64,000 bases of DNA from Pseudomonadota bacterium (GTDB taxonomy: Bacteria > Pseudomonadota > Alphaproteobacteria > Dongiales > Dongiaceae): the NCBI GenBank assembly GCA_021792365.1, contig JAJYUT010000003.1:496001-560000 (forward strand), written 5' to 3'. The notes below the pieces were generated by a model. The model did not search any database, was not told where the DNA came from, and saw only the letters and a list, made by a program, of their open reading frames with translations. The position numbers and the translations under genes are program-made. Positions 1 through 64,000 of this stretch are shown in pieces (position 1 is the first letter of the stretch; the number at the start of each line of letters is the position of its first letter).

Positions 1-76
1 CAAGCATTTGAGGGACGTGCAGAACCACGTCCATGCCTACGCCTTTCCGGCGGAGCAGAAGAGCGTGGCGGAGTGA
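1..76 (+). CDS. 3' end of an unidentified gene (partial)
   Basis: An open frame enters from the left edge and ends at TGA 74-76, giving the last 24 residues of a protein (ending AFPAEQKSVAE). The tail is too short to assign to a family. It lies 61 bp upstream of the dioxygenase gene on the same strand. A small hairpin (TCCGCC 96-101 / GGCGGA 108-113) without a T tract sits between the two. It could also be chance reading frame, but the codon choice (GC-rich third positions) looks like real coding sequence. Confidence 0.4.
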   Translation, partial: KHLRDVQNHVHAYAFPAEQKSVAE

Positions 77-137
77 TCGCAGGATCGTGAGGCTGTCCGC
101 CGTTGCAGGCGGATCCAACTGCGAGTACGGATGATTC

Positions 138-734
138 ATGGTCGATCTACGGTTTTCGCGCCGGGCGCTGCTGAGCGCCGGCGCCCTCGGCATCCTGGGC
201 GGCCTCGCGCTGCGCCGCGCCCGGGCGCAGGAGGCCCTGCTGCCCGCGACGCCGCAATGCGGCGATGACCACGGCCCGACACCGCGCCAGACCGAAGGCC
301 CCTATTTCACGCCCAATTCGCCGGAGCGCACCAGCCTGGTCGAGGCCGGCATGGAAGGCGAGCGCATCGCGCTCGCCGGCTTCGTGCTGGACCGGCGCTG
401 CCGGCCGGTGCCCGGTGCGCTGCTCGATCTCTGGCACTGCGATGCGACGGGCCGCTATGACAATGCCGGCTACCGCCTGCGCGGTCACCAGTTCAGCGAT
501 CCGCAGGGGCGCTTCGTGTTCGAGACCATCATCCCCGGCCGTTATCCCACCAGGACGCGCCATTTCCATATAAAGGTGCAGGCGCCGGGCGCGCGCGTGC
601 TGACGACGCAGCTCTATTTCCCCGGCGAGGCCGGCAACGATCGCGACTGGATCTTCGACGAAACGCTGCTGCTCGACATCAAGCGCGAAAACGGGGCGGC
701 GCTCGGCCGCTACGACTTCATCCTCGACGTCTAG
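138..734 (+). CDS. Tat-exported intradiol ring-cleavage dioxygenase
   Basis: A 198-residue protein resembling the protocatechuate 3,4-dioxygenase/catechol 1,2-dioxygenase fold, which opens catechols between the two hydroxyls using non-haem Fe(III). The N-terminus (SRRALLSAGALG, residues 7-18) has a twin-arginine plus hydrophobic pattern ending near ARAQ31, so export by Tat is likely. Candidate iron ligands are Tyr107 (in CDATGRYDNAG), Tyr136, His142 and His144 (PGRYPTRTRHFHIKV). It is shorter than classical PcaH and has no PcaG partner nearby. It therefore belongs to the secreted stand-alone group whose substrate is generally unknown. The Shine-Dalgarno is weak but the start fits the signal peptide. 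Confidence 0.85.
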   Translation: MVDLRFSRRALLSAGALGILGGLALRRARAQEALLPATPQCGDDHGPTPRQTEGPYFTPNSPERTSLVEAGMEGERIALAGFVLDRRCRPVPGALLDLWHCDATGRYDNAGYRLRGHQFSDPQGRFVFETIIPGRYPTRTRHFHIKVQAPGARVLTTQLYFPGEAGNDRDWIFDETLLLDIKRENGAALGRYDFILDV

Positions 735-743
735 GCCGCGGCG

Positions 744-1283
744 TCACGCCACGGGCACGTCGGCGCATGGGCAGACCGTCGCCGCGCCGCCCGGCGCGAT
801 GAAATCGGCCCAGATCGCGTTGTGATGCGCAATGATCTGCCGCGCGCTCAAATGCGGCCGGTCGGCCGTGGTATGGCCGTCGCTCGGCACGATGGTGGAA
901 TAGCCGCGCGCCAGCGCGCTCCGCACGGTGGTGTCGACGCAATAATCCGTGGCGCAGCCGGTCAGGATCAGGCGATCCGTGGATCGAGCGGCCAATGCCG
1001 CCTCCAGGGAGGTACCGAGGAACGCATCGCATGCCGTCTTCCGGACGAACAGATCGCCCTCGCGCACATCCAGTTCCGGCAGCAGTTGCCAGCCCGGCTG
1101 ATCGGGATGGTGCGGGTCGCCGGGCGGTCCGTCATGCTGAACGAAGATCACCGGGCCGCCAGCCGATCGCACAGCGCCGGCCAGGCGGTTGAGCCGGCTC
1201 ACCAGCCCAGGCGTGTCATAGCGCGCGGTGCGCGGCGTGAAGGAACCCTCCTGCAGGTCGATGATCACCAGCGCCGTCGTCAT
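744..1283 (-). CDS. Isochorismatase-family cysteine hydrolase
   Basis: A 179-residue Rossmann-like hydrolase of the isochorismatase/nicotinamidase superfamily. The expected triad is visible: Asp9 (IIDLQ), Lys82 (VRKTACDAF) and Cys115 (GCATDYCVDTT, the nucleophile). These enzymes hydrolyse amides, carbamoyl groups or vinyl ethers; the substrate cannot be read from the sequence. GGAGG lies 7 nt before the ATG. It is convergent with the dioxygenase, whose stop is only 9 bp from this stop, and nothing suggests a shared operon with the pirin gene downstream on the same strand. Confidence 0.85.
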   Translation of the reverse strand: MTTALVIIDLQEGSFTPRTARYDTPGLVSRLNRLAGAVRSAGGPVIFVQHDGPPGDPHHPDQPGWQLLPELDVREGDLFVRKTACDAFLGTSLEAALAARSTDRLILTGCATDYCVDTTVRSALARGYSTIVPSDGHTTADRPHLSARQIIAHHNAIWADFIAPGGAATVCPCADVPVA

Positions 1284-1363
1284 CCGCAGCCTCCGTCGCG
1301 CGAATCGCCGTTCCGTGCCGGACGCTATGGCACGGAGACGGCGATCAGTCCATCGAGGCGATG

Positions 1364-2230
1364 CTAGACGAAGCGTCCCGCCTGGTAATCCGCGATGGCC
1401 TGGCGGATCTCCTCCGGCGTGTTCATGACGAAGGGGCCGTATTTCGCCACCGGCTCGCGCAGCGGGCGGCCGGCGACCAGGATGAGCCGCCCGCCGGCGG
1501 GCCCGCCTTCGAAGGCGGCGGATTCGCCGAGGCTGAGGACCGCGAGCTGGCCGCGCTCCACCATTTGCGCTTCGGCGCCGATCCGGGCCTGGCCCTCGAA
1601 CACATAGGCAAAGGCGTTGTGCTCGGCCTCGACCGGCACGATCGCCGTCCTGCCCGCCGGCAGCGTGATGTCGAGATAGAGCGGATCGGTCGCGACATTG
1701 GTGACGGGTCCGGTCACGCCATCGAAGCTGCCCACCAGCACCTTCACCGTGACACCGTCCGCGCGCTCGACCACCGGGATGTTCTCCGGGTCAATGTCCT
1801 GGTAGCGCGGCTTCACCATCTTGTCCTTGGCCGGCAGGTTGACCCAGAGCTGGAAGCCCTGCATCAACCCGTCCTCCTGCTCGGGCATCTCGGAATGGAT
1901 GATGCCGCGGCCCGCGGTCATCCACTGCACGCTGCCCGGGCGCAGCAGCCCGACATTGCCCTGGTTGTCGCCGTGGCGCATCCGGCCCGCGAGCATGTAG
2001 GTCACCGTCTCGAAGCCGCGATGCGGATGGTCCGGGAACCCGGCGATGTAGTCCGCGCCCCTGTCGGATCCGAACTCGTCCAGCATCAGGAAGGGATCGA
2101 GGTCGGGCAGCCCCGGCTGGCCGATGATGCGCGTCAGCTTGACGCCCGCGCCGTCGCTGGCCGCGCGGCCGCGGATCGTGGCGACAACCCGGCGCTCCGA
2201 ACCGGCTGATTGAAGTCTGGCTTGGCCCAT
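1364..2230 (-). CDS. Pirin family protein
   Basis: A 288-residue bicupin. The N-terminal cupin has the pirin signature HPHRGFETVTYML and, downstream, GRGIIHSEMPEQ, which carry the metal-binding His/Glu residues. The C-terminal cupin (pirin C domain) follows. Bacterial pirins include quercetinase-like dioxygenases and redox-responsive regulators, so a specific role cannot be given. The frame is open 37 codons further upstream, but ATG at 2230 is preferred because GGGAG lies about 8 nt before it and the protein then starts at the normal family position (MGQARLQSAG). Confidence 0.85.
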   Translation of the reverse strand: MGQARLQSAGSERRVVATIRGRAASDGAGVKLTRIIGQPGLPDLDPFLMLDEFGSDRGADYIAGFPDHPHRGFETVTYMLAGRMRHGDNQGNVGLLRPGSVQWMTAGRGIIHSEMPEQEDGLMQGFQLWVNLPAKDKMVKPRYQDIDPENIPVVERADGVTVKVLVGSFDGVTGPVTNVATDPLYLDITLPAGRTAIVPVEAEHNAFAYVFEGQARIGAEAQMVERGQLAVLSLGESAAFEGGPAGGRLILVAGRPLREPVAKYGPFVMNTPEEIRQAIADYQAGRFV

Positions 2231-2468
2231 GGTCTCAGCTCCCAAGTGAAAGTGCCCGACATATTGGCATGGATTGTAGGCCCTCCCGGGCCAGGCAGAT
2301 ATGCCAGGCGCGGCGAATGATTGTTCACCCGCCACGAACAATCAAGGCCGCGGCGTGCCAGGAGACAGTTGGGGGACCGTGGGGGGAGCGGGTCCGGCCT
2401 TTCGACACCGGAACGACACAATCCCATCGCACGTTCCCACTCGAGCGGCAACGGTAGCGGACGGCGCG

Positions 2469-3182
2469 ATGGGCGAGCGGAGCGGCAGGACACGGCGATG
2501 GTGGCGCCTTCTGCTCCTCATCCTCGCCGTCGCGTTCTTCGTCGCGCTGCATCAGTCCTGGATCCGCATCCCCGCCAATGTCGCGCCCTGGGGCGAGGCC
2601 GCCCTCGACCGTCCGCCGGGATGGCTGGCGCGCATCCAGATCAACAGCCTGGCGGCGGATCCCGCCGCCTGCATAGCCGCGCTCGATCGTTCCCAGCTGC
2701 GCTACCGGCGCACGCCGGGGCGCGCGATCACCCAGGGTTGCGGCCTCGAAGCCGCGGTGCGGCCGCTTCGATCGCACATTTCCTACAACGGCCCATTCGA
2801 CCTCACCTGCGGCATGATGGCGGCGCTCTATTGGTACGAGGCGGAGCTGCAGCGTCTGGCGCGAGCGCATCTCGGCACCTCCATCGCGCGCATCGACCAG
2901 CTCGGCACCTATGCCTGCCGCAACGTCAACAACGCGCGGACCGGGCGGCGCAGCCAGCACGCGACCGCCAATGCCATCGACATCGCCGGCTTCCGTTTCG
3001 CCGACGGCCGAACCGCCTTTCTGCTCCAGGACTGGGGCAAGGACACGCCGGAGGGCCGCTTCCTTGCCGAGGCGCGCGACGCCGCCTGCCGCTTCTTCAA
3101 CGTCGTGCTCAGCCCGGACTACAACGCGCTGCACGCGAACCACTTCCATCTGGATCTCGGCGGCTTCCGGATGTGCCGGTGA
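2469..3182 (+). CDS. Membrane-anchored extensin-like C-terminal domain protein
   Basis: A 237-residue protein with one N-terminal membrane segment (WWRLLLLILAVAFFVALH, about residues 9-26) followed by an extensin-like_C domain facing the periplasm. The domain shows RRSQHATANAIDIAGF (His and Asp) and HANHFHLDLGGF (His-x-His). This arrangement is shared with zinc D,D-peptidase-like folds (peptidase M15-type), so a cell-wall role is likely but unproven. Conserved cysteines flank the domain (ACIAAL, GCGLEA, TYACRN, ACRFF, MCR). The start at 2469 puts the arginine-rich stop-transfer residues directly before the membrane segment; longer upstream starts are less plausible. Confidence 0.75.
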   Translation: MGERSGRTRRWWRLLLLILAVAFFVALHQSWIRIPANVAPWGEAALDRPPGWLARIQINSLAADPAACIAALDRSQLRYRRTPGRAITQGCGLEAAVRPLRSHISYNGPFDLTCGMMAALYWYEAELQRLARAHLGTSIARIDQLGTYACRNVNNARTGRRSQHATANAIDIAGFRFADGRTAFLLQDWGKDTPEGRFLAEARDAACRFFNVVLSPDYNALHANHFHLDLGGFRMCR

Positions 3183-3256
3183 CAGATCGCGCCAGCGGAA
3201 CTCCGACCGGGGTCTCGGCGTTTTCTTTACGACGGGCGAATCAGGAGATCAGCCCC

Positions 3257-3523
3257 ATGACGGCACAGGTGTTTGACCTCGCTTCCGCACGCCGCGCGCG
3301 CCTCAATGGCGAGCGCAGCCTGCTTTACCCCTGGATTCCGAAGGACGGCCCGGTCGAGATCGAGGATTTCCGCGTCGGCGATCGCGTGCAGTTCCGCGAC
3401 GGCAAGGTCGGCACCATCCTGTGCTTCGGCGCCAGCAGCATCCGCGGGCCGTTGATGGCCCTCGTCGCCGTCAACGGCCTCAACTATACCTGCCCCATCA
3501 CGGACCTGAGATCGGCCGGCTGA
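3257..3523 (+). CDS. Small conserved-looking hypothetical protein (88 aa)
   Basis: Starts at ATG 3257 with AGGAG at 3243-3247. The 88-residue product begins MTAQVFDLASARRARL. A small beta-rich segment follows (EIEDFRVGDRVQFRDGKVGTILCFGASSIRGPLMALVAVNG), reminiscent of short SH3/KOW-like or PRC-barrel-like folds ('GDRVQFRDGKVGTI'). No family was recognised. It lies 74 bp behind the extensin-like gene on the same strand and may share its transcript. A bidirectional hairpin follows directly. Confidence 0.6.
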   Translation: MTAQVFDLASARRARLNGERSLLYPWIPKDGPVEIEDFRVGDRVQFRDGKVGTILCFGASSIRGPLMALVAVNGLNYTCPITDLRSAG

Positions 3524-3529
3524 TCATCT

Positions 3530-3554
3530 CCGCGATCCGCGGCACGGATCGCGG
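3530..3554. terminator. Hairpin between convergent genes
   Basis: CCGCGATCCG (3530-3539) pairs perfectly with CGGATCGCGG (3545-3554) around a 5-nt loop. It lies between the + strand stop at 3523 and the - strand stop at 3585. There is no T tract on either side, so this is a plausible but not canonical bidirectional terminator. Confidence 0.45.
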
Positions 3555-3584
3555 GATCAGCCCACTCCATCGGCCACGGTGCGA

Positions 3585-5753
3585 CTAGCTCGCGCGCACT
3601 CGGCTGATGAAGGTTTCCACCTCCTGCTTCAGCTTGTTGGATTCGAGCGAGAGCCGGTCGGCCGCCGAGAGGACCTGGCTCGATGCCCCGCCGACTTCCC
3701 GCGCCGCGTCCGAAACGCCGGTGATGTTCTGGTTGACTTCGCTGGTGCCGGTCGCCGCCTGATTGGCGTTGTTGGAGATCTCGCGCGTCGCCGCGGATTG
3801 CTCCTCCACCGCTGCGGCGATCGCGCTCGCGATCTCGCTGATGCGATTGATGCTGGCGCGAATCGACCCCATCGCGTCCACCGCCTGGTGCGTGATTCCC
3901 TGCATCCCGCTGATCTGGGTCGCGATCTCGTCGGTCGCCCGGGAGGTCTGGGTGGCCAGCGCCTTGACCTCCGAGGCCACGACAGCAAAGCCCTTGCCGG
4001 CCTCTCCAGCGCGCGCCGCCTCGATGGTCGCGTTGAGGGCAAGGAGATTGGTCTGGCTGGCGATCTCGTTGATCATCTGCACGATGCCGCCGATCTTGTT
4101 GGCCGCAGTGTTCAGTTCCTCGATCGTGGCGCCCGTCTTCGCCACCTCGTCGACCGCTCCGCGCGCGGATACGGCGCTGTCGTTCACCTGCCGGGTGATC
4201 TCCGCGATCGAAGCCGACAGTTCCTCCGACGCCGCGGCAACGGTCGACACGTTGGCCGTGGCCTGCGTCGCGGCGGCCGCGACGGCGCTGGCCTGGCGTG
4301 TGCTTTCCTCCGCCACGCCGGCCATCGATTGCGCGCTGGCCTGAAGCTCCACCGCGGCACTGGACACGGATTCCACGATGCCCTTGACGCTCTGCTCGAA
4401 GCCGTCGGCAAGCCCGCGCATCATGCGCTTCTTCTCAAGCTCGGCGTTGCGCTCGGCTTCCGCCTGGCGCTGCCGCATGGCGTCCATCTCGATCAGCTTC
4501 TCGCGGAAGATGTTGATGGCGCGCGCCATCACGCCGAGCTCGTCGCCGCGCCCGGTCGCCGGCACCTCGATCGAGGTCTGCCCGCCGGCGAGCGCATCGA
4601 CCGTCCCGGTCAGGCGGCCGATCGGCCGCACCACCAGCGCCCGGATCAGCAGGCCGAGGATGACCGACAGCGCCACCACCAGTACCGACGCTGCCATGAT
4701 CGTGAAGATGGTGAGATCCCTGGCCGGCGCCAGGATCTTGTCCATCGGGAGGTTGACCAGGATCGACCAGGGCGTGCCGGTAACTCCGACCTCGACCGGC
4801 TCGAACAGGCGCAGCACCTCCGTGTCCAGGCTGTTGGAGAAGCCCTCGACCGAGAAGGCCTCGCCCTTGAGGATGCGCGGCTTGGCGTCGGCAAGAGTCG
4901 AATTCTGCTCCTCGATGGGCTTCATGAGCCATTTCTGCTCCCCGAAAGCCGCCCAGTTGCCGGCCGAGGAGATCAGGGCGACCGAGCCGGTCTCATAGGG
5001 CTTGACCTCGGCGAGGCGCTGCTGGATCGCCTCCAAATCGAGGTCGAGCCCGGTCACACCCTTCACCTCGCCGTCGATGACGATCGGCGTCACGAGGCTC
5101 GTCATGATGACGGTCTTGTCGCCGACCTGATAGGAATAGGGCTCGATGATCTGCTGCTTGCCCGAACGCTGCGCGAGCAGGTAGTAGTCGCCCGCGCCCG
5201 GTTTGTCGTAGTCGATCAGTGGCGCGACGTCGAACCCGTCCGGCGTCGCGAACACGTAGGGCACGAACCGGCCGGTCGCATCATGGGCCTTGGCGCCCGG
5301 GAAGATGGCGCTGCCGCCCGCATTGACGAAAGCGGCATCGCGGCCGTCGAGCGCGTTCGGTTCCCACGCGGTCCAGATCCCGACATACTGGGGATTGGCC
5401 TTGACGGCCGCTTCCAGGATCGCGAGATAGGCCGCGCGATCGGTGATTCCCTGCGCACGCAGCCCGATGAAGGCGTCGCGCAGGGTCTCGGTGATGCGCA
5501 AGGCGCTGTTGAGGTCGCGCTCGACCCCGGTGGCCACGTCGCTGGCCAGCGCCTCACCGGCTTGCACCGACAGCTCTTCCGTCGTGCCCGCGCTCTGGCT
5601 GGAAATGAGATAGGCCGTGATCCCGAGCCCGAGAACCAGGACTGCCGTCAAGGATGCCAGTATTTTGACACTGAGAGAGAGCTTGTCTTTGATTCCCGTC
5701 ACGCGCCCCGTCAGCATATTCAACCCCGATCTTTTCACAGGCTTTTTGTCCAT
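3585..5753 (-). CDS. Methyl-accepting chemotaxis protein, Cache sensor
   Basis: A 722-residue transmembrane chemoreceptor. Order of parts: cytoplasmic N-terminus, TM1 about 31-51, periplasmic double-Cache-like sensor about 55-345, TM2 about 346-370, HAMP about 371-424, then the long signalling coiled coil. The highly conserved hairpin tip ([20 protein letters not shown], then [13 protein letters not shown]) binds CheA/CheW. The Cache part contains [11 protein letters not shown] and [14 protein letters not shown], typical of small-molecule-binding Cache domains (amino or organic acids are frequent ligands). No C-terminal CheR-tethering pentapeptide is present. A start at 5717 with GGGG upstream is an alternative. 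No other che genes are in view, so this is an orphan receptor. Confidence 0.93.
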
Positions 5754-5825
5754 CGGGAAGCTGCATGGGATTCTTTAACGTCAGGTAAATCATCTGCCGA
5801 AGGGAATAGGCAAACAGGCGCCGGC

Positions 5826-5850
5826 GCGGCTCTACTGATGAGAGCGCCGC
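5826..5850 (-). terminator. Possible terminator after the sugar ABC operon
   Basis: GCGGCTCT (5826-5833) can pair with AGAGCGCCGC (5841-5850) through an interrupted stem. Read on the minus strand it lies just beyond the permease stop and is followed by a T-containing stretch. It would separate the transporter operon from the chemoreceptor gene downstream. Weak evidence. Confidence 0.3.
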
Positions 5851-5886
5851 AACGCCGGGCGTGGAACTGCCTTTGAGGAAGAGGCG

Positions 5887-7092
5887 CTAAGCCTTGTTCT
5901 TGTAATAGACGTCGAGGAACACGGCGGCGAGCAGCACGAGGCCCTTGATCATCTGCTGCAGGTCGATGCCGACGCCGAGGATCGACATGCCGTTGTTCAT
6001 CACGCCCATGACGAAGGCGCCGATCACCGCGCCCACCACCTTGCCCACGCCGCCGGAAGCGGACGCGCCGCCGATGAAGCAGGCAGCGATAACGTCGAGC
6101 TCGAAGCCGAGGCCGGCCTTCGGCGTCGCCGTGTTCAGGCGCGCGGCGAAGATAAGACCGGCAAGGCCCGCCAGCAGTCCCATGTTGGTGAAAGTGTAGA
6201 AGGTCAGGCGATTGGTCTTGATGCCGGAGAGCCGCGCCGCCTTCTCGTTCCCGCCGAGTGCATAGATCCGCCGCCCGATCGTCATGCTGGAGGTCACGAA
6301 AGCATAGAGCACGATCAGCGCGAACATGACGATCAGCACGTTCGGCAGGCCCTTGTAGGAGGCCATCAGGTACGAGAACAGCAGGAAGCCTCCGGCGACC
6401 AGGAGGTTGCGGCCGAGGAAGAAGGCGAACGGCTCCTCCACAAGGCCATGGGCCTGCTGGGCGCGCCGTTCCCGCACGTTGAAATAGATGACGAGCGCCG
6501 TGACGGCGGCGCCGATCAGGAATGAGGTAAGATTGAACGCCTCGATCACGCCTGTCGCAGCGTCGGGCAGGAAACCGGACGCCATGCGCTGGAACGGCAC
6601 CGGGAACGGCCCGACCGATTGGCCCGCCAGGATCCAGAGCGCCAGCCCCTTGAACACGAGCATGCCCGCCAGCGTGACGATGAAGCTCGGTATCTTCCAG
6701 AACGCAACAAAATAGCCCTGCACCGCGCCGATCGCGGCGCCCAGAGCCAGGCAGAAGAACGTGACCGGCAGCCAATGGTATCCGAGCTTGACGATGAGCA
6801 CTGCCGCGACCGCGCCGACGAAGCCGCACACCGATCCGACCGAGAGGTCGATATGGCCGGCGACGATGATCAGCATCATGCCGAGAGCCATGATGACGAT
6901 ATAGGAGTTCTGCAGGATGAGGTTGGTGAGGTTGAGCGGCTTCAGGAGCGTGCCGTTGGTCATGTACTGGAAAAAGGCCATGATCAGGATCAGCGACAGC
7001 AGCATCCCGTATTCACGGATGTTGCTCTTGACGAAGCTGGCGATGGAACGGCGATGGCCCGGCTCTTCCGCCGCTATGGTCTGCTGTGTCAT
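5887..7092 (-). CDS. gguB: Multiple-monosaccharide ABC transporter permease
   Basis: A 401-residue integral membrane protein of the BPD_transp_2 (sugar ABC permease) family. It contains about ten hydrophobic segments and the family motif GHIDLSVGSV (about residues 79-88) that follows the third membrane segment, plus 'ALGGNEKAARLSGI', the cytoplasmic coupling region. The extended loop with FNVRERRAQQ and FFLGRNLL is as found in XylH/GguB-type permeases. It starts 24 bp downstream of the ATPase stop in one operon (binding protein, ATPase, permease). With ChvE-like binding protein upstream, uptake of aldoses such as xylose, glucose, galactose or arabinose is likely. Confidence 0.92.
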   Translation of the reverse strand: MTQQTIAAEEPGHRRSIASFVKSNIREYGMLLSLILIMAFFQYMTNGTLLKPLNLTNLILQNSYIVIMALGMMLIIVAGHIDLSVGSVCGFVGAVAAVLIVKLGYHWLPVTFFCLALGAAIGAVQGYFVAFWKIPSFIVTLAGMLVFKGLALWILAGQSVGPFPVPFQRMASGFLPDAATGVIEAFNLTSFLIGAAVTALVIYFNVRERRAQQAHGLVEEPFAFFLGRNLLVAGGFLLFSYLMASYKGLPNVLIVMFALIVLYAFVTSSMTIGRRIYALGGNEKAARLSGIKTNRLTFYTFTNMGLLAGLAGLIFAARLNTATPKAGLGFELDVIAACFIGGASASGGVGKVVGAVIGAFVMGVMNNGMSILGVGIDLQQMIKGLVLLAAVFLDVYYKNKA

Positions 7093-7116
7093 CTCAAGTC
7101 TTCCTGCAAGCTCGGC

Positions 7117-8664
7117 TCAGTTGTTCCAGGACTTCATGATGGCGCGCATGATCTTTTCCTGGCTCGCTTCCTTGGTCGGCATCTCGCCGACGATCCGCCC
7201 TTCGTTCATGACGTAGATCCGATCGCTGATGCCGAGCAGTTCCGGCATCTCGGAGGAGATGACGATGATGCCCTTCCCCTCCTCCGCCAGGCGCGCGATG
7301 ATAGTGTAGATTTCGTACTTGGCGCCGACATCGATGCCGCGGGTCGGCTCGTCCAGGATCAGGATCTCCGGCCCGGTGAACAGCCATTTGGCGAGCACCA
7401 CCTTCTGCTGGTTGCCGCCGGAGAGGTTCACCGTCTGCTGGAACACGCTGGAGCAGCGGATGTTGAGATCGCGCCGGTATCTGTGGGCGACCTTCTGTTC
7501 CTCGCCGTCATCGATCACCGCATTGCGCGACACGCCACCCAGGTTGGCCAGCGTGACGTTGCGCCGGATATCGTCGATCAGCACCAGGCCATAGTTCTTG
7601 CGGTCCTCCGTCACATAGGCAATGCCGGCCTTCATCGCCTTGTCGATGGTGGAGACGTCGATCTCCTTGCCGTGCAGCAACACCTGGCCGCTGATCTTCT
7701 GGCCGTAGGAGCGGCCGAAGATGCTCATCGCCAGCTCTGTGCGGCCGGAGCCCATGAGGCCGGCGATGCCCACGATCTCGCCCTTGCGGACGTTGAGGTT
7801 GATGCCCTTGATGAGCTGCCGGTCGGCATGCTCCTTGTGATAGACGACCCAGTCCTTCACCTCGAAGATCGGCTCGCCGATGCGCGGGCTCCGCTTGGGG
7901 TAGCGGTCGGCCAGCTCGCGTCCGACCATTGAACGGATGATGCGATCCTCGTCGACCTTCTGCGCATGGCAGTCGAGGCAATCGACAGTCGCGCCGTCGC
8001 GCAGCACGGTGATGGAATCCGCCACCTTCAGGATCTCGTTCAGCTTGTGCGAGATGAGGATGGAGGAGATGCCTTGGTTCTGGAATTCCTTGAGCAGCGC
8101 CAGCAGCGCGTCGCTGTCGCTCTCGTTCAGGCTGGCGGTCGGCTCGTCCAGGATCAGCAGCTTCACCTCCTTGGAGAGCGCCTTGGCGATCTCCACCAGC
8201 TGCTGCTTGCCGACACCGAGATCGGTGATGAGGGTGTCGGGCGATTCCCTGAGCCCGACCTTCTTCAGGAGCGCGCGCGTCCGCGCGAAGGCGGCGTGCC
8301 AGTCGATGATGCCGCTCTTCGCCGGCTCGTTGCCGAGAAAGATGTTCTCGGTGATCGAGAGCAGCGGAACCAGCGCCAGCTCCTGGTGGATGATGACGAT
8401 ACCGGCCTTCTCGCTGTCCGCTATGTCGCGGAACCGGCATTCCCTGCCCTGGAAATAAATCTCGCCGGAATAGTCGCCATGCGGATAGACGCCGCTCAGC
8501 ACCTTCATCAGGGTGGATTTGCCGGCGCCGTTCTCGCCCACCACACCGTGGATCTCGCCCTGGCGCACCACGAGATTGACGTTGTCCAGCGCATTCACGC
8601 CCGGAAATGTCTTGGTGATGCCGCGCATCTCCAGGATGACATCCGTGCGCGGCTGTTGCGTCAT
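7117..8664 (-). CDS. gguA: Multiple-monosaccharide ABC transporter, double ATPase
   Basis: A 515-residue protein with two ABC ATPase domains in tandem, as in sugar importers of the XylG/MglA/GguA type. Domain 1 has Walker [10 protein letters not shown] and signature '[15 protein letters not shown]'. Domain 2 has the degenerate Walker [11 protein letters not shown] that is normal for this family, and signature [16 protein letters not shown] followed by [15 protein letters not shown]. The start at ATG 8664 (MTQQPRT) is chosen because upstream residues do not match the family. The intergenic gap to the binding protein holds a hairpin and a T-tailed terminator. Confidence 0.93.
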
Positions 8665-8724
8665 GGCCAGGGTCAAACAGCGATCTCCGAATTCGCTCAA
8701 TCTTGCGCCGGCATCCGGCGGATG

Positions 8725-8760
8725 AAAAACAAAAAGCCGGCTATCCTTGCCGGTCGGCTT
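8725..8760 (-). terminator. Intra-operon Rho-independent terminator/attenuator
   Basis: On the minus strand the sequence downstream of the chvE-like stop folds as AAGCCG...CGGCTT (plus positions 8755-8760 and 8734-8739). An alternative inner stem is CCGGC/GCCGG with loop AAGGATA. A T-rich tail, CTTTTTGTTTTTC, follows. It lies between the binding-protein gene and the ATPase gene and would let most transcripts stop after the binding protein. Confidence 0.65.
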
Positions 8761-8772
8761 CCGCAATGCAAG

Positions 8773-8804
8773 GATCGGCCCCGCCGGATGCGGCGAGGCC
8801 GATC
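8773..8804 (-). other. Intergenic mRNA-stabilising type hairpin
   Basis: GATCGGCC (8773-8780) pairs with GGCCGATC (8797-8804), with an inner CGCCG/CGGCG stem and a GATG loop, forming a nearly perfect 32-nt hairpin. It starts 13 bp beyond the binding-protein stop. Such 3' hairpins commonly protect the abundant binding-protein message from exonucleases. Confidence 0.55.
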
Positions 8805-8816
8805 TGTCATGGCTGA

Positions 8817-9884
8817 CTAGTTCGTGACCTGGTCCTCGGTGTAATAGCCGCTGCCCACCAGGATCTCCTTCCAGTTGTCGCGGCCGACGCTGACCGGCTT
8901 CAGCAGGTAGGAGGGCACGACCTTGACGCCGTTGTCATAGGTCTTGGTGTCGTTGACCGGCACGTCCTTCCCCGCCAGCAGCGCGTCCACCATCTGCGCC
9001 GTGACCTTGGCCAGTTCGCGCGTGTCCTTGAACACCGTCGAATACTGCTCGCCCGCAATCATCGACTTGATCGAGGGGACCTCCGCGTCCTGGCCGGTGA
9101 CGATCGGCATCGGCTGGTCGGCGCTGCCATAGCCGACTCCCTTCAGCGAGGACAGGATGCCGATGGAGAGGCCGTCATAGGGCGAGAGCACCGCGTCCAC
9201 CCGCTTGTCGCCGTAATAGGCGCTGAGGAGGTTGTCCATACGGGCCTGCGCCACGGCGCCGTCCCACCGCAACGTGCCGACCTTGTCCATGCCCATCTGG
9301 CCGCTCTGCACCACCAGCTTGCCGCTGTCGATATAGGGCTGCAGGACCGACATGGCGCCGTCATAGAAGAAGTAGGCGTTGTTGTCGTCCGGCGAGCCGC
9401 CGAACAGCTCGACGTTGAACGGGCCCTTGCCCTCCCTGAGGCCGAGCCCTTGCTCGATCGACTGCGCCTGGATCACGCCGACCTGGAAGTTGTCGAAGGT
9501 CGCATAGTAGTCGACATTGGCGGAATCGCGGATCAGGCGGTCATAGGCGATGACCTTGATGCCGGTGTCGTGCGCCTGCTGAAGGATGGTGGAGAGCGTG
9601 GTGCCGTCGATCGCCGCAATGACCAGGACCTTCACGCCCTTGGTCACCATGTTCTCGATCTGCGCCAGCTGGTTCGGGATGTCATCCTCGGCGTATTGCA
9701 GGTCGGTGCCGTAGCCCATCTCGGTGAACACCTTCACCATGTTGTCGCCGTCGGCGATCCAGCGGGCCGAGGACTTGGTCGGCATCGAGATGCCGATGGT
9801 GCCCTTGTCCTGCGCCATGGCCTGACTCGACAGGGCCATCATGCCCGCGGCCAGCATGGTCATCAAAGTCTTGCTGAATTTCAC
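8817..9884 (-). CDS. chvE: ChvE-type periplasmic sugar-binding protein
   Basis: A 355-residue periplasmic binding protein with a clear Sec signal peptide ([20 protein letters not shown], cleavage near AMA-QDKG). The mature protein is of the ribose/galactose-binding fold: [50 protein letters not shown] and [21 protein letters not shown]. It closely resembles ChvE of Agrobacterium, which binds several aldoses and can also signal to chemoreceptors or a sensor kinase. The start codon is GTG with GGGAGGA 6-8 nt upstream. It is the first gene of the transporter operon and divergent from the GntR-type regulator. Confidence 0.93.
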
Positions 9885-10073
9885 GTCGTTCCTCCCACGT
9901 GCTTGATTGAAATGCGATCTCAGACGCGATGCGCGGCGCGGCGATCGCGCGCGTGCATCCGTTCCCTGCGCCCGGCGGCGGCCGGCGATGTCATCTGAGG
10001 TGGTTTCCTTCCATCCCAGTCCGCGCGTCCGTTGCCCTGAGGAAGGCGGACGCGTCCCGTTTCTAAAATGCGG

Positions 10074-10090
10074 CTTTTATCATATAAAAG
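10074..10090. promoter_or_regulatory. Candidate operator 1 (perfect 7-3-7 dyad)
   Basis: CTTTTAT-CAT-ATAAAAG is a perfect 7-bp inverted repeat with a 3-bp spacer, in an otherwise GC-rich stretch between the divergent sugar operon and the GntR-family regulator. It is a likely regulator binding site. Confidence 0.6.
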
Positions 10091-10101
10091 CGGTGGCGGC
10101 A

Positions 10102-10118
10102 ATCATCGTTTGTATGAT
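10102..10118. promoter_or_regulatory. Candidate operator 2 (ATCAT-N7-ATGAT)
   Basis: The inverted repeat ATCAT...ATGAT (10102-10106 / 10114-10118) shares the ATCATA/TATGAT core with the dyad at 10074-10090, about 28 bp away. It is 35 bp before the regulator start. The two may form a paired operator. Confidence 0.5.
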
Positions 10119-10152
10119 AAATCACGGGAAAATCGAGAAGGGAAGCCGCCGG

Positions 10153-10969
10153 ATGAAGCCTCACAGCAGCGCGTCCCCAGGCGCCGAAGGCGCCCGGAAG
10201 GCGCCCTTGAAGGGGCCGCGGAAAGCACTCCGCAAGGCGCCCGGGAGAGCGGCGAAGGCCAGCCTGCACCGCATCGTCGCGCAGGATATCGGAGCGCGGA
10301 TCCTGGGCGGGGAGTTCGCGCCGGGCACCCTGCTGCCGAATGAAGCGGAGTGGTGCAAGAGCTTCGGCGTCAGCCGGACAGCGGTGCGGGAGGCGATCAA
10401 GATGCTCATGGGCAAGGGGCTCATCATCTCGCGCCCGCGGATCGGCTCGCGCGTGCTGCCGCGCGCAATGGAACCTGCTCGACCGCGACGTGCTGGCCTG
10501 GTACGTCGCCGCCACCCGGCAGTCGCACTTCCTCGCCCATATGCAGCAGGTGCGGGAGATTCTGGAGCCGGAGACCGCCGCCCTCGCCGCCGCCAATCAC
10601 ACGCCGGATCAGATGCAGGCGATCGAGGACGCGTTTGCGGAGATGGCCGCGGCCAAGACCCTGGCCGCCTGGAACGATGCCGATGTGCGCTTCCACTTCG
10701 CGATCCTGCAGGCCGCCGGCAACGAGCTGCTGGTGCCGCTCGGCCTCGTTATCGAATCGGCCTTGGGAAGCATGTTCGCCTATACCGCGAGCCAGAAGGG
10801 CGATGTGGGGCGCACCCTGCTCGGCCACGAGCGCATCCTCCTCGCCATCCGCGCGCGCCGTCCCAGTGCCGCCCGCCAGGCGGTCCGCCGCCTGCTCGAC
10901 GAGACCAGCCGCATCGTCGGCCAGGTGATCCAGGCGGGCTCCAGGAGGGCCAAGCCGGCGCGCGCCTAG
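10153..10969 (+). pseudogene. FadR-type GntR regulator with a frameshift
   Basis: The N-terminal winged helix-turn-helix is read from ATG 10153 (GAAGGGAAG upstream): DIGARILGGEFAPGTLLPNE, SRTAVREAIKMLMGKGLI, SRPRIGSRVLPRA. The C-terminal FCD ligand-binding domain continues in another frame from about 10463: QWNLLDRDVLAWYV, HMQQVREILEPETAALAA, DVRFHFAILQAAGNELL, ending at 10969. Homologues read 'GSRV-x-PR-x-QWNLLD', so one base appears lost in the GCGCGC run near 10461-10466. Both halves keep good coding character, so this is a recent mutation, a sequencing error or programmed slippage. The gene faces away from the ChvE operon and precedes two GH13 genes, so a sugar-responsive repressor is the likely ancestral role. 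Confidence 0.8.
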
Positions 10970-11061
10970 GCCCCGCCCCCCGCGGCCGCGCGGAACAGAC
11001 CGCCTTGCCAGGCATTAATTGCGCGGGGAGGTCTTCGGTCCGGCTATGAGCAAGGCAGGCG

Positions 11062-12696
11062 GTGCTCGATCTCTGGTACAAGAACGCCATCATGTACACC
11101 CTCAACGTCGCCACTTACATGGATGGCAACGATGACGGAATCGGCGATTTCAAGGGGCTGACCGACCGGCTGGATCACATCGCCAAGCTGGGGGTCAACT
11201 GCGTCTGGCTGCTGCCCTTCTATCCCAGCCCCCGGCTCGATTACGGCTATGATGTTACGGATTACTACAACGTGGCGCCGGAGCTGGGCACGCTCGGTGA
11301 TTTCGTCGAGTTCAGTCACCAGGCGCGGCTGCGGGGGCTGCGCCTCGTCATCGACCTGCCGATCAACCACACCTCCGACCAGCATCCCTGGTTCATCGAC
11401 GCGCGTGCCGATCCGCACTCGCCGTTCCGGGATTATTATATCTGGTCCAGGACCAAGCCGCTGAACGCCAATGACGGGGTGGTGTTCCCCGGCTACCAAT
11501 CGCGCGTCTGGACCTATGATTCGCGGGCGCGGGCCTGGTATTTCCACCGCTTCTATCCGCACCAGCCCGACCTCGACATCATGAACGAGGCGGTGCGGAA
11601 CGAGATCTTCAAGATCGTCGGGTTCTGGGTGGAGCTCGGCGTCTCCGGCTTCCGCATCGACGCGGCGCCCTTTGTGGTGGAGGAGGTCAGGCCCGACGAG
11701 CCGATCCGCCGGCGCTACGAATTCTTCGGCGAGCTGCGCAACTTTCTCTCCTGGCGCAAGGGCGATGCGATCCTGCTGGCCGAGGCCAATGTCCTGCCCA
11801 ACGAGATGCCGGAATATTTCGGCGACGGCACGCGTCTGCACATGCTGTTTGCGTTTCTTGCCAACCAGTACTCATTCCTCACCTTCGCGCGGCAGGATGC
11901 GGAGCCGCTGATCCGCGGCCTCAAGATGCTCCCCAGGCTGCCGCAGCTCGGCCAATGGGCGCATTTCCTGCGCAACCACGACGAGCTGGATCTCGGCCGC
12001 CTCAGCGAAGAGGAACGCGCGGAATGCTACGCGCAATTCGCGTCCGACCCGGACATGCAGCTCTATGGCCGCGGCATCCGGCGGCGGCTAGCCCCGATGT
12101 TCAACGGCGAGCGCCGGCGCATCGAGCTGGCCTTCAGCCTGATGTTCAGCCTGCCGGGCACGCCAGTGATCTATTACGGCGACGAGCTGGGCATGGGCGA
12201 TGATCTCAGCCTGCCCGAACGCTGGCCGGTCCGCACCTGCATGCAATGGTCCGACGAGCCCAATGCCGGCTTCTCCACTGTGGAGGAGGAACGCCTGATC
12301 CACCCCGCGATCATGGAGGGACCTCATGGCGCGGCCAACATCAACGTGGTGGTGCAGCAGCGCGATCCGGATTCCCTGCTCAACTGGGTGCGTCGCCTGG
12401 TCGATGTCCGGGAATCCTGCTCCGAAGTGGGATGGGGCGAGATCGAGATCATCGAGACTGATCATCCCAGCGTCTTCGCCCACCGCACCGAGGCCGACGG
12501 CAATACCACCGTCATCCTGCACAATCTCTGCGACCAGGCCTGTTGCGTGCGGGTCACGCTGAAGGAGGATGAGATCGGCAACCTCACCGACCTGTTCGGT
12601 AACCGGGTCTATGACGCGAACAACGACGACGCTCAGGTGTTCGCGCTGGACGGCTACGGCTATCGCTGGTTCCGGCGCGATGGCCTGCGCCGGTGA
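11062..12696 (+). CDS. GH13 alpha-amylase family enzyme, trehalose-synthase-like
   Basis: A 544-residue (beta/alpha)8 enzyme acting on alpha-glucosides. Conserved regions: NHTSDQHPWF (region I), GFRIDAAPF with the Asp nucleophile, LLAEANVLP with the acid/base Glu, and LRNHDELDL with the transition-state Asp. The phrases YKNAIMYTLNVATYMDGN and WLLPFYPSPRLDYGYDVTDY resemble the TreS (maltose/trehalose interconverting) group more than true oligo-1,6-glucosidases. It lacks the fused maltokinase seen in some TreS. The start is GTG 11062 with AGG upstream. It lies 92 bp behind the GntR-type gene and is followed by a second GH13 gene, overlapping if that gene uses its GTG start. Confidence 0.85.
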   Translation: MLDLWYKNAIMYTLNVATYMDGNDDGIGDFKGLTDRLDHIAKLGVNCVWLLPFYPSPRLDYGYDVTDYYNVAPELGTLGDFVEFSHQARLRGLRLVIDLPINHTSDQHPWFIDARADPHSPFRDYYIWSRTKPLNANDGVVFPGYQSRVWTYDSRARAWYFHRFYPHQPDLDIMNEAVRNEIFKIVGFWVELGVSGFRIDAAPFVVEEVRPDEPIRRRYEFFGELRNFLSWRKGDAILLAEANVLPNEMPEYFGDGTRLHMLFAFLANQYSFLTFARQDAEPLIRGLKMLPRLPQLGQWAHFLRNHDELDLGRLSEEERAECYAQFASDPDMQLYGRGIRRRLAPMFNGERRRIELAFSLMFSLPGTPVIYYGDELGMGDDLSLPERWPVRTCMQWSDEPNAGFSTVEEERLIHPAIMEGPHGAANINVVVQQRDPDSLLNWVRRLVDVRESCSEVGWGEIEIIETDHPSVFAHRTEADGNTTVILHNLCDQACCVRVTLKEDEIGNLTDLFGNRVYDANNDDAQVFALDGYGYRWFRRDGLRR

Positions 12697-12725
12697 GATC
12701 CTCGAGCGTTCCCGAGGCTGTTCGA

Positions 12726-14333
12726 ATGAAAACCGGATCCACTTCGACGCTGGCATGGTGGCAACACGGCGTCGTCTACCAGATCTATCCGCGCTCGTTC
12801 CAGGATTCCAACGGCGACGGGATCGGCGATCTGCCCGGCATCAAGCAGCGCCTCGACTACCTGACCTGGCTCGGAATCGACGCGGTCTGGCTGTCGCCGA
12901 TCTTCCCCTCGCCGATGCGAGACTTCGGCTACGACATTTCGAACTTCCTCGATATCGATCCGATCTTCGGCACGCTGGCGGATTTCGACGCGCTGGTGGA
13001 GCAGATGCATCGCCGCGGGCTGAAGATCATCCTGGATTTCGTGCCCAACCACACCTCCGACCAGCATCCCTGGTTCCAGGAATCGCGGCGCAACCGCATC
13101 AATCCGCGCCGCGACTGGTACATCTGGCGCGATCCCGCGCCCGATGGCGGCCCGCCCAACAACTGGCTCAGCGAATTCGGCGGCTCCGCCTGGGAACATG
13201 ACGAGGCCACCGGCCAATACTACTATCATGCGTTCCTCAAGCAGCAGCCGGACCTCAACTGGCGCAATCCCGAGCTGGTGCGCACCATGCACGACGTGCT
13301 GCGCTTCTGGTTCGACCGCGGCGTCGACGGCTTCCGCATCGACGTGCTGCACCACCTGCTCGAGGATTCCGCCTTCCGCGACAACCCGCTCAACCCGGAA
13401 TTCGCGCCCGGCATGCGGCCGAGCCACGCCCTGTTGCGCGTCCACACCGTGGACCAGCCGGAGATCCAGAGCGTCATCACCGGCTTGCGCCGGGTGGCGG
13501 ACGAATATCCCGAGCGCGTGCTGATCGGCGAGATCCACCTGCCGATCGAGCGGCTGGTCACCTATTATGGCGTCGAGCTGAGCGGCATCCACCTGCCTTT
13601 CAATTTCAACCTGATCGGAGCGCCCTGGTCGGCCGCCATCCTGCGCGAGATCATCGCGACCTACGAGGGGGCCCTGCCGCAGGGCGCCTGGCCAAACTGG
13701 GTGGTGGGCAACCACGACACCGGGCGCATCGTGACCCGCATCGGCGCGAACGGCGCGCGGCTTGCCCAGATGCTGCTGCTCACCCTGCGCGGCACGCCCA
13801 CCATGTATTACGGAGACGAGTTGGGCATGGCCGACGTGCCGATCCCGCCGGAGCTGGTGCAGGACCCGTTCGAGCGGAACGTTCCCGGCATCGGCGTCGG
13901 GCGCGATCCCGCGCGCACGCCGATGCGCTGGTCGGGCCACAATTACGGCGGCTTCACCGATGGCCGGCCATGGCTGCCGATCGGCCAGGGCCTCGCGCGC
14001 TGCAATGTGGAGAGCGAGGGTGCCGATCCCGGCTCCATGCTGTCCTTGACCCGGCGCCTGTTGCGCCTGCGGCGCGAGGAGGCCGCGCTCGCCGTCGGCG
14101 ACTACCAGGGCATGCCCTGCGACGAGGAATGCCTCTCCTACCTGCGCAGCCACGAGGGACGGCAATTGCTGGTGATGCTGAACTTCTCCGAGGGCCCGCG
14201 CCGGCTGTCGCTGCCGCCCCAAGCGCCGAACGCGCGGATGCTGCTTTCCAGCGATGCCGGCCGTCCGCTTCAGACGGTGCGGGACTCGATCGCGCTGCAA
14301 GGCACCGAGGGCGTCATCATGGAAGTCGTGTGA
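12726..14333 (+). CDS. GH13 alpha-glucosidase (oligo-1,6-glucosidase-like)
   Basis: A 535-residue GH13 enzyme with WWQHGVVYQIYPRSFQDSNG at the start, region I FVPNHTSDQHPWF, nucleophile region GFRIDVLHHL, acid/base LIGEIHLP and VVGNHDTGRI. The overall pattern is that of alpha-glucosidases hydrolysing maltose, isomaltose or sucrose-like glucosides in the cytoplasm. ATG 12726 is chosen; an in-frame GTG at 12693 would overlap the previous stop as GTGA and is a real alternative through translational coupling. With the ABC importer, regulator and the TreS-like gene it forms a sugar uptake and cleavage module. Confidence 0.9.
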   Translation: MKTGSTSTLAWWQHGVVYQIYPRSFQDSNGDGIGDLPGIKQRLDYLTWLGIDAVWLSPIFPSPMRDFGYDISNFLDIDPIFGTLADFDALVEQMHRRGLKIILDFVPNHTSDQHPWFQESRRNRINPRRDWYIWRDPAPDGGPPNNWLSEFGGSAWEHDEATGQYYYHAFLKQQPDLNWRNPELVRTMHDVLRFWFDRGVDGFRIDVLHHLLEDSAFRDNPLNPEFAPGMRPSHALLRVHTVDQPEIQSVITGLRRVADEYPERVLIGEIHLPIERLVTYYGVELSGIHLPFNFNLIGAPWSAAILREIIATYEGALPQGAWPNWVVGNHDTGRIVTRIGANGARLAQMLLLTLRGTPTMYYGDELGMADVPIPPELVQDPFERNVPGIGVGRDPARTPMRWSGHNYGGFTDGRPWLPIGQGLARCNVESEGADPGSMLSLTRRLLRLRREEAALAVGDYQGMPCDEECLSYLRSHEGRQLLVMLNFSEGPRRLSLPPQAPNARMLLSSDAGRPLQTVRDSIALQGTEGVIMEVV

Positions 14334-14338
14334 GACCC

Positions 14339-14920
14339 TCAGTCCGCGGAATCCCGGGGCGGTGTCGATTCGAGCGCGTCCAGCACGACCTCGGGCTCGA
14401 TCGGACGCACCATCTCCTCCACCGCAGCCTCGCTTTCCGTTACGATGCCAAGCCGCTCGGCAATGGCGGCGGTGAGCTTGGCGAGTTCGGTGATCTCGTC
14501 CTCTGCCAGCAGGCTGACCTGGAGATCGAGCTCGGCGCGCTTCTTCTCGGCGGCCGCCATGCGGTTCTGGCTGATGAGGATGAAGGTGGTGAGGAAGATC
14601 GCCTCGACCGAGGCCATCATGGCGAGCGTCACGAAGCTGGGGTCCCACGGCGCGATGCCAGGGATCAAGCCCAGATTGGCCAGCACCCAGAGCCCGAACA
14701 AGGCGGCGTGCAGCAGTACGGACAGCATGCTGCCGCTGAAGCGGGTGATCGCCTCGGCCACGCGCTCGCTCCAGCGCGCCTCCGCCTCCTCCTTTTGCCG
14801 CCGCTCTTCGAGCGCGCGGATGTTGCGCGCCAGGACGCGCGTCATGCCCGGCCGCGATGCCGCCGGGGACTGGCCTGCCGCCGCAGGGTTCGAATCGCGA
14901 TTGGCTTCCATGCCTGCCAT
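14339..14920 (-). CDS. DUF1003 family membrane protein
   Basis: About 193 residues with two membrane segments (MLSVLLHAALFGLWVLANLGLI and FVTLAMMASVEAIFLTTFILI) followed by the typical DUF1003 sequence ISQNRMAAAEKKRAELDLQVSL. The C-terminal tail is acidic. The function of DUF1003 proteins is unknown. The frame is open far upstream, but M at 14920 (GGAAAG just before) or 14911 fits the family length. Its stop is 5 bp from the convergent glucosidase stop. Confidence 0.75.
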   Translation of the reverse strand: MAGMEANRDSNPAAAGQSPAASRPGMTRVLARNIRALEERRQKEEAEARWSERVAEAITRFSGSMLSVLLHAALFGLWVLANLGLIPGIAPWDPSFVTLAMMASVEAIFLTTFILISQNRMAAAEKKRAELDLQVSLLAEDEITELAKLTAAIAERLGIVTESEAAVEEMVRPIEPEVVLDALESTPPRDSAD

Positions 14921-15200
14921 TCTTTCCAGTCTGTAAAGAGCGCGGGTGACAGACGGGTTCCGCGTGCCGCGCGCTATGACAAATGACAAACAAACGCATC
15001 GAGCAGGCGGATGCGCAGTCCGCTGCGGTTGAATTCCCGCTTGGCTTCGGCCAGCTTTCGTCTGTGTATTCGCCGCGCGACGACACTGCGCGCGACATCC
15101 GCGGATGGGTGCGCCGAATACGTCCCTCGATACGCATTGCGCGTGCAGGAGCCATCGTGAAAACGAGAAACCAGGGGCGCACGGCCGGGAGGTGCCGATC

Positions 15201-16178
15201 ATGAGTCAGATATCGCCAACGAAGTATCTCTACATCGTCGGGAGAGGCCATAGCGGCACCACCATCTTCTCGATGCTGGTTGGCGAATCGCGGAGTGTCG
15301 CCAGCGAGGGTGAGATCATCACCGGCTTCGGCCCCGGATTCGAGCACAAGCGCTGCGCAAATGGCGAGCTGTTTTCCGAGTCCAGCTTCTGGAACCGGGT
15401 CAAGTCGGCCTTCGAGCGGCAGACGGGCAAGGCCTTCGCCGATGGTGTCGGCCTGTTGAACCGCCGCGCCAATTGGATGCGCGTGCCGGCGGCCCTGCTG
15501 GGCTCCGCCAGCGCCCCGGCGACCCAGGAGGCGAAGCGGCTGACACAGGCGCTCTATGACGGCATCGCCGAAGCTTCCGGCCGCCCGGTTGTGCTCGATG
15601 CCACCAAGGAGCTGGCGACCGCGATCTTCCTGCTGCGGCACGTGCCCGAGGCGAAGATCATCCACTTCGTCCGCAGCCCCTTCGGTGTGGTCGATTCCTA
15701 CGTGAAGCGCATGAAGCGCACCAAGAGCTTCGAGATGTTCCGCCGGAGCTATCGGGTGGAGCGCCATCTCGGACCGGTCGTCGTGTCCGCGCTGGTCTGG
15801 ATGGCGGAGAGCGCCATGTGCGAGGTGCTGCGCCTGTTCCATCCGGGGCGTATCATCACGTTGCATTACGAGGACCTGTGCGACCAGCCGGTGGCGGTCC
15901 TCGAAAGGCTTGAGGCCTTCAGCGGAATCTCCCTCGCGGAATCGAAGGCCGCCGCGCGCGACGGGCACGTCCTGCAGCCCGGCCAGGCCCTGCAGGGCAA
16001 CCGCCTCATGCGCACGGACGAGATCGTGTTCTCGCCCAAGAAGGGCCTGCCGCGCTATCTGACCGCGCTCGACCGCGCGATCGTCACCCTGTGCACCTTG
16101 CCGATGACGCTCGCCTACGGCTATCTCGGCCGCCGCGCGGTCAAGCCTGCCGTCGTAATGCGGCAATTGCCGCAATAG
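15201..16178 (+). CDS. Sulfotransferase family protein
   Basis: A 325-residue protein with the 5'-phosphosulfate loop YIVGRGHSGTTIFSMLVG (about residues 11-28) and the 3'-phosphate motif KIIHFVRSPFGVVDSYVKRM. Together these mark a PAPS-dependent sulfotransferase fold. The acceptor is unknown; bacterial members sulfate glycans, Nod-factor-like lipo-oligosaccharides or lipids. ATG 15201 is preceded by GGGAGGT. It stands alone between the DUF1003 gene (divergent) and DUF2277. Two more, distinct sulfotransferases occur at 54930 and 57708. Confidence 0.85.
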   Translation: MSQISPTKYLYIVGRGHSGTTIFSMLVGESRSVASEGEIITGFGPGFEHKRCANGELFSESSFWNRVKSAFERQTGKAFADGVGLLNRRANWMRVPAALLGSASAPATQEAKRLTQALYDGIAEASGRPVVLDATKELATAIFLLRHVPEAKIIHFVRSPFGVVDSYVKRMKRTKSFEMFRRSYRVERHLGPVVVSALVWMAESAMCEVLRLFHPGRIITLHYEDLCDQPVAVLERLEAFSGISLAESKAAARDGHVLQPGQALQGNRLMRTDEIVFSPKKGLPRYLTALDRAIVTLCTLPMTLAYGYLGRRAVKPAVVMRQLPQ

Positions 16179-16223
16179 CCTTTTCAGTTCGGTCGAATTT
16201 CCGCGCGCCCGGTGCGGTCCGCC

Positions 16224-16270
16224 GGCGGCATGGGGCGCTTGATGGCGGCATGGGGCGCTTGATGGCGGCA
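16224..16270. repeat. 20-bp tandem repeat, 2.35 copies
   Basis: The unit GGCGGCATGGGGCGCTTGAT occurs at 16224-16243 and 16244-16263, followed by a partial copy GGCGGCA at 16264-16270. Copies are identical, suggesting recent slippage. It lies in the short gap before the DUF2277 gene. Confidence 0.95.
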
Positions 16271-16314
16271 CGGCAGCCGTGCGAGGCTGGACCCGGCCAG
16301 ATATGAGGTTGCCC

Positions 16315-16599
16315 ATGTGCCGCAACATCAAGACCCTGCACAACTTCAAGCCGCCGGCGACGGAAGAGGAGATCCGCGCCTCAGCGGTGCAGTTCGTCCG
16401 AAAGCTGAGCGGCTTCACCAATCCATCCAAGGCGAACGAGCAGGCCTTCAACCACGCCGTCGACCGGGTGACCGACGCGGCGCGCGAATTGCTGGACTCG
16501 CTCGTCACCAATGCCGCACCGCGCGACCGCGCAACGGAGGCCGCCAAGGCGCGGGCACGGGGCGCAACCCGCTTCCGCGCCGCGAGCGCCGGCGAGTAG
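16315..16599 (+). CDS. DUF2277 family protein
   Basis: A 94-residue protein beginning MCRNIKTLHNFKPPATEEEI, the hallmark opening of DUF2277, and continuing with a helical VQFVRKLSGFTNPSKANEQAF segment. Its function is unknown. The start is fixed by this family signature and by GAGG 7 nt upstream. The tail (TEAAKARARGATRF) is basic. The next gene begins 22 bp later on the same strand, so the two are probably co-transcribed. Confidence 0.85.
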   Translation: MCRNIKTLHNFKPPATEEEIRASAVQFVRKLSGFTNPSKANEQAFNHAVDRVTDAARELLDSLVTNAAPRDRATEAAKARARGATRFRAASAGE

Positions 16600-16621
16600 G
16601 CGCGGCGCGCGAAGCAGGCGA

Positions 16622-17296
16622 ATGGCTTCCCCCGGCGCCAAGAAGCTCGCCCTCGCCGTCGATGGCGGGCATCAGGTCTCGGCGCTGCTGATCGCGCCGC
16701 CGGGCGCCGATGCCTGCTACGTGCTGGCGCATGGCGCGGGGGTCGGCATGACCCATGCCTCGATGGAGACGGTCGCTGTCGAGCTTGCCGCGCGCGGCAT
16801 CGCGACCTTGCGTTACCAGTTCCCCTATATGGAGCAGGGCTCGAAACGCCCGGACCCGCCCGCTCTGTGCCACGCCACGGTGCGCGCCGCGGTGGCGAAG
16901 GCCGGCGAACTCGCCCTTCCCCTCATCGCCGGCGGCCGCTCCTTCGGCGGGCGCATGACCTCGCAGGCGCAGGCCGGATCGCCGCTGCCCGGCGTGGACG
17001 GCCTCGCTTTCCTCGGTTTCCCGCTGCACCCGGCCGGGAAGCCGTCGGACGAGCGTGCGAAGCACCTGTTCGACGTGGCCATCCCGATGCTGTTCCTGCA
17101 AGGCACGCGCGACGCGCTCGCCGAGCTGTCGCTGCTGCGGCCGCTGGTGCAGCGCCTCGGCCCGCGCGCGACGCTGACGCTGTTCGAAGACGCCGACCAC
17201 TCCTTCCACGTGCCCGCCAAGACGGGACGAAAGGACGCGGAGGTCAGGGGCGAAATGCTGGATGCGCTGGCGGCGTGGGCGAGGTCGTTGCGATGA
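16622..17296 (+). CDS. Alpha/beta hydrolase, KANL3/Tex30-like
   Basis: A 224-residue serine hydrolase fold: VLAHGAGVGMTHASME (oxyanion region), AGGRSFGGRMTSQ (nucleophile elbow Gly-x-Ser-x-Gly), MLFLQGTRDALAE (acidic residue) and DADHSFHVP (His). The pattern matches the small dienelactone hydrolase-like proteins annotated as KANL3/Tex30. The substrate is unknown. It lies immediately behind DUF2277, a pairing that suggests an operon. Confidence 0.8.
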   Translation: MASPGAKKLALAVDGGHQVSALLIAPPGADACYVLAHGAGVGMTHASMETVAVELAARGIATLRYQFPYMEQGSKRPDPPALCHATVRAAVAKAGELALPLIAGGRSFGGRMTSQAQAGSPLPGVDGLAFLGFPLHPAGKPSDERAKHLFDVAIPMLFLQGTRDALAELSLLRPLVQRLGPRATLTLFEDADHSFHVPAKTGRKDAEVRGEMLDALAAWARSLR

Positions 17297-17337
17297 TGGT
17301 CGGCAAAGGCCGAACGGAGCGGGAGATACCGCCCCTA

Positions 17338-17562
17338 TTATTGCTTCGCTGATCGCACGATAGACTTGATCGGCCCGCGTGGGCGGCCGGATTTCTCGGC
17401 GATCTCGCGGTCCTGTGCTTCGATGGTCGCCTTGACCCGCCCTTCGAAATCCGCCTCGTAGGGCTCCGGCGCCGGCACCTTGCGGTGCGAGGTGCGGCTG
17501 CCGTCCTGGTAGAAGACGTCGAACATCACGAATTCGTTGGTCGCCTGTTTCTTGCGGGCCAC
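17338..17562 (-). CDS. Small uncharacterised protein (74 aa), GTG start
   Basis: A 74-residue basic protein (MARKKQATNEFVMFDVFYQD...). The start is taken as GTG 17562 because GGAG lies 6 nt upstream, while the internal ATG at 17526 has no Shine-Dalgarno. The C-terminus carries RVKATIEAQDREIAEKSGRP followed by RGPIKSIVRSAKQ. I do not recognise the family with certainty, though the composition suggests nucleic-acid contact or ribosome association. It lies downstream of tRNA-Ser on the same strand and could be read from the same transcript. Confidence 0.6.
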   Translation of the reverse strand: MARKKQATNEFVMFDVFYQDGSRTSHRKVPAPEPYEADFEGRVKATIEAQDREIAEKSGRPRGPIKSIVRSAKQ

Positions 17563-17609
17563 TTGCTGCTCCGAATTGTCGTAGGATCTATCCTGCGCCC
17601 TCGGCAGGA

Positions 17610-17699
<90 letters not shown>

Positions 17700-17733
17700 G
17701 CACGCTGGGATGTGGCCCTCTGAAGGCGGCCGG

Positions 17734-17762
17734 ACAATAGCGATGGCGGCCCCGCGCTGCAA
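17734..17762 (-). promoter_or_regulatory. Candidate sigma70 promoter of tRNA-Ser
   Basis: Reading the minus strand, TTGCAG (plus 17757-17762) and TATTGT (plus 17734-17739) are separated by 17 bp, with the mature tRNA beginning 35 nt after the -10 box. Spacing is right and the hexamers are moderately good. Confidence 0.45.
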
Positions 17763-17915
17763 GCCTCGCCGCAGGGCCGCCCTGTGGGCCCGTCAAACGC
17801 CGGATTTCCCGCACCGCGCCGGGACTTGGCAGTCTCGGCCGCATCTGTGGCATAGTTGCCGGATATTCGCGGGCGAGGCGGGTCGCCTGCGGTCGCTGCA
17901 TATGGAGGGGAATCG

Positions 17916-18935
17916 ATGGCCGCTCAATCCAGTCCGGGCCGCAAGCTGCGCTGGGGCATCATCAGCACCGCCGATATCGGCCTCAAGAAGGTCATTCCGG
18001 GCATCCAGCGCTCGCCCCACTCCGAGGTGGTCGCTATCGGCTCGCGCGATCTCAAGCGCGCGCAGGCGGCGGCCGCCAAGCTCGGCATCCCCAAAGCCTA
18101 CGGCTCCTATGACGAACTCTTGGCCGATCCCGATGTCGAGGCGATCTACAACCCCCTGCCCAACCACCTGCATGTCCCGTTGACCCTGCAGGCGACGAAG
18201 GCGGGCAAGCACGTGCTGTGCGAGAAGCCGATCGCCATCACCGCGGTCGAGGCGGAGCAGCTCCGCCAATGCCCCAAGGACCGCATCGTCATGGAAGCTT
18301 TCATGGTGCGCTTCCATCCGCAATGGCTGCGCGCGCGGGAGATCATCCGCAGCGGCGAGATCGGCGAGCTGAAAAGCATCAATGTCGTCTTCTGCTACTA
18401 CAACGACGATCCCAACAACGTGCGCAACCAGGCGGATATCGGCGGCGGCGGCATCCTCGACATCGGCTGCTACCCGATCGTCGGCGCCCGCTTTCTGTTC
18501 GGCGCGGAGCCGAAGCGGGTCGTCTCGGTGATCGAGCGCGACCCCAATTTCCGCACCGACCGCCTGGCCGGGGCGCTGGTGGATTTCGGCAACGGCCGGC
18601 ATCTCAACTTCACCTGCTCCACCCAGCTCGTGCCGTTCCAGACGGTGCAGGCGCTCGGCACCAAGGGACGGGTCGAGATCCTCATCCCCTTCAACGCGCC
18701 GCAGGGCGCCGAGACCACGATCCTGATCGACACCGGCAAGGCGCTGGACCGCAGTTCCGCCCGGCGTGAGACCATCGCGCCCTGCGATCAATACGCCGAG
18801 GAAGCCGAGGCCTTCGCCCTCGCGGTCCTCGACGGCAAGAGCCTGCCGTATGGCGTCGAGGACGCGATCCAGAACATGCGCATCCTCGATGCGCTGTTCC
18901 GCTCCGACGTCGAAGGCGGCTGGATCGCCCTCTAG
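17916..18935 (+). CDS. Gfo/Idh/MocA family NAD(P)-dependent oxidoreductase
   Basis: A 339-residue protein with an N-terminal Rossmann fold (KLRWGIISTADIGLKKVIPG) and the family signature GKHVLCEKPIAI, whose Lys takes part in catalysis. A C-terminal alpha/beta substrate domain follows (GGGGILDIGCYPIVGARFLFG). Members oxidise sugars, inositols or dihydrodiols. Strong Shine-Dalgarno GGAGGGG lies 6 nt before ATG 17916. It is followed at 14 bp by the Ntn-hydrolase gene, likely in one transcript. Confidence 0.92.
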   Translation: MAAQSSPGRKLRWGIISTADIGLKKVIPGIQRSPHSEVVAIGSRDLKRAQAAAAKLGIPKAYGSYDELLADPDVEAIYNPLPNHLHVPLTLQATKAGKHVLCEKPIAITAVEAEQLRQCPKDRIVMEAFMVRFHPQWLRAREIIRSGEIGELKSINVVFCYYNDDPNNVRNQADIGGGGILDIGCYPIVGARFLFGAEPKRVVSVIERDPNFRTDRLAGALVDFGNGRHLNFTCSTQLVPFQTVQALGTKGRVEILIPFNAPQGAETTILIDTGKALDRSSARRETIAPCDQYAEEAEAFALAVLDGKSLPYGVEDAIQNMRILDALFRSDVEGGWIAL

Positions 18936-18949
18936 GCGGCGCCAGGCCC

Positions 18950-19978
18950 ATGCAATACCGCAGCCCAGACGCTCTCCTGCCGGAGATTCCGGTGATCGAT
19001 TGCGACGAAGGGGGCGCGGAGCGGCTGTTCGACCTCTCCCCCGATGGTGCGCGGCGCCTGGCCGCCATCGCGCGGCGCAGCTACACCGCACCGGTCGTGG
19101 CCTGGCTCGATTGGCGCTCCCGCAAATGGGCCGAGCGGAATGATTCACCCTATATGCCGGAGGTTGCGCATATCGCCGAGCGCCTGCCCGGCGCCGGCGT
19201 GCATGCGCTCAACCTCTCCTACGAATGGGCCTGCACCACCGCGGCAGTCGCGCCGCTCGTCCTGCGTGCGCTGGACTGGCGGCTCGACGGCATGGGGCGC
19301 GAGATCGTGGTGGCGCGCCATCGCAGCCCGTCGGGTCCCTGGCTCAACATCACCTGGCCGGGCTTCGTCGGCGTGTTGACCGCCCTGGCGCCGGGCCGTT
19401 TCGCGGCGGCGCTCAACCAGGCGCCGCTCCGCCGGCGCAGCTACATCCTCCCGATCGACTGGGCGATCGACCGGCTGCGGGTCGACAGGACGCGCGCCAT
19501 GCCGCCGACCCACGCGCTGCGCCTCGCCTTCGAGACCTGCGGCACCTTCGCGGAGGCGGTGGAGGTGCTGCGCGACACGCCGCTCGCCCTGCCCTGCCTG
19601 TTCGCGATCTCCGGCCCCAAGGGCGAGGCCTGCGTGATCGAGCGCCAGGAGGAGAGCGCAATCGTGATCGACGGCGACGAGGTGATGGCGAACCACTGGC
19701 TGAACAGCCGGTGGCGGCGCGGCCGCGCCCGCGGCATCGACAGCGAGGGGCGCTGGAAGGCCCTGCGCGCCGCGGCCCGGCAGGCGGAGATCGGCCAGGG
19801 CTTCGGCCAGGGCTTTGGCTGGCTGCGCCCGCCCGTCCTGAACCGCCTGACCCGCCTGGCCGCGGTCATGAACGCCGCTACCGGCACCCTCTCCGTCATC
19901 GGCCTGGAGGCCAAGGGCACCATTGCCATGCCGGCCACCAAGACGCTGCATATCGAGATGGCTCCCGCGCCTGATTGA
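18950..19978 (+). CDS. NAAA/acid-ceramidase-like Ntn hydrolase
   Basis: A 342-residue protein resembling the N-acylethanolamine acid amidase / choloylglycine-type N-terminal nucleophile hydrolases. Around residue 88, SYEWACTTAAV supplies a Cys that could become the nucleophile after autocleavage. Downstream come LRALDWRLDGMG (the RxLDW element), WPGFVGVLTALAPGRFAAALNQAP and MANHWLNSRW, all in family order. These enzymes cleave linear amides such as N-acyl amino alcohols. The assignment rests on motif order only. The region between Cys and RALDW is conserved in spacing. Confidence 0.65.
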   Translation: MQYRSPDALLPEIPVIDCDEGGAERLFDLSPDGARRLAAIARRSYTAPVVAWLDWRSRKWAERNDSPYMPEVAHIAERLPGAGVHALNLSYEWACTTAAVAPLVLRALDWRLDGMGREIVVARHRSPSGPWLNITWPGFVGVLTALAPGRFAAALNQAPLRRRSYILPIDWAIDRLRVDRTRAMPPTHALRLAFETCGTFAEAVEVLRDTPLALPCLFAISGPKGEACVIERQEESAIVIDGDEVMANHWLNSRWRRGRARGIDSEGRWKALRAAARQAEIGQGFGQGFGWLRPPVLNRLTRLAAVMNAATGTLSVIGLEAKGTIAMPATKTLHIEMAPAPD

Positions 19979-20051
19979 TTGTTAAATGCTTTCAATCGAT
20001 TAACGGGATCCAGCCGGCCTGGTGGCGTCTCGAGCGCGGCAGGGAATCCAA

Positions 20052-20079
20052 TTGACAGTGCAGGGTGTGACTGTATATT
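20052..20079 (+). promoter_or_regulatory. Strong sigma70 promoter of rplU-rpmA
   Basis: TTGACA (20052-20057) and TATATT (20074-20079) separated by 16 bp, the best promoter match in the window. The start site would fall near 20086, giving a leader of about 125 nt before rplU. Confidence 0.8.
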
Positions 20080-20093
20080 CCCGCGCCTTGGAC

Positions 20094-20133
20094 GGGCCGC
20101 CCCGGAATTCCGGGCAGGCGGCCCCTGTTTTTT
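20094..20133 (+). terminator. Attenuator-like terminator in the rplU leader
   Basis: GGGCCGCC (20094-20101) pairs with GGCGGCCC (20117-20124) around the self-complementary CCGGAATTCCGG. CTG and six T's (20128-20133) follow. It lies downstream of the promoter and upstream of rplU, so it would truncate leader transcripts. The same 5' arm can also pair with GGGCGGCCC at 20141-20149. Confidence 0.65.
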
Positions 20134-20209
20134 GCCCCGAGGGCGGCCCCCGCCTGGACGGGAAAGCCCGGCGGCGAAGGCCGCCAATGGGGAAGAGAGA
20201 CGAGACAAC

Positions 20210-20524
20210 ATGTTCGCAGTGATCAAGACCGGCGGCAAGCAATACAAAGTCGCCAAGAACGACGTCATTCTGGTCGAAAAGCTGGAAGTCGAAGCCGGCC
20301 AGGACGTGACCTTCAGCGACATCCTGATGGTGGGCGAAGATTCCAACCTGAAGGTCGGCGCGCCGCTGGTGAAGGGCGCCTCGGTCGTGGCCAAGGTGCT
20401 CGACCAGGGCCAGGCCGACAAGGTGCTGATCTTCAAGAAGCACCGCCGCCACAACTACCGCCGCAAGCGCGGCCACCGGCAGCTCCAGACGGTGCTGCGC
20501 ATCACCGACATCACACCCGCCTGA
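20210..20524 (+). CDS. rplU: 50S ribosomal protein L21
   Basis: A 104-residue L21, complete from [20 protein letters not shown] to the basic rRNA-binding region [16 protein letters not shown] and LRITDI. L21 binds 23S rRNA in the large subunit. It begins the rplU-rpmA operon with GGGGAAGAGAG upstream of the ATG. Its expression is likely set by the strong promoter and leader hairpin just upstream. Confidence 0.98.
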
Positions 20525-20550
20525 GCGGCTGCGCGTAAGGAGTTCGATCC

Positions 20551-20808
20551 ATGGCACACAAGAAAGCAGGCGGTTCATCCCGCAACGGTCGCGATACCGC
20601 CGGCCGGCGCCTCGGCGTCAAGAAGTTCGGCACGGAGGAAGTGCTCGCCGGCAACATCCTGGTCCGCCAGCGCGGCACCAAGTTCCATCCCGGCGCCAAT
20701 GTCGGCATCGGCAAGGATCACACCTTGTTCGCCAAGGCGAATGGCACGGTCAGCTTCAAGCACTCCAGCGGCGGCCGCACCTACGTTTCGGTGAAGCCGA
20801 GCAACTGA
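20551..20808 (+). CDS. rpmA: 50S ribosomal protein L27
   Basis: An 85-residue L27: [40 protein letters not shown] and a C-terminal [17 protein letters not shown]. The N-terminal tail reaches the peptidyl-transferase centre; there is no cleavable extension as found in Firmicutes. It follows rplU by 26 bp with AAGGAG before the start, and ends 56 bp before a strong terminator. Confidence 0.98.
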
Positions 20809-20861
20809 ATGCGATCGGCGCGGGGTTGAGAGACCTCAGCGCGGCCATTCACGAGACGGAC

Positions 20862-20897
20862 AAAGGGGAATGGCATCGGGCCATTCCCCTTTTTGTT
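20862..20897 (+). terminator. Rho-independent terminator after rpmA
   Basis: GGGGAATGGC (20865-20874) pairs with GCCATTCCCC (20880-20889) around a short loop, followed by TTTTTGTTTT. It separates rplU-rpmA from obgE, which therefore needs its own promoter or read-through. Confidence 0.9.
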
Positions 20898-20952
20898 TTC
20901 TCCCTTCCTGACTTTGCGGGAGGGGATCGCAGACGAAGGTAGATTGCGAGAG

Positions 20953-22020
20953 ATGAAATTCCTCGATGAAGCCAAGATCTTCGTGAAGAGCGGTGACGGC
21001 GGTGCCGGCGCGGTCAGCTTCCATCGCGAGAAGTTCGTCGAGTTCGGCGGGCCGGATGGCGGCGACGGCGGCAAGGGCGGCAACGTGATCGCGGAGGCGG
21101 TTCCCAACCTCAACACGTTGATCGACTACCGCTACCAGCAGCATTTCAAGGTGCGGCGCGGCCATCACGGCATGGGCAAGAACCGCTCTGGCGCCAAGTC
21201 GGAGGACGTCGTGCTGCGCGTGCCGGTCGGCACGCAAATCCTGGACGAGGACAAGGAGACCGTGCTGTTCGACCTGACCAAGCCGGGGCAGCGCGTGGTG
21301 CTGTGCAAGGGCGGCGATGGCGGCTTCGGCAACGCGCATTTCAAGAGCTCCACCAACCAGGCGCCGCGTCATTCGACTCCCGGCTGGCCGGGCGAGGAGC
21401 GCTGGATCTGGCTGCGGCTGAAGCTGATCGCGGATGCCGGCCTTGTCGGCCTGCCCAATGCCGGCAAGTCGACCCTGCTGGCGGCGGTCACGCGCGCCAA
21501 GCCGAAGATCGCGGATTATCCCTTCACCACGTTGCATCCGCAGCTCGGCGTCGTGCATGTCGACGAAAAGGAATTCGTGCTGGCGGATATTCCCGGCCTG
21601 ATCGAGGGCGCGCATGAGGGCGCCGGCCTCGGCACGCGCTTCCTCGGCCATGTCGAGCGCTGCGGCGTGCTGATCCACCTGGTCGACGGGACGCAGGAGG
21701 ATGTGGCCGCCGCCTACAAGACCATTCGTGCGGAGCTCAAATCCTACTCGCCGGTGCTGGCGAAAAAGCCGGAGATCCTCTGCCTCAACAAGTGCGACGC
21801 GCTCAGCGAAGAGGAGATCGAGGAGAAGACCAAGGCCCTGATGAAGGCGGCCAAGCTGAAGAAGGGTCGGGCCAAGAATGCGCCCGCCCCTGTCATGGCC
21901 ATCTCCGGCGCGGCGAAGCTCGGCACGACCGACCTGCTGCGCCGCGCCTATGTGGTGATCCAGGAGACGCGCGCGAAAGAAGCGGAGGACAAGCAAGCCA
22001 GCATCGAGGCCGCGCAATGA
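20953..22020 (+). CDS. obgE: Obg/CgtA GTPase
   Basis: A 355-residue GTPase for late 50S assembly. The glycine-rich Obg domain fills residues 1-158 ([31 protein letters not shown]). The G domain follows with G1 [10 protein letters not shown]2/switch region DYPFTT, G3 [10 protein letters not shown]4 NKCD and a SGAA-type G5. The start at 20953 ([14 protein letters not shown]) is universal for the family. Its stop overlaps the proB start (ATGA), so translation is coupled. Confidence 0.97.
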
Positions 22021-23150
22021 CGGAGAAGCGCAAGACCGCGGCGAGCCTCGCCAACGCAAAGCGCCTGATTGTCAAGATCGGCTCCGCCCTGCTGGTGGAG
22101 GAGGAGAGCGGCGGCATCCGCCGCAAATGGCTGGACGCGCTGGCCGACGACGTGGCGGCTCTGCGCGACCGCGGCACCGAGGTGATCCTGGTCTCCTCCG
22201 GCGCGATCGCGGTAGGCCGGCGGCATCTCGGCCTCGAGGCCGGCACGCTGCGCCTGGAGGAGAAGCAGGCTGCCGCGGCGACGGGGCAGATCCGCCTTGC
22301 CCATGCGTATCAGGAGACTCTCGCACGGCACCAGATCACGGTCGCGCAGATCCTGCTGACCCTCGACGACACCGAGGAGCGGCGGCGGCATCTCAACGCC
22401 CGCTCCACTCTGAATCAACTGCTCAAGATGGGCGCGGTGCCGGTCATCAACGAGAACGACACGGTCGCAACGGCGGAGATCCGCTTCGGCGACAACGACC
22501 GGCTGGCGGCGCGGGTCGCGGCGATGATCAGCGCGGACACCCTGGTTCTGCTGAGCGACATCGACGGCCTCTACACCGCCGATCCGCGCAAGGACAAAAG
22601 CGCGACCCATATCGCCGAAATCACCGAGATGAGCGGAGACATCGAGGCGATGGCCGGCGAAGCGCCCGCAGGCTATTCCTCCGGCGGCATGGTGACCAAG
22701 CTCGCGGCGGCGCGCATCGCCATGGGGGCAGGCTGCCGCATGGCGATCGCCGACGGCCGCCGCATGAACCCGCTGCAGGCGATTTTGGATGGCGGAACCT
22801 GCTCCTGGTTCCTGCCCGCCTCCGAGCCGAAGACCGCGCGCAAGCGCTGGATCGCCGGCGCGCTCAAGCCATCCGGCACCCTGGTGGTGGATGCGGGCGC
22901 GCTGGCCGCGCTGAAATCCGGCCGGTCGCTGCTGCCCGCCGGCGTGATCAAGGTCGAGGGCAGGTTCGAGCGCGGCGATGCCGTGATCGTCACCGACGCC
23001 CAGGGAAACGAGGTGGCGCGCGGCCTTACCGCCTATTCAGCCCGCGACGCCAGGCACATCATGGGCCACAAGAGCCGCGAAATCGCCGACTTGCTCGGCT
23101 ATCGCGGGCGTGATGAGATGATCCACCGCGACGACCTGGTGCTGTCATGA
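22017..23150 (+). CDS. proB: Glutamate 5-kinase
   Basis: A 377-residue enzyme phosphorylating glutamate in the first step of proline synthesis. The amino-acid kinase domain includes [39 protein letters not shown], and [11 protein letters not shown]. The C-terminal PUA domain ([20 protein letters not shown] to [14 protein letters not shown]) is the extended version found in E. coli, where proline feedback acts on the kinase. Both ends overlap neighbours by ATGA, linking obgE-proB-proA. Confidence 0.97.
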
Positions 23151-24424
23151 ACGTGGTGAAGGCCCCCGCTTCCGATCTGCAGAGCGCAATGCGCGCGCTC
23201 GGCCGCGCCGCGCGCGCGGCTGCCGACAAGCTGGCGCTCGCCGACACCGATGCCAAGAACCATGCGCTGCACGCGATGGCGGAAGCGATCCGCGCCAACG
23301 AAGCGCGGATCCTGAAAGCCAACGCCGCCGACATGGTGGACGCGAAGGCCAAAGGCTTGAGCGCCGCGCTGCTCGACCGCCTGATGCTGGATTCCAAGCG
23401 GGTCGCAGCGATGGCTGTGGGCCTGGAGGAGATCGCGGCCCTGGCCGATCCGGTCGGTCGCACGCTGGCGGAATGGGATCGGCCGAACGGCCTCGAGATC
23501 GCGCGCGTCGCGGTGCCGCTCGGCGTCATCGGCATCATCTATGAGAGCCGGCCCAACGTGACCGCCGATGCCGGCGGGCTGTGCCTCAAGTCCGGCAACG
23601 CCGCGATCCTGCGCGGCGGCTCGGAGAGCGCGCGCTCCTCGGCCGCGATCATCGAGGCGCTGCAGATAGGCTTGCGCACGGCCGGGTTGCCGGCGGAAGC
23701 GATCCAGGCGGTGCCGACCAGCGACCGCGCCGCGGTCGGCATCCTGCTCGGCATGCACGACCTGGTCGACATCATCGTGCCGCGCGGCGGCAAGGGCCTG
23801 ATCGAGCGGGTGGCGGCGGAGAGTCGCATTCCAGTCATCATGCATCTCGAAGGCAACAACCACACCTACATCGACGGCGACGCCGATCCCGAGAAGGCGC
23901 GCAAGATCCTCATCAACGCCAAGATGCGGCGCACCGGAGTCTGCGGCGCGACCGAGACCTTGCTTCTCGATATGCGCGCAAAGGCGCTGATCCTGGTGCT
24001 GGTCGACGATTTGATCCGCGCCGGTTGCGAGATACGCGGCGATACCTTGTTCCAGGCCGCCGACAACCGCGTGAAACCCGCGAGCGACACCGATTGGGAC
24101 ACCGAATATCTCGACGCCATCATCGCTGCGAAGGTGGTCGACGGCCTCGACGGTGCGATCCGCCACATCAGCCTCCACGGCTCCAAGCACACCGAGGCGA
24201 TCGTCACCGAGAACAAGGCGGCGGCCGAGCGCTTCCTGCAGGAGATCGACGCCGCGATCGTGCTGTGGAACGCCTCCACCCAATTCGCCGATGGCGGCGA
24301 GTTCGGCATGGGCGCGGAGATTGGCATCTCCACCGGCAAGCTCCATGCGCGCGGGCCCGTGGGATGCGAGCAGCTCACCAGCTACAAATACCTCGTGCGC
24401 GGCAACGGCCAGGTGCGGCCTTGA
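23147..24424 (+). CDS. proA: Glutamate-5-semialdehyde dehydrogenase (gamma-glutamyl phosphate reductase)
   Basis: A 425-residue NADPH-dependent reductase, the second step of proline synthesis. It shows [19 protein letters not shown] (cofactor cleft), the catalytic Cys in [34 protein letters not shown] and [14 protein letters not shown] at the end. ATGA overlap with proB suggests translational coupling. The length is normal. Confidence 0.97.
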
Positions 24425-24516
24425 TGGCGTCCAGCGGTAGAGCGCAAGTGGATCGTCGCGCCAGGCACGACGATGACGATCTCGGAGCTTGCGCCGGCTC
24501 TCGCATCGCCGGCGAA

Positions 24517-24532
24517 TGTTCCACGTGGAACA
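24517..24532. other. parS-like chromosome segregation site
   Basis: TGTTCCACGTGGAACA is a perfect 16-bp palindrome between proA and nadD. It matches the bacterial parS consensus (TGTTTCACGTGAAACA) at all but two symmetric positions. This C/G variant is the form often seen in alphaproteobacteria. It is the expected loading site of ParB. Confidence 0.8.
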
Positions 24533-24572
24533 CGCAAAACGTGACTCGCTGACACGGAAAATACGCACGCGC

Positions 24573-25181
24573 ATGGGGGCACGAAGGCGCATCGGATTGC
24601 TGGGCGGGTCGTTCAATCCCGCGCATGAAGGCCATCGGGACATCAGCCTGGCCGCCCTCGCCTATCTCGACCTCGACGAGGTGTGGTGGATCGTCTCGCC
24701 GCAAAATCCGTTGAAGCCGGAAAAGGGCATGGCGCCGTTCGAGGAGCGGATGGCAAGCGCCCGGGCGGTCGCCGATCACCCGCGCATCCGCGTGACCGAC
24801 ATCGAGCGCAGGCTCGGCACGCGCTACACGGCGGACACCTTGCGTAAGCTGGTCACGCGCTTTCCGTCATATCGTTTCGTGTGGCTGATGGGGGCCGATA
24901 ACCTGGCGCAAATTGCCTCCTGGGCGGACTGGACACGAATCTTTCACCTCACGCCAATTGCGGTTTTCGACCGGCCTACCTATACTAATAGGGCACTGAC
25001 TTCCCTGGCGGCCCGGCGTTTCCGGCAATGGCGGCGGCGCGAAGCGGCGCTGAAGACCCTGGCGGCAACCCCGGCACCGGCCTGGGTGTTTGTGCATCAT
25101 CGGCTGAACCCGATCTCGGCGACGCAAATTCGTGCCGAGCGCGCCCGCAGGCAGGCGCCAAAGTCCAAATCGGGTGAGTAG
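24573..25181 (+). CDS. nadD: Nicotinate-nucleotide adenylyltransferase
   Basis: A 202-residue nucleotidyltransferase making deamido-NAD. The ATP-binding GGSFNPAHEGHRDIS (with the HxGH element) and C-terminal ISATQIR (ISxTxIR) are present, with MGADNLAQIASWADW typical of NadD. The frame is open further upstream, through a MFHVEH peptide created by the parS palindrome. ATG 24573 is preferred because the fold begins with RRIGLLGGSF. No strong Shine-Dalgarno is seen. Confidence 0.92.
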   Translation: MGARRRIGLLGGSFNPAHEGHRDISLAALAYLDLDEVWWIVSPQNPLKPEKGMAPFEERMASARAVADHPRIRVTDIERRLGTRYTADTLRKLVTRFPSYRFVWLMGADNLAQIASWADWTRIFHLTPIAVFDRPTYTNRALTSLAARRFRQWRRREAALKTLAATPAPAWVFVHHRLNPISATQIRAERARRQAPKSKSGE

Positions 25182-25231
25182 GCCAACAGGCCGGCGGTAG
25201 CCGATGCCGTCGGGTAAGGAGGGTAGAAGCC

Positions 25232-25627
25232 ATTCCCCGCACGCGTAAAGCAGTCGCAAAGCCGACTGCGGACATGACCCAGGATCTTCTGAAGATCGTG
25301 GAGACTTCCCTGGACGACGATAAGGCCGAAGACATCGTCGCCATCGACCTACGAGGCAAATCCACCATCGCGGACTACATGGTCATCGCCACCGGGCGGA
25401 ACTCCCGGCAATTGGCGGCCATGGCCTCGCACCTGGATGCGAAGCTCACCAAGGCCGGCGTGCGCCGCGTCTCGGTGGAAGGCGCCGACCAGGGCGACTG
25501 GGTCCTGCTCGATGGCGGAGACGTGGTGGTGCATCTGTTCCGCCCCGAAGTGCGCAGCTTCTATGCGCTGGAGAAGATGTGGGGCGCGGAGATGCCGAAC
25601 CCGGAGCGCCTGACGGCCGTGGGCTGA
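25232..25627 (+). CDS. rsfS: Ribosomal silencing factor RsfS (possible ATT start)
   Basis: DUF143/RsfS protein that binds L14 and blocks subunit joining: LDDDKAEDIVAIDLRGKSTI, DYMVIATGRNSRQLAAMASH, DQGDWVLLDGGDVVVHLF and RSFYALEKMW. The first ATG is at 25274 (117 residues) but has no Shine-Dalgarno. A strong AAGGAGGG at 25217-25224 lies 8 nt before an in-frame ATT at 25232, which would add 14 residues (MPRTRKAVAKPTAD). AUU starts are known in infC and pcnB. Either start leaves the conserved domain whole. It is 50 bp behind nadD; rlmH, often next, is absent here. Confidence 0.85.
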   Translation: MPRTRKAVAKPTADMTQDLLKIVETSLDDDKAEDIVAIDLRGKSTIADYMVIATGRNSRQLAAMASHLDAKLTKAGVRRVSVEGADQGDWVLLDGGDVVVHLFRPEVRSFYALEKMWGAEMPNPERLTAVG

Positions 25628-25644
25628 CCGAGCCCTAGCCCGCA

Positions 25645-25696
25645 GCGGCCCTCGCGAAGGGCCGCCACTGAGCCGAGCGGCCCGTAACCGGGCCGC
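25645..25696. other. Twin GC-rich hairpins after rsfS
   Basis: Two similar perfect 8-bp stems: GCGGCCCT/AGGGCCGC (25645-25665, loop CGCGA) and GCGGCCCG/CGGGCCGC (25677-25696, loop TAAC). No T tract follows. They may mark the 3' end of the nadD-rsfS transcript or form a larger alternative structure, since the arms cross-pair. Confidence 0.5.
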
Positions 25697-25816
25697 AACA
25701 TGGCAGATATGCATGCGCGGCGGCTTCACGCGCCGCGCCGGGGTGGGGCATGATGCGTTTTGCGGCCCGCCATCAGGAAGGCTGCAGCCCGTAACGCCAG
25801 CCCTTCCCTTGGTCCC

Positions 25817-26731
25817 ATGCGGATTTCCGCCGGCGCGATCGTCGCCTTCACCGCCGCCGTCTTCTTTTCCACCAAGGCGATCTTCGTCAAGCTGACCTAT
25901 CTCCACGGCGCGGATGCTATCTCCGCCCTCGCCCTGCGCATGGTCATGGCCTTGCCGATGCTGCTGGCGATCGCGTGGTATTCGACGCGCGGCGGCGTGC
26001 ACCCGCTGACCCGCGCGGATTGGAAAGCCGTGTTCCTGCTCGGCTTCGTCGGCTACTACCTCTCGAGCCTGCTCGACTTCCTCGGCCTGCAATACATCAC
26101 GGCCTCGCTGGAGCGGCTGATCCTCTTTCTCTATCCGACCATCGTGGCGCTCATCTCTTGGGGGTTCCTCAAGAAGCCGATCGGGACCAAGGGCGTCCTC
26201 GCCCTCGTGCTGTCCTATATCGGCATCGCGATCTCGTTCGTGCGCGACCTGCAGCACACCGGCGACACGACGGCGGTGTTGATCGGCGGGGGCCTTATCT
26301 TCGCCTGCACCGTCACCTACGCGATCTACATCGTCGGCAGCGGCGAGATGGTGGGGCGGATCGGCGCGCTGCGCTTCGCGGGCTATGCGACCACCGTGGC
26401 GGCGCTCTGCTGCCTGGTGCAGTTCGCGCTGACGCGGCCGATCTCGGCGATCGTGCTGCCGTGGCAGGTCTATGGCTACAGCCTCGCCATGGCGGTGATC
26501 GCGACGGTGCTGCCCGTCGTCATGACCGCCAAGGCGATCCAGATGATCGGCGCGCCCAGGGTCGCCATCATCGGCGCGGTCGGCCCCATCGCCACCATCG
26601 TGCTCGCCTGGTGGCTGCTCGGCGAGCCGATCGGCTGGGAGCAGATCGTCGGCGCCACGCTGGTGCTGAGCGGCGTGCTGCTGATCAGCGTGAAGCCACG
26701 GCCGAAGCTGGCCGCGGCTCCCGCCGATTAG
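25817..26731 (+). CDS. EamA/DMT family transporter
   Basis: A 304-residue inner-membrane protein with about ten hydrophobic segments arranged as two EamA repeats. Repeat 1 ends in LEGLQYIT-like 'LDFLGLQYITASLERLILFLYP', repeat 2 in 'PRVAIIGAVGPIATIVLAWWLLGEP'. DMT exporters move amino acids, nucleosides or other small metabolites. The substrate is not predictable. The start at 25817 (MRISAGAIVAFTAAVFF) places the first membrane helix at the N-terminus. It is convergent with aqpZ, with only 3 bp between stops. Confidence 0.85.
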   Translation: MRISAGAIVAFTAAVFFSTKAIFVKLTYLHGADAISALALRMVMALPMLLAIAWYSTRGGVHPLTRADWKAVFLLGFVGYYLSSLLDFLGLQYITASLERLILFLYPTIVALISWGFLKKPIGTKGVLALVLSYIGIAISFVRDLQHTGDTTAVLIGGGLIFACTVTYAIYIVGSGEMVGRIGALRFAGYATTVAALCCLVQFALTRPISAIVLPWQVYGYSLAMAVIATVLPVVMTAKAIQMIGAPRVAIIGAVGPIATIVLAWWLLGEPIGWEQIVGATLVLSGVLLISVKPRPKLAAAPAD

Positions 26732-26734
26732 CGG

Positions 26735-27472
26735 TCATTCCGCCGGCGCGCGCGGCGGGGTGACGACGTCCGCGAGCTTTGCCGCGCCGCCCAGCCACTT
26801 GTAGGCGAAGCCGCCGATCACGGCGCCGACCAGCGGCGCCACCCAGAACAGCCAGAGTTGTCCCAGCGCCCAGCCGCCGACGAACAAGGCCGGCCCGGTG
26901 CTGCGCGCCGGATTGACCGAGGTGTTGGTGACCGGGATGCTGATGAGGTGGATCAGCGTGAGCGCGAGACCGATGGCGAGCGGCGCGAAGCCGGCGGGTG
27001 CCCGGCCATCGGTAGCACCGAGGATGATCACCAGGAAGAAGAAGGTCAACACCACCTCGCACACCAGGGCCGCGAGCAGCGTGTATTGCCCGGGCGAATG
27101 TTCGCCATACCCGTTGGAGGCGAAACCGCCGGAGAGCGAGAAATCCGCCTTGCCTGACGCGATCAGATAGAGCACCGCCGCCGCGGCGATGCCGCCCGCG
27201 ACCTGCGCCACCCAATAGTGGACGATCTCCGACGCCGGGAAGCGGCCGCCGGCCCACAGGCCCAACGTCACCGCCGGATTGAAATGGCCGCCCGAGATGT
27301 GGCCGACCGCATAGGCCATGGTCACGACCGTGAGACCGAAGGCCAGCGAGACGCCGACGAGGCCGATCCCGACATCGGGAAAAGCGGCCGCGAGCACGGC
27401 GCTGCCGCAGCCGCCGAGCACCAGCCAGAATGTGCCGAAGAACTCGGCGCCCAATCGATGGCTCATAGACAT
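26735..27472 (-). CDS. aqpZ: Aquaporin Z
   Basis: A 245-residue water channel with six membrane segments and both NPA boxes: [12 protein letters not shown] and [15 protein letters not shown]. The aromatic/arginine filter residues appear compatible with a water-selective AqpZ (Phe near residue 45, Arg after the second NPA). Strong GAGGGGGG precedes the start ATG at 27472; a second ATG follows two codons later. Confidence 0.93.
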
Positions 27473-27657
27473 GGATACCCCCCTCTCGATATGCGCCGGG
27501 ACATGCGCGAGGGCGACGCCACAGCGTCAACGCAGCCCTGATCCGCAGCATGCCTGTCGGCTTAGGAAGGCGAGCATAGCGCAGGCGGGTACGATAGGTA
27601 AATGACGGTTGCAGGACGGCGTTGCTTTTCGCGCGTCCGGCGCATAGAGTGCGCGCC

Positions 27658-27741
27658 ATGAGCCACGTGATCTGCATCGTCAGCCAGCAACAACCGCGCG
27701 ACACCATCGCGGCGGTGCTTTCGGCTGTGCGGAGCGACTAG
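27658..27741 (+). CDS. Possible 27-aa leader peptide upstream of the LysE-type exporter
   Basis: A short frame (MSHVICIVSQQQPRDTIAAV, then LSAVRSD) starts at ATG 27658 and ends at TAG. A plausible promoter (TTGCTT 27622-27627, TAGAGT 27645-27650, 17-bp spacer) lies just upstream and a strong Rho-independent terminator starts 30 nt after the stop. The LysE-family gene begins 45 nt beyond the terminator's T run. The arrangement is like a transcription-attenuation leader. The Gln-Gln-Gln run is the only residue bias. No Shine-Dalgarno is obvious, so translation is unproven. Confidence 0.4.
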   Translation: MSHVICIVSQQQPRDTIAAVLSAVRSD

Positions 27742-27770
27742 GCAGATCCAGCGCTCAGCAGACTTTCACA

Positions 27771-27805
27771 AAGGCCCCGTCGATGCGATCGGCGGGGCCT
27801 TTTTT
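27771..27805 (+). terminator. Rho-independent terminator between the small ORF and the exporter gene
   Basis: AAGGCCCCG (27771-27779) pairs with CGGGGCCTT (27793-27801), with a T run at 27800-27805. It is located in the leader of the LysE-family gene, so it may be an attenuator or end a small RNA. Confidence 0.85.
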
Positions 27806-27852
27806 CTTGACGCACGCCGGTCGCTTTCGTTGCACGTAAAGGAGAGAGACCG

Positions 27853-28470
27853 ATGATCGAGTTGCACCTCTATGCCGCTTTCGTCGCGGCGGTCACTATG
27901 CTGATGCTGATACCGGGCCCGAACGTGGCGCTGATCGTCGCCAACAGCGTCGCTCACGGCACGCGCTACGGATTGCTGACGGTGGCGGGCACCAGCAGCG
28001 CTATGGTGCTGCAGCTCGGCGTGACGGCGCTCGGCATGAGCGAACTGCTCGACATGCTCGGCACCTGGTTCGAATGGATCCGCTGGATCGGCGTCGCGTA
28101 TCTGCTCTATCTCGGCGTGACATATTGGCGGGCGGCTCCCGTCGACCTCACTAAGGTGGAGCCCGAGCGCGCTTCGCCGCGCGCGATGTATGTGCGGGCG
28201 CTGCTGGTCTCGCTCTCCAATCCTAAGACGCTGCTGTTCTATGGCGCGTTCTTCCCGCAGTTCCTGTCCGGTAAGCCGGACGTGGGCACGCAGATCGCGC
28301 TGCTGTCCGCGACGTTCCTTGCGCTCGCGATCATGGTCGATGGCGGCTGGGTGCTGCTGGCGTCGCGGACGCGGCATCTTCTCGGCGCGCGCGGCAAATT
28401 GCGCAACCGCCTGTCCGGCGGGTTGATGATCGGTGCGGGCGTCGGCCTGGCGCTGGCGCGCAAGAGCTGA
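27853..28470 (+). CDS. LysE/RhtB family amino-acid exporter
   Basis: A 205-residue membrane protein with about six hydrophobic segments and the family opening MIELHLYAAFVAAVTMLMLI-PGPNVALIVANS, then GVAYLLYLGVTYWRA and SNPKTLLFYGAFFPQFL. LysE-family proteins export basic amino acids, homoserine/threonine or related metabolites by proton antiport. AAAGGAGAGAG precedes the ATG. The small ORF plus terminator upstream suggests control of expression by its substrate, although this is inference. Confidence 0.88.
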   Translation: MIELHLYAAFVAAVTMLMLIPGPNVALIVANSVAHGTRYGLLTVAGTSSAMVLQLGVTALGMSELLDMLGTWFEWIRWIGVAYLLYLGVTYWRAAPVDLTKVEPERASPRAMYVRALLVSLSNPKTLLFYGAFFPQFLSGKPDVGTQIALLSATFLALAIMVDGGWVLLASRTRHLLGARGKLRNRLSGGLMIGAGVGLALARKS

Positions 28471-28487
28471 GTATTCCTTGATCGCGG

Positions 28488-28506
28488 CGGGACGACGTAC
28501 GTCCCG
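28488..28506. terminator. Hairpin between convergent genes
   Basis: CGGGACG (28488-28494) and CGTCCCG (28500-28506) form a 7-bp stem with a 5-nt loop between the convergent LysE-type gene and the aspartoacylase-like gene. There is no T tract, so it is a possible bidirectional terminator. Confidence 0.4.
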
Positions 28507-28512
28507 TCGCCA

Positions 28513-29619
28513 TCAAGCGCCCGGTCCAACAATGATCCCGATACTGTCGCCGGGTGCGGCGAGCTTCTTGAGGCAGCGGCTGATGACCAGGCCATCGGTC
28601 TGGGCATGGATCGGTGTTCGCGCCTGCATGGGATCGTCGGCCAACGGATCGACGATCTCCGCCACCACGTCGCCCTTTCTGACGCATTCGCCCAGCGCGA
28701 CCTTGTAGGCGATCAGCCCTGCCACCGGCACGTAGACGTAGTCTGTCTCATCGAGTGGGGTCGCTGCACAGCTCTCGGGCGGCGGGCCGGGCTCGCCGGC
28801 CAAGAAGCCGCGCCGCTGCAGGAACCGGTAAAGACCGCCAGCGTCTTTCTCCGCGAGTTCGTCGAAAACGTCGGACTGGCCGCGGAACTCGACGGTTGCG
28901 GCAAAGCAGGCGGGCGGTATGGGGAAACGATCGCCGAGCAGCTTCGCAAGCTTGGTGAAGGGCAACGAATTGGTCTCGTCGAAGCAGTGCTTGCCACTGT
29001 CGTCGCACAGCATGCACGCGGCCGATCCCGTATCGGCAGCCAAGTCCGCGCCCGCCGGCCAATGCTGCGGCATCATGAAGACGTGGGGCAGCGCCTCATC
29101 GTCGCAATGCAGGTCGAGCACGACGTCGGCATCGTGCGACAGCATGAGCAACGCACGTTGCAGGGCGGAGACCTCGTCGCGCTGATCCAGTTGCTCGACC
29201 CTGGCCCGCAGCGCAGCCCTAATGGCGGCGACGTTCGCGTCGGCTTCCGGCCCAAGCTTGCCCTCGAGCGCTGCCGGCAACCCGTCGAACAGGTTGGGCC
29301 AGCCGCGATTGAAGTCGCCGCCGTTGCGCACGTAGCGAGCACCGGCATGGACTGTCAGGACGTTCTGGGACAGCCCGATCGGATTGGCCACCGGCACCAG
29401 CACGACCTCTCCCGTGACCTCGCCGCGCGCCTCCGCCTCGTTCAGCAGCTTCAGCAGATGATGCGAGGCCAGTATGCCGGAGAGTTCATCGGCATGAAGG
29501 CCCGCCTGGATATAGATCTTGGGGCGAGCGCCGGGCGTGCCGAAGCGGTGCACCTTCAGCAGGCGTTGCGTGCCGGGGCTCATGGCCGGCAGGGCGATGG
29601 TTTCAATCCGGTGGCTCAT
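28513..29619 (-). CDS. Succinylglutamate desuccinylase/aspartoacylase family hydrolase
   Basis: A 368-residue M14-like zinc deacylase. Metal-binding residues appear as GLHADELSG (His and Glu) and the later VVLDLHCDDE (His). The C-terminal part (VYVPVAGLIAYKVALGECVR and KGDVVAEIVDPL) is the barrel-sandwich/biotinyl-like domain of the long members of the family. These enzymes hydrolyse N-acyl amino acids; DoeB (N-alpha-acetyl-diaminobutyrate deacetylase) is one similar member. The partner genes for ectoine breakdown are not present here, so the substrate is open. Confidence 0.82.
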   Translation of the reverse strand: MSHRIETIALPAMSPGTQRLLKVHRFGTPGARPKIYIQAGLHADELSGILASHHLLKLLNEAEARGEVTGEVVLVPVANPIGLSQNVLTVHAGARYVRNGGDFNRGWPNLFDGLPAALEGKLGPEADANVAAIRAALRARVEQLDQRDEVSALQRALLMLSHDADVVLDLHCDDEALPHVFMMPQHWPAGADLAADTGSAACMLCDDSGKHCFDETNSLPFTKLAKLLGDRFPIPPACFAATVEFRGQSDVFDELAEKDAGGLYRFLQRRGFLAGEPGPPPESCAATPLDETDYVYVPVAGLIAYKVALGECVRKGDVVAEIVDPLADDPMQARTPIHAQTDGLVISRCLKKLAAPGDSIGIIVGPGA

Positions 29620-29837
29620 GGGGGATGGCGTCCTTCGCGGGGTAAATCAAGCGTAAAGAGCAAGGCCGAGGCCGGCAAGTGGTCGCGGGTTGACGGGCAC
29701 AGCACCTGGCAGCTACGTTCGGCCCATGGCTACGCAACTCCAGCAGCGCGTCGATGCGCGAATTATCGGCCGGGCGCCCATCGGGCTCCCGGAAATGATG
29801 ATTTGCGTTTCAACCGCCACCTTGGAGCTTGCGTGCC

Positions 29838-30170
29838 ATGCCCACCCCTGATCTTCGCGTCCCCGACGCCAGCCGACCTACGGTCCAGCCTCGCGCTCTT
29901 TCGCCGCGCGCAGCGATCGAGACCCATTGCTTCGCGATCCGCGCGGCCGCCCAGCCCGGCATCCTGCCGCGCCTCATGGAGCTGTTCGCCAAGCGCAACC
30001 TGGTGCCGACCAAGTGGCACAGCGCGGTGATCGGCCCGAACGGCGAGGATCTCCAGGTCGACATCCAGATGGAAGGCATCGAGGCCGAGCTGGCCGGCTA
30101 TATCGCGCGGTGCCTGCGGCAGATCTATGGGGTCGATAGCGTGCTGACCTCGACCAAGACAGCGGGCTAG
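29838..30170 (+). CDS. ACT-like small protein
   Basis: A 110-residue protein. The N-terminal 30 residues look unstructured (PTPDLRVPDASRPTVQPRAL); the rest, AIETHCFAIRAAAQPGILPR to IYGVDSVLTSTKT, reads like a beta-alpha-beta ACT-type domain. Such domains bind amino acids or form regulatory subunits (for example of acetohydroxyacid synthase, IlvH/IlvM). No catalytic subunit is adjacent. GGAG lies 11 nt before ATG 29838. It precedes prfC by 83 bp. Confidence 0.6.
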   Translation: MPTPDLRVPDASRPTVQPRALSPRAAIETHCFAIRAAAQPGILPRLMELFAKRNLVPTKWHSAVIGPNGEDLQVDIQMEGIEAELAGYIARCLRQIYGVDSVLTSTKTAG

Positions 30171-30253
30171 CGACCGGGCCGCGGCACTGAATCCCCTGGA
30201 AATCCGCGGAAAAATCCCTACATTCCCGCCGACCTTTGGGACTTTCAGGCCAT

Positions 30254-31840
<1,587 letters not shown>

Positions 31841-31850
31841 CGGGCCGCGC

Positions 31851-31912
31851 TTAACCCTTCATCAACCATGATCGCGGTAGCTTGCGAGAATCCCGGAATC
31901 ATGATCGGATTC
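31851..31912 (+). promoter_or_regulatory. Possible CtrA site plus three CcrM (GANTC) sites
   Basis: TTAACCCTTCATCAA (31851-31865) is a TTAA-N7-TCAA near-match to the CtrA box TTAA-N7-TTAA. GAATC at 31888-31892, GAATC at 31896-31900 and GATTC at 31908-31912 are GANTC methylation sites, three within 25 bp. All lie in the 98-bp gap before the receiver-domain gene. Confidence 0.5.
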
Positions 31913-31938
31913 CTGCAAGCGATTGGGATGAGCGCCGC

Positions 31939-32523
31939 ATGGCATTGGCCGCCGTGAAGAAGGCAAAGATACGCGTCCGCAAGGTGGAAGACCTGGAGCG
32001 GATCAGCGTCCTCGCGATCGAAGGGACGCCCCCGATGGTGGGCGTCCTGGGCGGCATCCTGCGCTCCTTCCGTTTCCAATCCGTGGCCGTGCTGGGCAGC
32101 TCCGACGAGGCGTGGTTGCGCCTCAACATCGAGCCGAGCGCGCGGCCCGACATCATCCTGCTGGACTGGCACGCGCATCCCGTGGACGGCGAGGCCTTCG
32201 TGCGGCGCCTGCGGCACGTGGAGAATGCCGCGCTGGCTGAGACGCCCGTCGTCGCCATCATTGCCAATGCCGACCGCGAGACGGTGTTCGCGGCGCGCGA
32301 TGCCGGCGTGAACGTCGTGCTGCTGCGCCCGTTCTCCGCGGCGCAACTGCTCGAGAAGGTGATGTGGACGCTGGGCCAGGATACGCCCTTCATCCGCTCG
32401 GAATTCTATGTCGGCCCCGATCGCCGCCGCTTCCGCGCGGCGGAGTATCTGGGCGAGAAGCGCCGCATCGGCGAGACGGAATACTATCGTCCCGAAGCCC
32501 CGCACTCCGGCGAGACTGTCTAG
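31939..32523 (+). CDS. Receiver-domain protein with degenerate active site
   Basis: A 194-residue protein with a CheY-like fold (about residues 15-145) and no output domain. The phosphoacceptor Asp is present (IILLDWHAHPVDG). However, the acidic pair after beta-1 is missing (SVLAIEGTPPMVG) and the usual Lys of the KPF loop is Arg (LLRPFSAAQL), so phosphotransfer may be altered or lost. The tail FYVGPDRRRFRAAEYLGEKR matches the 'GPDRRR' element seen after receiver domains in some alphaproteobacteria. It stands alone behind prfC, with possible CtrA/CcrM control upstream. Confidence 0.75.
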   Translation: MALAAVKKAKIRVRKVEDLERISVLAIEGTPPMVGVLGGILRSFRFQSVAVLGSSDEAWLRLNIEPSARPDIILLDWHAHPVDGEAFVRRLRHVENAALAETPVVAIIANADRETVFAARDAGVNVVLLRPFSAAQLLEKVMWTLGQDTPFIRSEFYVGPDRRRFRAAEYLGEKRRIGETEYYRPEAPHSGETV

Positions 32524-32590
32524 TCAGGAGCCGGCGCCGCGGACACCGGCGCTGCGCCATATCCGCCATCCGCGACGCCGACCCTGATGC

Positions 32591-33262
32591 TCAAGCCGCC
32601 GCCCTGGTGATGAGAGCGGACAGCCTGGAATTGCGCGTTCTCAGGAACGCCCACAGGCGCTCCGGATAGTCCGGCTTCACCGCATGGATGATGGAGGGAC
32701 GCTGCGCCAGCACGTGGCGCCAGGCAGCGATCTTCGGCTTGTCCGCAAGCATGCCGAAGTCGGCGATGCGGTCGAAGATGTCGAAGTAGCGGAACACCGG
32801 GCCGAACACCGCATCCACCAGGCTGAAGCGCGTGCCGTCAAAATACGGGCCCGCGCCCAGGCGCTGCTCCAGCCGCGCGAACTTCTCGGCGAGCGCCTTT
32901 GCCTTGCCTTCGAACGTCGCGTCATCCGTGGCCGTGTAGAAGGCCCAGATGTCGTTGAGGATGGTGGAGCCGAACTCCATCCAGGAACGATGCTCGGCCC
33001 GCCGCAGCGGATCGGCGGGATGCAGCGGATTGGGTTGCGTCTCCTCGAGATATTCGAGGATGACGGCGGATTCGAAGATCACGGCATCGCCGACCTTCAG
33101 CAGCGGCACCTTGCCGAGCGGGGAGATCCTGAGGAACCAGTCGGGCTTGTTGGCGAGATCGACGTTGATGCGCTCGAACCGCACGCCCTTTTCCGCGAGC
33201 GCAATCGCGGCGCGCTGCACGAACGGGCAGAGCTCGTGACTGATGAGAGTGAGTCCGGTCAT
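32591..33262 (-). CDS. Glutathione S-transferase family protein
   Basis: A 223-residue GST with N-terminal thioredoxin-like domain (LISHELCPFVQRAAIALAEK, with a CPF-x-Q motif typical of omega/dehydroascorbate-reductase-like GSTs) and FESAVILEYLEETQPNPL. The C-terminal helical domain follows (LVDAVFGPVFRYF). The active residue is probably Cys12. GGGAGG lies before the start. It is followed upstream on the minus strand by the DoxX gene, 12 bp apart, forming a two-gene unit under the MarR operators. Confidence 0.88.
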   Translation of the reverse strand: MTGLTLISHELCPFVQRAAIALAEKGVRFERINVDLANKPDWFLRISPLGKVPLLKVGDAVIFESAVILEYLEETQPNPLHPADPLRRAEHRSWMEFGSTILNDIWAFYTATDDATFEGKAKALAEKFARLEQRLGAGPYFDGTRFSLVDAVFGPVFRYFDIFDRIADFGMLADKPKIAAWRHVLAQRPSIIHAVKPDYPERLWAFLRTRNSRLSALITRAAA

Positions 33263-33274
33263 GGGGCGCCTCCC

Positions 33275-33706
33275 TCAGCCTTGGGCCGGACGCAAGGTTG
33301 CGAACGGCAGCGGACGCGACCGGAGCGCGAGCACGCCATCGCCGATCAGCGCGTGCACCACCGAGACGATCATCAGGAAAACCGGATACTCCCAGCCGCC
33401 ATTGGCATTGCTGAAGATGAGCCCGTTGGGGATGTGAACCCAGGTCGCGACCGCCAGGATCGGCAGCAGCGCGACCGAGACGTAGCGCCCGTAGAGGCCG
33501 GCGAGAATGAGGACTCCGCCGATCAGCTCCAGCGCGATGACCGGCCCCGCCATGAAGCCCGGCAGGCCGAGGCTGCCCAGCCAGCCGGCGAAGCCGGCGA
33601 CGCCGAAGGCGGAAATCTTGAACCAGGCGTGACTCACCCACATCGCGCCGAGGGTGAGGCGCAGAATGGTCGCACCGGCAGCGAGGCCGCGCGGATCAAT
33701 ACTCAT
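33275..33706 (-). CDS. DoxX family membrane protein
   Basis: A 143-residue protein with four membrane segments: AGATILRLTLGAMWVSHAWF, GPVIALELIGGVLILAGLYG, YVSVALLPILAVATWVHIPN, and VFLMIVSVVHALIGDGVLAL. The DoxX family includes quinone-linked and redox-stress proteins, but the function is not defined here. ATG 33706 is preceded by AAGGAG. It is divergent from the MarR-family gene, with shared dyad operators, and probably co-transcribed with the GST gene. The pairing suggests a response to electrophiles or quinones. Confidence 0.82.
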   Translation of the reverse strand: MSIDPRGLAAGATILRLTLGAMWVSHAWFKISAFGVAGFAGWLGSLGLPGFMAGPVIALELIGGVLILAGLYGRYVSVALLPILAVATWVHIPNGLIFSNANGGWEYPVFLMIVSVVHALIGDGVLALRSRPLPFATLRPAQG

Positions 33707-33727
33707 GGAAGCCGCTCCTTGCAGTTT

Positions 33728-33787
33728 AATGCAGGTGCATTCATATAGATGCAATTGCATCAACTGTCAAGGTGGATGCAAACGCAT
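33728..33787. promoter_or_regulatory. Three ATGCA-N2-TGCAT type dyads (MarR operators)
   Basis: AATGCAGGTGCATT (33728-33741), GATGCAATTGCATC (33748-33761, a perfect 14-bp palindrome) and ATGCAAACGCAT (33776-33787, imperfect). Centres are 20 and 27 bp apart, in the gap between divergent doxX and the MarR gene. Confidence 0.75.
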
Positions 33788-33811
33788 GAAATTGATGATA
33801 TTTTGGCTTCC

Positions 33812-34252
33812 ATGAGCGACAAACTTTCCGACGCGGTGACCAAGGCATGGGTTCGCCTGGTGCGCGCACGCCATACGGTGGTGAGCGCCGTCGAGGCTGA
33901 ATGCAAAGCGGCAGGCGCCTTGCCCATGGAATGGTATGACGTGCTGTGGGACCTGGAACGGCACGAAGAGGGCGTGCGGCCGTTCGAGCTGGAGCAGCGC
34001 CTGCTGTTCGCGCAGTACAACCTGTCACGCCTGATCGATCGACTGGTGGAAGCGGGATTGGTGAAGCGCATGGCGTGCCCGACCGACAAGCGCGGGCAGA
34101 TGCTGTTCATCACCGAACCCGGCAAGAAGCAGCGCAAGGCCAGCTGGCCGCACTACGCCCGCGCCGTGAACAGGCATTTGGGCGACAAGCTCACCGAAGC
34201 GGAGACGGAGAAGCTGGCGGCGCTGCTGGGCAAGCTGATCGAGCCCAGTTGA
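33812..34252 (+). CDS. MarR family transcriptional regulator
   Basis: A 146-residue winged-helix regulator: YDVLWDLERHEEGVRPFELE, NLSRLIDRLVEAGLVKRMAC, PTDKRGQMLFITEPGKK (the wing, with the D-x-R element). ATG 33812 (MSDKLSDAV) gives normal MarR length and leaves all three dyads outside the gene; in-frame ATGs at 33776 and 33749 lie inside dyads and are less likely. It faces away from doxX-GST and probably represses both itself and that unit. Confidence 0.88.
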   Translation: MSDKLSDAVTKAWVRLVRARHTVVSAVEAECKAAGALPMEWYDVLWDLERHEEGVRPFELEQRLLFAQYNLSRLIDRLVEAGLVKRMACPTDKRGQMLFITEPGKKQRKASWPHYARAVNRHLGDKLTEAETEKLAALLGKLIEPS

Positions 34253-34284
34253 CGACTGGGTGGGTTGAGGATGATGCTTTGGCT

Positions 34285-35298
34285 ATGATGGAATCTGAAC
34301 CTCCTCCTAATCAGCCCGAATCAGGAGCCGGCATTCTAGATGTCGTCACCGGCATGACCATACCGGAGCCGGTCAAGAAGAGCATTCTCAAAGCACTGGG
34401 GCGGTTAATACATGGCGTGGTCGACATACCAGTCGCTTGGCTCGAAGGTGTTTCTGACGGCATTAGAGCAGAGTCCGAAGCCAGACGGCTCGTCACAATC
34501 GCTGCAGCGGAGGCAGCGGCAAAGCAGATTGGTGAAGAGCCCCAGCTGGTTCGTCGAGCAATCGCGAGATTCGGAGCGAAGATCGTCACGCAACAGAAGA
34601 ATATCGAGCAGGTTAGTCGTCTCGCAATCGAATACGTATCGTCGCAGGCACAAATCAGTGCACCCAATGGAGAGGTTTCCGACGATTGGCTGACGCGTTT
34701 TGCAGCTGTTGCTGAAAACGCCACAACGCTTGATATGCAAACCCACTACGGTCGCATATTGGGTGGTGAGTTGTTGCGCCCGGGCTCCTATGATCCAGCG
34801 ACGCTCAACGTCCTATCTTTACTTTCGCAGCAGGTTGCGAGGGATTTCGAACAGCTTTGTCGGATGTCGATGGTGATCCAAGGCCGGAGCATGGTCATGC
34901 TGAGCGTGAGTGCTCTTGACAATCCGCACACGACCAACAACGCAATTTCAGACGATAACACAAAGGGGGAGAACCTGCGCCCCATCGGGCTGAACTTAGC
35001 TGCGCTGTTGGGGCTCCGATCAGCCGGTCTACTGGCGAGCCTTCCGGATGAGGAGTACCCCGATCTTACAGAGTATTTTGATAACAGGCTGATTCCGTAT
35101 GCAGGGTCGACGATCCGGTTCGACGGCTCCGAACAGATCAAGGTGCACGGAAAGATCCTTTGGACGAATGTGATGAGTCTGACCAGAGCGGGCAATGAGC
35201 TACGGTCGATTCTCTCGCTCGACCCACACGAGCCCTACACAAGCGCCCTGCGGGATATGATGGCTCGCGCTGGCGTTAGGCTGGTGATCGAAACCTAG
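34285..35298 (+). CDS. DUF2806 family protein, low-GC accessory gene
   Basis: A 337-residue protein. The C-terminal two-thirds matches the DUF2806 pattern: QQKNIEQVSRLAIEYVSSQ, DDWLTRFAAVAENATTLDMQ, YGRILGGELLRPGSYDPATL, then DFEQLCRMSMVI. Family function is unknown. The gene is visibly poorer in G+C than its surroundings (29 G+C of 60 in 34261-34320, 31 of 60 in 34921-34980) with different codon choice, pointing to horizontal transfer as a single-gene island. The start is uncertain: ATG 34285, or TTG 34279, which has GAGG 8 nt upstream. No mobile-element end was found. Confidence 0.75.
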   Translation: MMESEPPPNQPESGAGILDVVTGMTIPEPVKKSILKALGRLIHGVVDIPVAWLEGVSDGIRAESEARRLVTIAAAEAAAKQIGEEPQLVRRAIARFGAKIVTQQKNIEQVSRLAIEYVSSQAQISAPNGEVSDDWLTRFAAVAENATTLDMQTHYGRILGGELLRPGSYDPATLNVLSLLSQQVARDFEQLCRMSMVIQGRSMVMLSVSALDNPHTTNNAISDDNTKGENLRPIGLNLAALLGLRSAGLLASLPDEEYPDLTEYFDNRLIPYAGSTIRFDGSEQIKVHGKILWTNVMSLTRAGNELRSILSLDPHEPYTSALRDMMARAGVRLVIET

Positions 35299-35321
35299 CG
35301 ATCAGAATCGAACATGGCCTG

Positions 35322-36278
35322 TTAAAGCAAATCCATCAGGGTCGGGATCAGCGGCACGTCGGCGGGGGGCATGGGGTAGTCGCGCAGCTTGGCGGGATTC
35401 ACCCAGGCGAGCTCCTGGCCCTCCTTCGCGGTCGCCGTGCCTTCCCAGCGGCGGCAGACGAAGAGCGGCATCAGGAGAAAAAACTTCTCGTATTCATGCG
35501 AGGCGAAAGTGAGGGGCGCGAGGCAGGCCTGCTTCACGTTGATGCCGAGCTCCTCGCGCAGCTCGCGGATCAGCGCCTCCTCCGGGCTCTCGCCGTCCTG
35601 GATTTTGCCGCCGGGGAATTCCCAGAGGCCGGCCATCGGCTTGCCCTCCGGCCGCTTGGCCAGCAGCACGCGGCCGTCGGTGTCGACCAGCGCGACGGCG
35701 ACGACGGTGAGCACCGATTTTATGCCGGCGCTCGGCACCTGCCAGCGCGCGCGCTTGAGGCGCCGCACGATGAGCTGCAGCGGATGGCCGCGGGCGGGCG
35801 CATCCTCCTCCCGCACGTCGCAGGCGACGAAGCCGGCCTTGGCCAGCACGCGGTGCGAGGCGCGGTTGACGGGCACGGCGCCTGCTTCCAGCTCCGCCAG
35901 GTTCAGCTCGTTGAAGGCATAGTCGACGATCGCGCGAACGGCTTCGCTGGCATAGCCGTTGCCCCAGTATTTCTTGCCGATCCAATAGCCGAGCTCACCG
36001 CGATGGGAGCCGGATTCGCGATGCAGCCCGATGCAGCCGACGAAAGCGTCGTCCTCCTGCCGGAGAATCGCGAAGACGCGCGAGCCGTTGGCCGGCGCCT
36101 CGGCCTGGGCGGCGATGAACTCGTCGGCCATCTGCACCGTGTATGGATGAGGGATGTGCGAGGTCCAGCGCACCACCTCCCAGTCGTCCACCAGCGGCGC
36201 GATCACGGGCGCGTCCGAGGGCATCAGCCGCCGGAGGCGCAGCCGCTCGGTGGTTAGCTCAGGATCGATAGTCGGCAT
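35322..36278 (-). CDS. GNAT acetyltransferase-Nudix (MutT) fusion
   Basis: A 318-residue two-domain protein. Residues about 1-170 are a RimJ/RimL-type GNAT domain (TERLRLRRLMPSDA, ELGYWIGKKYWGNGYASEAV, NRASHRVLAKAGFV). Residues about 185-318 are a Nudix domain with the full box GGKIQDGESPEEALIRELRE then ELGI, following GLWEFP, as in MutT 8-oxo-dGTPases. So it joins an N-acetyltransferase to a nucleotide-sanitising pyrophosphatase. The start codon lies inside the 3' end of argJ (20-bp overlap), so translation is coupled. Fused forms occur in alphaproteobacteria, whereas other bacteria keep them separate. Confidence 0.88.
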   Translation of the reverse strand: MPTIDPELTTERLRLRRLMPSDAPVIAPLVDDWEVVRWTSHIPHPYTVQMADEFIAAQAEAPANGSRVFAILRQEDDAFVGCIGLHRESGSHRGELGYWIGKKYWGNGYASEAVRAIVDYAFNELNLAELEAGAVPVNRASHRVLAKAGFVACDVREEDAPARGHPLQLIVRRLKRARWQVPSAGIKSVLTVVAVALVDTDGRVLLAKRPEGKPMAGLWEFPGGKIQDGESPEEALIRELREELGINVKQACLAPLTFASHEYEKFFLLMPLFVCRRWEGTATAKEGQELAWVNPAKLRDYPMPPADVPLIPTLMDLL

Positions 36279-37494
36279 TGATCTCGATATAGCGGTGGGT
36301 GAGGTCGCAGGTCCAGACCCGCGCGCTGCCCTTGCCGATCCCCACATCGACGGCGATCCGCACGTCCCGTCCCTTGATATGGGCGGCGACCGGCGCCTCG
36401 TCGTAGTCCGGCCGGCGCTGCCCCTTCTCGGTGATCACGATTCCGCCGATCTTGATGCTGAGCTTGTCGCGGTCGGCCTTCTCGCCGGACTTGCCCACCG
36501 CCATCACGATGCGACCCCAATTGGCGTCCTCTCCGGCGATGGCGGTCTTGACCAGCGGCGAGTTGGCAACGGCGAGGCCGATGCGCCGCGCGGCGCGGGC
36601 GGTGGCGGCGCCAGTCACGTCGATGGTCACCAGCTTCGCGGCGCCCTCGCCGTCCTTCACAACCTGGATCGCGAGGTCGGCGAGCAGATCTTCCAACGCG
36701 GCGCGAAACGGCTTCAGCACCGGATCGCCGGCGGATTTCGGCCGGGGATGCTTCGGCGCCTGGCCGGTCGCCGCCAGCAGCAGGGTGTCGCTGGTCGAAG
36801 TGTCGCCATCGACGGTGATGGCATTGAAGGAGCGGTCGGCGCCGCGCGCGAGCAGGTCCCGCAGCACCGGCGCGGGGATGGCGGCATCGGTCGCGACGAA
36901 GGCCAGCATCGTCGCCATGTCGGGCGCGATCATGCCAGAGCCCTTGCAGAAGCCGTTGATGGTGACCGTGACGTCGCCGATCTTCGCCTGTCGCGTCGCG
37001 AGTTTCGGGAAGGTGTCGGTGGTCATGATCGCGGCGGCACCTTCGGCCCAGCCATCCGCCTTCAGGTCCCTGATCAGCGCCGGCAGGTTGGCGGTGATCC
37101 GCTCATCGGGCAGCGGCTCGCCGATCACGCCGGTCGAGGCGAGGAATACCTCGCCCGGCCTGCACTTCAGCGCCGCGACGAGCGCCCTGCCGCAGCGCTC
37201 GACCGAGGCCACGCCCGCCTTGCCGGTGAAGGCGTTGGCGTTGCCGGAATTGACCAGGATCGCGCGCGCCTTGCCGCCCTTGAGGTTCTTGCGGCAGAGA
37301 TCGACCGGCGCGGAGCGGGTCAATGATTTCGTCAGCACGCCCGCGATGGTGGTGCCGGGCGCGAACGCCATCAGCATGACGTCGGTGCGGTTCTTGTACC
37401 GGATGTTGCATTCGCGCGCGGCGATGCGCACGCCCGCCAAGGCGGGCAGGCGCGGGCTTTCCGCCGGCGCCAAGGGCGAAACCGGATGCGTCAT
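36259..37494 (-). CDS. argJ: Bifunctional glutamate N-acetyltransferase/amino-acid acetyltransferase
   Basis: A 411-residue ArgJ, which transfers acetyl between acetylornithine and glutamate (arginine synthesis). The self-cleavage site is KGSGMIAPDMATML, with Thr as the new N-terminal nucleophile of the beta chain. Other family motifs are NSGNANAFTGKAGV and VFLASTGVIGEPL. ATG 37494 is chosen over TTG 37503 because the Shine-Dalgarno GGGGGG is then at proper distance. It is 33 bp downstream of the parvulin gene and overlaps the GNAT-Nudix gene. Confidence 0.95.
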   Translation of the reverse strand: MTHPVSPLAPAESPRLPALAGVRIAARECNIRYKNRTDVMLMAFAPGTTIAGVLTKSLTRSAPVDLCRKNLKGGKARAILVNSGNANAFTGKAGVASVERCGRALVAALKCRPGEVFLASTGVIGEPLPDERITANLPALIRDLKADGWAEGAAAIMTTDTFPKLATRQAKIGDVTVTINGFCKGSGMIAPDMATMLAFVATDAAIPAPVLRDLLARGADRSFNAITVDGDTSTSDTLLLAATGQAPKHPRPKSAGDPVLKPFRAALEDLLADLAIQVVKDGEGAAKLVTIDVTGAATARAARRIGLAVANSPLVKTAIAGEDANWGRIVMAVGKSGEKADRDKLSIKIGGIVITEKGQRRPDYDEAPVAAHIKGRDVRIAVDVGIGKGSARVWTCDLTHRYIEINADYRS

Positions 37495-37527
37495 GTCTGG
37501 CAAATCCCCCCGATTGCCGGTTGCTGC

Positions 37528-38478
37528 CTATTGCTGGCCCTCGGCCGGCGGCTGGCCCTCGGCCGGCGGCTGGCCTTCGGGCATCATGGCCTCCGGCGTC
37601 AGCAACTCGACCTCGGCGTCCTTGCGCAGGCTCTGGACGAGCGCCTGTACGCTCTCCTCCGACAGTTCCGCGCGGATCTGCTCGCGCTGGCTGTCCAGCG
37701 TCGGCGCGGGCTGAGTGCGCCGCTCCTGCAGCTTGATGACGTGGTAGCCGAACTGGCTCTTCACCGGCGCCTGGCTGAACTCGTTGGGCTTCATCGCGAA
37801 GGCGGCATCCGCGAATTCCTTCACCATCACGTCCTTGGCGAACCAGCCGAGCTCGCCGCCATTGGCGCCGCTGCCCTTGTCCTCCGACTTCTCCTTGGCG
37901 AGCGCGGCGAAGTCGGCGCCGCCCTTCAACTGGTCTATGATCGCCTTCGCCTCATCCTCGGTCTTGACGAGGATGTGGGCGGCGCGGACCTCCTCCGGCG
38001 GCGGATTGTCCTCCAGCTTCTTCGCGTAGCGGGCCTTGACGGCCTCCTCGGTCACCTGCTTGTCGAGATAGCGCGTGACAAAGACCTGGCGGACGGCCTG
38101 GGTCTCGTAATCGCTCATCAGCTTCTTGACTTCGGGGTCCTCGGCCAGGTTCTCCGCGCGGCCTTTGTCGCCCAGCAGCTTGAGCCCGATATAGCGGTTG
38201 AGCAGCTGCGGGAAGACGAGGTCGATCTGCGCCTGGATCTGGGGCGGCAGGTCGGTCGCGGAATCCAGCACCTCCTGCCGCGTGACGTCCGCGCCGTTGA
38301 CGCGCGCCACCACCTGGTTCGGATCGGGCTTGGTCTCGGTGACAGCGGGCTCGGCGGGATCCTGCGCTTCCTGCGCGACGGCCGGGCCGATCTGTGGCGC
38401 AGTCAGGGCCAGCGAGCCGGCGAGGATGGCGGCAATGGCAGCCCCGGCAACCAGGGCGCGATGGGTGGCTTTTGACAT
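37528..38478 (-). CDS. Periplasmic parvulin-type peptidyl-prolyl isomerase
   Basis: A 316-residue exported chaperone/isomerase. The signal peptide is MSKATHRALVAGAAIAAILA to about AQEAQ. A SurA-like N-terminal helical part follows (VNGADVTRQEVLDSATDLPP). Then comes the PpiC rotamase domain (RAAHILVKTEDEAKAIIDQL, GGELGWFAKDVMVKEF, SQFGYHVIKLQER). The C-terminus ends with a PAEGQP repeat encoded by an 18-bp tandem repeat. It probably assists outer-membrane or secreted protein folding. It is divergent from secA, a sensible functional neighbour. Confidence 0.9.
   Translation of the reverse strand: MSKATHRALVAGAAIAAILAGSLALTAPQIGPAVAQEAQDPAEPAVTETKPDPNQVVARVNGADVTRQEVLDSATDLPPQIQAQIDLVFPQLLNRYIGLKLLGDKGRAENLAEDPEVKKLMSDYETQAVRQVFVTRYLDKQVTEEAVKARYAKKLEDNPPPEEVRAAHILVKTEDEAKAIIDQLKGGADFAALAKEKSEDKGSGANGGELGWFAKDVMVKEFADAAFAMKPNEFSQAPVKSQFGYHVIKLQERRTQPAPTLDSQREQIRAELSEESVQALVQSLRKDAEVELLTPEAMMPEGQPPAEGQPPAEGQQ
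37534..37580. repeat. 18-bp tandem repeat in the parvulin C-terminus
   Basis: CTGGCCCTCGGCCGGCGG at 37534-37551 and 37552-37569, with a partial third copy to 37580. It is in frame and encodes PAEGQP-type repeats at the protein end, a disordered tail that can vary in length. Confidence 0.9.
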
Positions 38479-38658
38479 TGGTTCGGGTATTCCTGGTCTA
38501 CGAGAACAGAGTGGTCGGCCGCTGGTTCCGGCCCTGGCCGATGGCACTGGCAGCGGCCCCGCGAAGGCCGGCATCATGCCCAACAAGTCCCCGTGGCACA
38601 AGGAAAAATCCCGTGATAGCGGGTGCCGCTAACACGCCAAAGGACGCTTCAAGTCAAG

Positions 38659-38687
38659 TTGACTTCCCGTGCCCCGGCACCTATCTG
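38659..38687 (+). promoter_or_regulatory. Candidate secA promoter
   Basis: TTGACT (38659-38664) and TATCTG (38682-38687) with a 17-bp spacer, ending 40 bp before the secA start codon. Confidence 0.55.
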
Positions 38688-38727
38688 TTGCGGGCAATTC
38701 GACCGTGTTTACGCTTCCGAGGTCTTC

Positions 38728-41460
<2,733 letters not shown>

Positions 41461-41547
41461 GCCTTCGAAGCTTCTCCCAATGCCACCCCGGGCAGTCGCC
41501 AGCACGGCGCGATCTCGAAGGCCGTTGGGTGCGTGGCTTGAGCTTGC

Positions 41548-41575
41548 GCTGACCTGAAGCGAGCCCATCTATAAT
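41548..41575 (+). promoter_or_regulatory. Candidate creA promoter
   Basis: A perfect -10 box TATAAT (41570-41575) with a weak -35 GCTGAC (41548-41553) at 16 bp, 23 bp ahead of the creA start codon. Confidence 0.6.
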
Positions 41576-41597
41576 ACGGACAACCTCCGAGGCTTCC

Positions 41598-42059
41598 ATG
41601 CGCAAGCTTTTCGCGGCGTGCCTTCTTGCTTCGATCACTGCCTTCCCTGCTTTCGCCCAGGACCGGGTCGGCGAGGTCAGCACCACGTTCCGCGTGATGG
41701 GGCCGAACGACAAGGTGGTGATCGACCGGTTCGACGATCCCAAGGTCGAGAATGCGAGCTGCTATGTCAGCCGTGCGGAGACTGGCGGGCTCAAGGGCTG
41801 GGTCGGGTTGGCGGAGGATCCGAGCCGCTTCTCCATCGCCTGCCGCGCGACCGGGCCGGTCAAGATCGTCGGCGAGATCAACCGCACCAGGAAAGGCGAG
41901 GTTGTGTTCAGCGAGGACACCTCGATCCTGTTCAAGGAGATGCGGGTCAGCCGCTTCTACGACGCCGACAAGAACGTGCTGCTCTACCTCGTCTGGTCGA
42001 CCAAGCTGATCGACGGCTCTCCGTATAACAGCGTGACGGCGATCCCGATCACGGAGTGA
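41598..42059 (+). CDS. creA: CreA family secreted protein
   Basis: A 153-residue protein with a signal peptide (MRKLFAACLLASITAFPAFA, then QDRVGEVSTTFR). The rest is the CreA family pattern VGEVSTTFRVMGPNDKVVID, then DDPKVENASCYVSRA, GLAEDPSRFSIACRATG and VLLYLVWSTKLIDGSPYNS. It has a possible disulfide between its two cysteines. CreA is a periplasmic protein of unknown role. It is a single gene with a good -10 box. Confidence 0.88.
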   Translation: MRKLFAACLLASITAFPAFAQDRVGEVSTTFRVMGPNDKVVIDRFDDPKVENASCYVSRAETGGLKGWVGLAEDPSRFSIACRATGPVKIVGEINRTRKGEVVFSEDTSILFKEMRVSRFYDADKNVLLYLVWSTKLIDGSPYNSVTAIPITE

Positions 42060-42087
42060 CGACTATAACATTTGATGCCTGAAGACC

Positions 42088-42117
42088 GCCTCTGAGGCCG
42101 CTGCCTCTGAGGCCGCT
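42088..42117. repeat. 15-bp tandem duplication
   Basis: GCCTCTGAGGCCGCT occurs twice in direct contact (42088-42102, 42103-42117) in the gap between creA and the UbiA locus. Each unit contains the dyad GCCTCTGAGGC, so the pair can fold as two hairpins. Confidence 0.9.
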
Positions 42118-42280
42118 GCGCCCCTTCGGCCTGCAATCCCGCCGGCATTATTGCCTGGTAGGGAACAGCAGCAAAACGGCAACATCCTATCGGATCGCTG
42201 GAAGTGCATTGGTTGCATGGGCAACTGATGCTAGCATCCTCTCGGCTGGGTGAAGCGGCCTAAGCGATAGTGGCGTTCCG

Positions 42281-43717
42281 ATGGAGAATGCCTCCAATAC
42301 CCCAGAAACCTTGGCTGTCGATCTGGACGGAACATTGGTCCGCTCCGATCTGGCATACGAGGCATTTTGGTCTGCCTTCGCGAGGAACTGGACGGTTCCT
42401 TTCGTCGCCTTATTGCGTTTGGCGGGAGGCCGTCCCGCGCTGAAGTGGCGGCTGGCCGCACTCAGCAGCGTCAATGTCGCCACGTTGCCGTACGACAATG
42501 ACGTGCTGCAATACGTTCAAGGCTGGCGTAAGGACGGTGGGCGCGCCGCCTTGGTCAGCGCAACGCATCAGGTATTCGTCGAGAAGATAGCGAACCATCT
42601 CGGCGTATTCGATGAGGCGCACGGAACCTCTGGAGGGGCCGATCTCAAGGGCGCTCGGAGGGCAGCGCTTCTGGCCGAAAAATTTGGGGAAAAGCGCTTT
42701 GCGTATCTTGGCCATTCGCAGGCCGACCTGCCGGTGTGGGAAAAGGCATCAAGGGCAATTACGGTGCGTGCCACACCTGCACTGCGAGCGCGCGTGGCCG
42801 GCGTCAATGCAACCGTAGAGCATCTATCCACGACGCGCGCGTCTCCAATCCCCTATCTCGAAGCGCTCCGGCCGCACCAGTGGCTGAAGAACGTGCTGGT
42901 TTTCGTGCCAATGCTGGTAGCGCACCAGTTCACGCTCGCAACGTTCGTCCAGTCCCTTTGCGCCTTCATATCCTTCTGTCTGATAGCGTCGAGCGTCTAT
43001 TTGCTTAACGACTTGCTGGATCTCTCTGCCGACCGCGTCCACGCGCGCAAGCGCAACCGTCCCCTCGCCTCGGGCGCTATCCCGATCGTTCATGGAACCT
43101 TTTATGCGCCGTTGCTATTTATCGGCGGCTTGGCCATCGGTCTTTCCGTAGGAGGTCAATTCGCCGCCGTTATGATGGCCTATTATGTGACTGCGATCGC
43201 GTATTCCATCGACTTCAAGCGGCGCCTCATCATTGATATCTGCGTGCTGGCGGGGCTCTATGCCTTGCGCATCGTTGCCGGTGCAGTGGCCACACAGATC
43301 TCATTGTCGGTCTGGATCCTGGCTTTCTCGATCTTCCTGTTCTATTCGCTCGCGTCGATCAAACGGCAGGCGGAACTGGTCGATGGCGTGGCTTCGGGTC
43401 AAGTCACCATCCATGGCCGCGGCTACCGGCCGCGCGACGTATCCTTGATCTCGAGCATGGCCGTGGCGTCCGGATATGTGTCTGTTCTCGTGATGGCCCT
43501 GTACGTGAACTCGCCTGCCGTTCTCGAGCTCTATAGCCAGCCTCAGGCACTCTGGGGAATCTGCCTGGTCCTGCTGTACTGGATCAGCCGAATGGTGATG
43601 GTCACGCATCGCGGCAGAATGAACGACGACCCGATCGTGTATGCTGTAAGGGACCGGATCAGTCGAATCTGCCTGCTGCTCGTCGTCGTCATCGTGGCAG
43701 GAGCGACGCTGCTATGA
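42281..43717 (+). CDS. HAD-UbiA prenyltransferase fusion
   Basis: A 478-residue protein. Residues about 1-185 form a HAD phosphatase-like domain (VDLDGTLVRSD, LVSATHQVF, YLGHSQADLPVWEKA). Residues about 190-478 form a UbiA intramembrane prenyltransferase with YLLNDLLDLSADRVHARKRN, then RPLASG (the first Asp-rich motif) and DFKRRLIIDI (second), and about eight membrane segments. The best known relatives attach phosphoribose to decaprenyl phosphate (DPPR synthase, with HAD phosphatase acting next). Lower G+C than neighbours. It is followed by GtrA at an ATGA overlap, so the operon continues. Confidence 0.85.
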   Translation: MENASNTPETLAVDLDGTLVRSDLAYEAFWSAFARNWTVPFVALLRLAGGRPALKWRLAALSSVNVATLPYDNDVLQYVQGWRKDGGRAALVSATHQVFVEKIANHLGVFDEAHGTSGGADLKGARRAALLAEKFGEKRFAYLGHSQADLPVWEKASRAITVRATPALRARVAGVNATVEHLSTTRASPIPYLEALRPHQWLKNVLVFVPMLVAHQFTLATFVQSLCAFISFCLIASSVYLLNDLLDLSADRVHARKRNRPLASGAIPIVHGTFYAPLLFIGGLAIGLSVGGQFAAVMMAYYVTAIAYSIDFKRRLIIDICVLAGLYALRIVAGAVATQISLSVWILAFSIFLFYSLASIKRQAELVDGVASGQVTIHGRGYRPRDVSLISSMAVASGYVSVLVMALYVNSPAVLELYSQPQALWGICLVLLYWISRMVMVTHRGRMNDDPIVYAVRDRISRICLLLVVVIVAGATLL

Positions 43718-44145
43718 GCTCTCGCACCTTGGCCCTTCGCTACACTACTATCGCGACAGCGGCCACCACTCTGAACCTCCTGCTGCAAGCGCTTATCTCC
43801 TGGATGTACGAGGGCCCGCTGGAGGTCGAAGCATCCATGGTGATCGCCACCGGCCTCGTGCTGCCGTTGAAGTACTCGGTCGAGAAGCGGATGATCTTCC
43901 AGTTCCAGCCGGATTCGCTGCTGCACGACGCGAAACTGTTCTACCTGTATACGCTTGTCAGCGTTTTCACCGTGCTCATATTCTGGTCCACGGAATACGC
44001 CTTTCACCTGATCTTCCGCGACGAGGCGATGCGCTATGTCGGCGGCGCCATCGGGCTGGCGATGAGCTTCTACACGAAATACCGGCTGGACAGACACTTC
44101 GTCTTTGTCCGGACAGGCCGCCCGGCGGGATGCAACAATACATGA
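43714..44145 (+). CDS. GtrA-like membrane protein
   Basis: A 143-residue protein with four membrane segments and the GtrA ending KYRLDRHFVFVRT. GtrA-like proteins are thought to flip or hand over polyprenyl-phosphate sugars across the membrane. Its start overlaps the UbiA stop (ATGA) and its stop overlaps the next start, as expected for a single operon. With the HAD-UbiA gene it points to a polyprenyl-phosphate sugar donor that is moved to the periplasmic side. Confidence 0.8.
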   Translation: MSSRTLALRYTTIATAATTLNLLLQALISWMYEGPLEVEASMVIATGLVLPLKYSVEKRMIFQFQPDSLLHDAKLFYLYTLVSVFTVLIFWSTEYAFHLIFRDEAMRYVGGAIGLAMSFYTKYRLDRHFVFVRTGRPAGCNNT

Positions 44146-45323
44146 CGCCGGCCAGGCGGCACGAGCTGCTCTATTTCGCGCTGGCCACCGCGATACCGGC
44201 ACTGTTCTTTCTGACGCTGCCATGGAGCGTCGACTACACAAGCCGGGAGCATACGGGCTATTTCTTCAACGCCGATGTCTGGCGGGTCTATCATCACGTC
44301 ATCGACTCCGGCGAGGTGAGCCACTACCGAGACAAGGTTCATCCCTACTTCTCTCTCTTCGCCGTCACGGCGGCGAAGACCGGCAAGCTCCTTGGAACGG
44401 AAGGGGGCGAGTTTCTCGCCTATCGCAGCATATTCGGAACTGCCGGAATATTCCTGTTCTGGCTCTTCATCTATCGGTCCACGTCCGTAATCAACGCGTT
44501 CGCTTCGCTCGCCTTGCTGATGTCCACAATGACGGTGAGAGTGTGGAGCATCGTGCCGGAGAGCTTCATTTTCGGCTTCTTCACGTTGATGCTCGGCCTG
44601 AACCTTGCGCGGGCACAACGAAGCTGCGCCGCGACCCTGCTCGTCACGCTGTCTGGAACCACCACCAACTGCTTCCTTGGTATCCTATACACACTGCAGA
44701 AGATCAGAGCGCTCGATTGGAGAAGAACGATCTTCATCGTCGCGTTGGCCGTGCTGCTGCTCTCCAGCCTCCAGAAGAGCCTGTACCCGACTTCAGTGCA
44801 CTTCTTCGATCTCTTTGCGCTCAAGGAAGAACAGCGCTATGTGAATCGATCGCTATCGCAGGTGCCTTTCCGAGCCTTCGACTTTGTGTATTCGGGGTTC
44901 GTGCTCCCTCTCCCCGAATCCGTCGACAGCCCCCTCAGCACCGAAAAGCTGTGGTCGAGATTCGTCGAGACCTACGATGCCGGGTATGACAACCGCCAGA
45001 CGCTGACCATTCTCGCAGGGCTGCTGGCGATCACGGCTTTCCTGATCGCGGCGCTCGTCGCCTTCATCAGGTCGGCCGCCTGGCACGACGCCGGCGCCCT
45101 GGTTGCGGGTTTCATCGTGTTCGAGTTCATCCTGCACCTGAGCTACGGCCGAGAGCCCTTCCTTTACTCGTATCAGTTCCTTCCATTCCTGATCATCTTC
45201 GTTGCGCTTTACCTGCCGGGCAGGAGCGTGCGGCCCCTGTTGCTCGCGTTTCTGGCCATCTGCCTGCAGGAAGCGAATTTCGGACAGTTCTACAGGTTCC
45301 AGCAGATGCTGATGCCGACGTGA
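44142..45323 (+). CDS. Multispanning membrane protein, possible GT-C glycosyltransferase
   Basis: About 393 residues with nine or more hydrophobic segments and no recognised family. After the first membrane helix comes SVDYTSREHTGYFF and VYHHVIDSGEVSHYRDKVHPYFSLF; this acidic, aromatic first loop is reminiscent of the catalytic loop of GT-C enzymes, which use polyprenyl-phosphate sugars. A start at ATG 44142 gives an ATGA overlap with gtrA; ATG 44130 is an alternative. The position after UbiA and GtrA supports a transferase that uses the flipped donor. Function is inferred only. Confidence 0.6.
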   Translation: MTPARRHELLYFALATAIPALFFLTLPWSVDYTSREHTGYFFNADVWRVYHHVIDSGEVSHYRDKVHPYFSLFAVTAAKTGKLLGTEGGEFLAYRSIFGTAGIFLFWLFIYRSTSVINAFASLALLMSTMTVRVWSIVPESFIFGFFTLMLGLNLARAQRSCAATLLVTLSGTTTNCFLGILYTLQKIRALDWRRTIFIVALAVLLLSSLQKSLYPTSVHFFDLFALKEEQRYVNRSLSQVPFRAFDFVYSGFVLPLPESVDSPLSTEKLWSRFVETYDAGYDNRQTLTILAGLLAITAFLIAALVAFIRSAAWHDAGALVAGFIVFEFILHLSYGREPFLYSYQFLPFLIIFVALYLPGRSVRPLLLAFLAICLQEANFGQFYRFQQMLMPT

Positions 45324-45390
45324 CGCCTGGACGCGGGCGGTTGAGACGACGCAATCTGCCGGAGCCTTGGTCTCTTGGAAGGCTGAAGCC

Positions 45391-47544
45391 ATGTCCTTTT
45401 TTGAGATGCATGACGCCTTGTACTATTCCTATTACGTCCTGATTGCCGGCGTGCTTGTCAGCTTCGCCTGCTCCAAGGTCGTGGGATATCGATGGGCTTT
45501 GGCCAGCGTGGCGATCCTCTTGGCGCTGGGCGGCGTCGCGTTCGCGGCACGCACTTACCTTGCGGACCGCATCGGAGATGACCGCCTGATCGTTCTGGAA
45601 GCAATGCAGGATCGCCCCGAAGATCCGTGGCCGCGCGGAACTGGTCATGTTCCCCTCGGCCCGCTCGGGTCAAGCGAGATGGAGAAAGGATATCTCGAAC
45701 CGGGCGGCAGCTTCAGCCCGGCTGCCGGGACCTTCGGCGTTTCCTTCTGGGTCGTCGATCGCAGCGGTAAGCTGATCGCGACCAGCGATGACATTCCGCT
45801 CGATGAAACGCAGGCTCGCTACGTCCTGTCGCCGGTTGGCGAGACGGGGATTTCCGTCGAAACCGCCTTTTACACGGCGACCTGGACGATGAAAGGCGGC
45901 GCTGGTTTCGAGCTTGCCATCGCACCCCGTCTTCCGGCCGACCGGCACCTGCAGATTGCGATTCGCGGCGTCGGCCCCGCCGGCGGTGCGTTGACGACGA
46001 TCGAGCGACGCGGCGACCGTCTCCGCGTCGGCAACGGCTGGACCCTCGGCCCCCTGGGTCCCGATGTGCAGGTCGCCTATTTCGGCCAGGAGGGCGAGCC
46101 GGGCTGGAGGCAGCCCTCCCCTTCCGAAGCGACCGTGGTGCAAAGCGCCTCCGGTTGGGCGCATGTGCGGCTTGCACTGCCGGACGAGCCTTTGACGCTC
46201 TCGTTGACCCGGGACGTCCCGATTGCCTCTGACCGATTGCCGCGCCAGAGCCGGCCGAAGCTGGAGGGCCTGGACGCGCGCTTTACAGCGGCCCTCTCGT
46301 CACAGATCACGACGCTACAGCTGGGTTTGGTGGGCAACCAGACGAGACCAGGGGAGCCTCTCAACTACCCCCTGGAATGGCTCCGCGACGGCGCCTATGT
46401 CGTCGTCGCATTGGCGCGCGCCGGGCAGACGGATTTGGCTGAGCAGCTTGCGCTCGAGTTCGCGCGAAAGGACTTCTTCGGCGGCTTCGGTGCGGAGGGG
46501 GATGCTCCTGGACTGGCGCTCTGGGCGCTGGCGGAAACCTCCGCATTGCTGCGCCGGGGCGCGTTTGATCGGGCGATCTGGCCGCATGTCCAGCGAAAGG
46601 CCGAACTCATCCTGCTCATGTCGCGTGCAACATCTGACGTCCGGCACGAGTTTTCCGGGCCAGCCAGTCCGCAGAATCTGAAACGACGACGGGAGCTCAC
46701 GCTGGTGGCAGAGCCTGCCCGCGACGGGCTGATCGATGGTCGGATGGATTGGCACCGCCCGATCTTCTATATCAATGCAGTCAGCTATGCCGGATTGATC
46801 GGCGCCGCGAGAATCGCGGATAATTTGGAGGAAGCGGCCGCGGCCGCAGCCTGGAGACGCGCCGCGGCAGACCTTCGCCAAGCCTGGATCGCCGCATTCA
46901 GCGATCCCGATTGGGCCGAGAGTGCTGATAACGATCGTACCGCGATTTCCGGACTTTGGCCGTCCGACATCGCGCCAGTTGAGCCATTCGCCAAGCTGAT
47001 GGAGCAGCGATGGCAAGAGCAAGAACCGGAGTGGAATACGCCGTCCTACAGACCTCGATGGACCTATTTCCCCGTCGCCGAAGCGCATCAATGGCTTCGC
47101 CTCCGTCGTCCTGACAGGGTTGCGACCATCCTGGATCACCTGTGGCAACATCAGCCCGTCCCCGGCCTCTATACGCTCTGGGAAGGCCGTGGAGAGCCGG
47201 GCAAGCTAAGCCGGTGGAAGGCGTTTCGTGGTTGGGTTGAACCGCCCAACGTCAACCCGCACTACTGGTCCGCGAGCGAAGTGCTGCTCCTGCAGCTCGC
47301 CATGCTGGCCGAGACGCAAGGCGGGCCAGACTCGGAGGAACTCGTCATCGGCGGCGGCATCCCGGCCGAGTGGCTATCCAGCGAGATCGCGGTATCCGGC
47401 ATCGGCACGACCCGCGGCTTCGTCGATTGGACCTGGAATGGCGCCGAGGTATCGGTCACCGTTCATGGCGACACGCTACCCGTCAGGCTTGGCCCCTCGT
47501 TTCCGAGCTCCGCCAGATTGAACGTTGCGTACTCCGCAGATTGA
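45391..47544 (+). CDS. Membrane-anchored six-hairpin glycosidase-like protein
   Basis: A 717-residue protein with two N-terminal membrane segments (residues about 10-60), a beta-rich region to about 280, then an alpha/alpha-barrel. In it LNYPLEWLRDGAYVVVALAR, GAEGDAPGLALWALAE and WNTPSYRPRWTYFPVAEAHQ, with RGWVEPPNVNPHYWSASEVLLLQ, resemble GH15-like and other six-hairpin glycosidases. GGAAGG lies 8 nt before ATG 45391. It is 67 bp behind the membrane protein. A periplasmic glycoside hydrolase or transglycosylase for the glycan made by the upstream genes is likely. Family not established. Confidence 0.65.
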   Translation: MSFFEMHDALYYSYYVLIAGVLVSFACSKVVGYRWALASVAILLALGGVAFAARTYLADRIGDDRLIVLEAMQDRPEDPWPRGTGHVPLGPLGSSEMEKGYLEPGGSFSPAAGTFGVSFWVVDRSGKLIATSDDIPLDETQARYVLSPVGETGISVETAFYTATWTMKGGAGFELAIAPRLPADRHLQIAIRGVGPAGGALTTIERRGDRLRVGNGWTLGPLGPDVQVAYFGQEGEPGWRQPSPSEATVVQSASGWAHVRLALPDEPLTLSLTRDVPIASDRLPRQSRPKLEGLDARFTAALSSQITTLQLGLVGNQTRPGEPLNYPLEWLRDGAYVVVALARAGQTDLAEQLALEFARKDFFGGFGAEGDAPGLALWALAETSALLRRGAFDRAIWPHVQRKAELILLMSRATSDVRHEFSGPASPQNLKRRRELTLVAEPARDGLIDGRMDWHRPIFYINAVSYAGLIGAARIADNLEEAAAAAAWRRAAADLRQAWIAAFSDPDWAESADNDRTAISGLWPSDIAPVEPFAKLMEQRWQEQEPEWNTPSYRPRWTYFPVAEAHQWLRLRRPDRVATILDHLWQHQPVPGLYTLWEGRGEPGKLSRWKAFRGWVEPPNVNPHYWSASEVLLLQLAMLAETQGGPDSEELVIGGGIPAEWLSSEIAVSGIGTTRGFVDWTWNGAEVSVTVHGDTLPVRLGPSFPSSARLNVAYSAD

Positions 47545-47605
47545 TAAAGGCGATCGACAGATTGCACGCAACACGGATTGCACAGCGCAACCAGCGCCTA
47601 GCGCC

Positions 47606-50617
<3,012 letters not shown>

Positions 50618-50621
<4 letters not shown>

Positions 50622-51505
50622 GGCCGCTCCGCCTTCTGCGCGATGCGCAGCACCTCGCCGAGCGCGCTGTGCAGGGCATCGTCGCGCACCCGCGCGCGAA
50701 GTTGTGCCAGGCGCTCGCTGATCGGCGTGCCGCTGCCGGAGTGCTGAGCCTGCACCGGCGCCGGCAAGCGCGCCAGCACCTGATCCAGGGCACGCACCAG
50801 CGCCAGGTCGGCGAGATCGGACGAGGCCCGCAGGGCCTGCAATTCGGCGGCGATCTCCGTCTCGTCGAGATAGCCGGCATAGGCATCCGGCGCCTCGGCC
50901 AGCGCGCAGGCCGGCGAGGCCAGTTCCGCTTGTGCATCCGCATGGCGGAAGCCGGATTCCGTCACGATGCGATCCATCGGGATGTCGTGCGGGAGCGGAT
51001 GGATGGTCTCCAGCGCCTGGAAGTCGAAGCCGATGCCGATGACGGTGCGCGGCCCCGGCAGCGCGGCGAGCGTCCGGTCATAGAACGCGCCGCCATAGCC
51101 AAGACGGTAGCGCAGCGGATCGAAACCGACGAGGGGCGCCAGCAGCAGGCGCGGCGTCACGCGCTCGCGCGTGTCCGGGATGGGAATGTTCCACACGCCA
51201 AGCTCCATGGTGCAGCCCGGGGTCCAGGGGCGGAACTCCAGCGGCTGGCGATGCCGCAGCACGACCGGCAAGGCGACGATCTTGCCCGCGGCGACCATGC
51301 GGCGCATCAGCGGCCGCAGATTGGGCTCGCCGCGGAACGGCCAATAGAAACTCACCGGCCCGTCGGCCTCCATCGCGATCGGCTCCAGGGCCGCGATGAT
51401 GCGCGCGGTCCAGGCTTCGCGCTGCTCATCGGGAATGGCGACGCGCGCCGCGATCAGCCGCGCGCGCTCCGCCTTGCGCCAGGCGATGATCTCGTCGGCA
51501 GTCAT
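50618..51505 (-). CDS. fau: 5-formyltetrahydrofolate cyclo-ligase with C-terminal extension
   Basis: A 295-residue protein. Residues 1-190 are the cyclo-ligase that returns 5-formyl-THF to the folate pool (VSFYWPFRGEPNLRPLMRRM, LLAPLVGFDPLRYRLGYGGA, FYDRTLA). Residues about 195-295 are an extra domain: SPACALAEAPDAYAGYLDET and DDALHSALGEVLRIAQKAER, reminiscent of DUF6306. The ligase alone is normally about 190 residues. ATG 51505 has GAAGG upstream. It lies 11 bp after ubiD and overlaps the hydratase gene. Confidence 0.82.
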
Positions 51506-51516
51506 CGCATGCGCCT

Positions 51517-53040
51517 TCACCGCCAGATCGGCTTGCCCGAGCCGGGCAGGCCGTAGCTGGACCATTTGCGGGTGACGCGGTCAATCACGTCGTCGGCCAT
51601 GTGGATCTTCTTGCCCCATTCGCGTTTGGTCTCGGGCGGCAGCTTGTTGGTGGCGTCGAGCCCGATCTTGCCGCCGAGACCGGATTCAGGCGAGGCAAAG
51701 TCGAGATAGTCGATCGGCGTGGAGTCCACCAAGGTGATGTCGCGCACCGGATCCATACGGGTGGAGATCGCCCACATCACGTCCTTCCAGTCGCGCGCAT
51801 CGATGTCGTCATCCACGACGATCACGAACTTGGTGTACATGAACTGGCGCAGGAAAGACCAGACACCCATCATCACGCGCTTGGCGTGGCCGGGATAGGC
51901 CTTCTTCATCGACACCACCGCGATGCGGTAGGAGCAGCCCTCCGGCGGCAGCCAGAAATCCACGATCTCCGGGAATTGCTGGGTCAGCAGCGGGATGAAC
52001 ACCTCGTTCAGCGCCTCGCCCAGAACACTTGGCTCGTCCGGTGGGCGCCCGGTGAAAGTGGAGAGATAGATCGGATCGCGCCGCATGGTGATGGCGCTGA
52101 CGGTGAAGACCGGAAACTGCTCGACCGAATTGTAGTAGCCGGTGTGATCGCCGTACGGCCCCTCGTCCCGGTAGTCGTCGAGCGAGACGTGGCCTTCGAG
52201 CACGATCTCCGCGGTCGCGGGCACTTTCAGCGGGACAGTCTTGCAATCCACCAGCTCCGCCTTGCGGCCGCGCAGCATGCCCGCAAACTGATACTCCGAG
52301 AGCGTATCGGGAACCGGCGTGACGGCGGCAATGATCGTCCCGGGATCGGCGCCGATCACGGCGGCGACCGGCAGCGGCTCCGGCCGCTCATCCTTCCAGC
52401 GTGCGTGATGCTGCGCCCCGCCGCGATGCTTCAGCCAGCGCATCAGGGTCTGGTTCCTGTTCAGCACCTGCATGCGATAGATGCCCAGGTTGAAATCGTC
52501 CTGTTTGCGCTTGCCCGCTCCTGAAGACTGGGGACCTCTGGTTACGACCAGCGGCCAGGTGATGAGGGGCGCCGGCTCGCCCGGCCAGCAGCCTTGGATC
52601 GGCAGCTTCGCCAGATCGATCTGATCGCCGGTCAGCACGACATCCTGGCACGGCGCGTAGCCGACGCTCTTCGGCTGCATCGCCAGCACCGTCTTGACCA
52701 GCGGAAACATTTCCACCGCCTCGCGCCAGCCCCCGGGCGGCTCGGGCTGCTTGAGGAAGGCCAGCGTCTCGCCCACGGCGCGCAATTCGTTGGGTTCGCG
52801 ATCCATGCCCCAGGCGACTCGCTCCACCGTGCCGAAGAGATTGACCAGCATCGGCATCTCATAGCGCCGCCCGTCGCGCGCGACCGGCTGCTCGAACAGG
52901 ATGGCCGGTCCCTGCTCCGCCAGCAGCCGGGTCTGGATCTCGGTCATTTCGAGATGCGGATCGACCGGCACGGAGACGCGCTTGAGGCGGCCGGTCTGCT
53001 CGAGGCGGGCGATGAAATCGCGGAGGGAATCGTAGGGCAT
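51517..53040 (-). CDS. ubiD: UbiD family (4-hydroxy-3-polyprenylbenzoate) decarboxylase
   Basis: A 507-residue prenyl-FMN-dependent decarboxylase used in ubiquinone synthesis. Family features: [55 protein letters not shown] and [20 protein letters not shown]. It is full length. It is the first gene of the minus-strand operon ubiD-fau-hydratase-pip-M20. The UbiX partner that makes prenyl-FMN is not in the window. Confidence 0.93.
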
Positions 53041-53117
53041 GAGGACAGGATGCTTGTTCGAGGGCGCATCCTATCGGCTTTGCCGCACCGCGCCAACCGG
53101 CCTATGATCCCGGCGCA

Positions 53118-53864
53118 ATGCCGTCTAAACCCGCCATTCCCACGGAATTCGAAGCGCTACTGAGCACCGCAGGCAAGCGCGTGCTGGCCGGCAACGCGCC
53201 CGATGCGTGCGGCGCGCTGGCCGATCCCCGGCGGCGTTTCGTAGCGCTGAACGGCATGATCTCGGCCCCGAAAGCCGAGCGACTGCGCCGCGTGCTGGAA
53301 CGCGAAATGGCGGGGCTCCTTACGGAACTCAACCAGCCGATCCCGCCCGAGACCATCTGGGACATGAAGCGGAACTATGACGATTGGCTGCCCAAGAGCG
53401 TCAGGTGCCGCACCGCCTATCTCGAGAACCGCCGCGGCGCCGCTTGGCGCCGCGCAAAGGAGCTGGGTCTGATCGACCTGCTGTCCTCGCCCAGCATGGT
53501 CGCCTTCGGCGAGGCGGTGCTGGGGCGCAAGCTATATTCGAAGGGCGGGCAGCAGATCCTGCTCTATGGCCCTGGTGATTATGCCGGCCCGCATACCGAC
53601 CACACGCCAGAGATCAAGCGCGCCGCCAAGGGCTACCTCGATTTCCACCTGAGCCTGGTCGGGCCCGGCGTCGCGCATCAATACCTGGTTTATGCCAAGG
53701 GCGGGCACCTCACCGAGATGGCGTCCGTGGCGGAGAGCGGCTGCCTCACGCTCTATCGCCTGCCGTTCTGGCACTACACCACGCCGTTGCAGGCCAAGCC
53801 GAAGCAGGAGCGCAAGGCGGCGCGCTGGGTCCTGCTCGGCACGTTCCTGTTCGCGGACCGATAG
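53118..53864 (+). CDS. Possible 2-oxoglutarate/Fe(II) oxygenase-like protein
   Basis: A 248-residue protein of unassigned family. The sequence LLYGPGDYAGPHTDHTPEIK contains a His-x-Asp pair. The distal part LYRLPFWHYTTPLQAKPKQ and ARRWVLLGTF-like 'ARWVLLGTFLF' provide a later His and Arg, matching the H-x-D...H...R order of double-stranded beta-helix oxygenases. The identification is tentative. It is transcribed away from ubiD and sits 81 bp before the LysR gene. Confidence 0.5.
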   Translation: MPSKPAIPTEFEALLSTAGKRVLAGNAPDACGALADPRRRFVALNGMISAPKAERLRRVLEREMAGLLTELNQPIPPETIWDMKRNYDDWLPKSVRCRTAYLENRRGAAWRRAKELGLIDLLSSPSMVAFGEAVLGRKLYSKGGQQILLYGPGDYAGPHTDHTPEIKRAAKGYLDFHLSLVGPGVAHQYLVYAKGGHLTEMASVAESGCLTLYRLPFWHYTTPLQAKPKQERKAARWVLLGTFLFADR

Positions 53865-53886
53865 AGCCGCCGTTTTGCCAGTTCCA

Positions 53887-53932
53887 GAATCCGAGACCAG
53901 GTGACACTATCCGGTGGTTCTGTCTCGGATTC
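53887..53932. promoter_or_regulatory. 11-bp inverted repeat upstream of a LysR gene
   Basis: GAATCCGAGAC (53887-53897) and its exact complement GTCTCGGATTC (53922-53932) flank a 24-bp spacer. The right arm ends 13 bp before the LysR-family start codon. It may be a pair of half-sites for the regulator, or a large stem-loop ending the upstream gene. Confidence 0.55.
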
Positions 53933-53944
53933 CGGAAGAGCGAC

Positions 53945-54850
53945 ATGGACCGTCTGGATGCGATGCGGCTGTTCGTTGCGATCGGGGATGCGGGGAGCCT
54001 GTCCGCCGCCGCACGCGCATTGAAGGTCCCGCTGCCGACGGTGAGCCGCAAGCTCGCGCTGCTGGAAGCGCATCTCGGCGTGCGCCTGGTGGTGCGCACC
54101 ACGCGCAAATTCGCCCTGACCGATGCCGGGCGCGGCTATCTCGACTCGTGCCGGCGCCTGCTCGCCGAGATCGAGGATGCGGAGCGCATGGCCGCCGGCG
54201 AGTACGAGGCGCCGAAGGGGCGGCTCTATGTTACCGCGCCGATCGTGTTCGGACGACTGCACGTGCTGCCGGTGGCGCTCGCATTCCTGAAGGCGTATCC
54301 GGAGGTCGACCTGCGCCTGTCCTTCGCGGATCGCATCGTCGACATGATCGAGGACGGCATCGATGTGGCGCTGCGCATCGCGCATCTTGCCGATTCCTCG
54401 CTGATCGCGGCGCGGGTCGGCGCGGTACGTCTGGTGACCTGCGCCGGGCCGGCATATCTCAAGGCCCGTGGCGCGCCGCGGTCCCCGTCCGAGCTTATCC
54501 AGCATCATTGCATCGCATTTTCCAACATGTCCGCCACCGACCGGTGGTCCTACCGGATCGCCGGCGAGGACCAGGCGGTGCCGATCCGTGCGCGGTTGGC
54601 GGTCACCACCGCGGAGAGCGCGATCGACGCCGCGATCGCCGGCATCGGCATTACGCGCGTGCTGTCCTATCAGGCGGCTGCCGCGATCAAGGCCGGCAAG
54701 CTGAAGATACTGCTCCGGCCGTTCGAGCAGCCCGAGATCCCCGTGAGCATGGTCCATCCCCAATCCCGCCTGACCCCGCCGAAGGTGCGGGCCTTCCTCG
54801 ATTTCGCGGCGCCGCGGCTGCGGCGGCGCTTGGAAGCCATCCAGGTCTAG
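53945..54850 (+). CDS. LysR family transcriptional regulator
   Basis: A 301-residue LysR regulator: MDRLDAMRLFVAIGDAGSLS and KVPLPTVSRKLALLEAHLGV form the helix-turn-helix; the remaining 210 residues form the ligand-binding domain (YLKARGAPRSPSELIQHHCI). It resembles the subgroup that acts on nearby oxidoreductase or acyl-modifying genes. GAAGAG precedes the ATG. Targets could be itself or the divergent/adjacent genes; the inverted repeat just upstream is a candidate autoregulatory site. Confidence 0.92.
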   Translation: MDRLDAMRLFVAIGDAGSLSAAARALKVPLPTVSRKLALLEAHLGVRLVVRTTRKFALTDAGRGYLDSCRRLLAEIEDAERMAAGEYEAPKGRLYVTAPIVFGRLHVLPVALAFLKAYPEVDLRLSFADRIVDMIEDGIDVALRIAHLADSSLIAARVGAVRLVTCAGPAYLKARGAPRSPSELIQHHCIAFSNMSATDRWSYRIAGEDQAVPIRARLAVTTAESAIDAAIAGIGITRVLSYQAAAAIKAGKLKILLRPFEQPEIPVSMVHPQSRLTPPKVRAFLDFAAPRLRRRLEAIQV

Positions 54851-54929
54851 CGGCGGCTCCCTCGCCGGATAGTGACCAGGGAACCAGATCAGGGCATGTG
54901 GGGTTTAACGCGCCGTGGGAGGCGTGCCT

Positions 54930-55853
54930 ATGTCCGAGATACCTGTCAGCCCGTTCACAGGCGGCGCAATTGCATCGCGATTCAGCGGACGCTCCGTCCA
55001 AGCCACCGCGCCGAGGCTGCTCTGCCTCGTAGCGGTCGCGAGATCGGGCACAAACCACCTCTGCTCGGTCCTTTCGAGGCTCTCCGAGCTCGATGTTCGC
55101 CACGAGATCTTCAACAAGACGTGGTCCCAGGAGATGCGGCCGGATGAGCTTTCGGAACTGTCGCGCCGATCCGGCAGGAATTTTTCCGCTTCGTGCGAAG
55201 ATCCGGTGGCCGTCAATACCATCCGAACGCGGCCAGGCCTGGTCATGGATTGCCTGACGGATCTGATGGAGCCTCAGAAGAGGCTCGTCATTTTCAAGGT
55301 CTTCCGCCTGCAGCTATCGGTCCGGCAGGTTCGGAACGCGATCCTCAAGCGCCCCGATACCATCGTCGTCTTCCTGCGCCGGAGACCCATCGACACCTTC
55401 ATTTCGCTGCGCAAGGCTCTTCGTCTCGAGCACTGGCACAGCCGCGACACGACCAATTTCAAGATCAACATCGACGCCGATGACTTCATCGGCTGGTGGG
55501 GCCGCACCAGCGCGTGGTTCCGCAAGGTCGAGGCCGCGTGCTGGGCGATGGACAAGCCGTTCCACCGGCTGCGCTACGAGGATGACATCGACGCGCCGCA
55601 GGAGCGCACGCTCGACCGGTTCCGCGAGATCCTGGCGAGCCAGGGCGTCACGGGCCTAACGGTCACGGCCGACCGGCAGCACCGCGAGCATAAGCGGCAG
55701 GATCGGAACAGGGAATTGAGCGACCGGGTTGCGAACTGGCCGGAGTTCCAGCGACGCCTGAGCGACAATGGATTTCTGGAGAAGGCCTTCCTACCGTTCC
55801 CGACCTATGAGCCCACGTCATGGGACCGGTTCCGCCACCGCCTGAGCGCTTGA
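54930..55853 (+). CDS. Sulfotransferase-like protein (Stf0 type)
   Basis: A 307-residue protein with a PAPS-type loop LLCLVAVARSGTNHLCSVLS and a 3'-phosphate motif IVVFLRRRPIDTFISLRKAL. The stretch ARSGTNHLCSVLSRL and the end FPTYEPTSWDRFRHRLS are of the Stf0-type trehalose/glycolipid sulfotransferases. GGGAGG lies 8 nt before ATG 54930. It lies next to a Wzx-type flippase and another sulfotransferase (57708), so the substrate may be a surface glycan or glycolipid. Confidence 0.75.
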   Translation: MSEIPVSPFTGGAIASRFSGRSVQATAPRLLCLVAVARSGTNHLCSVLSRLSELDVRHEIFNKTWSQEMRPDELSELSRRSGRNFSASCEDPVAVNTIRTRPGLVMDCLTDLMEPQKRLVIFKVFRLQLSVRQVRNAILKRPDTIVVFLRRRPIDTFISLRKALRLEHWHSRDTTNFKINIDADDFIGWWGRTSAWFRKVEAACWAMDKPFHRLRYEDDIDAPQERTLDRFREILASQGVTGLTVTADRQHREHKRQDRNRELSDRVANWPEFQRRLSDNGFLEKAFLPFPTYEPTSWDRFRHRLSA

Positions 55854-55959
55854 CCAATCGGGTCGTCGGCAACTCAGTACAAGTTGCTCTTCGCGTCACG
55901 CCCAACGGAGTGACAATGGCGAAGTTGTCTCCGTGCATGCCGCACTGCCATTGCGGTAT

Positions 55960-57480
55960 TCAATGGCCCGGTCCCCTGCGACGGAGCGCCTTCAGTCGGT
56001 GGTGAACGAGTTTGCGCGCATCCGCCGAGAACGCATAGAGCAGCAGCGTGTAGATCGGCAGCCCGGCCGCTACGCAGATGAGAATCGGCACCAGCACCGT
56101 CGTGAAGTCGGCTCGGATGGAGGACAGGAGCAGCCACACCAATGCCCCCATGATCAGGGATGCCAGGAAAGGTGCCGTCATTACGGAAAGCATGTGCCGC
56201 GGCGTCACGCCAGAGGCGCGCCGTACCATCCACAGCTGGAATGGCAGCGCGAGATAGCCCCGCAGCACCAGGGCCCAGGCGACCGCAATAAGGCCGAATG
56301 GCGCGGCGGCTGCGACGAACACAGTGGTCGAGATCACCTGCGCGATCGCCAACGTACGCAGGGTGTTCGCCTTGCCTAGCGTCATCAGCAATGGGCCAGT
56401 GAAACTGTTCGCCACATATGGAATTGCCATTAGCGCGAAGATCTGCACGATCTGGCCCGACACTGCCCATTTGTCGCCGAAGATCGCCGGCACAGCGTCG
56501 GGCGCCAACACGCCGAACCCGATATATGCCGGAAGCGCCAGCATGGCGCTCTTCGACGCCAGTCCGCGATAGGCCTTAACCAGCTCTTCGTGGTCGCTCT
56601 GTAGCCGCGCGAGGGTCTGGTTTGCCACCATCGCGAACGGACTGGTCGTGCCCGTCAGGATGAGATCCGTGGTTCGCCGGGCGATGCGGTTGATACCGAC
56701 CGCGGCGGTGTCGATCATCGTGCCGAGAACGATGTCCGTGGCCCTGCGAGACAGGCGGTTGACGACCTGCGTCAGAGCGATGTTGAAGCCGAAGTGCCAG
56801 ATGGCGCGGACCTGCTCCCATGAAACATTGCCACCTGGCATCCACCTGTAGGCCTGCCAGGACATCAGCGTGTTGACCGCCTCGGTGACGAAGCGCTGCA
56901 CCACCAGACTCCATAGTCCCCATCCAGCGAACGCCGCCGCCACGGCAGCCGCGCCGCCCACGCTGTGAGCAACGGCAGAGCGGATCGCCAGGGTCTTGTG
57001 GCCGAACTCGCGCAGACGCAGCGACAGGTGCGTCGCGCCCAGCGCGGCGAGCGGTAGAGCAAAGCCGAGCGCCTGCAGCGGCGCCGTCACCGAAGGCTGG
57101 CCGATCAGGCCCGTGAGCAAGGGCGCTAGCCCGAGCAGGACGAGCGCCAGCATCGTGGACATCGCCATATTGGTCCAGAAAACCGTGTCGGCCAGGGCCC
57201 TCGTCACCCGCTTCGCCCGCACAATGTTCTGAACCATGCCGCTGATCGCGACGGCACGGCCGATCTCGGCGAATGCCTGCGCAATGGCGAAGGCACCGAT
57301 TTCGGCAGGCGACAGGAGGCGGGCTAGAATGACGAAGACAATGAAAGCGAACACCTGGTCGGAGGCGACGCGAAGGAGAGTCCATCCGACAGAGCGGCGG
57401 GTTTTCCTCCTCAGGGTGGCGTCGTATCTTCTGGGATTATCATCCTGTGGTTCCTCCGGATTCTTCAGGTCGGTAACCAT
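55960..57480 (-). CDS. Wzx/PST-type polysaccharide flippase
   Basis: A 506-residue inner-membrane protein with about twelve to fourteen hydrophobic segments, MOP superfamily (oligosaccharide flippase). The opening TLLRVASDQVFAFIVFVILA, then RLLSPAEIGAFAIAQAF, is typical; a C-terminal polar tail follows. It would move lipid-linked repeat units of a polysaccharide across the inner membrane. GGGGGTGG precedes the ATG. No Wzy polymerase or glycosyltransferase is adjacent in this window. Confidence 0.85.
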   Translation of the reverse strand: MVTDLKNPEEPQDDNPRRYDATLRRKTRRSVGWTLLRVASDQVFAFIVFVILARLLSPAEIGAFAIAQAFAEIGRAVAISGMVQNIVRAKRVTRALADTVFWTNMAMSTMLALVLLGLAPLLTGLIGQPSVTAPLQALGFALPLAALGATHLSLRLREFGHKTLAIRSAVAHSVGGAAAVAAAFAGWGLWSLVVQRFVTEAVNTLMSWQAYRWMPGGNVSWEQVRAIWHFGFNIALTQVVNRLSRRATDIVLGTMIDTAAVGINRIARRTTDLILTGTTSPFAMVANQTLARLQSDHEELVKAYRGLASKSAMLALPAYIGFGVLAPDAVPAIFGDKWAVSGQIVQIFALMAIPYVANSFTGPLLMTLGKANTLRTLAIAQVISTTVFVAAAAPFGLIAVAWALVLRGYLALPFQLWMVRRASGVTPRHMLSVMTAPFLASLIMGALVWLLLSSIRADFTTVLVPILICVAAGLPIYTLLLYAFSADARKLVHHRLKALRRRGPGH

Positions 57481-57707
57481 CCACCCCCACCTATGCCGTG
57501 ATAGCAGATCGCGCCTGTGCCCAAAGAGCAGCGCGTGAAACAGAACCGAAGCGCCGGCTAGGCCGCAATGCGCTGCACGTGCTGCGGTTCCTTGTCGCCC
57601 ACTTTTCCTGCTCAGATAAAGAAAATGACAAGTGATCGTGCGAAAGCTAGGATTGGCCGAACTGCCATTGCAGAGCCAGTGCGCTGCATTCGAGTGGGAG
57701 AAGTGCC

Positions 57708-58589
57708 ATGCTTCGAGCGCTTTTCACTCTGAGCAATGAGCATGTGTTGAGGCCGATCGACCTGAAATTGGTGCGGCGGTCACGCGTCCCGTATTCTCCA
57801 GACGACAGCTCGCCTGCAAAACGCGTCGCATTCTTCCATCCGGCGAAGTGCGGCGGTACCTCGGTCCGGGATCTGCTCGCCAAGGCTTTCGGCTGGCCAG
57901 GGAGATTGGATCCGAGTTGCGCAGACAAAGCTGCCCACATCGTCGGCATTCCGTCGGTAGAGCTGCGCGAAGGGATGCTTGCGTATCTGGTGCAGCGCCA
58001 CGATGTACCCTTCATCAGCGGTCACTTCTGCTTCAGTCGCCGTGTCTTCGCGGGGCGGGAGGATGAGTTCGATTTCATTACCATCCTCCGGAACCCGCTC
58101 GAGAGGTTCCTGTCGCATTACTATTTCGCCAGGTTCAAGCCGAATCCAGAACGGTTTCCTACGGACCACCTGGAGTTACCGCAGTACCTGTCGACCACCC
58201 GAGCGAGGGTGTGGGCAACGACCTACACCAGGATCTTCGTAGGCGAGATCGAGGCGGCAAGGGCCCTGAACGAACGCGGCACCTGCGACGACATGCGGAA
58301 GGCGGTGGCCGACGCAATCGACAATCTCGGCAGATTCGCCATTGTTGGCACGCTGGAGCGTCTGAAGGACCTCGAAGCAGGGATCCAGCAGCGCTACGGG
58401 ATCAAGAGCGCGATCCCGCACCACCGCAAGAGTCCGCGGCCGGGTTATCTCAAATTCGCCGAGCAGCCGCGCGAGGTGCAGGAGCGGCTTCTGGAAATGT
58501 GCGAAGCGGATATGATCATCTATGAGCGGTTCGCGCCGAAGCCGCAAACCTTGCCCAGCCTCGAGGCCGTTCCCCGCGTAGCGCAGTGA
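57708..58589 (+). CDS. Sulfotransferase family 2 domain protein
   Basis: A 293-residue protein of the heparan-sulfate 2-O-sulfotransferase-like family 2: PAPS loop VAFFHPAKCGGTSVRDLLAK and the 3'-phosphate element FDFITILRNPLERFLSHYYF. The family also includes bacterial enzymes that sulfate polysaccharides. It is divergent from the flippase gene with a 227-bp shared upstream region. The pair of distinct sulfotransferases on either side of the flippase is unusual. Confidence 0.82.
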   Translation: MLRALFTLSNEHVLRPIDLKLVRRSRVPYSPDDSSPAKRVAFFHPAKCGGTSVRDLLAKAFGWPGRLDPSCADKAAHIVGIPSVELREGMLAYLVQRHDVPFISGHFCFSRRVFAGREDEFDFITILRNPLERFLSHYYFARFKPNPERFPTDHLELPQYLSTTRARVWATTYTRIFVGEIEAARALNERGTCDDMRKAVADAIDNLGRFAIVGTLERLKDLEAGIQQRYGIKSAIPHHRKSPRPGYLKFAEQPREVQERLLEMCEADMIIYERFAPKPQTLPSLEAVPRVAQ

Positions 58590-58611
58590 ACGCTCCTCTG
58601 ACGAATGATCC

Positions 58612-58882
58612 ACGTCCTTGAGCGGCTCCTTGCGCTTGGCGACGTGCGCGTCGAAAGCTTCGCGGATGGCGGGATGGAGGGGCGGCTGCTCGTAGCGCTC
58701 CAGCGCCTGTTGCCAAATCTCGGTCGCGCGCTGCGTCGCGTTCTTGCGCCGTCGATCTGCCAGGCTTCGTAGGCGCGCCAATCGGACAGCAGCGGGCTAT
58801 GGAATACCGTCTCGTAGCGTTGAGCGGCCCGCTCCCGCCCGAGCTTGGCGAGCTCTCGGGAGCGGCGGGGGGCGTCCTTGCA
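58612..58882 (-). pseudogene. Decayed C-terminal fragment of an MttB-type methyltransferase
   Basis: On the minus strand a frame from about 58882 reads KDAPRRSRELAKLGRERAAQ, RYETVFHSPLLSDWRAYEAW. After a one-base frameshift near 58752 it reads KNATQRATEIWQQALERYEQ, PPLHPAIREAFDAHVAKRKE. This order (ETxFxSPLLSDWRxxExW, then ATxxATxIWxxxLxxYExP) is that of the C-terminus of COG5598 trimethylamine/betaine methyltransferases. The first 400 or so residues are missing. It lies directly behind the LysR stop at 58890. Confidence 0.6.
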
Positions 58883-58889
58883 TGCGGCC

Positions 58890-59861
58890 TTACGGATTGT
58901 TGGCGGCGCGGGCGATGGGCGGCTCGTGACGGTGGCGCGCGAGCCAGGCGGACGACCATTCCCTGGTCTTGGCCGCTTCCGCCAGCAGCCAGTCGCGGAA
59001 CGCCCGCACCGCTGCCCGCTCCGAGAGATTCTTGCGGCAGACGAACCAGTTCGACAGCCCGGACGGGACCGCGACCGGCACCGGCGCGATCAACTGGCCG
59101 AGCTCGATCTGGTCAGCCAGCACCGACAGCTCGGCAATCGCCATGCCGAGGCCCGATTCGGCGGCGCGGATCGCAAGATCGATGGTGTCGAAGGTCTGGC
59201 CGCCGGAGACGTCGAAACGGCCGCCGCCCCAGCCTGCCATCCACAGCCGCCAATCGGAGCGATCGGGCGTCGGATGCAGCAGGATGTGGCGGCCGAAATC
59301 CGCAGCGGTATGGGGCGCCCCCATCCGGCGCGCATAAGCCGGCGTGCAGACCGGCAGCACCTCTTCGCGGAGCAGCTCGACCCAGACGTGGTGCGGGCTG
59401 TTCATCTGCGGTTGGCGGCAGCCGGTGATGGCGCAATCGAAATCCTCCCGGTCCAGCTCGAGCCCGTGCCAGGCGGTGGAGACCTCGAGCTTGATGGCGG
59501 GGTGGGCGCGGCGGAATCCCGCGAGACGCGGCAACAGCCAGCGAATGGCGAAGGTCGGCGAGGCCTTGACGGAGACCGTATCCTGCGGGCGCCTCAAATC
59601 GGCGACCGCATAGCCGATCTGGCCGAACGCGTCGGTCAAGGACGTGGAGAGCCTCTGCCCAGCCGTGGTCAGCTCCAGCCCGCGATGCAGGCGGCGGAAC
59701 AGCGGCTGCCGCAAATCCGCCTCCAGCAGGCGAATCTGCCGGCTGATCGCGCCCTGGGTGACCGCAAGCTCCGCCGCCGCGGCGGTAACGCTGCCCAGAC
59801 GCGCGGCAGCCTCGAAGGCGCGCAAAGCGGTCAGGGCCGGCAAGCGGGGCGGCTTTCGCAT
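58890..59861 (-). CDS. LysR family transcriptional regulator (GcvA-like)
   Basis: A 323-residue regulator. PRLPALTALRAFEAAARLGS, VTAAAAELAVTQGAISRQIR, LLEADLRQPLFRRLHRGLEL is the GcvA-type helix-turn-helix; the effector domain follows (VSVKASPTFAIRWLLPRLAG). The start is chosen at 59861 (MRKPPRLP); the in-frame ATG at 59909 has AAGGG nearby and is also possible. The DUF1127 gene diverges from it, and the MttB fragment lies right behind it. The original target may have been that methyltransferase operon. Confidence 0.85.
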   Translation of the reverse strand: MRKPPRLPALTALRAFEAAARLGSVTAAAAELAVTQGAISRQIRLLEADLRQPLFRRLHRGLELTTAGQRLSTSLTDAFGQIGYAVADLRRPQDTVSVKASPTFAIRWLLPRLAGFRRAHPAIKLEVSTAWHGLELDREDFDCAITGCRQPQMNSPHHVWVELLREEVLPVCTPAYARRMGAPHTAADFGRHILLHPTPDRSDWRLWMAGWGGGRFDVSGGQTFDTIDLAIRAAESGLGMAIAELSVLADQIELGQLIAPVPVAVPSGLSNWFVCRKNLSERAAVRAFRDWLLAEAAKTREWSSAWLARHRHEPPIARAANNP

Positions 59862-59956
59862 GATGTCAGGTAAACCGAGCGTGCGTGAACTTGCATTGAG
59901 AGCGCGCATGGTCGCCCTTAAATCGGCCTCTGACAAGTTTGATCGGGGCGCTAACC

Positions 59957-60214
59957 ATGACTATTTCTCAATCCTGCTCAAGCCGTACTCCTGGTGCCGG
60001 TGTGGCCGGCTCGCGCAAGGCGACAAGGCTCCTGGCGATGCCGGTGGCGCTGGTTCGGCGGTTCGCGAGATGGCAAGAACGGCGGCGCGCGATGACGGAC
60101 CTGGCACGGCTGGCCGCCACAGGCGACCACCTGATGCGGGACATCGGGCTGGATGCCGAGGTGGTGCGCGACAATCCGGCCGCGGCGGCGGATGACCTGA
60201 TCCGGCGACGCTGA
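59957..60214 (+). CDS. DUF1127 domain small protein
   Basis: An 85-residue basic protein. The C-terminal DUF1127 motif is RRFARWQERRRAMTDLARLA, then HLMRDIGLDAEVVRDNP. Such proteins in alphaproteobacteria act in phosphate and carbon homeostasis and RNA turnover, as shown for small DUF1127 proteins of Agrobacterium. The N-terminal 30 residues vary and are not conserved. GGGG precedes the ATG at 59957. It is divergent from the LysR gene. Confidence 0.85.
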   Translation: MTISQSCSSRTPGAGVAGSRKATRLLAMPVALVRRFARWQERRRAMTDLARLAATGDHLMRDIGLDAEVVRDNPAAAADDLIRRR

Positions 60215-60235
60215 GATGCCGGACGCCTGGGCGGA

Positions 60236-61747
60236 TCAGCGCTTGAAGATGGCGCCGAGCACGCCGCGCACGATCTGCCGCCCCACTGAGCTGCCGATCG
60301 CGCGCACGGCGCTTTTCGCCAGCGCCTCGGCGACGCTCTGGCGATTGCTGGGCCGGCTGGTGCTCCGGCCAGCGCTTCTTCCGTGCCGGGTTTTACCGCG
60401 CGGTTGCTCGACTTCTGAAGCCTCCGGCGCCGGCGCACCGGGTGGCGCGGGCGGGGCGGAAGCTGCAGGCTCCGCCCGCTTCTGCAGGATCTCGTGGGCG
60501 GATTCCCGATCGATCGCCTGGTCGTATTTGCCGGCGAGCGGCGAGCGGCCGATCACAGCCTGCCGCTCCTCCGGGCTGGCCGGCCCGATGCGCGCGCGCG
60601 GCGGCGCGACGAAGGCCCGCTCCACCACGCTTGGCGCGCCGCCGCGCTCGAGGGTCGAAATCAAGGCCTCGCCCACGCCAAGCTCGGTCACGGCTTTCGC
60701 CGTGTCGAAGGCCGGGTTGGCGCGGAAGGTCTCGGCCGCGGACCTGACGGCTTTCTGATCTCGCGGCGTGAAGGCGCGCAAGGCATGCTGGACCCGGTTG
60801 CCAAGCTGGCCCAGCACGGTATCCGGCACGTCGATGGGATTCTGGGTGATGAAATACACGCCGACTCCCTTGGAGCGGATGAGGCGCACCACCTGCTCGA
60901 CCTGGTCCAGCAGGGCCTTCGGCGCTTGCTCGAACAGCAGATGCGCCTCGTCGAAGAAGAACACCAGGAGGGGCTGGTCGGGGTCGCCGACCTCGGGCAG
61001 ACGCTCGAACAGTTCCGCCAGCAGCCACAGCAGGAAGCTGGCATAGAGCCGCGGGCTGCGCATCAGGGCATCGGCGGCCAGGATGTTGACATAACCGAGG
61101 CCCTGACGGTCCCGGCGCAGGAAGTCGTCGAGATCGAGCGCCGGCTCGCCGAAAAACTTGTCGCCGCCCTGCTGCTCCAGCACAAGCAGGGCGCGCTGGA
61201 TCGCGCCGACCGTCGCCTTGGTGACGTTGCCGTAGCGGACCGCGAGGTCGGCGGCATTCTCCGCCAGGAACGCCAGCATCGCGCGCAGGTCGTCGAGGTC
61301 GAGCAGCAGCAGGCCCTGCTCGTCCGCCACGCGGAAAGCGATGTTGAGGACGCCCTCCTGCGCTTCGCTGAGATCCATGAGATTGGTGAGCAGCAGCGGG
61401 CCCATTTCCGAGACGGTGGTCCGGACCGGATGGCCTTGCTCCCCGAACAGGTCCCAGAAAATGGTGGGGCATGCGGCGCCGGTATAATCGGCAACGCCCA
61501 GCTTCTCGGCTCGCTCCCGCAGCTTAGGGTGATCGCCGCCGATCTGGGACAGGCCGCCGAGGTCGCCCTTCACGTCGGCCATGAAGACGGGCACGCCGAC
61601 GCGGGAGAAGCCCTCGGCCAAGAGCTGCAGCGACACCGTCTTGCCGGTGCCGGTCGCGCCGGCGATGAGGCCGTGCCGATTGGCCATGGCAAGCTGCAGG
61701 GAGACGTCCCGCTCGCCACGCCCCAGCCAGATTTCCCCCGCTGCCAC
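60236..61747 (-). CDS. HerA-like ATPase (DUF853, YjgR family)
   Basis: A 503-residue P-loop ATPase with Walker [19 protein letters not shown] and Walker [18 protein letters not shown], then [19 protein letters not shown]. This is the helicase HerA-like / DUF853 pattern. YjgR relatives are widespread but of unknown role. The C-terminal 100 residues are disordered and basic ([20 protein letters not shown]) with a final helix. The start is GTG; the Shine-Dalgarno is weak. It lies 12 bp after the cysteine-rich gene and is probably translated from the same message. Confidence 0.9.
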
Positions 61748-61759
61748 TGGGGTGCCGTC

Positions 61760-62506
61760 TTACAGCCGCAAGGTCGCAGTGAAGGTCACGTCCCCGCCCG
61801 CGTCCTTGATTGCCCTGCGATAAGCGGCGTCGGAAACATAGGCGCCAAAGCGCGGCAGGCGGCTGGCCGGCAAGGGCAGGATGCGCCCGCCGCGCGGCAG
61901 CACCTGGAGGAAGCCGCCCTCGCGCCCGATCAGGGGAATGGGCTGGTTGCGCCGGCTGAACACCCGGCGATGGGCGGCGGAATGCGCTTTCATGGTCGCG
62001 TATTCCTCGGGATCGCGGGCGAAGATGTATTCATAGGCGGCGACGAACTCCTTCACGAAGTCGCGCTCCACGACCCGCATGTTGGACATCAGCCAGCAGC
62101 GATCCTCGTAGGTCCAGTAGGTGCCAAGGCCGACGAAGGCGCCCTCGCGGGTGATATAGGGGTAGAATGGAAAGGCCCGGCAGGCCACCGACCTGTTCTC
62201 CCGCTCGCAATGGCGGGCGCCCTTGCACTCGATGGCCGCGCAGGAGTGGTGCAGTTCCGCCACAATCTGCCGGGTGGCGGCGTCGTACGGCTTGAACACG
62301 TGCCACAGGTCGGTGCGGGATTTCAGGAGCTTGAACTCGGCATGGTCCACCACCGGAACCGCATGCTGGGTCGAGCAGCAGACCGGCTCGCCGTTGTTGA
62401 GCGGCGCGCAGAACCTGCCGCAATCGTAGCGCGACACCGCGGCCTTGAATTTGTCATAAACCACCGCGAAATCCGCGGGCGTCATTCCCGACGAGGGCTT
62501 GGGCAA
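61760..62506 (-). CDS. Cysteine-rich protein, YkgJ-like (TTG start)
   Basis: A 248-residue protein with clustered cysteines: DCGRFCAPLNNGEPVCCST, HHSCAAIECKGARHCERENR and ACRAFPFYPYITREG. The order and the CR-x-FPF element resemble the YkgJ-type zinc/iron-chelating cysteine cluster (CxxxCC...C...CRxYPF). A metal or Fe-S cluster is likely. The start is TTG 62506, since AGGAGGT lies 5 nt upstream while ATG 62485 has none. It is co-transcribed with the HerA-like gene. Confidence 0.7.
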   Translation of the reverse strand: MPKPSSGMTPADFAVVYDKFKAAVSRYDCGRFCAPLNNGEPVCCSTQHAVPVVDHAEFKLLKSRTDLWHVFKPYDAATRQIVAELHHSCAAIECKGARHCERENRSVACRAFPFYPYITREGAFVGLGTYWTYEDRCWLMSNMRVVERDFVKEFVAAYEYIFARDPEEYATMKAHSAAHRRVFSRRNQPIPLIGREGGFLQVLPRGGRILPLPASRLPRFGAYVSDAAYRRAIKDAGGDVTFTATLRL

Positions 62507-62617
62507 GGCGACCTCCTAGTGGCGACGATGGCGGGCATTCCGAATATTCATGGAGAGCCAACGTTTTCTAACGTAATATGTTGTGGGATTCACCATCGAG
62601 TTACAACGACTTTGGTC

Positions 62618-63022
62618 ATGAAGCGCTACTGGGTGGTCGGCGGCATCTATGCCGACACCAAATTCGACCGCATGCAGGACGGCGGTCCGGAACAGAAATT
62701 CGGTCCGTTCAAGACCTATGAAGAGGCCAAGGCCGAGTGGCAGCATCACGCGTGGAGCACGGTCGACAATGCCTGCGCGCGCTACCGGATCGAGGAGGAA
62801 GCGGGCGATACGTGGTACTGGGTGGTCGGCGGACCCTATGCCGACACCCGGTTCAAGGAGCCGGCCGCCGGCGGCGGCGAACAATGGCATGGCCCGTTCA
62901 AATCCTATGAGCAAGCGAAGATCGAATGGTCGCGCCTGGCGTGGTCCACCGTGGATGACGCCACCTGCCGCTACCGGATCGAGAAGCTCGCCTATGGGGA
63001 GCGGCCGCGCACGGCGCACTAG
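62618..63022 (+). CDS. Tandem DUF4170 protein
   Basis: A 134-residue protein made of two copies of a DUF4170 domain. Copy 1 (residues 3-60) reads RYWVVGGIYADTKFDRMQDG and FGPFKTYEEAKAEW. Copy 2 (67-124) reads YWVVGGPYADTRFKEPAAGG and HGPFKSYEQAKIEW. Each ends with WSTVDxAxxRYRIE. DUF4170 is normally a single domain of about 80 residues of unknown function. No Shine-Dalgarno is visible before ATG 62618. The duplication is internal and fairly recent, judging from its similarity. Confidence 0.85.
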   Translation: MKRYWVVGGIYADTKFDRMQDGGPEQKFGPFKTYEEAKAEWQHHAWSTVDNACARYRIEEEAGDTWYWVVGGPYADTRFKEPAAGGGEQWHGPFKSYEQAKIEWSRLAWSTVDDATCRYRIEKLAYGERPRTAH

Positions 63023-63057
63023 CTCCCTCCCCCTCTGACGTCCCGGACAGACCCACC

Positions 63058-63369
63058 ATGCAACCCGGATCCCTGGCGGTCGAGACGCTCGGTTTCGTCG
63101 CGGCGTTCCTCACGACCCTCAGCTTCCTGCCCCAGGCACTGCGCATCCGGCGCTTGGGCTCGGCGGACGACGTCTCGCTCACGATGTACCTGATGATGGC
63201 CGCCGGCCAGAGCTTGTGGCTGGTCTACGGCGTCGTGATCGCCAGCCCTTCCTTGATCGGCGCGAACGTGGTCGCCATGTCGCTGGTCGCCTGGGTGCTG
63301 GTCATGAAGCTGCGCCATCTGCGGCGCAGGCGCGCGGCAGGGCTGCGCGCGACGGCGCCCGCGGAATAG
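63058..63369 (+). CDS. SemiSWEET/MtN3-type transporter
   Basis: A 103-residue protein with three membrane segments (LGFVAAFLTTLSFLPQALRI, LTMYLMMAAGQSLWLVYGVV, LIGANVVAMSLVAWVLVMKL) and the PQ-loop element TLSFLPQALRI. SemiSWEETs act as homodimers moving sugars by a facilitated, energy-independent route. The basic tail (RRRRAAGLRA) fits the cytoplasmic end. It is 35 bp behind the DUF4170 gene and convergent with clpS. Confidence 0.9.
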   Translation: MQPGSLAVETLGFVAAFLTTLSFLPQALRIRRLGSADDVSLTMYLMMAAGQSLWLVYGVVIASPSLIGANVVAMSLVAWVLVMKLRHLRRRRAAGLRATAPAE

Positions 63370-63372
63370 CCG

Positions 63373-63678
63373 CTACTCCTCCGGCTCGGTGGTGAACATC
63401 AGCGGATAGCCCTTGGCGCGGCCGGCTTCGGTCGCGCGCGTCGCCTTGGTCTCCGCGACATCCCGCGTGAAGACGGCGACCACGCAGGCGCCCTTCTTGT
63501 GCGCCGTGATCATGACCTGGTAGGCGTGGTCATCGGTCATGCCGAATTCCGCCTTGAGCACGGTCACGACGAAATCCCGCGGCGTGAAGTCGTCGTTGAG
63601 CAGGATGACCTTGTGCAGCCGCGGCCGCTCGACCTTCGGCTTGATCTTGGTGCCTGGAACGAGGACGGTATCGCTCAT
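63373..63678 (-). CDS. clpS: ClpS, adaptor of the ClpAP protease
   Basis: A 101-residue N-end rule adaptor. The substrate pocket and ClpA-binding parts are visible: KVILLNDDFTPRDFVVTVLK, MTDDHAYQVMITAHKKGACV, VAVFTRDVAETKA. The N-terminal extension is flexible and required for delivery. GGAG precedes the ATG. clpA, which often follows clpS, would lie downstream on the minus strand but is absent here; the next minus-strand gene is HerA-like. Confidence 0.95.
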   Translation of the reverse strand: MSDTVLVPGTKIKPKVERPRLHKVILLNDDFTPRDFVVTVLKAEFGMTDDHAYQVMITAHKKGACVVAVFTRDVAETKATRATEAGRAKGYPLMFTTEPEE

Positions 63679-63738
63679 AGGCGCGCTCCGGTCCTGCCTG
63701 AGCCAACCGCGCTAGGTTAAGTCCGATCCCGCGGAATG

Positions 63739-64000
63739 TCACTCGCCGGCGAGGGCCGCGCCGTCTCCGATCCGGACCGTGCCGGCGGTTCTGATGTCGG
63801 TGTAGATCCCGACCCGGTTCTCGTTGTGCTGCTGAGCGGTGTGGAGGATGCCGGCGTCCTTCGGCAAGTCGGCTTGGGGGCGCGTCGTCAGGGCGCAGCG
63901 CAGGCAGTGCTCCACCGCCTTCATCGCGACCGGGCCGACCGAAAGCGACTGCTCCAGCCATTCGTTCTCGATGAAGCCGACGCGCGCACCGCAATCCAGC
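63739..64000 (-). CDS. C-terminal part of a MOSC domain protein (partial)
   Basis: The frame enters from the right edge and ends at 63739. The residues read ARVGFIENEWLEQSLSVGPV, AMKAVEHCLRCALTTRPQAD, LPKDAGILHTAQQHNENRVG, ending DGAALAGE. The Cys in ERCVMTT-like 'EHCLRCALTT' and HNENRVGIY is typical of MOSC domains (molybdenum-cofactor-sulfurase C-terminal, YiiM/YcbX type), which handle sulfur or nitrogen-hydroxylated compounds. The N-terminal half lies beyond the window. Confidence 0.75.
   Translation of the reverse strand, partial: LDCGARVGFIENEWLEQSLSVGPVAMKAVEHCLRCALTTRPQADLPKDAGILHTAQQHNENRVGIYTDIRTAGTVRIGDGAALAGE

Follow-up and report, generated by a model that had tools for sequence, protein, structure and literature searches.

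Gene content and probable acquisition of the locus

The window, i.e., the whole 64,000-nucleotide stretch of DNA analysed, carries four consecutive plus-strand genes flanked by creA on one side and an M20 peptidase gene on the other. They encode a HAD-UbiA fusion (gene 1; 42281–43717), a GtrA-family protein (gene 2; 43714–44145), an orphan polytopic protein of 393 aa (gene 3; 44142–45323) and a membrane-anchored, weakly GH15-like (six-hairpin) protein of 717 aa (gene 4; 45391–47544). As the sequence-only reading of this DNA had stated, two ATGA overlaps, read in the DNA at 43714 and 44142, join genes 1–3, and gene 4 follows at a spacing of 67 bp (end of gene 3 at 45323, start of gene 4 at 45391).

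The left flank is formed by creA (41598–42059, plus strand; Pfam CreA, 5e-53) and the right flank by the M20 peptidase gene (47606–48892, minus strand; Pfam Peptidase_M20), which is 91–92% identical in two congeners. In congener G002, where creA adjoins the M20 gene, DNA homology ends at window position 42060 and restarts at 47612, the two pieces being separated by 9 bp; in congener G003, creA and the M20 gene are separated by 762 bp of other DNA. A probably acquired segment of 5.55 kb (42061–47611) is therefore absent at the creA/M20 site in both congeners compared. The visibly lower G+C content noted earlier holds for genes 1–3 (0.58–0.59 versus 0.654 for the window) but hardly for gene 4 (0.64). 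In the UbiA tree, gene 1 groups with Rhodobacterales-plasmid sequences, apart from the genome's own second UbiA.

Since the block is missing from this site in two congeners, transfer as a unit is likely, and the four genes probably came in together between creA and the M20 gene; the earlier suggestion of such a transfer is borne out as probable by the congener comparison, the G+C values and the UbiA tree. Ancestry of the locus with loss in both congeners appears very improbable: the site is comparable in two congeners only and G003 holds other DNA there, yet the lower G+C of genes 1–3, the clustering of gene 1 with plasmid sequences and not with UbiA proteins of the host's family, and the occurrence of gene 3 in none of 60 relatives speak against it. 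Comparison of two 300-base stretches at the insertion ends yielded no direct repeats of at least 10 bp. Promoter-like sites (3 versus 1.5 in shuffles) and terminator-like sites (3 versus 4.4) are not clearly above shuffles, and Rfam gave no match within 41000–48500.

Predicted functions of the four proteins

Gene 1 matches NCBIfam NF006088 with 601 bits (cut-off 351) and both Pfam UbiA and Pfam HAD above cut-off (HAD 8e-9), in agreement with its initial assignment as a HAD-UbiA fusion; its score against the decaprenyl-phosphate phosphoribosyltransferase model, 153 bits, lies under the cut-off of 207. The nucleophile loop of the HAD part is intact (DLDGT at 14–18). A three-component pentofuranose system, consisting of a HAD-UbiA protein, a flippase and a GT-C enzyme, was characterised in Citrobacter youngae O1/O2 by Kelly et al. 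in 2024 (PMC11127046), and seven residues of its ORF15 were mutated in that study, which reports for ORF15 a product of m/z 435 (farnesyl phosphate plus ribose) and a 5′-phosphorylated one of m/z 513. Residues D14, N243, D244, D247, D251, R362 and E365 of gene 1 equal the ORF15 numbers (PMC11127046) minus 4, a constant offset, with equivalence set by motif and number and not by alignment to the ORF15 sequence itself. They include the UbiA catalytic N/D/D/D and R/E of the three-component system (N243, D244, D247, D251, R362 and E365). From its sequence we infer that gene 1 encodes a polyprenyl-phosphate phosphoribosyltransferase with an N-terminal phosphoribose phosphatase (PPPRS + PRP).

The small flippase component would be provided by the GtrA-family gene in ATGA overlap with gene 1, putative by family. 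Its identification as GtrA proved sound against NCBIfam GtrA NF037976 (132 bits, cut-off 50), with Pfam GtrA at 20.4 bits, under its cut-off of 26.1. Gene 2 is likely to be a flippase for lipid-linked pentose.

Gene 3, which may also start at an in-frame ATG at 44130 (397 aa versus 393 aa), has 10 hydrophobic segments, a 64-residue loop after segment 1 and a 75-residue loop after segment 6. With ten segments the second long loop would be cytoplasmic, unless an eleventh segment is counted (parity determined by hand). The loop after segment 1 contains a conserved block, SHYR-KVHPYFSL, common to the one relative found, which is encoded in a Methylotenera MAG. Conserved residues of gene 3 include D45, H61, R63, K65 and H67. 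Searches against Pfam, NCBIfam, PDB sequences and PHROGs gave nothing meaningful, with chance-level matches only (E 0.1–0.5); among plasmids, phages and viral contigs no relative was confirmed (one chance match at E 2), and peptide-pattern searches matched 13 and 321 stretches, none a true relative. A two-row profile of gene 3, compared with four polytopic proteins of such loci, gave probabilities below 1% throughout, the same as a UbiA control, and the AlphaFold model from a two-row alignment (mean pLDDT 35) is too poor to use. Given this failed model and the lack of any homology to GT-C in these comparisons, the earlier description of this protein as GT-C-like is unproven; we infer a GT-C-type pentofuranosyltransferase, and propose gene 3 as such, from its position, its topology and a weak co-occurrence. 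To our knowledge, its family has no described member.

Gene 4 as a whole protein has no match in Pfam or among PDB sequences. Its part matches are to GH15-type models only, all far under cut-off: TIGR01577 (oligosaccharide amylase; 29.3 bits versus a cut-off of 820.7) matches with E 2e-6 for the whole protein and 3.4e-7 for the C-terminal part, and Pfam GH15 near EWLRDGAY with E 0.11 (11.8 bits, cut-off 22). Their succession along the catalytic domain is the expected one, but by the curated cut-offs of Pfam GH15 and TIGR01577 the protein would not count as a member. The motif WEE, which we take to be the acid motif of GH15, reads IDG in gene 4. Two N-terminal hydrophobic segments are present, as well as a weak one at 458–476. 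The view of gene 4 as a membrane-anchored six-hairpin glycosidase-like protein thus stands as regards its N-terminal segments and the GH15 part matches, but all of these matches are below cut-off. Its single-sequence AlphaFold model (pLDDT 41) is too poor, and no relatives were found in plasmids, viral contigs, 397 other genomes of the phylum or the Methylotenera MAG, apart from one chance match at E 4.

Related loci and characterised pentofuranose systems

DprE1 lies near gene 1 relatives in 38 of 47 sampled loci (UbiA neighbourhood counts are from tblastn; the gene caller missed UbiA in L060, L095, L097 and L100). The nine best-scoring relatives all show the arrangement UbiA-GtrA-DprE1-DprE2 with equal spacing. 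Other arrangements also occur. Two loci (L083 and L084) combine UbiA with an SMR-like gene and a polytopic protein, which in L084 is PMT_2, with no DprE1 relative within 7 kb; two Rhodovulum plasmids carry UbiA and, next to it, a GT39/PMT-type gene within a polysaccharide locus, and the surrounding DNA retrieved contains no DprE1 match; and Cereibacter pORIO1 has an unclassified polytopic gene in third place, followed by DprE1/DprE2.

The sequence-only reading had made its proposal depend on the four genes staying together in other genomes. They occur together nowhere else in what was searched, an outcome that this reading had itself named as refuting. The nearest co-occurrence is in the Methylotenera MAG, which has the gene 3 relative as well as a HAD-UbiA gene but no gene 4 match; the HAD-UbiA gene adjoins a small gene that resembles EamA/SMR (under the Pfam cut-off). 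Since the gene 3 relative and the HAD-UbiA gene lie on different contigs, and a search for an end overlap joining these contigs found none, their linkage is not shown. No DprE1 ortholog was found among the contigs of this MAG.

The present locus resembles the C. youngae O1/O2 systems in its HAD-UbiA polyprenyl-phosphoribose synthase with equal catalytic residues, small flippase and polytopic protein, and it shares the absence of an epimerase from the gene set with O1, which uses ribofuranose (PMC11127046). It differs in having GtrA in place of the four-helix MATE/EmrE-like transporter of the prototype, in an additional GH15-like gene, in a gene 3 of no described family among those searched (C. 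youngae ORF12 is GT136; PMC11127046), and in being flanked by housekeeping genes rather than lying inside an O-antigen locus. The HAD-UbiA/GtrA/DprE1/DprE2 operons carried by Rhodobacterales plasmids (two from Salipiger and one from Ruegeria) are alike in their first two genes, order and spacing; here, however, genes 3 and 4 stand instead of DprE1 and DprE2. The mycobacterial DPA pathway, comprising Rv3806c, Rv3807c, DprE1/E2 and Rv3789 (PMC11127046), has the same logic from PRPP to polyprenyl-phosphate-pentose, whereas the present locus has a fused HAD-type phosphatase and no DprE1/E2 in the operon, and undecaprenyl is expected in place of decaprenyl.

The idea of a polyprenyl-phosphate pentose route that follows the same logic as arabinan synthesis in mycobacteria is upheld. 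That of a new pathway is not, because the combination of HAD-UbiA, flippase and GT-C was already characterised in 2024 (PMC11127046). While the kind of pathway has been described, the attaching enzyme (gene 3) and the hydrolase (gene 4) appear unfamiliar.

Proposed pathway and identity of the sugar

We consider it fairly probable that the operon, acquired as one block, adds a pentofuranose in the periplasm as a three-component system, with undecaprenyl-phosphate-ribofuranose as the likeliest donor. Judged from the homology and the conserved catalytic residues of gene 1, its UbiA part would load undecaprenyl phosphate with phosphoribose taken from PRPP, and the HAD part would remove the 5′-phosphate. 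GtrA would then flip the resulting undecaprenyl-phosphate-ribofuranose to the periplasm, where gene 3, acting as a GT-C-type enzyme, may attach the pentose to a surface glycan. The least certain step is guessed from gene position: the anchored GH15-like protein might trim or check the same glycan. The sugar product is most likely undecaprenyl-phosphate-ribofuranose, because the operon has no epimerase.

Counted for this reading were the seven ORF15 residues in gene 1, the UbiA-GtrA order, the DprE1-less loci, the third-place polytopic gene of Cereibacter pORIO1, the Methylotenera MAG, the insertion and the UbiA tree. Counted against it were the lack of a sequence link between gene 3 and GT-C, the unusable AlphaFold model, the possibly cytoplasmic second loop, the separate MAG contigs of the gene 3 relative and HAD-UbiA, and the four genes being together nowhere else; against ribose, the donor could be converted into arabinose by a DprE1/DprE2-like pair that the same cell encodes.

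Alternatively, the transferase could be encoded elsewhere and gene 3 could polymerise, ligate or transport the glycan. We regard this as unlikely. The profile comparisons without homology to GT-C, the ambiguous topology and the failed model agree with it; however, the third place beside a flippase and a donor synthase, occupied in other loci by polytopic or annotated transferase genes, the long polar loop after segment 1 and the strongly conserved block inside that loop argue for a transferase.

The same machinery might also deliver D-arabinofuranose, with undecaprenyl-phosphate-ribofuranose epimerised by the DprE1/DprE2-like pair of a second locus and gene 3 acting as an arabinosyltransferase, which we view as possible though doubtful. 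DprE1 has no match on the locus-bearing contig (C28), and the genome contains one ortholog, on contig C9, with an SDR beside it (DprE1/DprE2-like pair); the earlier statement that no such epimerase is present is thus correct for the operon and contig C28 but not for the genome. The existence of this pair, the adjoining DprE1/DprE2 in the best-scoring gene 1 relatives and the loss of the HAD motif from the C9 UbiA, which makes a shared lipid pool conceivable, all favour arabinose. Nevertheless, the C9 locus, a second pentofuranose locus, has a UbiA, a GtrA and a polytopic protein of its own, and no DprE1 ortholog accompanies the gene 3 relative in the Methylotenera MAG. Moreover, UbiA proteins that lack a HAD part are encoded at a distance of about 5 kb from DprE1 in family members as well (L098, L099 and L100), so the gene 1 phosphatase need not be required; for the same reason, dependence of the C9 system on the gene 1 HAD domain was considered and dropped.

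If the ribofuranose reading is right, the locus extends the pathway described in 2024 by a hydrolase partner and a possible new family of transferases, and the module, without the epimerase pair of its relatives, would add ribose and not arabinose. More tentatively, and with low confidence, we speculate about a mobile "write and trim" module, in which gene 3 would found a new family of GT-C ribofuranosyltransferases, gene 4 would be a periplasmic glycosidase editing the ribosylated glycan, and the second, arabinose-type system would draw on the same lipid-ribose pool. The two lipid-pentose systems in one genome provide a direct test for sharing of lipid-linked ribose.

A four-gene operon of a described kind

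Four genes read in one direction at 42281-47544. They encode a HAD-UbiA fusion (gene 1, 42281-43717; NCBIfam NF006088, 601 bits; Pfam UbiA 72 bits, HAD 37 bits), a GtrA protein (gene 2, 43714-44145; NF037976, 132 bits), a polytopic protein (gene 3, 44142-45323) and a GH15-like protein (gene 4, 45391-47544). The two ATGA overlaps noted in the sequence-only reading are present in the DNA, at 43714 and 44142, and the set is a real operon. That reading also saw a possible new pathway here; the operon is instead of a kind already described in the main text of Kelly et al. 2024 (PMC11127046), with two of its parts unfamiliar.

According to that text, a HAD-UbiA protein was shown to make prenyl-phosphate ribofuranose from PRPP and a GT-C enzyme to add the pentofuranose, a small transporter being proposed as flippase; xylofuranose was explained by an extra SDR epimerase, and DprE1/DprE2 relatives were found in the arabinofuranose cases. 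The residues mutated in its HAD-UbiA protein ORF15 (D18; N247, D248, D251, D255; R366, E369) appear to correspond to D14; N243, D244, D247, D251; R362, E365 of gene 1, as judged by motif and by residue numbers that are all lower by four. The main text mentions GtrA once, regarding glucosylation, and contains neither "glycosidase" nor "hydrolase". A literature search found no paper combining a ribofuranose UbiA/GtrA operon with a glycoside hydrolase, and Kelly et al. is apparently the only paper found about glycosyltransfer by GT136. A tree built from 62 UbiA domains pairs gene 1 with the protein of another matching locus, L052 (support 98/90); both lie inside a 12-row set (96/88) including seven Rhodobacterales plasmid loci, and the second UbiA of the genome is placed away from gene 1.

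The polytopic and GH15-like proteins

Gene 3 gave no meaningful family match; no homologue of it turned up in 60 relatives of the genome, nor, with a two-row profile, in the remaining 397 genomes of the phylum sample. Exact peptide patterns recovered one relative from the genome contig database, in a Methylotenera MAG (42%, truncated by the contig start), with 12 of 13 positions identical in the SHYR-KVHPYFSL block after the first hydrophobic segment. The same MAG carries one HAD-UbiA match (43% identical), near a contig end and preceded by a small EamA/SMR-like gene; it lies on a different contig, and the evidence is of co-occurrence within one genome rather than of linkage. Neither a DprE1 ortholog (best match 5e-5) nor a gene 4 relative was found in this MAG. 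Profile comparisons with gene 3 were empty, as was the control. A Pfam scan at 0.01 left 5/9 polytopic proteins from HAD-UbiA loci without a match; if such proteins are GT-C enzymes, an absent Pfam match says little. We infer that gene 3 may encode a GT-C-type transferase.

The gene 4 protein (717 aa) has two hydrophobic segments at its N-terminus. Its matches to GH15-type models are partial and sub-threshold, yet in the expected order: Pfam GH15 at about residues 323-353, around EWLRDGAY (329), and TIGR01577 at residues 460-507. Where GH15 enzymes have the acid motif WEE, this protein reads IDG (448-450), and E630, within WSASE, could serve as base. Catalytic activity is uncertain; from the position of the gene, our guess is that it trims the decorated glycan.

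Origin of the operon

The operon lies between creA (41598-42059) and an M20 peptidase gene (47606-48892, minus strand). In G002 and G003, the two congeners where the right flank was found, the genes that we take to be parvulin-like and secA, then creA, the M20 gene and the next right-flank gene keep the same order without genes 1-4. Homology between G002 and the window ends at 42060 and restarts at 47612, with 9 bp in between; in G003, creA and the M20 gene are separated by 762 bp of other, unrelated DNA, and the site may therefore be insertion-prone. An ancestral operon lost in both congeners is less favoured than acquisition, and transfer as a unit, as suggested earlier, is probable. Elsewhere, secA and creA were not found near the M20 relatives of five further family members (stretches of ~18 kb), and a third congener (68% complete) gave no M20 match at 1e-100. 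The G+C content is 0.58-0.59 in genes 1-3 and 0.64 in gene 4, against 0.654 for the window. The lowest of the window's 1 kb steps (0.568) falls at 34000-35300, which encodes a DUF2806 protein.

Neighbouring genes and the sugar handled

A HAD-UbiA match at ≤1e-60 occurs in 48 of 398 evenly sampled phylum genomes, this one counted. Within 7 kb on either strand (for DprE1 centre to centre), the 47 other loci include a DprE1 relative in 38, GtrA in 16 and an SMR-like gene in 10, with some neighbourhoods cut by contig ends (e.g., L063) and L093 a borderline miss (DprE1 at 7.0 kb). The top nine by score (46-59% identity) all read UbiA-GtrA-DprE1-DprE2 in one direction and are equally spaced; in the tenth, L060, UbiA-DprE1-DprE2 stand together and GtrA lies farther away. 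DprE1 presence is scattered on the UbiA tree: it changes 13 times, 8 or more of these changes being forced, and this count is not below that of shuffled labels (195/500 as low). Loci lacking DprE1 in this range include L067, L078, L091, L094 and the borderline L093; the HAD motif is DLEGA in L091, L093, L094 and L096.

The genome carries a second pentofuranose locus on contig C9 (924118-929856), encoding UbiA, a DprE1-like FAD protein, an SDR, a 537 aa polytopic protein and GtrA. The DprE1-like protein is the sole DprE1 ortholog found in the genome; two further matches span part of the query, at 27% identity. The earlier statement that no epimerase is present therefore holds for the operon, not for the cell. 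The sugar handled by the operon may be ribose or arabinose; ribose is favoured. The C9 UbiA retains a degenerate HAD part without the DxD loop, and keeping such a motif-less part is odd.

Plasmid gene orders were read from 8 of 93 matching records, covering the plasmid stretches alone. Two Salipiger plasmids and one Ruegeria plasmid have UbiA-GtrA-DprE1-DprE2; that of Cereibacter has an unclassified polytopic gene between GtrA and DprE1-DprE2; that of Leisingera has UbiA-GtrA-glycosyltransferase. UbiA is followed by a GT39 or PMT-type gene in two Rhodovulum plasmids and by an unclassified polytopic gene in that of Jannaschia. Sulfotransferase genes also lie near HAD-UbiA in the Salipiger and Leisingera plasmids. 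About 7 kb from the operon, 54915-58589 is a possible glycan locus. It holds a gene for a Wzx-like flippase of polysaccharides (55960-57480, minus strand), one that weakly resembles sulfotransferase genes and scores below the Pfam cut-off, and one without a Pfam match.
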